Positions 1 through 32,879 of a stretch of DNA of 32,879 nt are shown here, piece after piece. How positions within the stretch are numbered: position 1 is the stretch's first letter; each line of letters begins with the position of its first letter. Source of the DNA: a virus. A program made the position numbers and the translations under genes. A model generated the notes under the pieces. The model was not told the DNA's origin and did no database searches. It worked only from the letters and a program-made list of their open reading frames with translations. The stretch is from positions 1 through 32,879 of the IMG/VR virus record IMGVR_UViG_3300030117_006525; one strand, written 5' to 3'.

Positions 1-126
1 TTCTTTTGTAATTGGGAAGATGATGATTTTTATAAAGAGGATGGTAAGTGGGTACTTACTCAATCTGATTCTACTGATAACTGCTTTGAAGAAAAGTGGA
101 GAAAGAAATATTGGGAGAAAAGATAG
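1..126 (+). CDS. Partial hypothetical protein (C-terminus only)
   Basis: The window opens inside this frame. It reads 41 codons to TAG and ends in a charged, Trp-rich tail (KWRKKYWEKR). The stop overlaps the GTG of the next gene (TAGTG), the same arrangement seen between the two genes at 32381, which supports a co-translated rightward operon. Asp/Glu residues cluster near the visible start and two Cys are present. I do not recognise a family and cannot judge the full length. Confidence 0.55.
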   Translation, partial: FFCNWEDDDFYKEDGKWVLTQSDSTDNCFEEKWRKKYWEKR

Positions 127-239
127 TGGAATTATTTATAGCTATATTTAAATCTGTTTTTATAGCAATACCTATATGGATATGTTATATAGCATTAAAA
201 ATAAAGTGGATACAATGGAAGAAAGAGAGTTCAAAATAG
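126..239 (+). CDS. Small single-pass membrane protein
   Basis: 37 aa from a GTG that overlaps the preceding stop by one base. Residues about 3-26 form one long hydrophobic stretch (Phe, Ile, Val, Ala, with Pro and Trp), followed by a short positively charged tail (KWIQWKKES), the topology expected of a small inner-membrane protein with a cytoplasmic C-terminus. Its end overlaps the next small membrane gene by 25 bp in another frame. Clusters of tiny overlapping membrane proteins beside phage virion genes are often lysis proteins (holin, spanin), but nothing here proves that. No endolysin gene is visible nearby. Confidence 0.5.
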   Translation: MELFIAIFKSVFIAIPIWICYIALKIKWIQWKKESSK

Positions 240-352
240 AAACGCCAATGGGAAGTATATCTAGTGATAGCGGCAATCATCTTGTAGATGTATTATCTGT
301 ATCAATCGTTTTTTTAAGCATATTTATAATTAAAAGAATAATGAGTAGGTAA
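215..352 (+). CDS. Small membrane protein, possible holin-like
   Basis: 45 aa, starting at an ATG inside the previous gene. A polar N-terminal half with Glu/Lys, Gly and Ser (about residues 1-22) is followed by one hydrophobic segment (about 23-39, Val/Leu/Ile/Phe) and a basic end (KRIMSR). This N-out or N-in single-pass design suits a small lysis or membrane-modifying protein, but there is no diagnostic motif. Both neighbours on this side also carry a hydrophobic stretch. Function unknown. Confidence 0.5.
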   Translation: MEEREFKIETPMGSISSDSGNHLVDVLSVSIVFLSIFIIKRIMSR

Positions 353-375
353 AAGGTGTACTATACGAGGACTTA

Positions 376-570
376 ATAATTATAATAGTAGCCATAGGAA
401 TACACTATGGATTAGAATTTGGTAAAAATATGGGAAATTATTCTTGCCCTCAATATTGTAAAGTAGAGCATAAACATATAAATAAGGAGAAGTTAAATGG
501 ATTTGAAAGACATGGCAATAGCCCACTTTTTCAGCGAAGAAAACAAAAAGAAAATGATAGAAAAGATTAA
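376..570 (+). CDS. Small membrane protein frame lacking an ordinary start codon
   Basis: The frame is open from 349 to a TAA at 570. It encodes a hydrophobic stretch (Leu/Ile/Val/Ala about codons 376-420) followed by a polar, Cys-containing segment (SCPQYC), a composition that looks like a real membrane protein. No ATG, GTG or TTG exists before an ATG at 430, which lies after the hydrophobic part and has no ribosome binding site. A GAGG at 367-370 is 5 nt before an ATA (376) and 8 nt before an ATT (379), so a rare start is possible. A sequence error or a start at 430 are the alternatives. The distal part overlaps the next gene. Confidence 0.3.
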   Translation: MIIIVAIGIHYGLEFGKNMGNYSCPQYCKVEHKHINKEKLNGFERHGNSPLFQRRKQKENDRKD

Positions 571-670
571 CGATAATGTTAATATTCCTATTATTAATGA
601 AAAGACTGAAGAAAAAATATTCACTACATTATTTGAAGTAATTGAGGATGTCCTTAAAAAAGGTAAATAA
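497..670 (+). CDS. Small acidic/basic helical protein, hypothetical
   Basis: 57 aa, ATG preceded by AAGGAG at 484-489. The sequence is strongly helical and charged (EENKKKMIEKI, then ...EVIEDVLKKGK) with no membrane segment. Its TAA overlaps the ATG of the long structural gene (TAATG at 668-672), so the two are probably translationally coupled and expressed late. A small cytoplasmic or virion-assembly protein is plausible; no family recognised. Confidence 0.65.
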   Translation: MDLKDMAIAHFFSEENKKKMIEKINDNVNIPIINEKTEEKIFTTLFEVIEDVLKKGK

Positions 671-3429
671 TGCCCAAGATAACTGCAAATCTTAATAGTT
701 TTGAAGGTGGTGTAAACAGAAATGCAGACCCTCGTGATATAGCAGATAATGAGTCTGCTATATTATGGGGGTGGAATGTATCTGACAAAGGAGTATTGAA
801 GCTTGGTGGTGGTCAAGCTTATACAACTGTTGGTCCTACTACAGATATAACTTCTGTAGATGTAACAGATACTATGGCAGGTCATGGATTAGGATTCTTT
901 TCAGCAGATTATAATTTGGCTCCAGCACTACATGATGAAACAGCAAATGGAGTAACATTAAATTTTGAAAGAACTGATTATGTGTTTTTAGCTGATGATG
1001 CATCTAATATATTTATACATCCCTATTCAGCTGAAACGGGAGAATACTCTGCGGATGATGTACAAGATTTTAATTTAGGTGGCGATAGTCCTGGGAAAAT
1101 AAAGTATTATTCAGCAGATGGTGGCATGAGAATATATGATGCTGATTTTAATAATACAGCTAATGTTAATAAATCTTTTTTACCTGTACAATATAAGTAT
1201 TGCAGAAAAGCAGTTGAGTTTATTGATGATATATTGTTAGAAGATTTAGGAGGAGCCTATGACTCTGATATCATTCCACCTGCAAGCGCATATCAAACAA
1301 ATAGATGGATATTTGGAGATGGATTTTTAGATACTAGTAATAATTCGGGATATAAAAATTTTGACCCTGGACAGTCAACAGGCGATGGAACTGCAGATAC
1401 TATAACACAAGAAAGTTATTTAGCTTTAAACTCAAGTATGAATATCCAAAATGCTAATGCTGTTATAAATAAATCAAATCTTCACGAAAATTTTAATCAT
1501 AATACACATTCATTGGCTTCAGAAGGAACAGGATTAGGAAATAAAGTATGGGTGCGCATGGGAATTAATACAGATGTATCATCAGATGCTGCATTGCATA
1601 AAACATTTGATTTATTTGTTACTTATATATATGACGAAAAACAAGAAACAACTCCAATTCCAGTAAGAGATTTTATAAATGGCGGTTCACCTTATTTTAC
1701 TGGAGAAGCAGGATATGCTTTAAGATTTATGATGGGTTTTGCTATGATTGGTAAAAATGCAGCAAAATCAAGTGCAGACCAATGGCATGTTAGTTATACA
1801 TATGCAGATTTAAAAACATGGAACCCCAGAATAACAGGTATATGTTTATATATGTCAGAAACATCTTCAGAAACTATAACATCTGATAGAGTATTATATT
1901 TAGTACATGAAATAGATTTGTTATCAGGGACAGTCAGAACTCCAGGAAGACCTGTTGGCGAACAAAAAAGCAATTTAATATGGTCTAAATCAAATTCAAC
2001 ATTTGGAACAGGATTTGATAATTATATTACACAATTACCAGGAGAAACATATCAATCAAGGATAGGTTATAATGCATTTGGTAATTTTTATGAAAAGTTT
2101 AAAACAGCTACAGTTTTAAATAGGCGTACATATATTGGTAATGTTGCTACATTAAACCCTAATGGCACTATTAAACGAGTATATGATGATAGAATGGTAA
2201 AAAGTCCTGTAAATTTATTTGATACTTTTCCTGAAGAAAATTTTGTAGATGTAGCAATAAATGATGGTGATGAAATTATTCATTTAGAAGGGTTTTCTGA
2301 TAGGATACTACAATATAAAAAAAGAAATCTATATATAGTAAATGTATCTCAAGATTTTGAATTTTTAGAAGGAACATATGAAGGATTAGGTATAAGACAT
2401 CATACACAAGTATGCAAAACGCCACAAGGTGTAGCTTGGATAAATAAACAAGGTTGTCATTTTTATGATGGTAAAAAAGTAGTTAATTTGATTAATAATA
2501 AAATTCGAATAGGTAAAGTAATAACAGCATCTTTAGCAGATATAGAATATCAATTAGGTGATTTAACATATTTTAAAACAATTTTTGATGATGAAGGTGT
2601 TATAACAGATGGTGGTGAATTTAATGAATATCCTGGTTGGACAGGATTTATGACATCGGAATTTGAAATAACTTCAGATGGCACCAATACTCAAAAAAAC
2701 TCTATGCCATCTATAGGTTATGATGCTCAATCAAATAAATTAATAATTATAAAAAGTTTAAACAGACAGGGTCAAAATGAAACTACAGGATGGGTATATG
2801 CATATGATATGATAAATGCCTCATGGACTTTGCATCCATATGCTTATGGACCTACAGGAGATGAGGAAAATAAAACTAATTTTATAATTAATTCACAAAG
2901 AGAATTAGTATTGTATCAAAATTTAAAAATAAATAATAATGAATTTGCAGATGAAAGTAGTTTATATAAATGGACTGATGTAAATTCCCAAAGAGTATTT
3001 ATAAATAGTGTTCCTAATTTAAGAAGTCCACATAAAATATTTTACAAAAGCAAAGATATAGATTTTGGACAGCCATCTATTAGAAAAAAAATATATAAAA
3101 TTTATATAACATACAGAAGCAATCAAGATACAAGTATTAAGCCTACTTATGCTGTAAATGGGAATACTTTAGAATTAGATACCTTTGGATATAGGGCTAA
3201 TGGAAGTTTTTTATTTACAAGTGATAGTTTAATAGGTCAATATGGACTTAAAAATACTAATAATATATGGGAAAAAGCAGAGTTAAAACCTGCCAATTCG
3301 TTAGAAGCTAATAATATATATTCTTTTCAATTAATAATTAGAAATGTATCACCTAATACGACAATAAACAATTTAAAATTTGCTATTAATGACATATCTA
3401 TAGTATATAGAAATAAAGGTATACGATAA
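670..3429 (+). CDS. Virion structural protein, tail nozzle/stabilisation-like
   Basis: 919 aa. The N-terminus, with FEGGVNRNADPRDIADNES at residues 11-29 and an Asn-Val-Ser-Lys-Gly turn just after, matches the recurring start of phage tail nozzle or tail-stabilisation proteins (T7 gp12 and P22 gp10-type beta-propeller proteins), in which an FxGG...RDIPDN motif is typical. The rest is rich in Asn, Thr, Tyr and Gly with alternating hydrophobics, as in extended beta structure, and has no signal peptide or membrane segment. It would form part of the short tail tube through which DNA and ejection proteins pass. It overlaps the upstream stop (TAATG) and shares one base with the next start, so it sits in a tight operon. 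The motif and position support this assignment; the exact family is inferred. Confidence 0.65.
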   Translation: MPKITANLNSFEGGVNRNADPRDIADNESAILWGWNVSDKGVLKLGGGQAYTTVGPTTDITSVDVTDTMAGHGLGFFSADYNLAPALHDETANGVTLNFERTDYVFLADDASNIFIHPYSAETGEYSADDVQDFNLGGDSPGKIKYYSADGGMRIYDADFNNTANVNKSFLPVQYKYCRKAVEFIDDILLEDLGGAYDSDIIPPASAYQTNRWIFGDGFLDTSNNSGYKNFDPGQSTGDGTADTITQESYLALNSSMNIQNANAVINKSNLHENFNHNTHSLASEGTGLGNKVWVRMGINTDVSSDAALHKTFDLFVTYIYDEKQETTPIPVRDFINGGSPYFTGEAGYALRFMMGFAMIGKNAAKSSADQWHVSYTYADLKTWNPRITGICLYMSETSSETITSDRVLYLVHEIDLLSGTVRTPGRPVGEQKSNLIWSKSNSTFGTGFDNYITQLPGETYQSRIGYNAFGNFYEKFKTATVLNRRTYIGNVATLNPNGTIKRVYDDRMVKSPVNLFDTFPEENFVDVAINDGDEIIHLEGFSDRILQYKKRNLYIVNVSQDFEFLEGTYEGLGIRHHTQVCKTPQGVAWINKQGCHFYDGKKVVNLINNKIRIGKVITASLADIEYQLGDLTYFKTIFDDEGVITDGGEFNEYPGWTGFMTSEFEITSDGTNTQKNSMPSIGYDAQSNKLIIIKSLNRQGQNETTGWVYAYDMINASWTLHPYAYGPTGDEENKTNFIINSQRELVLYQNLKINNNEFADESSLYKWTDVNSQRVFINSVPNLRSPHKIFYKSKDIDFGQPSIRKKIYKIYITYRSNQDTSIKPTYAVNGNTLELDTFGYRANGSFLFTSDSLIGQYGLKNTNNIWEKAELKPANSLEANNIYSFQLIIRNVSPNTTINNLKFAINDISIVYRNKGIR

Positions 3430-3998
3430 TGGATACAAGATACGATAGAATATTAAACCAAACCAAAGGATTTAGATTAAACTTTTCTGAAAAAGATAGA
3501 TTAGATGTAAATGATGGGGAAGAGGGAGAATTTCGTATTAACAAGTCTAATGGTGTAAATAATCTTTATATTAAAATAAATAAAAAATGGAAGTCTATAC
3601 AATTATTTGACCCACAAACAAATATACAAGGGAATGTAGAGCAAAGTGATAGTTATGAAAACTTAGGCATGCCTCCCTGTAATTATGATAGTGGATGGGT
3701 TGCAGCATCAAATGATAATAATTATGATTTTATACATAATTTAGGAACTCAAATACTTTCTTTGCAGATATATATAAGAGATGGAAGTTATAGGATTTTT
3801 AAAGCACAATCTTATCAAGATTATGGTGGAGATTATGAGGGTGGAATAAGTGTATACATTGAATCAGATGATAAAATAAATATAGGAACAGCAAATGATG
3901 CTATATTAACTCACGATAATACATCAATAGGTAGTACAGTTACAAAAGTTACAAGTGGTCACATAAGAGTATTAGCATGGAAGATACAAGGAATTTAG
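3429..3998 (+). CDS. Tail fibre/adsorption appendage-like protein
   Basis: 189 aa. The N-terminal third contains a GEFRINKSNGVNNLYIKINKKW pattern (residues 33 onward, shown here only in part) that recurs in phage fibre proteins. The central part (SGWVAASNDNNYDFIHNLG region, about residues 88-107) resembles the beta-sandwich 'HNLG' motif of fibre and appendage C-terminal domains that bind surface carbohydrate. It starts one base into the preceding stop (ATAATGG) and ends just before a GGAGAG ribosome site for the next gene. No chaperone or catalytic motif is visible. Receptor recognition is an inference from motif and location. A minor tail protein is the alternative. Confidence 0.5.
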   Translation: MDTRYDRILNQTKGFRLNFSEKDRLDVNDGEEGEFRINKSNGVNNLYIKINKKWKSIQLFDPQTNIQGNVEQSDSYENLGMPPCNYDSGWVAASNDNNYDFIHNLGTQILSLQIYIRDGSYRIFKAQSYQDYGGDYEGGISVYIESDDKINIGTANDAILTHDNTSIGSTVTKVTSGHIRVLAWKIQGI

Positions 3999-4007
3999 GA
4001 GAGTAAG

Positions 4008-6221
4008 ATGGCAATATCAAAACCAAAGAGTAGCAAAAGTATAGGAATGATTGGTAGTCAATTTGAAAAAATGATACAAGCAAGGATGGCTGCATTTCAA
4101 GCTGAAACTAAAAAGCGTGCAGATGAGAAAGCAGAAATGTGGGCAAAATTACAAGCTGGTCTTGGTATAGCACAAATGACAAAACAATATCGTGATGCTT
4201 ATCTTGCTGATAAAATAACAGAAACAATTAATATTAATGGCAATCCTATTAAAATTTACTCTAAAGATAGAAGTAAAGAAGAAGGGCTTGTAGATTCTGT
4301 TAAAAATTGGAAGCCAGGAAAGTTTTTAGGCAAAGCTAAAGATTTTGTATGGGAACCTGGATTAGTTATGAATGAAGAATTAAAAACAATATTAAAAGAA
4401 CAAAAGAAAGAAATAAGTGTTAATGAATTAGAATCTATAGGTAGAGAATTAAAACAAAAAGGATATTCTGATACAGATATAGAAAATCTTTTTGGAGAAC
4501 ATACTAAAGGTTTGTCATGGAAAGATAATGCTTTAGATGTTTCAAATTTAACAATATCTCCTAAAGGAAGCAAAGATGACCCATTTAATATATATAAAAA
4601 AGAAACTAAAGAAGAATATGAAACAGAATTGGCAAAATTAGAAGCAGAAGCAGAAAATTATTTAGATTCTGGTATGAGCAAAGAATCTTATGATAAATTA
4701 GTAAAAGAAAGAAGAGAAGATACTGAATGGCTTGAATTAGAACAGGAAAAAGTAGATAAAAGAAAAGAATTAATAGAAAAAGCATTAGAAGGTCCATTTG
4801 AACCTACAGAAAAATTAGAAGAAGAAATAGAATATTATAATTCGTATAATAGAGATTTAGCAAATCTTGAATTACAAGCTAAAAAAAATAAAGCAATATC
4901 TGAAAGAGATGCTTATTTTAAAGAGCAACTTGGAGGAATTGAAGAAGATAAAGAATGGATGGAATATGCAGAATCTAGAAAAGAACAAAGAGATTTAGCA
5001 AAAGAATCTAAAGAATTAGAAAAAGAATATGATGAATCAATTTTAGAAGTATTAAACCCACCTAAAAAACCTGATATGCCACTAGCAGACGATGATGAAT
5101 TTGAAGATAAAAATATTTCTATAAAAGAGACAAGTTTTGACACAATTCCTGAATTTGAAAAACCTATTAGCAAAGCAGAAGCAACAGTTAGAGATAGAGC
5201 TAGTTCGTTTCCTAAATCTTTATATGGAGATGTAATTGAAAAAGACGCTGCATTAATGCAAGCCAATGCAATGTCAAAAGATAATGTATTAAGTAATATG
5301 CCCGATGAAATGTTTGACGCTATAAATATAAAAGATATAGTAAAATCTATACCTAAAAAATCTAAAGGTGGAAAGTTAAAAGGTCCATCTCATAAAGAAG
5401 GTGGTATACCTGCTAATGTTGGAGACCAACCTCTTGAATTAGAAGGTGAGGAATATATAATTAAGAAAACAGCAACTAAAGCAATGGAAAAAAATCATCC
5501 AGGAGCATTAGCTTATATAAACAAAACAGGTAAGCTACCAAAGAAAATGGAAAATGGTGGTAAAGTAGAAGAAGATGAAAATAATGACCCTAATTTTATA
5601 GAAAAAAGCTTAGGTAGTACTAAAAAAATAGGAGATACTGCTTTAGGCGTTATGAGCGATTACGAAACTGTAGAGCAAGAAGGTGGAGCAAAGGCTGTAG
5701 GGGCAGGTCTTGGATTAGCATCTACTGCATTAGATGTTACTGGTATAGATTCTTTGTCTAGTTTAACAGGAGGCATGTCTTCTGCTATAAAAGGTACAGA
5801 TGCTTTATCTGAAGGTACAATGGATGAAATACAAACTGCACAAACTGGAGCAGGGATTGTTAGTGGAGCATCTCAAGTAGGTCAAGTTGTAGGAGAAAAA
5901 GTTGGTTCTAAATTATTAGAAGAAGGTGGTAAAAAAGTAGCATCAACAGTTGCTAAAAAAATAACTCCTGGATTATCAGTAGCATCAGGTGTAAAAGATT
6001 TAACTTCTAGTGATACTACAAATTATCAAAAAGCTGCAGCAGGAATGGATGTAGCAGCAGAAGGATTATCAATAGGTGCAGCTGCAAATGCTTATAACCC
6101 TGCAGGCTGGGTAATGGGAGCTGCGGCAACAGCATTAAAAATAGGTAGTGTTTTAACAAATGTAGTAGGAGCAAGTAATACACCTACAAAAAGAAAAGCA
6201 ACACCAACAATTAAGTTTTAA
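4008..6221 (+). CDS. Internal virion protein candidate, coiled coil plus Gly/Ala-rich membrane-active C-terminus
   Basis: 737 aa, with GGAG upstream (3997-4000). Residues about 1-350 are Lys/Glu-rich helix with heptad character. About residues 450-520 carry a KSKGGKLKGPSHKEGGIP segment followed by LELEGEEYIIKK and KMENGGK, a Gly-Gly/His motif block I associate with structural proteins of marine and gut phages. From about residue 535 to the end the sequence is Gly/Ala/Ser-rich with amphipathic helices and several hydrophobic stretches (for example SIGAAANAYNPAGWVMGAAATAL), resembling ejection proteins that insert into membranes. The GNAT gene begins immediately after its stop. Similar Gly-Gly patches occur in the protein at 31341-32381. 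The role is inferred. Confidence 0.5.
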   Translation: MAISKPKSSKSIGMIGSQFEKMIQARMAAFQAETKKRADEKAEMWAKLQAGLGIAQMTKQYRDAYLADKITETININGNPIKIYSKDRSKEEGLVDSVKNWKPGKFLGKAKDFVWEPGLVMNEELKTILKEQKKEISVNELESIGRELKQKGYSDTDIENLFGEHTKGLSWKDNALDVSNLTISPKGSKDDPFNIYKKETKEEYETELAKLEAEAENYLDSGMSKESYDKLVKERREDTEWLELEQEKVDKRKELIEKALEGPFEPTEKLEEEIEYYNSYNRDLANLELQAKKNKAISERDAYFKEQLGGIEEDKEWMEYAESRKEQRDLAKESKELEKEYDESILEVLNPPKKPDMPLADDDEFEDKNISIKETSFDTIPEFEKPISKAEATVRDRASSFPKSLYGDVIEKDAALMQANAMSKDNVLSNMPDEMFDAINIKDIVKSIPKKSKGGKLKGPSHKEGGIPANVGDQPLELEGEEYIIKKTATKAMEKNHPGALAYINKTGKLPKKMENGGKVEEDENNDPNFIEKSLGSTKKIGDTALGVMSDYETVEQEGGAKAVGAGLGLASTALDVTGIDSLSSLTGGMSSAIKGTDALSEGTMDEIQTAQTGAGIVSGASQVGQVVGEKVGSKLLEEGGKKVASTVAKKITPGLSVASGVKDLTSSDTTNYQKAAAGMDVAAEGLSIGAAANAYNPAGWVMGAAATALKIGSVLTNVVGASNTPTKRKATPTIKF

Positions 6222-6662
6222 ATGATAAGATTTATAGAAGAAAAAGATTTAGAAAATTGCTTAAATTTAGGAGAAGAGTTTTATAAAGAAAGTCCTATCT
6301 ATAATACTCATCCTTGGGAAAGGGAAAAAGCAAAAAGTTTTTTTTATAGAATATTAAATAATGATTGGCAATGTGGTATAGTTGCATATGATAAAAATAA
6401 TGAGCTTATTGGAATGGTTTTAGGAAGTGTTGATGAATGTTATTATTCTAATAATAAAACATTAAATGAATATATTTTCTATATTAAAAAAGATAAACGT
6501 GGTGGGAAAACAGTTTTTAAGTTAATTGATAAATGGGTAGAATGGGGTATAAGTAAGGGTGCAAAAGATGTGTGGTTTATTCATTCATCAGGTATAGGCA
6601 CAGATAAGTTTTTTAAACATATAGGATTTAAACAAATAGGAACAGTTCTTAGGAGAATGTAA
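6222..6662 (+). CDS. GNAT-family N-acetyltransferase
   Basis: 146 aa. The fold order fits GNAT: an N-terminal MIRFIEEKDLENCLNL strand-helix, a middle strand pair (CGIVAYDKNNELIGMVLGS, about residues 51-69), then motif A with YIKKDKRGGK at about 87-96, a somewhat degenerate version of the acetyl-CoA-binding R/Q-x-x-G-x-G/A loop, and a C-terminal FFKHIGFKQIG (130-140), the usual motif B end. It would transfer an acetyl group from acetyl-CoA to an amine; the substrate is unknown. It directly abuts the preceding stop and overlaps the next start by one base (TAATG), so it is expressed late with virion genes, which is unusual for an enzyme and suggests action on a virion or host envelope component. 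Confidence 0.8.
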   Translation: MIRFIEEKDLENCLNLGEEFYKESPIYNTHPWEREKAKSFFYRILNNDWQCGIVAYDKNNELIGMVLGSVDECYYSNNKTLNEYIFYIKKDKRGGKTVFKLIDKWVEWGISKGAKDVWFIHSSGIGTDKFFKHIGFKQIGTVLRRM

Positions 6663-7123
6663 TGGGTAATAAAGAATATCAAAGGCAAGATGCAGAAGAA
6701 AATTTTATTAAAAGTGATGCAGATAAAGCTTGGGGCTTATTAGAAGACCAATTCAATAAAACTGGAAGCGGTGATAATCCTGTTTTAAAAGAAAGCGAAT
6801 TTAAAGCTGAAGCAGCTAGAGACCAATATGAAAAATCTGTAGAAACTTTAGACCAAAAAATAGGTTCAACAGGGTTGGCTGGCTCAGGAACAGCACAAAG
6901 TGCTAGAAAGTCATTGGCAAAAAACTTTCAAAATACTCAATCATTTCAAAGAGAACAAGCTTTAGATACACAAGAATCTGAATTAGATAAAATAAGAATG
7001 GAAATGCAAAATTTAATTTCCACCACTAATACAGCATTATCAAGTTTAACAAAATTAGAAAAAGATAAAAAACGATATGACCCTCCTGGAGATGAGAGCA
7101 TATATCTAGATACTGATGATTAA
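6662..7123 (+). CDS. Small internal virion protein candidate
   Basis: 153 aa, mostly charged helix. A flexible centre, IGSTGLAGSGTAQSARKS at about residues 67-84, is followed by a long predicted coiled coil (ESELDKIRMEMQNLI). Size and position, just before a larger coiled-coil protein and the giant hydrolase-bearing protein, match the place of gp14-like ejection proteins in T7-like phages, but I see no sequence signature of that family. It starts on the GNAT stop and is followed after 12 bp by the next gene with an AAGGAG site. Confidence 0.45.
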   Translation: MGNKEYQRQDAEENFIKSDADKAWGLLEDQFNKTGSGDNPVLKESEFKAEAARDQYEKSVETLDQKIGSTGLAGSGTAQSARKSLAKNFQNTQSFQREQALDTQESELDKIRMEMQNLISTTNTALSSLTKLEKDKKRYDPPGDESIYLDTDD

Positions 7124-7135
7124 TAAGGAGTAATT

Positions 7136-8374
7136 ATGGCAGCAGAAGATTGGAAAGGTGTAGCAATGATATTACAACAACTAGGACAAATGGCGCAACC
7201 TAGTAAATTAGATGTAATAGATAAAGAATATGAGCTAAGGTCTTTAGAAAAACAAGCAGATAGAGAGCATGAGTTTAAGTTAAAAAACTATGAAGCTATG
7301 CAAAAAAAATACGAAGAACAACAAGCAACTTATCAAGACTTAATAAATAAAGGTAGTGCTTTGCATTCAGAATTAAATGATATGAAAGAAATAGATTATT
7401 CAGGTAATGCTAATAAAGTTATGGAATCTATATATAATGGTAAATATGATAATTTTGAAGCTGGTATGAAGATGCAAGGGGAATTTATAAAACAATTACA
7501 AGATGAAATAATATTAGCGCAGCAAGTTAATAAAGCAGGTACTATTGGTAAAGATTTTACAGGTACATGGGCAGCTACAGGAGCTGATGATAAGCAAATA
7601 AACTATGCTAAAGATTTTGATATAGATGGTTCGGGTGATTTGAATTATGATGAAAAAATGTCAGCTATAGATGCAGAATCTATAAGAAGATATGGTGAAG
7701 AAGAAACAGACCAAGGTAATGCATTTAAATTAGTAGCTAAAGGTCAAGTAGATGCAGAAAAAGAACTTGGAGAGTCTAAAGCTCAAGAAAAAGAAAAACT
7801 AGCAGACTCATCAAAAATGTCTAAAGAAGATAAATTAAATTGGGAAATTTATAAATCACAAGAAAAATATATAGCTAAAAATAAAGCAAAGATAGCTGAT
7901 GCAGAATCTAAAATAGGAAGAGTAATAAATGATTTATATCTTAATCCTAATTATGTTGACAATGATGGAAAATTAAAATTTCATGTTATGTATGCACAGA
8001 AAGATGATGCATTGGTAAATACTTATAAAGATTATATGAATAGGTTAACAAAAGCAGGTGTAGCATATAAATATAGACCTCCTGTATTAGATGAATCTGA
8101 CTTTAAGCAATTAGGGGTAACTGGATTTAAAAATAAAATGCCAGGCTATGATTACGATGCTTATCAATTAGTTGCTAGTGGAAAAGATGCTAATGGCAAT
8201 GATATTCCCTTGGAAAGATATAAATATATGCAAAGAGAGTTTGAATGGTATATAAATACATCACAACAGTCTGATAATGCAAAAACATATGACCCTAGAA
8301 ATGGAAATGAAATACCAGTAAGCGAAAGAAGAGAAGCTTTTGAATATTATATGTATGAAATGTATGGAGTATAA
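7136..8374 (+). CDS. Internal virion protein candidate with an EF-hand loop
   Basis: 412 aa, preceded by AAGGAGTAATT. Residues about 30-70 form a strong coiled coil (EYELRSLEKQADREHEFKLK...). Residues 162-173 read DIDGSGDLNYDE, which satisfies every position of the 12-residue EF-hand calcium loop (Asp1, Asp3, Ser5, Gly6, Asp7, Leu8, Glu12), flanked by helical sequence. The C-terminal 150 residues are Tyr-rich and may form a compact domain. The 3-bp gap to the giant gene and the order small-medium-giant suggest an ejectosome component (gp15-like place). Calcium binding is inferred from the motif only. A single EF-hand may pair with another copy in an oligomer. Confidence 0.5.
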   Translation: MAAEDWKGVAMILQQLGQMAQPSKLDVIDKEYELRSLEKQADREHEFKLKNYEAMQKKYEEQQATYQDLINKGSALHSELNDMKEIDYSGNANKVMESIYNGKYDNFEAGMKMQGEFIKQLQDEIILAQQVNKAGTIGKDFTGTWAATGADDKQINYAKDFDIDGSGDLNYDEKMSAIDAESIRRYGEEETDQGNAFKLVAKGQVDAEKELGESKAQEKEKLADSSKMSKEDKLNWEIYKSQEKYIAKNKAKIADAESKIGRVINDLYLNPNYVDNDGKLKFHVMYAQKDDALVNTYKDYMNRLTKAGVAYKYRPPVLDESDFKQLGVTGFKNKMPGYDYDAYQLVASGKDANGNDIPLERYKYMQREFEWYINTSQQSDNAKTYDPRNGNEIPVSERREAFEYYMYEMYGV

Positions 8375-8377
8375 ATA

Positions 8378-11300
8378 ATGAGCTATGACCCGTATTTTGA
8401 CCAGTTTTGGAACGATAAAAAAGAAAAACCTTTAGACGATAAAGAAGTTGAAAAAGCTAAAGAAGTAGTTCAAAAAACTTATGATTCTTATTTTGATAAT
8501 TTTTGGGATAAAAAAAATGCAGAACAAGAGCCTACAAAAGCAGAGAAAACCTATCAAGCACCTGATTTAAAAAGTAAAACTAAAATAGATGTAAATCCAG
8601 GACTAACTATATCTGATTATATTTTTAATAAATATGCTCCTGAAAGCGAAAATGATTCTACAAAATATGTACAAAATCTTTCTCAGTTTTTAGATATGGA
8701 TGTAACTAAAGTTAATTTATATGATGTAGATACAATAGCTTTGGCTGATGCTATTGCTAGACAAGAAGGTTGGTATGCAACTTCAGAAACAGGAGAAAAA
8801 AATAGACCACAAAGAAATTATAATCCAGGAAATTTAAGATTTGCTAATCAAATAAATGCAATAGGTGAAGATAAAGATGGGTTTGCTCAATTTAAAAACT
8901 ATGAAGACGGAATAGATGCATTATATAGGCAAATAGAATTAGACAAGGGCAGATACAAAGAAAGAGCTGAAAAAGACATGATGTCTGTAAAATCATTAGA
9001 AGGCATAATACCTACTGTAAATGATTTACATTCATTAGAAGGCGTAAATCAACAAAAAGAAGATTATTATAATGAGCTTGGTCAAGATTTACCAAAAGAC
9101 CCAACACCTAAAGATGAAGTAGGAAATATAGATATTCCTTATTATGGGTATGAATATAATACTGAAACAATGCAAGACGACAGATTGGGTGTCATAGATA
9201 AAAATGGCAATTTAGTTACTGATGAAAGATTATTAAAAAATTTCTTTGATGAACCTGAAGCCGACCAATTTGGAATGATGCCTCCATCTTTAAGAGATAT
9301 GTATGAGGGACAGGGTTATAGAGCTGTTAATCTTGAAACAGGTATGGGTATGCATACCAAAAAAGAATTAGATGATATTGTCAAATATGAAAAAGAAGTT
9401 TTAGAAACTAATTTCCAAGAAAGAGCATTAGAAGCATTTGGAGATGCAGATATGAATGAATCTCCATATTTAAGTGGAGCTTTGTGGGGTGAAACTCTTA
9501 AACATTTGGGCTATAAAACTGCTGAATGGGCAACATTAGGTTATTCTAATAGATTTATTGACAAACCTATTATAACATCTGTTTTAGATAGAAATCTTAC
9601 AGGAATAAAAGAATTAGATGAGAATGAATGGGTATCATCAATGACTTTTGCTAGAGTTATGTATGGTATAGGCGAAACTTCGGGACATATGGCTCATTTT
9701 GCGATGGCATTAAAAGGTGCTAGTATGGGCTTAACTAAATTGGGGATACAAAGCGAAACTCTTGCAGGTGCTATTGGATTTGCAGCTCCTGAAGGAATAT
9801 CTAGATTGGCAGACCCTGAAAAAGCAGAACATATGACTGCTAGAAAATGGTTGGTAGATACGGGTGCAGATGCTGTTATGGGAGCAGCTTTTCCTTGGTT
9901 AGGAAGATTAGGTGGAGAAGTTATAGCTACAAGAGGAAGTAATTTAAAAGCTTTTTTTAAATTATTAGCACAATCTTCTGTATTGACAGGTGGAATGACA
10001 GGAACTCAATTTGTAAGTAAATGGCATACTATAATGGAGGATAATCCAAAATTAACTGCTAAAGAAGCTTTAATACAAGCTGCAGGAAGTGATGAGTTTA
10101 AGCTTGAAAATTTAATGTATAATATGCTATTTATGACAGGTATGCATACAATAGGTTCATATACAAGATTTTTGCCTGGAGCAAAAGGCAAGGGAACTTC
10201 TTTGCAAAAAGGCAGGGCGTATCAAGATTTAAGTAAAATGAGTCCATCTCAAAGAGCTAAATGGTTAAAAGATTTAAGTGGCAAAGAAAGAGCAGAAGTA
10301 TATCATTGGCAATTAAAAAGAGCGAAGCAATATGCTGATAATATTCTTAAAGTTGACGCTAAAACAGGAAAAGTAGTTAAAGAATTTAAAAGCCCTAGAA
10401 CAGTAGCAGAAGCACAACAAATAATAAATAAAAGCAGGAATGCAATGGCAGACCTTATAAACAAAGGTACTCCAGTTACTCCTAAAGCAAGACCTCAAGG
10501 AGCAGGCGCAAAACAAAAAGCTGAACAGCCTGCTGCTCCTAAAGAAGCTGTTTCTAAAGAAGCTTTAGCTATACAAGAAGCTCCTAGTAAGGTATTAGAA
10601 AGATTAAGAGGAAATGCTGCTTATAAAAGTAATTTACTTGATAGGATGGAAGCCTCTCAATATAAAGTTGAAGTTTTAGATAAAAATATAGATAGTTATA
10701 CAGAAACAAAACAAGTAAGGCAATATAAAAAAGATGCTTTAAAAGAATTAAATAAACAAAAAAGAGATTTAAAATTATTAAAAAATGAAGCAAGAAAAAA
10801 TGCAGAAAAAGGTGTTGAGGGAGCAAAAGAAGATTTAGCTGCTATTAATGAAATGTCTTTTAATGTAGATAATCAAATTAGAGGCTTACAAGGTCAGAAA
10901 TTAAAAAGCAGTCCTTATGAAATAAGGGAAATGAGAAGACAGACTAAAGAAGCTAAAAAAGAAGAGACTTTGATTGAGCAACCCGAACAAGTAGAAGCTC
11001 CTGTAGTTAAAACAAAAGTTCCTACTAAGAAGGTAGATAAACCAAAAAGCTTTGATACTACAGAAGGTTTAAAGGCTGGATTAAAAAATAAAAAGACAGC
11101 TGATTCACTTATTACCAATGCAGATGGCGTACAATATAAAGTTGTACAAAAACTTGCTAAAGAATTGGGAGTTAAGCCTGTATCTAGAAGTAAAGATGAT
11201 ATGATGAGAGCTATTAAAAAAGAATTGCAAAAAGAAGCTCCTATTAAAAAAGTAGATAAACCCGTTAAAAATTTAGAGTCTAAATTAAAAGATTTAAATC

Positions 11301-14300
11301 AATTCCAAAACATACTAGCTAGTGAAAAACTTCAAAAACAAGTTGATGTATATGATTTAATGGAGCTTGCTCAAAGTAAGGGAATAAAAGTAACTCCTGA
11401 AATGACAAAAACTGATGCATTAGGTGCTTTATTTAAAAAGATGCATAAAGAAAAAAAAGTAGCTCTTAAAGTTGAAGAACAAGCTAAAATAGTAAGAGAA
11501 AAACAAAGAGGTGGATTTAAATTAGCTGAAAAGAAAATGTTAGAAGATACTTTAACAAGGCAAAAAGAATCTTTAAAAACATATAAAGGTAATCAAGTTG
11601 GTAGAGAACAACTAGAAAATAGTATAAAAGCTACAGAAAGATTGCTTGAATTTAAAAAGGTTAATGAAAAAGGACAATCGCCTTTAGCAGAAAATGCCAA
11701 ATCAGCCGCAGAAAGATTAGGTGGATTAGAGGTAGGATTTTTAGGAATGACTCCACAGAACTTTAAAATAGTAGGAAGAGACTTGAAAAAAGGAGCGAAA
11801 AGATTCGCTGATATTGTAGACCCTAATTACACATTAAGACAAAAAATAGATGATGCAGGAACAGTTGGAGCTCAATTTATTATAAATGGATTTAATAATA
11901 TAAAAGATTTTAGCAAGGTTATGACTCAAACATTTGGGCAAAGTATAAAAGCTTTTATGAAAAAGATATGGAAAAAAGCTAAAGGACTAGTTAAAGGTAT
12001 AGCAGAAAAAGGTGTTGTACATTTAGAAGATTGGATGGCTAAAAGAGGATTATTAAAGTATGCAGTAGAGCCTGCTAAAAAAGGAACTCCCAATATAAGA
12101 AAAGTAACATACGAAGGAGAGCCACAAGGTGTTGTTGTATTGGGTGCTGATATGGTAGGGAGGAGAGCGGGTCAAAGATTTCCTCAAGGTATAAGATATT
12201 CTGAGGAATTTAAAGGATTTGCAGTAGGCAAAAATATAGCTACACAATTACAAAAACAAGCAAATGCAGGTAATAATATAGTAGCAATAATGGGTTATCC
12301 TAATTTGTTAAACTCTATGAAAGTTAATCCTGAGTTTCAAAATGAATTAAAAAGACAGCTAGGTAATGCTGTAGGTAAAAGAGCTTTTAATAAGCTAATG
12401 AAAGAAGAAGGTGGTAATCTTCAAAAGATAGCACAAATAGTAAATAAAGAAATACAAATATATAATAAGACTGCAGTTAAAAAGAAAGAAAAGATAAATC
12501 AAAATGAAATAGCTAGATGGATAGGGGAACCTGATGCATCGCAAATGGCAGGTAAAATTGTTTATGTAGGTAAATTAAAAGAACAACGACTAGGAGACGC
12601 TAGAAAGGTAAAGCATGACACCTATGAAGCAGAACAGCTTTTTGAAACACTTGTAGAGCTAGAAAACAAACCAACTATACAAGAATTGGTATCTAGTATG
12701 CCCGATAGAAGATTTAAGGCAGGCAAAAGATATTGGGGTATGGATGTACAACAAAATGGCTTACTTGCACTAAAAGAAGATAGTGACTTAGCAAGAGCAT
12801 TAGTAGAGACAGGAGCAACTGGTAAAGATGCATTTAAAGCAAAGGGAGACACTCCTGTTCAATTTGCATCATCTGCTATTAAAGAAATGACTCCTGAGCA
12901 AGCTGCTATTGAAATGAAAGGCGAAAGAAGTAGAGAGTTTACTAGATTTAATGCTGATACCAATATAGCCCTAGGACTCAAAAGCAATACAAGAGAAGCG
13001 GTTGGATATACAAAAGAATGGGGAGATGAAAATTCTTTAGTTGATTCATATGTTGAAAATGTACCTAGCAAAATGTTAGAAGTTAAAGGGGCAGGGGTAG
13101 GATTATTAGGAAAACAAATAGATGTAGTAAATTTTAAGCCTAACCCAAAAGGTCCACACAAATTATATAAAGTAACAATTCCTGCGAAAGCATTGCCTGA
13201 AATAAAAGAAACATTTATTGAGTTAGGCATAGATTCAAAATCATTAGTTCGCAAAGGACAAGTTGTTGATGCATATGTATGGGATTATGGAAATTTAGAT
13301 AAAAAAATAATAGAAGGAGTAGCAGATTATTATGGAACAGGATACGAAGCAACAAAAGGAAAGTTCGAAAATGTCTCAGGGGCAGAAAACAGAAAACAAG
13401 CTATTAAAGCATATATTGACATTCTCGCAAGAAACCCGAAAGAATACGCCAAAATCAGTAAAATCCTCGAACAGCGTTTACCAATTTTCTATTCCAAAAA
13501 AGAAGCTCAAAAAATAATAGATAGAATAGAAGGAAGAAGAGCTGATTATATTAAAAATTTAGGGGGTTTAGAAGCAGGTTTTATGGGTATGACTCCACAA
13601 AACTTTAAGCTAGTCAAGAATTTATTAGTAGATACAGGGACATTTACTTATAAACAGCTAAGTAAAGGGACTCAAAAGCTTGGAGAAAACCTTGGTGTTA
13701 ATGCAGATAATTTTAAACAAAAGTTTAATCAATATGCTAAAGACCCTAAAAGTGTACCTGCTAAATTAAAATCTTGGTTCAAAAAAGTATGGAATCAAAT
13801 GAAAGCTTGGTGGAAAAAGAACGAAAGAGTGATTAGAACTAATCCTATAGTAGAAACCATAGAAAAACAATTTGATAAATTTTCAGGAAGAATGTATTTT
13901 GCTGAAAATCCTACTTTTAAAGAAACATTATTAAGAAAGCAAAAAATTAATGCTCGTATACATATAATAGAAAAGCAATTAATAAATGATGGGATAATGA
14001 CTGCAAATACTATTAAAGATGCTAGAAAATCTTTTTTAAAAAGAGACACTTTTAATATTACTGATATGAGTGAAGATTTATTACAATCATATGCTGATGG
14101 ATTGCAAAAATTTATTAGAGTAAAAGCTAGACCAACTACAATAGGAAGACAGCAAGTTATAAAACCTGAAACACAAGATAGAATATTTGCATTAAAAGAA
14201 AACTTAAAAGGTAGTGGTGAAATGACTGATGGTCATTATCAAAAGATTATAAATGATTTAGGCTTACCTACTGATGGGTTTGTAAATGACAAATTATTTA

Positions 14301-16588
14301 TAACAGAACAACAAGGAAAATCTTTAATAAGAAAAATGATTAATTATTCTCCTATAATTAAAAATGAAATAAAATTAGGGAAAGCGTTAGAAGATAAACC
14401 CTTAATTAAAGGTTATATAGACAGAATAGATAAAATAAATACTGTTAAATATCAAACACAAAGAAATAAAAATAAAGTAAAAATAACAGACTTTGATGAA
14501 TTAACAGATATGCAACATTATGTAGATTTATTAGAAACAAGGTCAGGTAAGCCTTTTGGAAAAGTATGGAGAGATTTAAACACTAAACTAGACAAAATAG
14601 AACACAAGACAGATAAACATTTAGATGAAATGGCAGGAATGCCTTCTTTTAAAAAGGTTTGGGGAAACAAAGAAATAGACAAAGAAATTAATAATTATAT
14701 ATTAAGCAAAGGCAAGGGAGAAACTACTCTCAATAAAGATGAAAAAGCTATAGCAAATAAAATTATAAAAGGATTAAAAAGTTTTGAAAATGATGTAAGG
14801 TTTGAAAGAGTATTAGAATTGCATAATGGTGGGATTAAAGATATTCCCGATGCTCCTAGAGAAGATATAAAAGAAGCAATGAGATTATTAGAGACTGAAG
14901 GTATGGGAGCTTTAAGAAAGTTTACAGATACTAAAGATTGGGGTATTATAGAGGCTTATGATTTAAGGGAACAAGTTACGGGTGGAAAACTAGCAGAAGG
15001 ATTTGTAAGACAAGCAGGTTTATCAGACAGACATTTACACGCTAGAACAGAACAAAACCCACAAGACAAAGGAAGGACTCAAGTAGAATTATATTTTTCA
15101 TACTATAGAAGAATGGCTAAAAGGTCTCAATTAAAAAGAGAGTGGTATGCTTGGACCAATCTATGGTCAGATAATTATAAGATGTTTGAAAATAGCGAAA
15201 GAATTGGAAATATGTTAGGCAGGAATATGGATGAGATGCTTGGAAGACAAGAATCTCAAAGCCTATTGACAGAATATGCAATAGGAATATATAGTCAAGG
15301 TGCTAGAACATTATTTGCAGACCCAACAAAAGGATTAAGAAATTTACTACAAAATACAGCAATAAATCCACAATTCTATAAATTGAAAAATTTAAGAACA
15401 TTGTGGAAAGGAATGAACGATTTAGATAGACAATATTTTGATATGCATGTTGACATTTCTAGTGCTATGTATAAAGAAATTACATTACAAGGATATGAAA
15501 GAAAACCTTTTAATGTTAATGATATAGAATCTCCATTAATGAGAAATACTGTAAAAATAGTAGGTGGTTCTGCAAAAGCTATTAATACACTTACATTAAA
15601 TATAATTCCTACTGCAAATAATATTGCAGATTATATTAATGTTATGGGAAGAACAGATAAGTTTAATAGATATGTCGCATATTCTATAGCATTAAATACT
15701 GCTAAAATGGCTACGAAAGGAATTGATATTACAAATATGACTGCTAAAGATTTAAGCAGACTAACAAACAAATCAGGTTTATTAATGTTGAGAGAACCTC
15801 AACGGAAATATGCTATGCAAATATTAGCAACAGAAGGAAAAAATGCATTTCAAAGATGGGTAGCAAAAGAAGTTACTACTGCAGTTAATTTTGAATATAG
15901 GAGAAAAATGAGAGGAGGACCTGAGCAAGGTTCGATGGCGGCTAGAATAATGTCTAATCTATTAACCTTTCAAAAAGGTAGATGGGCAAATGTTAACAAT
16001 GCATTAAGATTATATGGAGAAGCATATAGAGATAGTAAAGGGAAAAACAAAACTCCATTTAGGGATAGAACTGCTAAGGTTTTTCAAGGTAACAGAATTT
16101 TATGGAATACTTTTGTTACTGCTAATATAGTAGGATGGTTATATCAAGAAGTTACAGGTTCTAAACAAAACCCATATAATATACTTAATATTAATCCAAG
16201 TGTAGGTGGTCTTCAAACAGGAACTCAAACATTATTAGGAGAAACTGCTTATGCTATGCAAAGTTTTATAACAGAGCCTGATGCAAAGAAAAGAAATATT
16301 AATAATGTTATAAACCAAGCAGAAAAATTAGCTGATATATTTATACCATTCTATGAACAAACATTACAATTTGCTGAAGGATATCACGATGTAAAAGATT
16401 TAGATAAGCAAGCGATGAAAGAACTATATGCTTGGATTGAAAGTAAATACGAAGATTGGGGTGGGGAAGTTGGAATACCTTATAAAGCAGGTGTTATGAC
16501 AAAGCAAAATAGAGAATTTAAAGACCAATTACGAATGATGATGTTTGGAACTGAACCTGAAAAGATAAAAATAAAACCTAGATATTAA
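8378..16588 (+). CDS. Giant internal virion/polyvalent protein with N-terminal peptidoglycan-hydrolase-like domain
   Basis: 2736 aa. Two copies of a YDxYFDxFW motif lie at residues 3-11 and 36-44. A segment at about 125-190 (IARQEGWYA, NYNPGNLRF, GFAQFKNYEDGIDALYRQIELD) resembles muramidase or lytic-transglycosylase-like domains of phage virion proteins, with Glu129 a candidate catalytic residue. Residues about 360-600 are Gly/Ala-rich with hydrophobic amphipathic helices, as in membrane-inserting ejection proteins. A Lys/Glu coiled coil follows (about 690-1110). A GGLExGFxGMTPQNFK motif occurs twice (1115 and 1729), each followed by a basic Trp-containing helix, enclosing an unrecognised 600-residue domain. 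The C-terminal 800 residues are helical. The whole resembles T7 gp16-like ejection proteins and the 'polyvalent' proteins of phages. It would open the cell wall and form the DNA conduit during injection. It ends overlapping the convergent NinB gene. Confidence 0.65.
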   Translation: MSYDPYFDQFWNDKKEKPLDDKEVEKAKEVVQKTYDSYFDNFWDKKNAEQEPTKAEKTYQAPDLKSKTKIDVNPGLTISDYIFNKYAPESENDSTKYVQNLSQFLDMDVTKVNLYDVDTIALADAIARQEGWYATSETGEKNRPQRNYNPGNLRFANQINAIGEDKDGFAQFKNYEDGIDALYRQIELDKGRYKERAEKDMMSVKSLEGIIPTVNDLHSLEGVNQQKEDYYNELGQDLPKDPTPKDEVGNIDIPYYGYEYNTETMQDDRLGVIDKNGNLVTDERLLKNFFDEPEADQFGMMPPSLRDMYEGQGYRAVNLETGMGMHTKKELDDIVKYEKEVLETNFQERALEAFGDADMNESPYLSGALWGETLKHLGYKTAEWATLGYSNRFIDKPIITSVLDRNLTGIKELDENEWVSSMTFARVMYGIGETSGHMAHFAMALKGASMGLTKLGIQSETLAGAIGFAAPEGISRLADPEKAEHMTARKWLVDTGADAVMGAAFPWLGRLGGEVIATRGSNLKAFFKLLAQSSVLTGGMTGTQFVSKWHTIMEDNPKLTAKEALIQAAGSDEFKLENLMYNMLFMTGMHTIGSYTRFLPGAKGKGTSLQKGRAYQDLSKMSPSQRAKWLKDLSGKERAEVYHWQLKRAKQYADNILKVDAKTGKVVKEFKSPRTVAEAQQIINKSRNAMADLINKGTPVTPKARPQGAGAKQKAEQPAAPKEAVSKEALAIQEAPSKVLERLRGNAAYKSNLLDRMEASQYKVEVLDKNIDSYTETKQVRQYKKDALKELNKQKRDLKLLKNEARKNAEKGVEGAKEDLAAINEMSFNVDNQIRGLQGQKLKSSPYEIREMRRQTKEAKKEETLIEQPEQVEAPVVKTKVPTKKVDKPKSFDTTEGLKAGLKNKKTADSLITNADGVQYKVVQKLAKELGVKPVSRSKDDMMRAIKKELQKEAPIKKVDKPVKNLESKLKDLNQFQNILASEKLQKQVDVYDLMELAQSKGIKVTPEMTKTDALGALFKKMHKEKKVALKVEEQAKIVREKQRGGFKLAEKKMLEDTLTRQKESLKTYKGNQVGREQLENSIKATERLLEFKKVNEKGQSPLAENAKSAAERLGGLEVGFLGMTPQNFKIVGRDLKKGAKRFADIVDPNYTLRQKIDDAGTVGAQFIINGFNNIKDFSKVMTQTFGQSIKAFMKKIWKKAKGLVKGIAEKGVVHLEDWMAKRGLLKYAVEPAKKGTPNIRKVTYEGEPQGVVVLGADMVGRRAGQRFPQGIRYSEEFKGFAVGKNIATQLQKQANAGNNIVAIMGYPNLLNSMKVNPEFQNELKRQLGNAVGKRAFNKLMKEEGGNLQKIAQIVNKEIQIYNKTAVKKKEKINQNEIARWIGEPDASQMAGKIVYVGKLKEQRLGDARKVKHDTYEAEQLFETLVELENKPTIQELVSSMPDRRFKAGKRYWGMDVQQNGLLALKEDSDLARALVETGATGKDAFKAKGDTPVQFASSAIKEMTPEQAAIEMKGERSREFTRFNADTNIALGLKSNTREAVGYTKEWGDENSLVDSYVENVPSKMLEVKGAGVGLLGKQIDVVNFKPNPKGPHKLYKVTIPAKALPEIKETFIELGIDSKSLVRKGQVVDAYVWDYGNLDKKIIEGVADYYGTGYEATKGKFENVSGAENRKQAIKAYIDILARNPKEYAKISKILEQRLPIFYSKKEAQKIIDRIEGRRADYIKNLGGLEAGFMGMTPQNFKLVKNLLVDTGTFTYKQLSKGTQKLGENLGVNADNFKQKFNQYAKDPKSVPAKLKSWFKKVWNQMKAWWKKNERVIRTNPIVETIEKQFDKFSGRMYFAENPTFKETLLRKQKINARIHIIEKQLINDGIMTANTIKDARKSFLKRDTFNITDMSEDLLQSYADGLQKFIRVKARPTTIGRQQVIKPETQDRIFALKENLKGSGEMTDGHYQKIINDLGLPTDGFVNDKLFITEQQGKSLIRKMINYSPIIKNEIKLGKALEDKPLIKGYIDRIDKINTVKYQTQRNKNKVKITDFDELTDMQHYVDLLETRSGKPFGKVWRDLNTKLDKIEHKTDKHLDEMAGMPSFKKVWGNKEIDKEINNYILSKGKGETTLNKDEKAIANKIIKGLKSFENDVRFERVLELHNGGIKDIPDAPREDIKEAMRLLETEGMGALRKFTDTKDWGIIEAYDLREQVTGGKLAEGFVRQAGLSDRHLHARTEQNPQDKGRTQVELYFSYYRRMAKRSQLKREWYAWTNLWSDNYKMFENSERIGNMLGRNMDEMLGRQESQSLLTEYAIGIYSQGARTLFADPTKGLRNLLQNTAINPQFYKLKNLRTLWKGMNDLDRQYFDMHVDISSAMYKEITLQGYERKPFNVNDIESPLMRNTVKIVGGSAKAINTLTLNIIPTANNIADYINVMGRTDKFNRYVAYSIALNTAKMATKGIDITNMTAKDLSRLTNKSGLLMLREPQRKYAMQILATEGKNAFQRWVAKEVTTAVNFEYRRKMRGGPEQGSMAARIMSNLLTFQKGRWANVNNALRLYGEAYRDSKGKNKTPFRDRTAKVFQGNRILWNTFVTANIVGWLYQEVTGSKQNPYNILNINPSVGGLQTGTQTLLGETAYAMQSFITEPDAKKRNINNVINQAEKLADIFIPFYEQTLQFAEGYHDVKDLDKQAMKELYAWIESKYEDWGGEVGIPYKAGVMTKQNREFKDQLRMMMFGTEPEKIKIKPRY
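11720..11773 (+). repeat. First copy of duplicated GGLExGFxGMTPQNFK motif
   Basis: Codes for residues 1115-1132 of the giant protein (GGLEVGFLGMTPQNFKIV). A near-identical stretch recurs 614 codons later at 13562-13615. Each copy is followed after roughly 60-75 residues by a basic, Trp-containing helix (KAFMKKIWKKAK here). The DNA differs at many wobble positions, so the duplication is old or the copies came from different sources. Confidence 0.8.
13343..13499 (+). other. Patch of foreign-looking codon usage inside the giant gene
   Basis: In frame, this stretch uses CTC, ATC, TTC, GAC, TAC, GCC, CCG, CGT, AAC, CAG and TCC codons repeatedly (for example atc-agt-aaa-atc-ctc-gaa-cag-cgt), while flanking thousands of bases use almost only A/T-ending codons (ata, tta, aat, gct, aga). 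The change is abrupt at both sides, and the right edge lies about 60 bp before the second motif copy. A 61-codon alternative frame (13332-13517) is open here as a side effect. A recombination or domain-swap scar is the simplest inference. Confidence 0.6.
13562..13615 (+). repeat. Second copy of duplicated GGLExGFxGMTPQNFK motif
   Basis: Codes for residues 1729-1746 of the giant protein (GGLEAGFMGMTPQNFKLV). Thirteen of the first sixteen residues match the copy at 11720. It is followed by a basic helix with Trp residues (KSWFKKVWNQMKAWWKK), paralleling the first copy and marking an internal module duplication that flanks a large unrecognised domain. Confidence 0.8.
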
Positions 16589-16950
16589 TCATCATCTGCA
16601 TGTTGATAGGGAATCCCTTGCTCATCTGCCCATCTTTGAATTTTATCTAAATATTCTATAAATTCTTCTTTTGATAGTTTAGCAGTTGATTTAACTCCCA
16701 TCATAAGTTTAAGAGTTCTATGAACTTCTTCTTTAGTATAGCCACCAAAAGCATTATCTAAAAGAAAATCATTAATTATAGCCCAATAATATCTATTTTG
16801 CCAATGACTTCTAGAGCTTACTTCTGATACTGTTATGTCTATCTCTCCTGGAATTGTCTGTATAAAATCAAGAAAAGCATCTTTATCATAAAAACTTAAT
16901 ACTTTCTTTTCCATATCTACTTTAGCCCTAAACGATTTAGTCTTTGACAA
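16585..16950 (-). CDS. ninB: NinB-like recombination protein
   Basis: 121 aa. The family signature is clear: RSHWQNRYYWAII at residues 47-59, EEVHRTLKLMMG at 74-85, then STAKLSKEEFIEYLDKIQRWADEQGI at 88-113 (quoted in part). NinB proteins of lambdoid phages bind DNA and act with phage recombination or annealing systems; here ERF, RusA and nucleases lie in the same leftward block. Its stop overlaps the stop of the convergent giant gene by 4 bp, and its start overlaps the HNH gene end by 14 bp. It is the last gene of the leftward unit. An acidic DDD tail ends the protein. Confidence 0.8.
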   Translation of the reverse strand: MSKTKSFRAKVDMEKKVLSFYDKDAFLDFIQTIPGEIDITVSEVSSRSHWQNRYYWAIINDFLLDNAFGGYTKEEVHRTLKLMMGVKSTAKLSKEEFIEYLDKIQRWADEQGIPYQHADDD

Positions 16951-17215
16951 AATATCTCCTTAATATTGTATGTGCTTCTTTCCAAAGGTTGATACGATAT
17001 CTTTCTTGGAATTTTTTAAAACCATAAGAATGTCTTTCTGTGTGATGAATCCTGCATAAGGGGACACAAGAGTAATCAAGAATAGTATTGGTTATTGTAT
17101 CCCCTTTTCCTGCTAATCCTCTATGAGATAGATGGTCAGGGTCAACGGGACTTTGTCCACACACTAGACAAGGTAAAGATTTTACTTTTTGGATGTAGTC
17201 TTTGGTGTCTCTGAT
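16937..17215 (-). CDS. HNH endonuclease-like protein without an ordinary start codon
   Basis: The frame carries CLVCG, then DPDHLSHRG, CVPLCRIHH and a FKKFQERY segment: a Cys-x2-Cys plus His-rich HNH/DUF968-type nuclease core that would cut DNA with a metal ion. A GTG at 17164 would start inside CLVCG and lose the first Cys. The frame is open further upstream to about 17248 and reads a family-like IRDTKDYIQKVKSLP, but offers no ATG, GTG or TTG. Either translation begins at ATC (17215), which has AGAAGG seven bases upstream, or it is reached by -1 frameshifting from the preceding gene at A_AAA_AAA (17221-17215), giving a 156-aa fusion. It overlaps ninB by 14 bp. Confidence 0.7.
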   Translation of the reverse strand: MRDTKDYIQKVKSLPCLVCGQSPVDPDHLSHRGLAGKGDTITNTILDYSCVPLCRIHHTERHSYGFKKFQERYRINLWKEAHTILRRYFVKD

Positions 17216-17406
17216 TTTTTTACCTTCTTTAATTTTTTTTCTATAAACTTTTTAAACTTATCAGAGTCTCCTTTGTATTCTATATAATCATTTACTAACT
17301 CCATAAGATTACTCATATAGTTTTGTAGTTGCCTTAATTCTATTAATAAATAATTAGCTCTACTTGACAACTCTTTAATAGTTGGTTTTTGTTGTTTTGC
17401 TTTCAT
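17182..17406 (-). CDS. Coiled-coil small protein, possible frameshift partner of the HNH frame
   Basis: 74 aa. Residues about 10-45 form a coiled coil (ELRQLQNYMSNLMELV), ending in a Lys-rich tail (EKKLKKVKKSETPKTTSKK). The codons for V62-K63-K64 contain the heptamer A_AAA_AAA in the correct phase for -1 slippage, and the -1 frame enters the HNH nuclease directly. If slippage occurs, this protein becomes an N-terminal oligomerisation arm of the nuclease. Without it, it is a stand-alone basic helix protein of unknown role. The ATG overlaps the upstream gene's stop. Confidence 0.65.
   Translation of the reverse strand: MKAKQQKPTIKELSSRANYLLIELRQLQNYMSNLMELVNDYIEYKGDSDKFKKFIEKKLKKVKKSETPKTTSKK
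17215..17221 (-). promoter_or_regulatory. Candidate -1 ribosomal frameshift slippery heptamer A_AAA_AAA
   Basis: On the minus strand the zero-frame codons are GTA-AAA-AAA-TCA, so the last base of GTA plus the two Lys codons form X_XXY_YYZ. Slippage by -1 yields AAA-AAA-ATC-AGA and enters the HNH frame. AGAAGG lies one base upstream, too close for the usual stimulatory Shine-Dalgarno spacing (about 10 nt in dnaX), so the same bases may instead serve an ATC start. No strong downstream hairpin is evident. Confidence 0.4.
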
Positions 17407-17624
17407 TATCTCCTTACCATTTTTTGTCTAGTATTGAATGTATCTCTAGAAAACATTTCATAATACCACCAACCATTATAGGCAGGTGGATGTGGCTTAA
17501 ATTCATCTATAGCTTGTTTTCTTTTGTCATTTGTTTTTTTGTTTGCTTTTTTAGTTAAATTTACTTTTTTCCCAACTTTTTTTTTGCTTGGGAATTTAGC
17601 AAATGTGCTTTTATTATATGCCAT
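17406..17624 (-). CDS. Basic hypothetical protein
   Basis: 72 aa, very Lys-rich in its first half (KKKVGKKVNLTKKANKKTNDKRK, about residues 14-36), suggesting nucleic-acid contact. The second half has an aromatic patch (PPAYNGWWYYEMF) and ends TRQKMVRR. Start and stop overlap the neighbouring genes by one base. No family recognised. It may bind DNA alongside the nucleases encoded next to it. Confidence 0.6.
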   Translation of the reverse strand: MAYNKSTFAKFPSKKKVGKKVNLTKKANKKTNDKRKQAIDEFKPHPPAYNGWWYYEMFSRDTFNTRQKMVRR

Positions 17625-17824
17625 TATCCTCCTCTTTTAACTGCATTCCAATGTTTACTTCCAACTTCTCGTTGAGCACACTTTTCACAGACAATTCTTT
17701 TAGTTTTAGTATCTTTAGGGTATAAACTTTTAAATAGCAATTCCCATTCATAAGAATGCTTTGCTATATATTTACTACAAACTTCGCAAGTTAAACTTGC
17801 TTGACCTAAGTATTTTACAACCAC
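17624..17824 (-). CDS. Zinc-ribbon small protein
   Basis: 66 aa from a GTG. Two Cys-x2-Cys knuckles (C13/C16 and C46/C49) separated by 29 residues form a zinc-ribbon pattern; the middle is aromatic and basic. Such ribbons in phage early genes usually contact DNA, RNA or host polymerase. The start overlaps the end of the upstream basic gene by 10 bp. It fits the HNH-like zinc-finger family of small phage proteins, but lacks the His residues needed for a nuclease. Confidence 0.6.
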   Translation of the reverse strand: MVVKYLGQASLTCEVCSKYIAKHSYEWELLFKSLYPKDTKTKRIVCEKCAQREVGSKHWNAVKRGG

Positions 17825-17949
17825 TTATTTCTTTTGTTTTTAGAACCCTTTGGTCTTCCTCTTTTTTTCTTAGGTTTAGGCTTGGCTTTTTCTACATCAA
17901 AACCCATAAAGGCTTTAAATCTTTCTAACTCTTCTCTTGTTACAATCAT
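17815..17949 (-). CDS. Small AT-hook-like basic protein
   Basis: 44 aa, read directly from the DNA. It has a strong ribosome site (GGAG with a 5-base spacer). An N-terminal helix (MIVTREELERFKAFMGF) is followed by a Pro/Lys linker and a KKKRGRPKGSKNKR core. The Arg-Gly-Arg-Pro AT-hook core binds the minor groove of A+T-rich DNA, fitting this genome. The stop lies inside the next gene, which starts 10 bp before it ends. The same motif occurs at the ends of some small terminase and transcription factors, so the role is open. Confidence 0.65.
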   Translation of the reverse strand: MIVTREELERFKAFMGFDVEKAKPKPKKKRGRPKGSKNKRNKWL

Positions 17950-17957
17950 ACTATCTC

Positions 17958-18353
17958 CTATTTAATATTTAATAATTCTTTTATAGGGATTAAAACTAAC
18001 TGAGATGCATTGTCATCTCCACCCATTACAATTTTTGCAAGACCTTCTTTAAATAATTCCTTTACCCTTTTTTTTAGCTGATTAACGGGCATTATAAACC
18101 CTCCTTTTATTGTATCTCCATCAGCAAGTAAGTGTATCCAATATTCAGCCTCTGTTATAGATAAGCCTGACTCAACTCCTCTGCATCTAATTTCTATCCC
18201 AATATTACCCGTATCTTTCCATATATTTCGCTCTGTTTTAACTTCAATTCTTCTTCCATCTTTAAAAACTTCATCAAGATGTTTTTCAAATTTCTGTCCA
18301 TATTCTAAGTCTATATCAAACTTATCTCTTTTGTAGTTAGTTACAACTGACAT
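17958..18353 (-). CDS. PD-(D/E)XK-like nuclease
   Basis: 131 aa. Residues 15-41 give LEYGQKFEKHLDEVF, then DGRRIEVKTE with the Glu37-x-Lys39 pair typical of PD-(D/E)XK enzymes. This is followed by KDTGNIGIEIRCRGVESGLSITEAEYWIHLLAD (quoted in part), a pattern common in small phage endonucleases related to Holliday-junction or restriction-type nucleases. Glu23 and Asp32 could complete the metal site. It would process recombination or packaging intermediates, or host DNA. It is the first gene after the structured intergenic region, with an eight-base gap to the AT-hook gene. Confidence 0.65.
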   Translation of the reverse strand: MSVVTNYKRDKFDIDLEYGQKFEKHLDEVFKDGRRIEVKTERNIWKDTGNIGIEIRCRGVESGLSITEAEYWIHLLADGDTIKGGFIMPVNQLKKRVKELFKEGLAKIVMGGDDNASQLVLIPIKELLNIK

Positions 18354-18377
18354 ACTATCCCTTATTTAAAAGTGTGA

Positions 18378-18643
18378 GCAGGTAGCTAGTGATGTGTGCG
18401 AATGCACAAGTGCTATACTTATCATCAAGGCGTTTAGAAGCGTACCTGCCCAAGTTATATCCCTGCTAAAGTCTTTGGTCAGAAAGATAATATCTAATCA
18501 CCAACTCTTTAAACTCTAACGAATCCAAAAGTCTATGATTCATACTACTTTAGCAAGGAATTTGTTGCCGAGTATAAAATCCAAGGAAAGAAAGGAATTA
18601 ACCACCTTGTGACTGCTCTCACGATTACAGTTCTCTACTCGGC
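18378..18643 (-). ncRNA. Three-domain structured intergenic RNA candidate
   Basis: The gap between the winged-helix gene and the nuclease gene holds three consecutive self-closing domains. Domain I: 636-643 pairs with 567-574 (GCCGAGTA/TACTCGGC) around a CAAGG/CCTTG hairpin. Domain II: 547-558 pairs with 462-472 (CTTGCTAAAGT-type, 11 bp with one bulge). Domain III: 443-449 pairs with 378-384 (GCAGGTA/TACCTGC), with nested TGATG/CATCA and a TGTGC-GCACA tetraloop hairpin (all offsets from 18000). No ORF spans it. It lies inside the leftward transcript, so it could be a processed RNA or a structured UTR. Confidence 0.5.
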
Positions 18644-18846
18644 TAAAAGTTTAATTGTCCTCCTTTAGACATTAATTTATATTCTGCATACTTTTCTTTA
18701 CCTATATCACTTATATCGTGACCCTCTCCACGAAGAGTGTGTATAATCGCACTCAACCTCATCCCCATACCATTATTTAATGCCTCTAATGGTGTAATTG
18801 TTCTACCTCTTTTTAACCAATTTAGTACTCTTTCTTTTTGTGTCAT
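18643..18846 (-). CDS. Winged-helix DNA-binding protein
   Basis: 67 aa. TQKERVLNWLKRGRTITPLEALNNGMGMRLSAIIHTLRGEGHDI (residues 2-45, quoted in pieces in my reasoning) is the compact helix-turn-helix found in many phage early regulators: helix, ITPLEA turn, recognition helix RLSAIIHTLR, then a wing. It probably binds DNA near the replication or recombination genes, as a small repressor or accessory factor. Its start overlaps the RusA gene end by 44 bp, so the two are co-translated. Its stop touches the structured RNA region. Confidence 0.7.
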   Translation of the reverse strand: MTQKERVLNWLKRGRTITPLEALNNGMGMRLSAIIHTLRGEGHDISDIGKEKYAEYKLMSKGGQLNF

Positions 18847-19315
18847 TGTTTTCCTTTTCTTTTAATTGCCAATATTCTATCTCGGTTCTAGGCTTATCCG
18901 AGTAAACCTTTCGTGCCTCTAATGCACATACATAACAATCATCATCCCATAATATACCTTGCATTGCATCCATTACAAACTTTGCCAGATTATCTATGTC
19001 TGGTTTTACAATATGTAGCTTTGGAGAGTCTTTTTTAAGTAAATGCGAGTATTTGCCCGTTCTATAGTGATTTTTAGGTCTAGGCATATAAAATGTAATG
19101 CATAGTATAATATTGCCTTTAGGTATCTTATTTGGATTAAATTCTAACACTTTAGATTTGAATTTCTTTTTATCAGTAAAAGATGGGTCGTAATTCCTGA
19201 CTTTGCCATTTCGGAACGAATAACGATGTCTTTTTTGTGAAATAGGTTTGCCAAGAATCACGAGACTTCCATCTGATGGAGGAGTAATATCTTCTTTTTT
19301 GTTTTTATAAAGCAT
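18803..19315 (-). CDS. rusA: RusA-like Holliday junction resolvase
   Basis: 170 aa. The RusA core is present: GKPISQKRHRYSF near residues 22-34, CITFYMPRP (72-80), then KPDIDNLAKFVMDAMQG with the catalytic Asp106/Asp108 pair, WDDD (123-126) and RKVYS with a conserved Lys136. RusA resolves four-way DNA junctions using a metal ion, fitting an ERF/SSB/NinB recombination block and making linear ends ready for packaging. A 20-residue Lys-rich tail extends past the family core and overlaps the winged-helix gene. No strong ribosome site precedes the ATG. Confidence 0.85.
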   Translation of the reverse strand: MLYKNKKEDITPPSDGSLVILGKPISQKRHRYSFRNGKVRNYDPSFTDKKKFKSKVLEFNPNKIPKGNIILCITFYMPRPKNHYRTGKYSHLLKKDSPKLHIVKPDIDNLAKFVMDAMQGILWDDDCYVCALEARKVYSDKPRTEIEYWQLKEKENNDTKRKSTKLVKKR

Positions 19316-19340
19316 TAAAATTTAAGATTATAAAGGTATC

Positions 19341-19526
19341 TTAAAGACCTAATCTATCAGCTACTTTTGATAATTTAAGTCTAAATTGGTCTTCGTTTTG
19401 TGTCATTTTATGGATAGTATTAGTTAATACTCCAATAACATCCTTTATATCTTTTATATCTGACTCAATCTCTTTTAAACTTAAAGGTTTTTCTTCTTTT
19501 TTAGTTTGGTTTTTGGTTTTTGACAT
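19341..19526 (-). CDS. Coiled-coil hypothetical protein
   Basis: 61 aa. A Lys-rich start (MSKTKNQTKKEEK) leads into a continuous heptad pattern (LKEIESDIKDIKDVIGVLTNTIHKM). Likely a helical oligomer. Overlaps the end of the upstream gene by 26 bp. No family recognised; a partner of replication proteins is only a guess from location. Confidence 0.55.
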   Translation of the reverse strand: MSKTKNQTKKEEKPLSLKEIESDIKDIKDVIGVLTNTIHKMTQNEDQFRLKLSKVADRLGL

Positions 19527-19734
19527 TTTCTAAATCTCCATTTAGTATTATTTGACTATAATCAGGAGCTATTTCGTTGAACCTTTTAACAATATTAACA
19601 ATTAGTTTATTTGTTATCGATGTTCTATAGTTGGTATACTTTGATTTTTTGCCTATATTAGATAAATAATAATCTATCATTTCTCTATATACTGCAACTA
19701 TATACTCGTGGACTCTTTCAGACGGATTGTTCAT
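19501..19734 (-). CDS. Hypothetical protein
   Basis: 77 aa, compact and helical with many Tyr and Ile (HEYIVAVYREMIDYYLSNIG, then NKLIVNIVKRFNEIAPDYSQIIL). AAGGAT lies just upstream of the ATG, inside the preceding gene's end (17-bp overlap). No motif recognised. Part of the small-gene run between the helicase loader and RusA. Confidence 0.55.
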   Translation of the reverse strand: MNNPSERVHEYIVAVYREMIDYYLSNIGKKSKYTNYRTSITNKLIVNIVKRFNEIAPDYSQIILNGDLENVKNQKPN

Positions 19735-19906
19735 CCATATCCTTAACTTCTTTAATAGCTTCTAAAGTTTTATCTGCTATATTGATTTGACCACTCTGCA
19801 TAATAGCTTCCAATCCTTGAATAGCTATTTGTATCTGCCTATTAGCATTTTTTAGTTCTTTTATTGCATTCATATAGTCTTTCAATATCTGTTCATCCAT
19901 AATCAT
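19718..19906 (-). CDS. Coiled-coil hypothetical protein
   Basis: 62 aa starting MIMDEQ; the first ATG overlaps the helicase loader's TGA (ATGA). Two amphipathic helices (LKDYMNAIKELKNANRQIQIA and KTLEAIKEVK), the length and style of small phage accessory proteins. No catalytic residues. The third-codon ATG is an equally possible start. Confidence 0.55.
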   Translation of the reverse strand: MIMDEQILKDYMNAIKELKNANRQIQIAIQGLEAIMQSGQINIADKTLEAIKEVKDMDEQSV

Positions 19907-20532
19907 AGTCTTTTATCTCTTTTTGATGTTAAAGTGAACTTATTTCCTTTTATTATTCCTGCTATTCTACTCTTAATTCTAGTATCATCGTATGGTAATT
20001 TACCAATTCCTAGATTAGAAGTAAAGCCTAAAAATAATAAATTTTCACATCTATAGTTTAATATTGACGATAATAGCTCAAGAGATGAGTCATTCTTTAT
20101 CTCTGCCCCTATATCATCAAATACTAATTTATTGTCTTGTCTTAATGAGTTTATTATACCCTCTTTTTCTCCAAAAGGTGCATTTTTATATTTCAAGCAA
20201 ATATCAGGAAAGTAAACTATAGTGTGTGGTTTTTTCTTATTGAGAATAGCATCTCTAACTAAAGCATAAAGAAAATGAGTTTTCCCCCTACCTGCCTCTC
20301 CATCTATATAGAATGACTTATTAGGGTTTATAGATATACTTTTATCTATATCAGCATTCCAATACATTTTTGGAATTAAATTAGCAACCTTTTCATTTAT
20401 AACTCTAACTTGCTCCTTCTCTTGCAATATAGCATCTTCCTCGTCACTTATATATTCTATATTCTTTTCCATCCTTTCTTGAAAATCTTTTAGAACATCT
20501 TTCATACTTCTTATATCTTTAGAGGTCTGCAT
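19903..20532 (-). CDS. dnaC: DnaC-like AAA+ helicase loader
   Basis: 209 aa from the ATG at 20532, chosen because GGAG lies six bases upstream; a longer frame to 20613 only overlaps the previous gene. Walker A GEAGRGKT is at 78-85, Walker B LVFDDIG at 136-142, a sensor FTSN at about 170-173, and arginines in RIKSR at 185-189. These are the hallmarks of DnaC/IstB-type loaders, which place the hexameric replicative helicase on DNA. No phage helicase is visible, so it probably recruits host DnaB. The N-terminal coiled coil (MKDVLKDFQERMEKN) would contact helicase. It overlaps the replication-protein gene end by 14 bp. Confidence 0.8.
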   Translation of the reverse strand: MQTSKDIRSMKDVLKDFQERMEKNIEYISDEEDAILQEKEQVRVINEKVANLIPKMYWNADIDKSISINPNKSFYIDGEAGRGKTHFLYALVRDAILNKKKPHTIVYFPDICLKYKNAPFGEKEGIINSLRQDNKLVFDDIGAEIKNDSSLELLSSILNYRCENLLFLGFTSNLGIGKLPYDDTRIKSRIAGIIKGNKFTLTSKRDKRL

Positions 20533-21184
20533 ATTCATCTCCTGCAGGTATAGGTGTATACCCTTTTGTTTTTTGGTTTTCATTAACTCTTCTATTCCAA
20601 TTACTACTAGCACTATGCCAATTCTTCATTGGATTTTTTCCTACTTTCCAACCCTTACTCTCATAAAAATCAAAGAACTTCTCTGCCTCATATCTAGCAT
20701 TATTATATTTCCTTTCAACAAAATAGTTTCTACACTCATCTAATGTTGGTTTTTTAAAAGTTGTGGTTTGTACTTTAACCTTATCTTTATCCTTATCTTT
20801 ATCCTTATCTTTATCTTTAACCCCTAAATTAGGGTTGTTTAAGGGTTCATTAAGGGTTGATTTGATTATGTTATTTTTTGTTAAAAGGTTTATAACTGAT
20901 TTATGAGCATTTACATTAGGATTTAAAGTTCCATATTGAAACTCAACAAAGTCCTTTATGAAATACTTTTTATTACTTATCTTGGTTATTTGTTTTTCAA
21001 GTGATTCGGGTAATTGGTCAACTTGGAAGCCGACCATAAAAGTGGTTAGCTTCCAATTAACCTCCCAAATACCAGCGTGGTCGCAAGAGTCTGTCATATA
21101 TATCCATAATAGTTTGTCTTGTGCAGGTAAGTCCATAAACCAAGATTTAGACCACTTATTAGTGTCCGTAAATCTTTTAGCCAT
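20519..21184 (-). CDS. Replication initiation / DnaD-like protein
   Basis: 221 aa. The N-terminal part (WFMDLPAQDKLLWIYMTDSCDHAGIWEVN) is the winged-helix start of phage replisome organisers. Then comes a flexible (KD)n linker (about residues 122-135). A C-terminal FFDFYESKGWKVGKNPMKNW motif (about 171-190) is typical of DnaD/gpO-like replication proteins that bind origin DNA and a helicase loader. The loader is encoded directly downstream with overlap, forming an initiation pair. AAGGAG precedes the ATG. Any origin is likely in or near this gene, as in lambda O, but I see no clear iterons beyond the linker repeats. Confidence 0.75.
   Translation of the reverse strand: MAKRFTDTNKWSKSWFMDLPAQDKLLWIYMTDSCDHAGIWEVNWKLTTFMVGFQVDQLPESLEKQITKISNKKYFIKDFVEFQYGTLNPNVNAHKSVINLLTKNNIIKSTLNEPLNNPNLGVKDKDKDKDKDKDKVKVQTTTFKKPTLDECRNYFVERKYNNARYEAEKFFDFYESKGWKVGKNPMKNWHSASSNWNRRVNENQKTKGYTPIPAGDEYADL
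20779..20814 (-). repeat. Three tandem 12-bp repeats coding a Lys-Asp linker
   Basis: Three exact copies of ccttatctttat on the plus strand encode most of a (Lys-Asp)n run between the two domains of the replication protein. It is slippage-prone and likely varies in copy number among relatives. A repeat cluster within an initiator gene can also act as an origin, though these repeats are explained by the linker. Confidence 0.7.
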
Positions 21185-21195
21185 ATGTTTCTCCT

Positions 21196-21468
21196 TTAAA
21201 ATGGTATATCGTTATTTGGTATTGGTGTTTCTTCTTGTTTAGCAGAAAATTGTTTCATATCATCAGGATGTGTAGCCTTAATAGATATTAATTTTCTTTG
21301 CTCTCCATCTTTCTCATACTCTCTTGTCCAAGCAGATAATGAATATTTAACACCATCTATTTGAATGTTCCCCGTAAAATTAGGTTTCTTATCTTCGGGG
21401 TCGTTTGGGTTTCTTTTGTCGTTTATAAAAAGAACACCACTTTTTTCGTTATTATACATTGTAGCCAT
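21196..21468 (-). CDS. ssDNA-binding protein-like (short OB-type)
   Basis: 90 aa with GGAG upstream. The core has alternating beta residues (SGVLFINDKRNPNDPEDKKPNFTGNIQIDGVKYSLSAW seen in the first half), resembling small phage DUF736-type OB proteins. The C-terminus, ETPIPNNDIPF, imitates the acidic DDDIPF tip through which bacterial SSB docks replication partners. It would coat single strands for the ERF annealase encoded next to it and for replication. Size is below classical SSB. Function inferred from the tail and the neighbours. Confidence 0.6.
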   Translation of the reverse strand: MATMYNNEKSGVLFINDKRNPNDPEDKKPNFTGNIQIDGVKYSLSAWTREYEKDGEQRKLISIKATHPDDMKQFSAKQEETPIPNNDIPF

Positions 21469-21479
21469 TTACTTCTCCT

Positions 21480-21968
21480 TTATATTATGTCTTCTAGTTT
21501 TTGTGCCTTGATTGGCTTTTTTCTTGTTGATTTTACTTTTTTAGATTCTTCTTCAAGTTCAGGATTAAACTTTTCAGGGTCATCTCCCGTTGGTAGTAGG
21601 AATGTTTTCATTATAAAGTATTTTATACCACCCGTCATAGCTTTGTATAAACCTTTATCTCCTTTATCAGCACCTTGTCCTGACCAAGGAACTTCTATCT
21701 TTTCTCCCGTATCAGCACATAGCATTGCACAAGTTCCGTTTATGTTTGTTATTCCATTTTCAACACTATGTATTTTCCAACTTGAAAAGAAAACTATTCT
21801 ATTTTTTAGAAATTGTTCTCTAAAAACCTTTGATACTTTTGCCTCTGTTATGTATTTATACTTATGAAAAGAGTTTACATTATCTTTTTGTAAATATTCT
21901 ACATCTTCCATTATTTTTAGTATTTTGTTGGCTAAAGATAGTGGTGGTTTTACTATTTTTTCTGACAT
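21480..21968 (-). CDS. erf: ERF-family single-strand annealing recombinase
   Basis: 162 aa. Residues about 36-55 read FHKYKYITEAKVSKVFREQF. The middle has the ERF hallmark GQGADKGDKGLYKAMTGGIKYFIMKTFLLPTGDDPE (about 100-135, quoted in pieces). ERF proteins anneal complementary single strands, as P22 Erf does to circularise the genome. A Lys-rich tail (RKKPIKAQK) follows. It opens a leftward unit: a terminator (22043-22084) and a possible promoter (about 21999-22027) lie upstream, with an AGAGG ribosome site. Confidence 0.85.
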   Translation of the reverse strand: MSEKIVKPPLSLANKILKIMEDVEYLQKDNVNSFHKYKYITEAKVSKVFREQFLKNRIVFFSSWKIHSVENGITNINGTCAMLCADTGEKIEVPWSGQGADKGDKGLYKAMTGGIKYFIMKTFLLPTGDDPEKFNPELEEESKKVKSTRKKPIKAQKLEDII

Positions 21969-21998
21969 ATTTTACCTCTCTTTATTATTGTAATTTAT

Positions 21999-22027
21999 TG
22001 TATATTAAGTCTATGGTTTTAAGTTAA
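21999..22027 (-). promoter_or_regulatory. Possible sigma70-type promoter for the erf unit
   Basis: On the minus strand TTAACT (22027-22022) and TATACA (22004-21999) are separated by 17 bp and lie about 30 bp before the erf start, directly after the terminator hairpin. Each box matches consensus only in four positions, but transcription must restart here if the terminator works. Confidence 0.35.
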
Positions 22028-22042
22028 AATTCGCACATCCTC

Positions 22043-22084
22043 AAAAAAAATGGGGCAAGTTTTTTTATCTCTATCTTGTCCCAT
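22043..22084 (-). terminator. Rho-independent terminator
   Basis: Minus strand: ATGGGACAAG (22084-22075), a 15-base loop, then CTTGCCCCAT (22059-22050), giving 10 pairs with one G-T, followed directly by eight T (22050-22043). It would stop leftward transcription from the upstream small genes before erf. Confidence 0.75.
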
Positions 22085-22170
22085 TACCTCTATCATAAAT
22101 TTAAAATATCAAATTCACTTATAAAAGCAAAAAGTTATTTTTATCTAAAATATAGTTGTAAATTCCTGCT

Positions 22171-22359
22171 ATGAAATCCCATAAAAAAGCATATACATTG
22201 ACAATTATCTACGATTCTAAAACGGGAGAAATTGAGTATGCAGAAGAGTCTATTGAAAGATTAAAAATAGAAGAGATTTCTAAAGCTGAACTTACAGATA
22301 TTGAAGATGATGATATGAAACAAGTTCTTGAAGAAACTAAAATAGTTGGCGAATCTTAA
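22171..22359 (+). CDS. Lone rightward small protein
   Basis: 62 aa, the only convincing rightward gene in the 13-kb leftward block. The sequence looks like a real small protein: AYTLTIIYDSKTGEIEYAEES (a beta hairpin), then an acidic helical tail (EISKAELTDIEDDDMKQVLEET). Net charge is acidic. Its stop meets the convergent gene's stop (22356) with a 4-bp overlap. The ribosome site is weak. Divergent placement from erf across 200 bp suggests separately controlled, perhaps immediate-early, expression. Acidic small phage proteins may mimic DNA, but there is no proof. Confidence 0.5.
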   Translation: MKSHKKAYTLTIIYDSKTGEIEYAEESIERLKIEEISKAELTDIEDDDMKQVLEETKIVGES

Positions 22360-22595
22360 CTTGTTCTATGTATTCTAACATTGTCTTCTCCATCTCCAAA
22401 TGTCCTAACACAACGAAACTTTTTCTTGTTTTTAGATGCAAATGAATGGGCAGATGATATTGCTTTCTTGATATCATCATAACTCCCCTCTATTAAGATA
22501 GAATCTCCAACTTTCATATCTTTGAATGGATATTTTTTATTCCAATGTTGTTTTGATTCTATTTCTATATCTTTTTCTATTTGTCCTATTTTCAT
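22356..22595 (-). CDS. Small conserved phage protein (DUF7303-like)
   Basis: 79 aa. PFKDMKVGDSILIEGSYDDIKKAISSAHSFASKNKKKFRCVRTF, followed by a Gly/Asp turn, is a pattern I recall from a small conserved phage family of unknown function, with the variable-Arg end VRIHRTS. AAGGAG precedes the ATG. One base separates it from the upstream gene. It may bind nucleic acid through the basic central helix. Convergent with the lone rightward gene. Confidence 0.65.
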   Translation of the reverse strand: MKIGQIEKDIEIESKQHWNKKYPFKDMKVGDSILIEGSYDDIKKAISSAHSFASKNKKKFRCVRTFGDGEDNVRIHRTS

Positions 22596-22596
22596 T

Positions 22597-22806
22597 CTAA
22601 CTCCTTCCTAATATATTATTTTGTTTTGTTTTATTTATGTCCTTATAAGCTAAACACTCTGCATATAAGTCATCGGGTGTTTTCTCGTCTAAATTAAAAA
22701 CTATTTCTTCAATTTCATCAAGTTTCTTTTCAAGTTCTTTAGTATAAGAAAATAAAAACCCAATATAGTCATTGAGAGCCTCTATTATAGTTTTGGCTTT
22801 GGTCAT
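22597..22806 (-). CDS. Coiled-coil small protein
   Basis: 69 aa: a long acidic coiled coil (SYTKELEKKLDEIEEIVFNL) with a polar tail. A very strong GGGGGAGGAG ribosome site is formed inside the end of the upstream AbrB-like gene, whose TGA overlaps this ATG (ATGA). Function unknown. Confidence 0.6.
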   Translation of the reverse strand: MTKAKTIIEALNDYIGFLFSYTKELEKKLDEIEEIVFNLDEKTPDDLYAECLAYKDINKTKQNNILGRS

Positions 22807-22973
22807 TCTCCTCCCCCTTTTATTTTAAAGTTTACTCTTACACAATCATCTTTGTTGTGTATTGGAAACACATCAACTAATGTGTCTTGCTCTATATTGT
22901 TTGCATCTAAAAACCATTTAGGAAAAGTAAGTCTACCTTTCTTGTCAAGTTTTAATTGTGTTATTTTAATCAT
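22803..22973 (-). CDS. AbrB/MazE-type swapped-hairpin protein
   Basis: 56 aa, read directly from the DNA: start ATG at 22973, which overlaps the previous gene's TGA. Residues about 1-36 follow the AbrB-like pattern: KITQLKLDKKGRLTFPKWFL, then a DTLVDVFPI strand. The KGRLTFP turn is the hallmark. Such domains dimerise into a DNA-binding beta barrel used by AbrB regulators and antitoxins. No toxin gene is recognisable next to it, so a phage regulator is the better reading. It ends in KGGGE, which also supplies the next gene's ribosome site. Confidence 0.65.
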   Translation of the reverse strand: MIKITQLKLDKKGRLTFPKWFLDANNIEQDTLVDVFPIHNKDDCVRVNFKIKGGGE

Positions 22974-23218
22974 AATGTTGGTAACACCTCCTCTTTATTT
23001 TTAGTTAGACAAGTTAATACACCACCATCATTTCCTTCGTCGTCACACATAGCAATTACTCTTGTATTGTTGTCGAGAACAAAAGTAATAGGTCTTTTAT
23101 TCCACATATAATCATCACATTCGTCTTGCCCCATATATTCTACTCTAACTATTTGCCTACCAAGTAAAGTATTTTCTGCTACTTTAGTCCATCTATTTGT
23201 TATTTCTTGATTATTCAT
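22970..23218 (-). CDS. Conserved small phage protein
   Basis: 82 aa: RWTKVAENTLLGRQIVRVEYM, then an acidic loop, RPITFVLDNNTRVIAM and CDDEGNDGGVL. This arrangement (helix, GRxIxxVxYM strand, 'RP..xLD', 'DDEGNDGG') is widespread in phage genomes, where its function is unknown. Both ends overlap neighbours (8 bp upstream, ATGA downstream). Confidence 0.7.
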   Translation of the reverse strand: MNNQEITNRWTKVAENTLLGRQIVRVEYMGQDECDDYMWNKRPITFVLDNNTRVIAMCDDEGNDGGVLTCLTKNKEEVLPTL

Positions 23219-23420
23219 TTGCTAATTCCTCCTTTAAGGTTTCTAAAATATTATCTAAATCATCCATAGAATCTTCAGCCATACTTTTTGATTCCATACC
23301 TGCATCTATTTCAGATTGTGCAGTTTCTAAATAACTTTCTATGTCATAGAGATTATCTCTAACATTATCTCTAATAGCAGTTATTTCAAGTATTGTTTTT
23401 TCTAATTGTTTTTTATTCAT
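23211..23420 (-). CDS. Acidic coiled-coil small protein
   Basis: 69 aa, entirely helical: LEKTILEITAIRDNVRDNLYDIESYLETA followed by a very acidic C-terminal half (MAEDSMDDLDNILETLKEELANE). The leader AAAAGGAAAACCAAATGAA is nearly identical to those at 25392 and 28865. It is preceded by the structured repeat element. Confidence 0.6.
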   Translation of the reverse strand: MNKKQLEKTILEITAIRDNVRDNLYDIESYLETAQSEIDAGMESKSMAEDSMDDLDNILETLKEELANE

Positions 23421-23446
23421 TTGGTTTTCCTTTTCTTTTTATGTTA

Positions 23447-23511
23447 TGAGGCTTAATAGATAGGTCATTCGTCTAACTTAATAGATAGGACATTCGTCTG
23501 TATAAGCCTCA
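23447..23511 (-). repeat. Hairpin enclosing two 23-bp direct repeats
   Basis: TGAGGCTTA (447-455) and TAAGCCTCA (503-511, offsets from 23000) form a perfect 9-bp stem. Inside lie two tandem 23-mers, cttaatagataggtcattcg... at 452-474 and its copy at 477-499, differing at one base and separated by two. It lies in the gap between two leftward genes and could be an operator, an RNA element or a binding-site array. Confidence 0.7.
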
Positions 23512-23526
23512 CAACTTTTTCTTTAT

Positions 23527-24105
23527 TTATGGATAATGTATATCCACTATATTTTCACATACTACACCACCTTGTGCTATTGGATTGCCTATAAAAGCAT
23601 TGCTCTCCTCTTCTACACTCATATCAAATTGTAGGGTTGGATATCTTGCACTTACTTTTTCAAGCCATTCCAAAGGTGGACACCAAGGTGTTTCAAAATG
23701 TATATGAACCTCTCCATAAGTTGAATCATCTTCTACATTATGACAATTAGCATCCCATTTGCATCCCCAATTATCTATGTTCCAACTATACCAATCTTTC
23801 GCACCATATTTTTTAAGGTTATCTTCTGCTATTTTCTTTTCTTCATCAGTTCGTGCAGGACTTGTTATGTCAAGAGATTTGGGTCGTGGAACAGAGCCTT
23901 GAAATGATAATTCACATTCATCTTGTTCTCCCGTAACATTCCCATCTTTGTCGTATATCTTTTTCTTAAAAATGTTTTCTTCAACAAACTTTTTCAGTTC
24001 CTTTCTTGATTCTACATCTTGTGGGTTATTATCTTTTTTTATCTGTTCATCAGATAGTTGACTTTCATCTCTTACTTTTAAGCTATTATATGTCCAATTA
24101 GGCAT
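23527..24105 (-). CDS. Api92/YubB-like protein (DUF1281-type)
   Basis: 192 aa. It begins MPNWTYNSLKV, the signature opening of the Api92/DUF1281 ferredoxin-like family of phage and plasmid proteins, and has the matching later part YSWNIDNWGCKWDA (about residues 106-119) and an acidic ETPWCPPLEWLEK segment (about 138-150). The biochemical role is unknown, though members occur with mobile-element transfer and anti-defence genes such as ardC, which is also present here. It overlaps the ParB-like gene's end by 8 bp. AAGGAAA ribosome site. Confidence 0.7.
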   Translation of the reverse strand: MPNWTYNSLKVRDESQLSDEQIKKDNNPQDVESRKELKKFVEENIFKKKIYDKDGNVTGEQDECELSFQGSVPRPKSLDITSPARTDEEKKIAEDNLKKYGAKDWYSWNIDNWGCKWDANCHNVEDDSTYGEVHIHFETPWCPPLEWLEKVSARYPTLQFDMSVEEESNAFIGNPIAQGGVVCENIVDIHYP

Positions 24106-25117
24106 TATATGTTTCCTTTCCTTTTATGTTTAAGTATTCTTTTTTTGTTATTGTTTGATTGTTTAATCTTCTATCTTCCAAGAAATATGTTCTTATATCT
24201 TCCATAATCCCAATAAGTTTAGAACATTGCCAAGCCTCAAGATTATCAAGATTCCAAGTTCTTATTTCATTTCTAAACTTGTTAGCTTTTTGTTCATATA
24301 GTAGATAGTTTGTTTCTGTATCTCTTTTTTTGTTACCTCTATTAACAAAGTCGTTTAGCATTTGCTTTGCTAATTCTCTTTTTTCTTTTGCTTTTAGGTG
24401 GTCTGTCTTTGCATCTCGTAAGTCAAACTTTATTGCTCTCGGTGCGAGGGCAGATATTTGTTTGTCTGATTCTATATAGGCATCTGTCAATCCTCTTTGC
24501 AGGTCTTTATCTTTTACTGCTTTTTCTATTTCAAATGGAGCATAGCCACCTATCTTTTCTGACAATACATCTTCTTTCATATCATCATCTGCTCTATTGA
24601 TTGCTTCAACCATATTGAAATACACAGAAGAATATCCCGTTAGTTTACATAAAGACTTTATGAATTTTGATTCAACATAATCTTCGTGTTCTTTTTTATA
24701 TTCATCTCTGTATCTTTCTACTGCTTTAGACATCTCTCTAATAGTTACTTGCAATCTTTTTGTATTAGATGCAAATTGTATTTCCATCATCTCAAGCATA
24801 TTTAACTCTGTTCTTACGATAGACTCTATCTTGTCTAATCCTAATAGTTTAGAACATCTCCATCTTCTTTCTCCGTCTAATATCCACCACTTTCTATTTT
24901 TATGTTCTAATGCTTGTGAGCCTATAACAACTTCGTTATCACTATTTATATAAAATGGTGCAACTATTATAGGGTAATACATACCATTCTTTTTCATATC
25001 TTCAAGCAATATGTTCAACTCTTTTTTATGAGCATCCCAATCTTGTCTTGGTTGAGCAGTATCAGGTACTACATCGTTAACATTTATGTGCATAATAACT
25101 CTTTTTTCTTTTAGCAT
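24098..25117 (-). CDS. ParB-like nuclease-domain protein
   Basis: 339 aa, AAGGAGG six bases before the ATG. ParB N-terminal features in order: VVPDTAQPRQDW (box I, about 16-27), DGERRWRCSKLLG (81-93, the GERRxR CTP-binding motif of ParB/Srx-type domains), then FASNTKRLQVTIREMSKAVERY (115-136), and a central helix-turn-helix (about 148-175, KLTGYSSVYFNMVEAI). ParB proteins bind DNA and CTP and can load as clamps; phage versions also act as transcription factors. No ParA ATPase is visible, so partition is unlikely and regulation or anti-defence is possible. The long helical C-terminus is not recognised. Confidence 0.8.
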   Translation of the reverse strand: MLKEKRVIMHINVNDVVPDTAQPRQDWDAHKKELNILLEDMKKNGMYYPIIVAPFYINSDNEVVIGSQALEHKNRKWWILDGERRWRCSKLLGLDKIESIVRTELNMLEMMEIQFASNTKRLQVTIREMSKAVERYRDEYKKEHEDYVESKFIKSLCKLTGYSSVYFNMVEAINRADDDMKEDVLSEKIGGYAPFEIEKAVKDKDLQRGLTDAYIESDKQISALAPRAIKFDLRDAKTDHLKAKEKRELAKQMLNDFVNRGNKKRDTETNYLLYEQKANKFRNEIRTWNLDNLEAWQCSKLIGIMEDIRTYFLEDRRLNNQTITKKEYLNIKGKETYNA

Positions 25118-25392
25118 TACTTACCTCCTTTTGTTAAAAATGATGGGTGTACATTAAATACTCTCCATTTATCATCAGTATCTTGTACTTTAATATTCTT
25201 TCGCATTATGTCTATTACTTTTCCAATAACGATTTCTCGTTTATATTTAAAAGATACTTTATCTCCAACACTAAACTCATTCTTCTTTAAGTGTGCTAAA
25301 GCATTTCTTCTGTGTTTTATGGTTTCATATATTTTATCTAATTGATTTTTGTCCATTGACAATATTTGTGATTGAATTGAATTAATATTCAT
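25117..25392 (-). CDS. Small beta-barrel (KOW/SH3-like) phage protein
   Basis: 91 aa. An N-terminal helix (DKLYETIKHRRNALAHL-like) leads into FSVGDKVSFKYKREIVIGKVIDIMRKNIKV, a barrel with the pattern 'GDKVSF...GKV..I.RKNIKV' that is common in phage genomes, then WRVFNVHPSFL. Possibly an RNA- or DNA-binding KOW/SH3-like domain. The start carries the shared AAAAGGAAACCAAATGAA leader. Confidence 0.65.
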   Translation of the reverse strand: MNINSIQSQILSMDKNQLDKIYETIKHRRNALAHLKKNEFSVGDKVSFKYKREIVIGKVIDIMRKNIKVQDTDDKWRVFNVHPSFLTKGGK

Positions 25393-25490
25393 TTGGTTTC
25401 CTTTTTGTTTTGTTGATGTTGTTTGTACATATCGTCTAACATATCAGATATGTCTTTGTTTCTTTTATTACATTTACTGCAATTACTCAT
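25389..25490 (-). CDS. Tiny protein with one Cys-x2-Cys knuckle
   Basis: 33 aa, read directly. AAGGAGGAC precedes the ATG at 25490. MSNCSKCNKR has a Cys-x2-Cys pair followed by basic residues, then an acidic and Gln-rich helix. Its single knuckle could bind zinc in a dimer. The stop overlaps the next gene start (ATGA-type). Confidence 0.55.
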   Translation of the reverse strand: MSNCSKCNKRNKDISDMLDDMYKQHQQNKKETK

Positions 25491-25605
25491 TGTCCTCCTT
25501 ATTTTTAAGTCGTTTAGTGTAGCAGGTAGTACATAACTCATCTTTCCAATCGTCAATAATTACTGCATCTCTCTCTTCACAATCAACACAACTACCTCTA
25601 TCCAT
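25483..25605 (-). CDS. Tiny zinc-ribbon protein
   Basis: 40 aa, read directly. Cys6-x2-Cys9 and Cys25-x2-Cys28 form a compact zinc ribbon (SCVDCEER ... LCTTCYTKRLK). It overlaps the previous gene's end and runs 8 bp into the next tiny gene. Similar minimal ribbons in phages bind RNA polymerase or nucleic acids, but that is not shown here. Confidence 0.6.
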   Translation of the reverse strand: MDRGSCVDCEERDAVIIDDWKDELCTTCYTKRLKNKEDNE

Positions 25606-25900
25606 TATGTATTTCCTTTATTTTTTCTTCTGCTTTTATTCTCATATCATATAGATAAGATGGGTTGCTATCTTCACATATCTCTGTTACTATATCCCAT
25701 AGTATTCTACTTTCTTTGGCTAACTTTTCAATTACATTGTCCCCTTTTTTGACCTCCTTTACCAAGTTTTTAATAACACCATCACTATATTTTACCTCAT
25801 TCACTAATTCAGTAACCTCATTCTTATATTCCTCAAGGTCGTGTTGTAATTCGCATATTAATATGTCATCATTATATTCAAATCTTTTATCTTTAATCAT
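25598..25900 (-). CDS. Coiled-coil hypothetical protein
   Basis: 100 aa of long helix: ELQHDLEEYKNEVTELVNEVKYSDGVIKNLVKEV with repeated 'VIxNLxKEVKKGDNVIEKLAKE' heptads, consistent with a parallel coiled coil. No motif recognised. The ATG overlaps the upstream stop. Confidence 0.55.
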   Translation of the reverse strand: MIKDKRFEYNDDILICELQHDLEEYKNEVTELVNEVKYSDGVIKNLVKEVKKGDNVIEKLAKESRILWDIVTEICEDSNPSYLYDMRIKAEEKIKEIHNG

Positions 25901-26106
25901 TACTTATCTCCTTTTTTTTGTAATAAATCTAAATGTCTATCTGTTTTTCTTAATAATATCCAATGTCCTTCGTTCAAAACTTTATCAATAATTTTTCTTA
26001 TCACATCACTTCTTCGCAACTCCCCATCTTCCCAAAGGTCTTCTTGTGGTACTTCTTCATAAGACATAACATATGCACCTCTTGGTGCTGATATAAATTC
26101 ACTCAT
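25900..26106 (-). CDS. Hypothetical small protein
   Basis: 68 aa with an AAGGAG site. Compact and mixed: MSYEEVPQEDLWEDGELRRSDVIRKI, then NEGHWILLRKTDRHLDLL. The 'DVIRKIIDKVLNEGHWILLRKT' helix-strand looks like a folded domain, but I do not recognise the family. Confidence 0.55.
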   Translation of the reverse strand: MSEFISAPRGAYVMSYEEVPQEDLWEDGELRRSDVIRKIIDKVLNEGHWILLRKTDRHLDLLQKKGDK

Positions 26107-26116
26107 TTAATTCTCC

Positions 26117-26353
26117 TTATCTTTCTGTTAATTGTAATTGTGTATGCTCTTCTAATATGTAAGTATATACACACTCTTCATTTTGACAATAGTGTCTCCC
26201 ACATTTACCCTCAAAAAAGTAATGTCTATTGTCTGTATCTTTATAGTTATTGATTGCATAGTGGTAACTATTACCACAACTCTGACAATTTATGTCGTGT
26301 AACTCTTCTTCAGAGTATAACATACCATTGTCATTTAAGTCATACCATTTCAT
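26117..26353 (-). CDS. Putative zinc-binding protein
   Basis: 78 aa. Cys23-x2-Cys26 followed by Cys51, His54, Cys56 and Cys61 suggests a mixed Cys/His zinc site (CQSCGN ... CGRHYCQNEEC). Acidic, aromatic-rich surroundings. The TAATG overlap with the preceding gene indicates coupling. Function unknown. Confidence 0.55.
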   Translation of the reverse strand: MKWYDLNDNGMLYSEEELHDINCQSCGNSYHYAINNYKDTDNRHYFFEGKCGRHYCQNEECVYTYILEEHTQLQLTER

Positions 26354-26664
26354 TATACACCTCCCTCTCTTAATGTAGCACTAAATTCAAATGGCTCAAC
26401 ATCATAACCACCATCAAACTCATCTACAAAACGAGCAATTTCGGAAAGGTCATTGTCTGACACCTTTAAATGATAGATAGGCTTGTTTGTTGTTTTGTCT
26501 GTCAATTCAATTTCTCCATTTTGTTGCACAACTTGACTTAACCCATAATGGTTACTAAATGTTTTTTCAACTGCTAATGCTACTGCACAACTTTTTGCAC
26601 ATTGTCTTTCCCCATTTTCAATATCTTCACTTGTTACTTTTACAACATCACTATGATATACCAT
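26353..26664 (-). CDS. Conserved small phage protein
   Basis: 103 aa from the ATG at 26664 (TAATG overlap, GGAGG upstream). A longer frame to 26727 has no ribosome site and is covered by the upstream gene. VVKVTSEDIENGERQCAKSCAVALAVEKTF resembles a phage family with the pattern 'DI..G.r....CPvALAv'. The remainder is a beta-rich domain ending in an acidic FDGGYDVEPFEF. Unknown role. Confidence 0.6.
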   Translation of the reverse strand: MVYHSDVVKVTSEDIENGERQCAKSCAVALAVEKTFSNHYGLSQVVQQNGEIELTDKTTNKPIYHLKVSDNDLSEIARFVDEFDGGYDVEPFEFSATLREGGV

Positions 26665-27032
26665 TAATATGTTACCTCCACTCTTTTCTTTTTTAAGTTT
26701 ACATAAATTGTTCTTGGATAAAAACAATCGTTATTTGTTTCTACATAACTATTGATATCGTACTCATCACAACTAAAGTTGATATCTAAAACATTGTCAT
26801 CTTCATCTTTAATAGATACTCTTACATTGGTTATTTTGATGAGAAAAGATTTGATTCCATAGTCTTTAGTTTCAAAGTCAAGTGACCAATCTACCATACC
26901 TGAATCTATAACATCACACCCTTTGAATACTGAACCATCAGAACCCTCCAATCCTTTATACTTATCAAAATATTCATTGTCAGAAAAATCAATATCAATA
27001 GCACCTATGTTTGATTTAAAGTTTTTAAACAT
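26664..27032 (-). CDS. Hypothetical beta-rich protein
   Basis: 122 aa with an AGGAGG site. Alternating short strands, acidic (Asp-rich), with IKSFLIKITNVRVSIKDEDDNVL in the centre and a basic end (VNLKKKRVEVTY). No signal peptide, membrane segment or motif recognised. Confidence 0.55.
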   Translation of the reverse strand: MFKNFKSNIGAIDIDFSDNEYFDKYKGLEGSDGSVFKGCDVIDSGMVDWSLDFETKDYGIKSFLIKITNVRVSIKDEDDNVLDINFSCDEYDINSYVETNNDCFYPRTIYVNLKKKRVEVTY

Positions 27033-27238
27033 TAATACTCCCTCCTATCCATTGATAAAGCCATTTTATATGATACATTAATAAATACTACACAAAATGC
27101 ACTCACTCCAACTTGAGCAACCCTCCATTCCCACATATTTATATCAACTGATAGCATACATATCATAAGACTAAATCCCATCAGTATAAAAAAGAGTGGT
27201 GTATATCTTAAAATCCAATATTGTATTATATTAAACAT
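27032..27238 (-). CDS. Small two-pass membrane protein
   Basis: 68 aa. Hydrophobic segments at about residues 13-32 (PLFFILMGFSLMICMLSVD) and 40-57 (VAQVGVSAFCVVFINVSYKM). Loops and ends carry Arg/Asp. It is one of a pair of membrane proteins next to the structured RNA at 27.5 kb. Possible superinfection-exclusion or anti-defence membrane protein; unproved. Confidence 0.55.
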   Translation of the reverse strand: MFNIIQYWILRYTPLFFILMGFSLMICMLSVDINMWEWRVAQVGVSAFCVVFINVSYKMALSMDRREY

Positions 27239-27239
27239 A

Positions 27240-27371
27240 TTATCTTTCCTCCATTTGTTTAGCTAAATTAACCATTAGAGCAATAATCCCATAGACTATT
27301 GCAACCCCTATTGTTGATATTAACATAACCAACAACATCATTAAAGCAATCATATATATTATTTCCACCAT
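27240..27371 (-). CDS. Small single-pass membrane protein
   Basis: 43 aa from the ATG at 27371, chosen because GGAGG lies 10 bp upstream. The longer frame to 27461 overlaps another membrane gene and is a shadow of it. One strong hydrophobic segment covers nearly the whole chain (IIYMIALMMLLVMLISTIGV), with a basic end (NLAKQMEER). Confidence 0.55.
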   Translation of the reverse strand: MVEIIYMIALMMLLVMLISTIGVAIVYGIIALMVNLAKQMEER

Positions 27372-27475
27372 AGATTTAATACCTCCAAGATTATAGTAAA
27401 CCCTAAACCAATTATTATAAAAGGTTTTACTATTGTTATTGTAAAATTCCACATAACCCATAATAAATCATTCAT
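27359..27475 (-). CDS. Small membrane protein read from the DNA
   Basis: 38 aa: MNDLLWVMWNFTITIVKPF, then a hydrophobic IIIGLGFTIIL and the end EVLNLWWK. GGAG seven bases upstream. It overlaps the next membrane gene by 13 bp, giving three adjacent small membrane proteins. Too short for simple ORF calling. Confidence 0.55.
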   Translation of the reverse strand: MNDLLWVMWNFTITIVKPFIIIGLGFTIILEVLNLWWK

Positions 27476-27494
27476 TTTTTATCTCCTATTTTAT

Positions 27495-27631
27495 AAGTGA
27501 GCAGAAAGATTCAAGAGATATACTCTTTCACTATACGAAGAGCAAGGTGCGACCTTGTGTCCCTTATGTATATAGTTACTTGAGCATACCCACACAAGAT
27601 ATATCATTGTGATTACACTCTCTGCTCACTT
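27495..27631 (-). ncRNA. Structured intergenic RNA candidate with switch-like alternatives
   Basis: A perfect 11-bp outer stem (AAGTGAGCAGA at 495-505 with TCTGCTCACTT at 621-631, offsets from 27000) encloses hairpins AAGAG/CTCTT (513-527) and CAAGGT/ACCTTG (543-557). The base segment 554-560 can instead pair with 592-598 (ACACAAG/CTTGTGT), so two folds compete. No ORF crosses it. It lies between ArdC and the membrane-protein group in the leftward transcript. The left stem strand shares GTGAGCAG with the element at 18374. Confidence 0.5.
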
Positions 27632-27636
27632 GTTTA

Positions 27637-28677
27637 TTATTTTATGTTAAGTATTCTACCAACTGCTCTATTAGAATGCCTCATAGCATCTATCAATGTA
27701 TTTGGGTCTTCTTTGATTCTACCAAGCCACCCTTTGATGTATGCTTGAGTATTTTGGATTGTTTCCTTATAATTAAAGCCATACCAATCCATAATCATAC
27801 TCGCACCCATCTCTGCAATTAACTCTTCAGTAGCATATCTTTCTTTGTGACCCTCCCATTCTCCAACATTGATAATCCCATCTCTACCAAGAACACTTTC
27901 GTGACCACTTGAATGAACTGCCTCGTGTGATGCAGTTTTAAACCAACTCAAATGACCCTTATCTCTATTTTTACTTTGATATTGAGTCATTAAAGGCATT
28001 ACTATCTTGTGTTTACTTGGTATATAGTGAGGACTTGAACCATAAGGCATTTTGATTTTTTCTAACTCGGGACTACCCTCAAAACCCTCCATTATTTCAT
28101 CAAATAGTTTTTCAGAATCAGTAACTTTGTATTTCTTTCTCTTTTTAGGTTTTGGTAGTGGTAAGTTGGTCTGTTCTATATTAAATACATTGTAAATACC
28201 ACCTATACCCCAATATTTATAGAAATCTTCTTCAGTATGTGTCCCATTTTTAATAGCTTTTTCATATTGTGCTTTAGTAAAAGTTTTCCATTTATCTTTT
28301 AGTTTGTATTTTATAGTCCAAAATTCAACTGCACTTGCTTTCTGCTTACCATCAGATAAGGATTTAAGTATTTTACCTTTAAACACCTTACCATCTTCAG
28401 TAACTAATCCTTTTTTAGTCTTTTTCAGTTTCATCATTTGAATAATTTGATTGTATGTTAGCCAATAGTTATGCTTATATTCGTTTTCCATAGCCACCCA
28501 AGTAAGATAGCAATTAAGACCATTGTAAGCCTTTTTTGTAGCATAATTGATAGGTATATTACTACCTGCACCATTCCAAGATTGTGTCCACATTGGTAAT
28601 TCGTCATTTTTTAATCCATCTTCTACCATAGCTAATACATTTTCTGCAACTTTTGATAATTTATTATTGTTTTTCAT
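27637..28677 (-). CDS. ardC: ArdC-like antirestriction protein with C-terminal metalloprotease-like domain
   Basis: 346 aa from the ATG at 28677 (TAATG overlap, GGAGG upstream). The N-terminal part (about 1-170) has the ArdC pattern: 'NYATKKAYNGLNCYLTWVAM' near 44-63, then YWLTYNQII and a KGKIL segment, the single-strand-binding/ArdC-N fold. The C-terminal domain has SHEAVHSSGHE with His251-Glu252-x-x-His255 and a later ELIAEMGAS (about 285-293), a zincin-type metal site. ArdC proteins block restriction of incoming DNA. The zincin could cleave a host protein. Position at the start of early transcription fits counter-defence. Confidence 0.8.
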   Translation of the reverse strand: MKNNNKLSKVAENVLAMVEDGLKNDELPMWTQSWNGAGSNIPINYATKKAYNGLNCYLTWVAMENEYKHNYWLTYNQIIQMMKLKKTKKGLVTEDGKVFKGKILKSLSDGKQKASAVEFWTIKYKLKDKWKTFTKAQYEKAIKNGTHTEEDFYKYWGIGGIYNVFNIEQTNLPLPKPKKRKKYKVTDSEKLFDEIMEGFEGSPELEKIKMPYGSSPHYIPSKHKIVMPLMTQYQSKNRDKGHLSWFKTASHEAVHSSGHESVLGRDGIINVGEWEGHKERYATEELIAEMGASMIMDWYGFNYKETIQNTQAYIKGWLGRIKEDPNTLIDAMRHSNRAVGRILNIK

Positions 28678-28865
28678 TATGATAATTTCCTCCATAGATT
28701 ATATTTTTGTTGTCTTAAGTCATAATAATACTCTTCTCTTTCTTCTTCTGTCATACTATTGATAAAATAGCTATGAGTCATAGTATCATTATCTTCATAA
28801 GGCTGATTTGCCCAAGCATCTTGTATTTTCTGTTCTTCTTTTGTTAGGTTTGTATTTAATTCCAT
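28677..28865 (-). CDS. Acidic small protein
   Basis: 62 aa, rich in Glu, Asp, Gln and Tyr (DAWANQPYEDNDTMTHSYF, EEEREEYYYDLRQQKY). The shared AAAAGG...CCAAATG leader precedes the ATG. The strong acidity and its place directly upstream of ardC fit a DNA-mimic anti-defence protein, but this is speculation. No motif. Confidence 0.55.
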   Translation of the reverse strand: MELNTNLTKEEQKIQDAWANQPYEDNDTMTHSYFINSMTEEEREEYYYDLRQQKYNLWRKLS

Positions 28866-28894
28866 TTGGTACTCCTTTTCTTTTTTTTAATTGA

Positions 28895-29101
28895 TTATAT
28901 TACTTCGTTAATTACATTGTTTATAATTTCTGCAGGTGCATTGGTATATAAACTTGATTCTCTAAAGTCAGAAATTGTATTTCCTACATCATAACCTAAA
29001 TCTCTTAACTTGAAAGTAGCATCTACAATGAATATTCTATTTCCAAAAACTTTAGTATCTCCATCAGATAATGGTTTTATTTCTATTGGATAATCTTTCA
29101 T
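28895..29101 (-). CDS. Hypothetical small protein
   Basis: 68 aa with an AAGGAG site. Mixed fold with an IEIKPLSDGDTKVFGNRIFIV strand pair and a DFRESSLYTNAPAEIINNVINEVI helix. No family recognised. Spacing of 29 bp to the next gene. Confidence 0.5.
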   Translation of the reverse strand: MKDYPIEIKPLSDGDTKVFGNRIFIVDATFKLRDLGYDVGNTISDFRESSLYTNAPAEIINNVINEVI

Positions 29102-29102
29102 T

Positions 29103-29231
29103 TTATAGTTCTCCTTTTAAATGTTTAGTTAGTGCTATTTCTTCTTCTTCACTTAATTGATAGGACTCTTCTCCTCTTTCAATTAAAGATTGTCTTACCT
29201 CTTCTATAAAATCATTCCACATTTTATTCAT
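29103..29231 (-). CDS. Tiny acidic helical protein
   Basis: 42 aa, read directly. AAGGAG precedes the ATG at 29231 (ATAATG). MWNDFIEEVRQSLIERGEE, then LSEEEEIALTKHL: two helices, acidic. Unknown. Confidence 0.5.
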   Translation of the reverse strand: MNKMWNDFIEEVRQSLIERGEESYQLSEEEEIALTKHLKGEL

Positions 29232-29401
29232 TATCTTTGCTCCTTTAGGTTATAAATTTTAAAATGATTATGTCTTCTGTTCTGTTTAGTTACTTGGTCA
29301 GAAAACCTTTGTACTTGTGTTCTTTTATCTTGAGAATTGACAAGTCTTTTTTTATCTTTTATTTGATTGTTTATTTGTGGGTCTGTTGAGTAGCATAGCA
29401 T
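29231..29401 (-). CDS. Basic small protein
   Basis: 56 aa from the ATG at 29401, chosen over a longer frame (to 29491) because AAGGA lies eight bases upstream and the extra part is a shadow of the next gene. Polar and basic with many Gln/Arg/Asn (RTQVQRFSDQVTKQNRRHNHF). One start-proximal Cys. Unknown; perhaps RNA-binding. Confidence 0.5.
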   Translation of the reverse strand: MLCYSTDPQINNQIKDKKRLVNSQDKRTQVQRFSDQVTKQNRRHNHFKIYNLKEQR

Positions 29402-29403
29402 AG

Positions 29404-29508
29404 TTAAATTCCTTTGATTATTTGAACAATAAAAATAGTTGGTGCAAACATTAAACCTATTGTTGCCCACCCTTTGATTACATACCACCAATCTGTGAAT
29501 TTATACAT
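29404..29508 (-). CDS. Small membrane protein, first gene of the leftward block
   Basis: 34 aa, read directly. AAAGGAAATC lies just before the ATG at 29508. MYKFTDWWYVIKGWATIGLM, then FAPTIFIVQIIKG: one hydrophobic stretch flanked by Lys. It is the first protein gene after the large non-coding region, so its transcript may continue from that RNA. Role unknown. Confidence 0.55.
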   Translation of the reverse strand: MYKFTDWWYVIKGWATIGLMFAPTIFIVQIIKGI

Positions 29509-29529
29509 ATTGATTTCCTTTACTTTTAT

Positions 29530-30170
29530 TTTGATTAATTGAAAATAGCCAAACTGCAGGAGCTGTTATCACTCTCGTGTTTCCGTCTGTTTGAATGACT
29601 ATTAGTAGTTAGTGAGGAATTGAACCTCAATATCCTATAAATACCATAGAATATACCACCAAGCCTAACTATTTAACTTTATACCTACCCCTCCATAAAA
29701 CACACAATTCTAATCTTATATCCATAGGCTATAAGGGAATCTGCTTTTATGTCTTTCAGTACATTGAGTCCGTCAGAATACTTTTTGCATTACATATTCT
29801 GTGATTAAAGTCGACTGCCTATTTTAAGGTATCTGTGTTGGTATGACTTTAGCCTATCAAAACGCTCTCACTATGTGAGTTTAATTCTGTATCTGCATCA
29901 AGTCAAGTAGTTTGTAGTCTTACAACGATTAACAACCTATGGTTGTATTGAATGCTACTTTATCCGTCTGTGAGTTATAGGTAGGTAGACAATTTGACCA
30001 CTCAATTCTATTGTATGGTGGCGAAGCTACCCAACTTACTTGCTCTAATCTATGTCAAAAATCTTCTGTGGTCATATTCCGTTACTCTATAATTAAATGT
30101 ATTCAGTAGTTCGTTATATTAATTGTAATAAGCCTAACACATTTAATACTGCTATATCGTTGTCACATTC
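29530..30170 (-). ncRNA. Large multi-branched structured RNA candidate
   Basis: About 640 nt with no usable ORF on either strand but many exact complementary pairs. TACCTACC/GGTAGGTA (29682-29689 with 29980-29987) closes a 300-nt domain containing hairpins ACAACC/GGTTGT (29932-29946), TTGTA/TACAA (29912-29925), CTCAC/GTGAG (29867-29879), CAGAATA/TATTCTG (29774-29801), CTTATA/TATAAG (29715-29735), and a TAAAGTC/GACTTTA helix (29806-29851). The tRNA-like domain follows immediately 3'. A TTGACA promoter-like box is upstream. The set resembles giant phage RNAs such as GOLLD or ROOL, which occur near tRNAs, but I cannot confirm membership. Ends near 29530 are approximate. Confidence 0.55.
29606..29671 (-). 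other. tRNA-like domain lacking a D arm
   Basis: Minus strand, 66 nt. TAGTTAG (29671-29665) and CTAACTA (29612-29606) make a 7-bp acceptor stem. Directly next to it TGAGG-TTCAATT-CCTCA (29629-29613) is a perfect 5-bp T arm with a 7-nt loop starting TTCA. Between them are a ten-base linker (GCTTGGTGGT) and a 9-bp hairpin (ATATTCTAT with ATAGGATAT, one U-G) with a 7-nt loop GGTATTT. There is no D stem, no usual U33 and no encoded CCA, so it is a tRNA mimic or remnant rather than a working tRNA. The U-G pair is consistent with the minus strand. Confidence 0.6.
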
Positions 30171-30172
30171 AT

Positions 30173-30202
30173 ATATTCGGTATTATTGCGTAGCTATGTC
30201 AA
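30173..30202 (-). promoter_or_regulatory. Promoter-like sequence upstream of the large RNA
   Basis: Minus strand TTGACA (30202-30197) is a perfect -35 box. With an 18-bp spacer the best -10 is GAATAT (30178-30173), a weak match. Transcription from here would run left through the structured region and into the early genes. TTGACATAG recurs at about 30055. Confidence 0.35.
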
Positions 30203-30296
30203 GTATTATTTTAATATTATTTAATTATTATCTATTTAGCGAGGGTAAAACAATACCATAATTACTATATAGAGTAATACTCACTACAATATACAG

Positions 30297-30317
30297 AGGA
30301 CTAAACAAGGACTAAAC
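30297..30317 (+). repeat. Two 10-bp direct repeats with 11-bp spacing
   Basis: aggactaaac occurs at 297-306 and 308-317 (offsets from 30000), one helical turn apart, in the non-coding region before terS. It could be a protein-binding pair. Confidence 0.5.
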
Positions 30318-30363
30318 CAATAAATATATATATAATAGATAAAGATAATAGTATAAATATGAG

Positions 30364-30392
30364 TCTATAAGGGCAGAATATCGTCTTATAGA
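30364..30392. repeat. Perfect 8-bp inverted repeat
   Basis: TCTATAAG (30364-30371) and CTTATAGA (30385-30392) flank a 13-bp spacer. It could form a hairpin or bind a dimeric regulator or terminase. It lies in the same 400-bp non-coding stretch as the other repeats. Confidence 0.5.
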
Positions 30393-30478
30393 GGGTATTT
30401 TGTTGTTTATAGGGCATTCTGTGGGGCAGGATTAATTGAAACGAACTCAAAATCAAAGTTAACCTAATCGCAATATGG

Positions 30479-30506
30479 AAAAAGCTAATTTGGGGTGGGG
30501 CTTTTT
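30479..30506. terminator. Possible A/T-stem hairpin terminator
   Basis: AAAAAGC (30479-30485) and GCTTTTT (30500-30506) pair around a G-rich loop, giving a T-tail on either strand. The stem has only two G-C pairs, so it is a weak or bidirectional candidate. Confidence 0.3.
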
Positions 30507-30530
30507 ATTATAATACCCTATACGATATTT

Positions 30531-30536
30531 TATAAT
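30531..30536 (+). promoter_or_regulatory. TATAAT -10-like box before terS
   Basis: A perfect TATAAT lies 114 bp before the terS start. No good -35 is seen at 17 bp upstream. It might be a late promoter recognised with help from a phage factor. Confidence 0.25.
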
Positions 30537-30649
30537 ATTTTTTTCAGATTGATTCGGAATCAAAGTTAACGGAAAGTTTTTGTATATATTTGGACTTTTA
30601 AAATTGTCGTAGGAGTCTTATCTTTAGTACTAGGAAAAAAACATAAATT

Positions 30650-31348
30650 ATGCAAGAATACAAAGTAAAAAATAGATATCACAAAGTTTATGAGATAGAT
30701 GAGGTTCCTGGCGAAATCAGGTATAAGGAAGATTGGCGTACAGGGCAGGTAGGAGATTGGGTATTGACAGATGATAATTGTGTAATTCAGATACTGAGAA
30801 AGAAGAAGATGAAGGGTCTTATTACTGTGGGGACATGTACTGGGACTTATAAGGTGGGTGACAAGTTCTTGATGGATACGGTTAAGAAAAGTAGTATTTA
30901 CACATTGGGTGGAGTAAGTTGGTATACAAAGATACAAGAGCGTGAGGAACCTACATCTAAGGAAAAGATGTTTGCATACAGACATGCGCTTGGTGAGTCT
31001 CCTTTGAATGCTTATATGAAAGTGTATAAGAGTTCGCTGGGTCACGCTAAGAGAATGTCTGCTTTATTAATGAAGCAAGAGAGGATACAAAAAATAGTGA
31101 ACGAAGAATTAAAAGATACATTTCAAGAATTAGAAATAGATTTAAAGTTTTTAATTGAACAAGCCAAGGATAGAGTTCTTGGTGCTAAGAATGATTCAGA
31201 TAGAATTAATGCTCTAAAGATGCTTTGGGATGCCTATGGTGTTGTTAAGCAAGAAAAGGTAACACAGGTAACAGGCATATTCCAAGGGCATACAACAGGT
31301 CAGCTAGAGAGCGCAAAAAGACCACAATTAGGAGAAAGTAATGACTAA
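30650..31348 (+). CDS. terS: Terminase small subunit
   Basis: 232 aa; an upstream in-frame TAA six bases before the ATG fixes the start. The first 90 residues form a beta-rich domain (VGDWVLTDDNCVIQIL, LITVGTCTGTYKVGDKFLMDT). Then a TerS helix-turn-helix core follows: KEKMFAYRHALGESPLNAYMKVYKSS (about 104-129, quoted in part), KRMSALLMKQERIQKIVNEE, and a C-terminal DSDRINALKMLWDAYGVV oligomerisation helix. TerS recognises the packaging site on viral DNA and regulates TerL. It is the first gene after the repeat-rich non-coding region and overlaps the next gene by 8 bp. Confidence 0.8.
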   Translation: MQEYKVKNRYHKVYEIDEVPGEIRYKEDWRTGQVGDWVLTDDNCVIQILRKKKMKGLITVGTCTGTYKVGDKFLMDTVKKSSIYTLGGVSWYTKIQEREEPTSKEKMFAYRHALGESPLNAYMKVYKSSLGHAKRMSALLMKQERIQKIVNEELKDTFQELEIDLKFLIEQAKDRVLGAKNDSDRINALKMLWDAYGVVKQEKVTQVTGIFQGHTTGQLESAKRPQLGESND

Positions 31349-32381
31349 AATAGCAATGATGAAAATGAAAGCTAGAGAAAAGGGTAAGCTTGAACGAAAA
31401 TATGCAAAGTATTTAGAAGAAGGTGCATTAGGAGATACTAAAAAAGCTCCAAAAGGCAAAATAGTAGGTAGTAAGAAAAGACATAAAGAAACTATGAAAG
31501 TTTTAAGTGGTAACAAAGATGCGCCTAATAAGAAAATAGGAAAAAAGAAATCATTAGTTGATGCTGATATTAAAAAAGTTGTTAAGCAAGTATCAGCTAA
31601 TAAAAAGCAATCTAAAAAAGTTGCTGAAGAAAAAAGAGTTAGAAATATTGCGGGTGGAAATCCAGTCAAAGGCTATAAAGACCCTATTAAGAGAGAAATG
31701 GGTGGTAAAGTTAAATATGAAAATGGTGGTCCAATATCAAATAAAGGTATGAAAACATTTATCCAAAGAGATGAATCAGGCAGACCAGGACCTGCTTATC
31801 AGCAACAACAACGACCTGATATTGGCAAGCAAGGTTATTCTGATGCAGAACAAGTAGAACGATGGAAAGCTGTAAAGGCATTTGATTCTGCGCCAGGTGG
31901 CGAGAGTGTCTTGAAAAAACAGCAAAATCAAGCATTTACAGATATAATGAAAGACCAGTTTAAAAAAGCAGGAAAAATAACTAGTAAAATGAAAAAAATG
32001 AAAACTAGAGATAAGTCCAAAATGATGCATGGTGGAGATATTCCTAAGCCTCCTAAATATAGCAAGGGTGGTGAAGTAGCTAAACATGATAAAGGTACAG
32101 TAGGAAAAAAGAAATCTTCTTTTATGGATAATGTTAGAGCTTTGGCAATGATTGAAGCTGACCAAAAGTATAAAACAGGCAAAGACATGAATAAAGCTTG
32201 GGGTAAAACTAAAGAAAAATTAGCAAGCATGATGAAAAGTGACAAAAAGTCTAAAGCAAAGGTAGCAAAATTTAAAGATGGTGGAGCAGTAAAAGTTCAT
32301 GAAGGAAATGTTCATAAATCAGCAGGAGAGCCAGTTACTACTTATCAAGCAAGTAATAGTAACTACAAAGAAGGGAAATAG
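31341..32381 (+). CDS. Basic Gly-Gly-motif protein between the terminase subunits
   Basis: 346 aa, extremely Lys-rich. Repeated patches MGGKVKYENGGP, MMHGGDIPKPPKYSKGGEV and KFKDGGAVKVHEG (about residues 113-125, 228-245 and 310-322) recall the KGGKLKGPSHKEGG motif of the internal protein at 4008, and the sequence lacks a catalytic core. The positive charge suggests DNA or capsid-interior binding, as for scaffold or internal proteins. It overlaps terS by 8 bp and terL by one base (TAGTG), so it is part of the packaging operon. I do not recognise a family. Confidence 0.5.
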   Translation: MTKIAMMKMKAREKGKLERKYAKYLEEGALGDTKKAPKGKIVGSKKRHKETMKVLSGNKDAPNKKIGKKKSLVDADIKKVVKQVSANKKQSKKVAEEKRVRNIAGGNPVKGYKDPIKREMGGKVKYENGGPISNKGMKTFIQRDESGRPGPAYQQQQRPDIGKQGYSDAEQVERWKAVKAFDSAPGGESVLKKQQNQAFTDIMKDQFKKAGKITSKMKKMKTRDKSKMMHGGDIPKPPKYSKGGEVAKHDKGTVGKKKSSFMDNVRALAMIEADQKYKTGKDMNKAWGKTKEKLASMMKSDKKSKAKVAKFKDGGAVKVHEGNVHKSAGEPVTTYQASNSNYKEGK

Positions 32382-32879
32382 TGGCTAATATAAATTCTAG
32401 AAATGTCTCTCAAGCAGAAGAAACTTTAGAATTAGCAAAAAGCGACATGATTGCATTCGGAAAGTTATTTCTTTCTGATGATTTTATGCGAAGTGAGACT
32501 CCTTGGTTTCATTATGAAATAGCAGATGTAATAATGGCAATGGATGGCGATATAGCTAAACATCGTAATTTAGCTATTATTATGCCTAGGGGACATGGTA
32601 AGACTGTACTTACTAAATGTGATATTATATGGTCGTTTTGCTTCGCAAAAGAACCTTTGTTTTATGGTTGGGTCTCAGCTACACAGAAATTAGCTACAGG
32701 AAATATGGATTATGTTAAAACTCATTTAGAGTTTAATGATACTATTAAATATTATTTTGGAAATTTAAAAGGAAGAAAGTGGACAGAAACAGATATAGAG
32801 CTAAACAATGGATGTAAACTTATTAGTAAATCAAATATATCAGGTATTCGTGGTGGGGCTAAACTTCATAAAAGGTACG
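32381..32879 (+). CDS. terL: Terminase large subunit (partial, N-terminal ATPase)
   Basis: 166 visible codons from a GTG overlapping the previous stop (TAGTG); the window ends inside the gene. The Walker A motif PRGHGKT lies at residues 69-75 after a FHYEIADVIM helix and LAIIM strand, the usual TerL order. YGWVSATQKLATGN (about 98-111) fits the following core. TerL hydrolyses ATP to pump DNA into the capsid and carries a C-terminal nuclease (not visible). Portal and capsid genes should follow it. Confidence 0.85.
   Translation, partial: MANINSRNVSQAEETLELAKSDMIAFGKLFLSDDFMRSETPWFHYEIADVIMAMDGDIAKHRNLAIIMPRGHGKTVLTKCDIIWSFCFAKEPLFYGWVSATQKLATGNMDYVKTHLEFNDTIKYYFGNLKGRKWTETDIELNNGCKLISKSNISGIRGGAKLHKRY

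Follow-up and report, generated by a model that had tools for sequence, protein, structure and literature searches.

Genomic setting of the locus

The window, that is, the whole stretch of DNA analysed here, comprises the 32,879 bases of virus record IMGVR_UViG_3300030117_006525, an AT-rich sequence from an uncultured phage. Structural and terminase genes run rightward, and a leftward block extending from ~29.5 kb down to 16.6 kb encodes Erf, RusA, a DnaC-like loader, a ParB-like protein and an ArdC anti-restriction protein. Positions 29492-30565, between these divergent blocks, hold no ORF of at least 60 aa, in agreement with the initial annotation, which had noted about 640 bp free of ORFs. 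The window carries a genuine, previously uncatalogued structured RNA of ~440 nt here on the minus strand, flanked by the following features.

29404..29508, minus strand: first small ORF past the RNA, 34 aa, hydrophobic, read from the sequence
29606..30049, minus strand: structured RNA body, ~440 nt with approximate ends, bounded by the boundary element and the tRNA-like domain, without a 60-aa ORF
30050..30061, minus strand: boundary element TTTTTGACATAG at the 5' edge of the RNA, present in all members examined
30650..31348, plus strand: terminase small subunit (TerS), identified by a weak PHROG match and by alignment with relatives

The 34-aa ORF is preceded by AAAGGAAAT, which resembles a ribosome-binding site, and the ORF probably heads the leftward gene block. 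TerS, the divergent neighbour of the RNA, served as the anchor for locating relatives. It had no match among isolate phages, where the closest identity for the terminase large subunit (TerL) was only about 25%. Neither the window region nor two family RNAs had a nucleotide match among isolate phages, and none turned up in GTDB genomes searched by terminase and by motif; the protein at 31341-32381 yielded little as a scan query.

Several further observations concern the record itself. TerL (32381-32878) runs off its end and no frame within positions 1-669 resembles the remainder, so that the record seems to be a fragment and not a closed circle. A 2736-aa ORF at 8378-16588 (plus strand) is without Pfam or PHROG match. 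The ArdC-type anti-restriction protein lies at 27637-28695 (minus strand); ArdC-like ORFs of 353 aa with the motif HEL(I/V)HSTGH were found by eye in two related contigs (L081, 1017-2078, and L013, 1689-2750, both minus strand), a few small genes behind the RNA. The string AATCAAAGTTAAC occurs twice in the window (30451-30463 and 30558-30570), and similar strings (CGTTAWCTTTGATTTTTTTC, minus strand) with a nearby TTTAAAAATTG stretch recur in most of the relatives read, in the interval separating TerS from the RNA; these are possibly a control or packaging site.

A family of RNAs divergent from the terminase

Relatives of TerS were collected from viral contigs, and one short motif was found to be shared upstream of the gene. 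The sequences flanking this motif differ in their letters between relatives while their complementarity is kept. Pattern and terminase searches extended the set to about 17 distinct viral contigs with the motif or the same unit, which in nearly all cases lies upstream of TerS and points away from it. The members are the window, L002, L003, L004, L010, L011, L013, L042, L053/L054/L201, L056/L058, L064/L065/L066, L072, L090, L109, L125, L132 and L192, of which L003 was assigned by eye and L109 holds just the 3' part and the boundary element. The domains shared are the boundary element, a hairpin with a near-invariant loop and a 3' tRNA-like domain. The nearest TerS relative of the window having upstream sequence, L081, lacks the hairpin, though a boundary element and a tRNA-like end resembling those of the family could be recognised by eye.

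Rfam searches of the window and its relatives, at gathering and relaxed thresholds, returned noise only, and no published mention of the family was found in open-access papers. The initial annotation had named conserved ORFs covering the region in relatives as a finding that would speak against an RNA; no such ORFs lie over the RNA.

The boundary element, as TTTTTGAMATAR or TTTTTTACATAA with small variants in L004 and L109, immediately precedes the RNA in all members examined, and 13 of its 17 distinct occurrences in 1.7 Mb of loci fall at the RNA. It is a candidate promoter-like or regulatory element. It does not resemble a plain sigma-70 promoter, and promoter scan matches were fewer than in shuffles. 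The TTGACA box at 30201-30196, singled out in the initial annotation, is not the conserved element; that is the boundary element at 30061-30050. The originally proposed span, 29530-30170, overshoots the family unit (about 30061-29606) at either end.

Since the RNA adjoins terminase genes in nearly all members, it might be thought a packaging RNA acting with the adjacent terminase, like the pRNA of phi29. The direction of transcription, away from the terminase and together with the replication genes, speaks against this, as does the fact that phi29 pRNA is much shorter and of different architecture, and we consider such a role extremely improbable.

A covarying hairpin with a near-invariant loop

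Within the RNA body lies a conserved hairpin that the initial annotation had missed.

29984..30037, minus strand: hairpin module, 12 of 12 consensus pairs covarying across 17 sequences
30022-30018 with 30001-29997, minus strand: inner helix; 30031-30027 with 29988-29984: outer helix
30002..30017, minus strand: near-invariant 16-nt loop CATACAATAGAATTGA, 13 of 16 letters invariant in 13 sequences with unrelated stems

The hairpin, with the loop CATACAATAGAWTTGA and the covarying stem, is present in the window, where 5 pairs make up the inner helix and the outer one sits a few positions away from its place in relatives. Each of the 12 flanking pairs is altered on both sides, with 68 double changes compared to 21 in shuffles. 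Pairing was possible in 84.0% of cells for 13 sequences and 85.8% for 17, against 52% when shuffled and 35-49% in slid controls (37-49% for the 17 sequences). The initial annotation had proposed covariation in homologues as a check on its reading, and this check has thus come out in its favour.

In several lineages (L053/L054, L056, L064, L072) an additional hairpin is inserted between CATACA and ATAGAATTGA, and the two halves of the loop accordingly form an internal loop. Two copies of the module occur in L011, L013, L042 and L064. A covariance model (R2) recovered the second L064 copy and L192, both outside its training set; in the window, which was itself part of that set, it gave a single match of 47.6 bits, the next best scoring 13.9. 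The hairpin is absent from L109 and L081 and is therefore not indispensable. The near-invariant loop is likely to be a contact site.

The match in L192 (3859-3911, minus strand) is a perfect 8-bp hairpin with a variant loop, GATACAATAGAATTT, in a phage from the other TerS clade; its sequence would fit either an outlying family member or a module that has moved. Scanning with the bare 16-mer gave mostly matches without a stem, which look coincidental.

A tRNA-like domain at the 3' end

The opposite edge of the RNA is formed by a compact domain, and the suggestion of a tRNA-like structure in the initial annotation is confirmed at 29671-29606 on the minus strand.

29606..29671, minus strand: 3' tRNA-like domain, 7-bp acceptor, 5-bp T-stem, z -2.7

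In the window the acceptor is TAGTTAG/CTAACTA and the T-arm TGAGG-TTCAATT-CCTCA; CCA is not encoded, and a 35-nt link with a 9-10 bp hairpin replaces the anticodon arm. The same end was found in 15 members, each with a 7-bp acceptor, a link of 13-54 nt, a T-arm whose loop mostly begins TTCR or CTCG, and the second acceptor strand. Despite differing sequences the acceptor pairs form in 15 of 15 members, compared to 59% when the arms are swapped between members, a count that is biased because the domains were partly selected by pairing. A strict tRNA-like descriptor gave about 8 unrelated matches in 3.4 Mb of strand, from which an estimated ~0.003 matches would be expected in the intergenic strand of the window. 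Scanning with a pattern for the window's own domain yielded little.

The domain is not a tRNA gene of the usual kind. ARAGORN called neither a tRNA nor a tmRNA at this position in the window, and a canonical cloverleaf (U33, 7-nt anticodon loop, D-stem) is absent, the window loop GGTATTT having G at 33. With links of 13-19 nt, most members have no room for an anticodon arm. Nor were the tag ORF and pseudoknots of a tmRNA identified, ARAGORN and Rfam finding none; the 5' acceptor strand does not lie at the 5' end of the RNA as in tmRNA, both acceptor strands being adjacent at the RNA 3' end.

These features bear on whether the conserved pieces act as DNA, for example as a replication origin, a cruciform or an attachment site. 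The sign of the GC skew flips near the RNA region, which lies between divergent blocks, as might be expected of such an element, but divergent transcription itself gives a skew change. Moreover, the T-loop letters, the G-U pairs included in the covarying helices and the one-sided orientation to the operon point to RNA, and a covarying 5' acceptor strand would not be retained in an attachment site that was a copy of a tRNA gene. A DNA element is hence very unlikely.

Folding of the RNA as a whole

The initial annotation had described at least seven short helices; collectively these are at chance level, the fold of 731 nt of minus strand having z = -0.04. The trimmed 448-nt RNA has z = -1.2 and its overall folding energy is ordinary, and with no excess fold stability, helices counted by eye are to be expected in such a sequence. 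The 8-bp pair 29682-29689 / 29980-29987, proposed to close a multi-branched domain, is a real string match that is neither above chance nor conserved. When different family members are mispaired with one another, an equally good helix arises about 10% of the time, and relatives are without such a pairing (own mean score 21.4, cross-pairs 22.9). The helix also competes with the hairpin's outer stem, and it was rejected.

RNA lengths differ too much for RNAalifold, which on 11 whole RNAs recovered just the tRNA-like domain and one internal helix. Closer relatives share a two-helix domain, CTGA..[GGTGAC..GTCACC]..TCAG, with modest covariation (92.9% of cells paired versus 85.1% in shuffles). This domain could not be placed in the window, where the middle part of the RNA has diverged and shows no supported structure.

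GOLLD in the sister clade

GOLLD was found on the same strand upstream of TerS in four sister phages: L172 (176 bits, 696-1112), L194 (170 bits, 2185-2614), L186 (159 bits, 2465-2856) and L181 (143 bits, 2240-2680), all on the minus strand, L181 falling just under the Rfam GOLLD cut-off of 150. Its distance to TerS varies, at about 1.9-2.8 kb, so that the two RNAs occupy the same slot only approximately. In the TerS tree the window belongs to a strongly supported clade of 18 rows, 15 of which carry the new RNA, as does L192 outside it. GOLLD occurs solely in the sister clade, and no record among those examined holds both.

Neither the GOLLD nor the ROOL model, by which the initial annotation had suggested classifying the RNA, matches any family member. 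The 416-position GOLLD model (conserved 3' domain), run on the window and 14 other family records with E up to 10, gave nothing beyond a 10-bit noise match in one of them. The 574-position ROOL model had no match in 22 records, a weak negative as the controls gave none either, and Rfam scans gave no ROOL match. A 7-letter likeness between the GOLLD terminal loop GUAAUCUCA and the central stretch GTAATCTA of relatives was not taken as homology. The core of the earlier proposal, a large structured phage RNA either akin to GOLLD and ROOL or of a new class, is nevertheless upheld by the covariation, the absence from Rfam and the GOLLD-like position, whereas the closing helix, the seven helices, the TTGACA box and the extent offered as evidence for it fail.

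Several phages of the sister clade have tRNA-Met(CAU) genes nearby; such genes lie in the corresponding region of L107, L166, L170, L177, L186 and L191. In L181 a 78-nt tRNA-like domain (2148-2225, minus strand) starts 15 nt past GOLLD (142.7 bits). It has the tmRNA-type start GGGGCTGAT..TTTCGAC, a G3:U70 acceptor pair and A73, with no room for an mRNA part; judged by these letters, it is a compact tmRNA-like end on the GOLLD RNA.

The new RNA could be a mimic of tRNA or tmRNA whose principal task is to engage the translation apparatus or tRNA enzymes of the host (synthetase, EF-Tu, ribosome), with the remainder serving as scaffold. Its T-arm/acceptor domain without a decoding arm shares its layout principle with the corresponding domain of tmRNA, and L181 has a tmRNA-type version beside GOLLD. 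The window family, however, has no CCA and no G3:U70, its acceptor sequence is unconstrained and its link ranges from 13 to 54 nt, and we regard mimicry as improbable.

The RNA might instead be a cis-acting 5' leader of the leftward operon, controlling translation or transcription, with the tRNA-like domain as a regulatory structure before the first ribosome-binding site. In every member read this domain ends some 40-100 nt ahead of the first start codon, as a leader would. The length of the RNA, its one or two module copies and the differing first ORFs of the members argue against it, as does GOLLD, a known stand-alone RNA, which occupies the same general place in sister phages. We consider a leader possible, though doubtful.

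A proposed GOLLD-equivalent RNA, probably released by tRNA-processing enzymes

The explanation that we prefer, with moderate confidence, is a new large phage RNA family that is equivalent to GOLLD in position and whose RNA is probably cut free by tRNA-processing enzymes from the front of an early transcript. The observations behind it are the boundaries of the unit, the covarying hairpin, the tRNA-like end with its changing yet paired acceptor, and GOLLD in a similar place. The RNA would be transcribed as the leading part of the leftward block; the acceptor/T-arm domain would be a substrate for host RNase Z and/or RNase P, whose cut at this site would release a stable RNA from the mRNA. Going by position only, the mature RNA would take the job that GOLLD has in sister phages, perhaps in scaffolding or assembly, with the near-invariant loop contacting another copy or a protein. 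By this analogy the new RNA may be a second, independent answer to GOLLD's task. More speculatively, and in our view rather unlikely, it would represent a further class of phage RNA, independent of both GOLLD and ROOL, that builds RNA-only particles, has a tRNA-like maturation domain of its own and replaces GOLLD in one clade.

The role of large ornate phage RNAs is an open question, and the equivalence to GOLLD places the new RNA within it without solving it. A GOLLD clade and a sister clade with an apparently unrelated RNA near the same gene form a natural comparison, in which the genes, timing and hosts common to both should point to the RNA's job. The fused tRNA-like domain is a testable clue to how such RNAs are excised and why they cluster with tRNAs, and a partner could be sought specifically with the near-invariant 16-nt loop as bait.

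Comparison with known systems

GOLLD and ROOL form RNA-only multimeric cages, are found near tRNAs and are without known function (PMC12286853). Like GOLLD (RF02032), the new RNA is a large non-coding phage RNA on the same strand and in the same general position upstream of TerS, and the setting near a tRNA is paralleled by a tRNA-like domain in place of the tRNA. It differs in lacking a match to the model, in its conserved motifs and in its length, about 440 nt compared to often over 800 nt for GOLLD (PMC12286853). ROOL (RF03087) is also a large phage or prophage RNA often near tRNAs (PMC12286853); its model does not match the new family, a weak negative.

With the tRNA-like domain of tmRNA the new domain shares the acceptor and T-arm, a D region without a canonical stem and the lack of a canonical anticodon arm. 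Unlike in tmRNA, the acceptor strands lie together at the 3' end, a tag-coding part was not identified and there is no G3:U70.

In the MALAT1/mascRNA system a long RNA is matured at its tRNA-like end, which requires RNase P (PMC11693755). That system is human, and cleavage in the phage RNA is something we only infer; as in MALAT1 (PMC11693755), however, the 3' edge of the long phage RNA carries a tRNA-like domain, which suggests end formation by tRNA enzymes.
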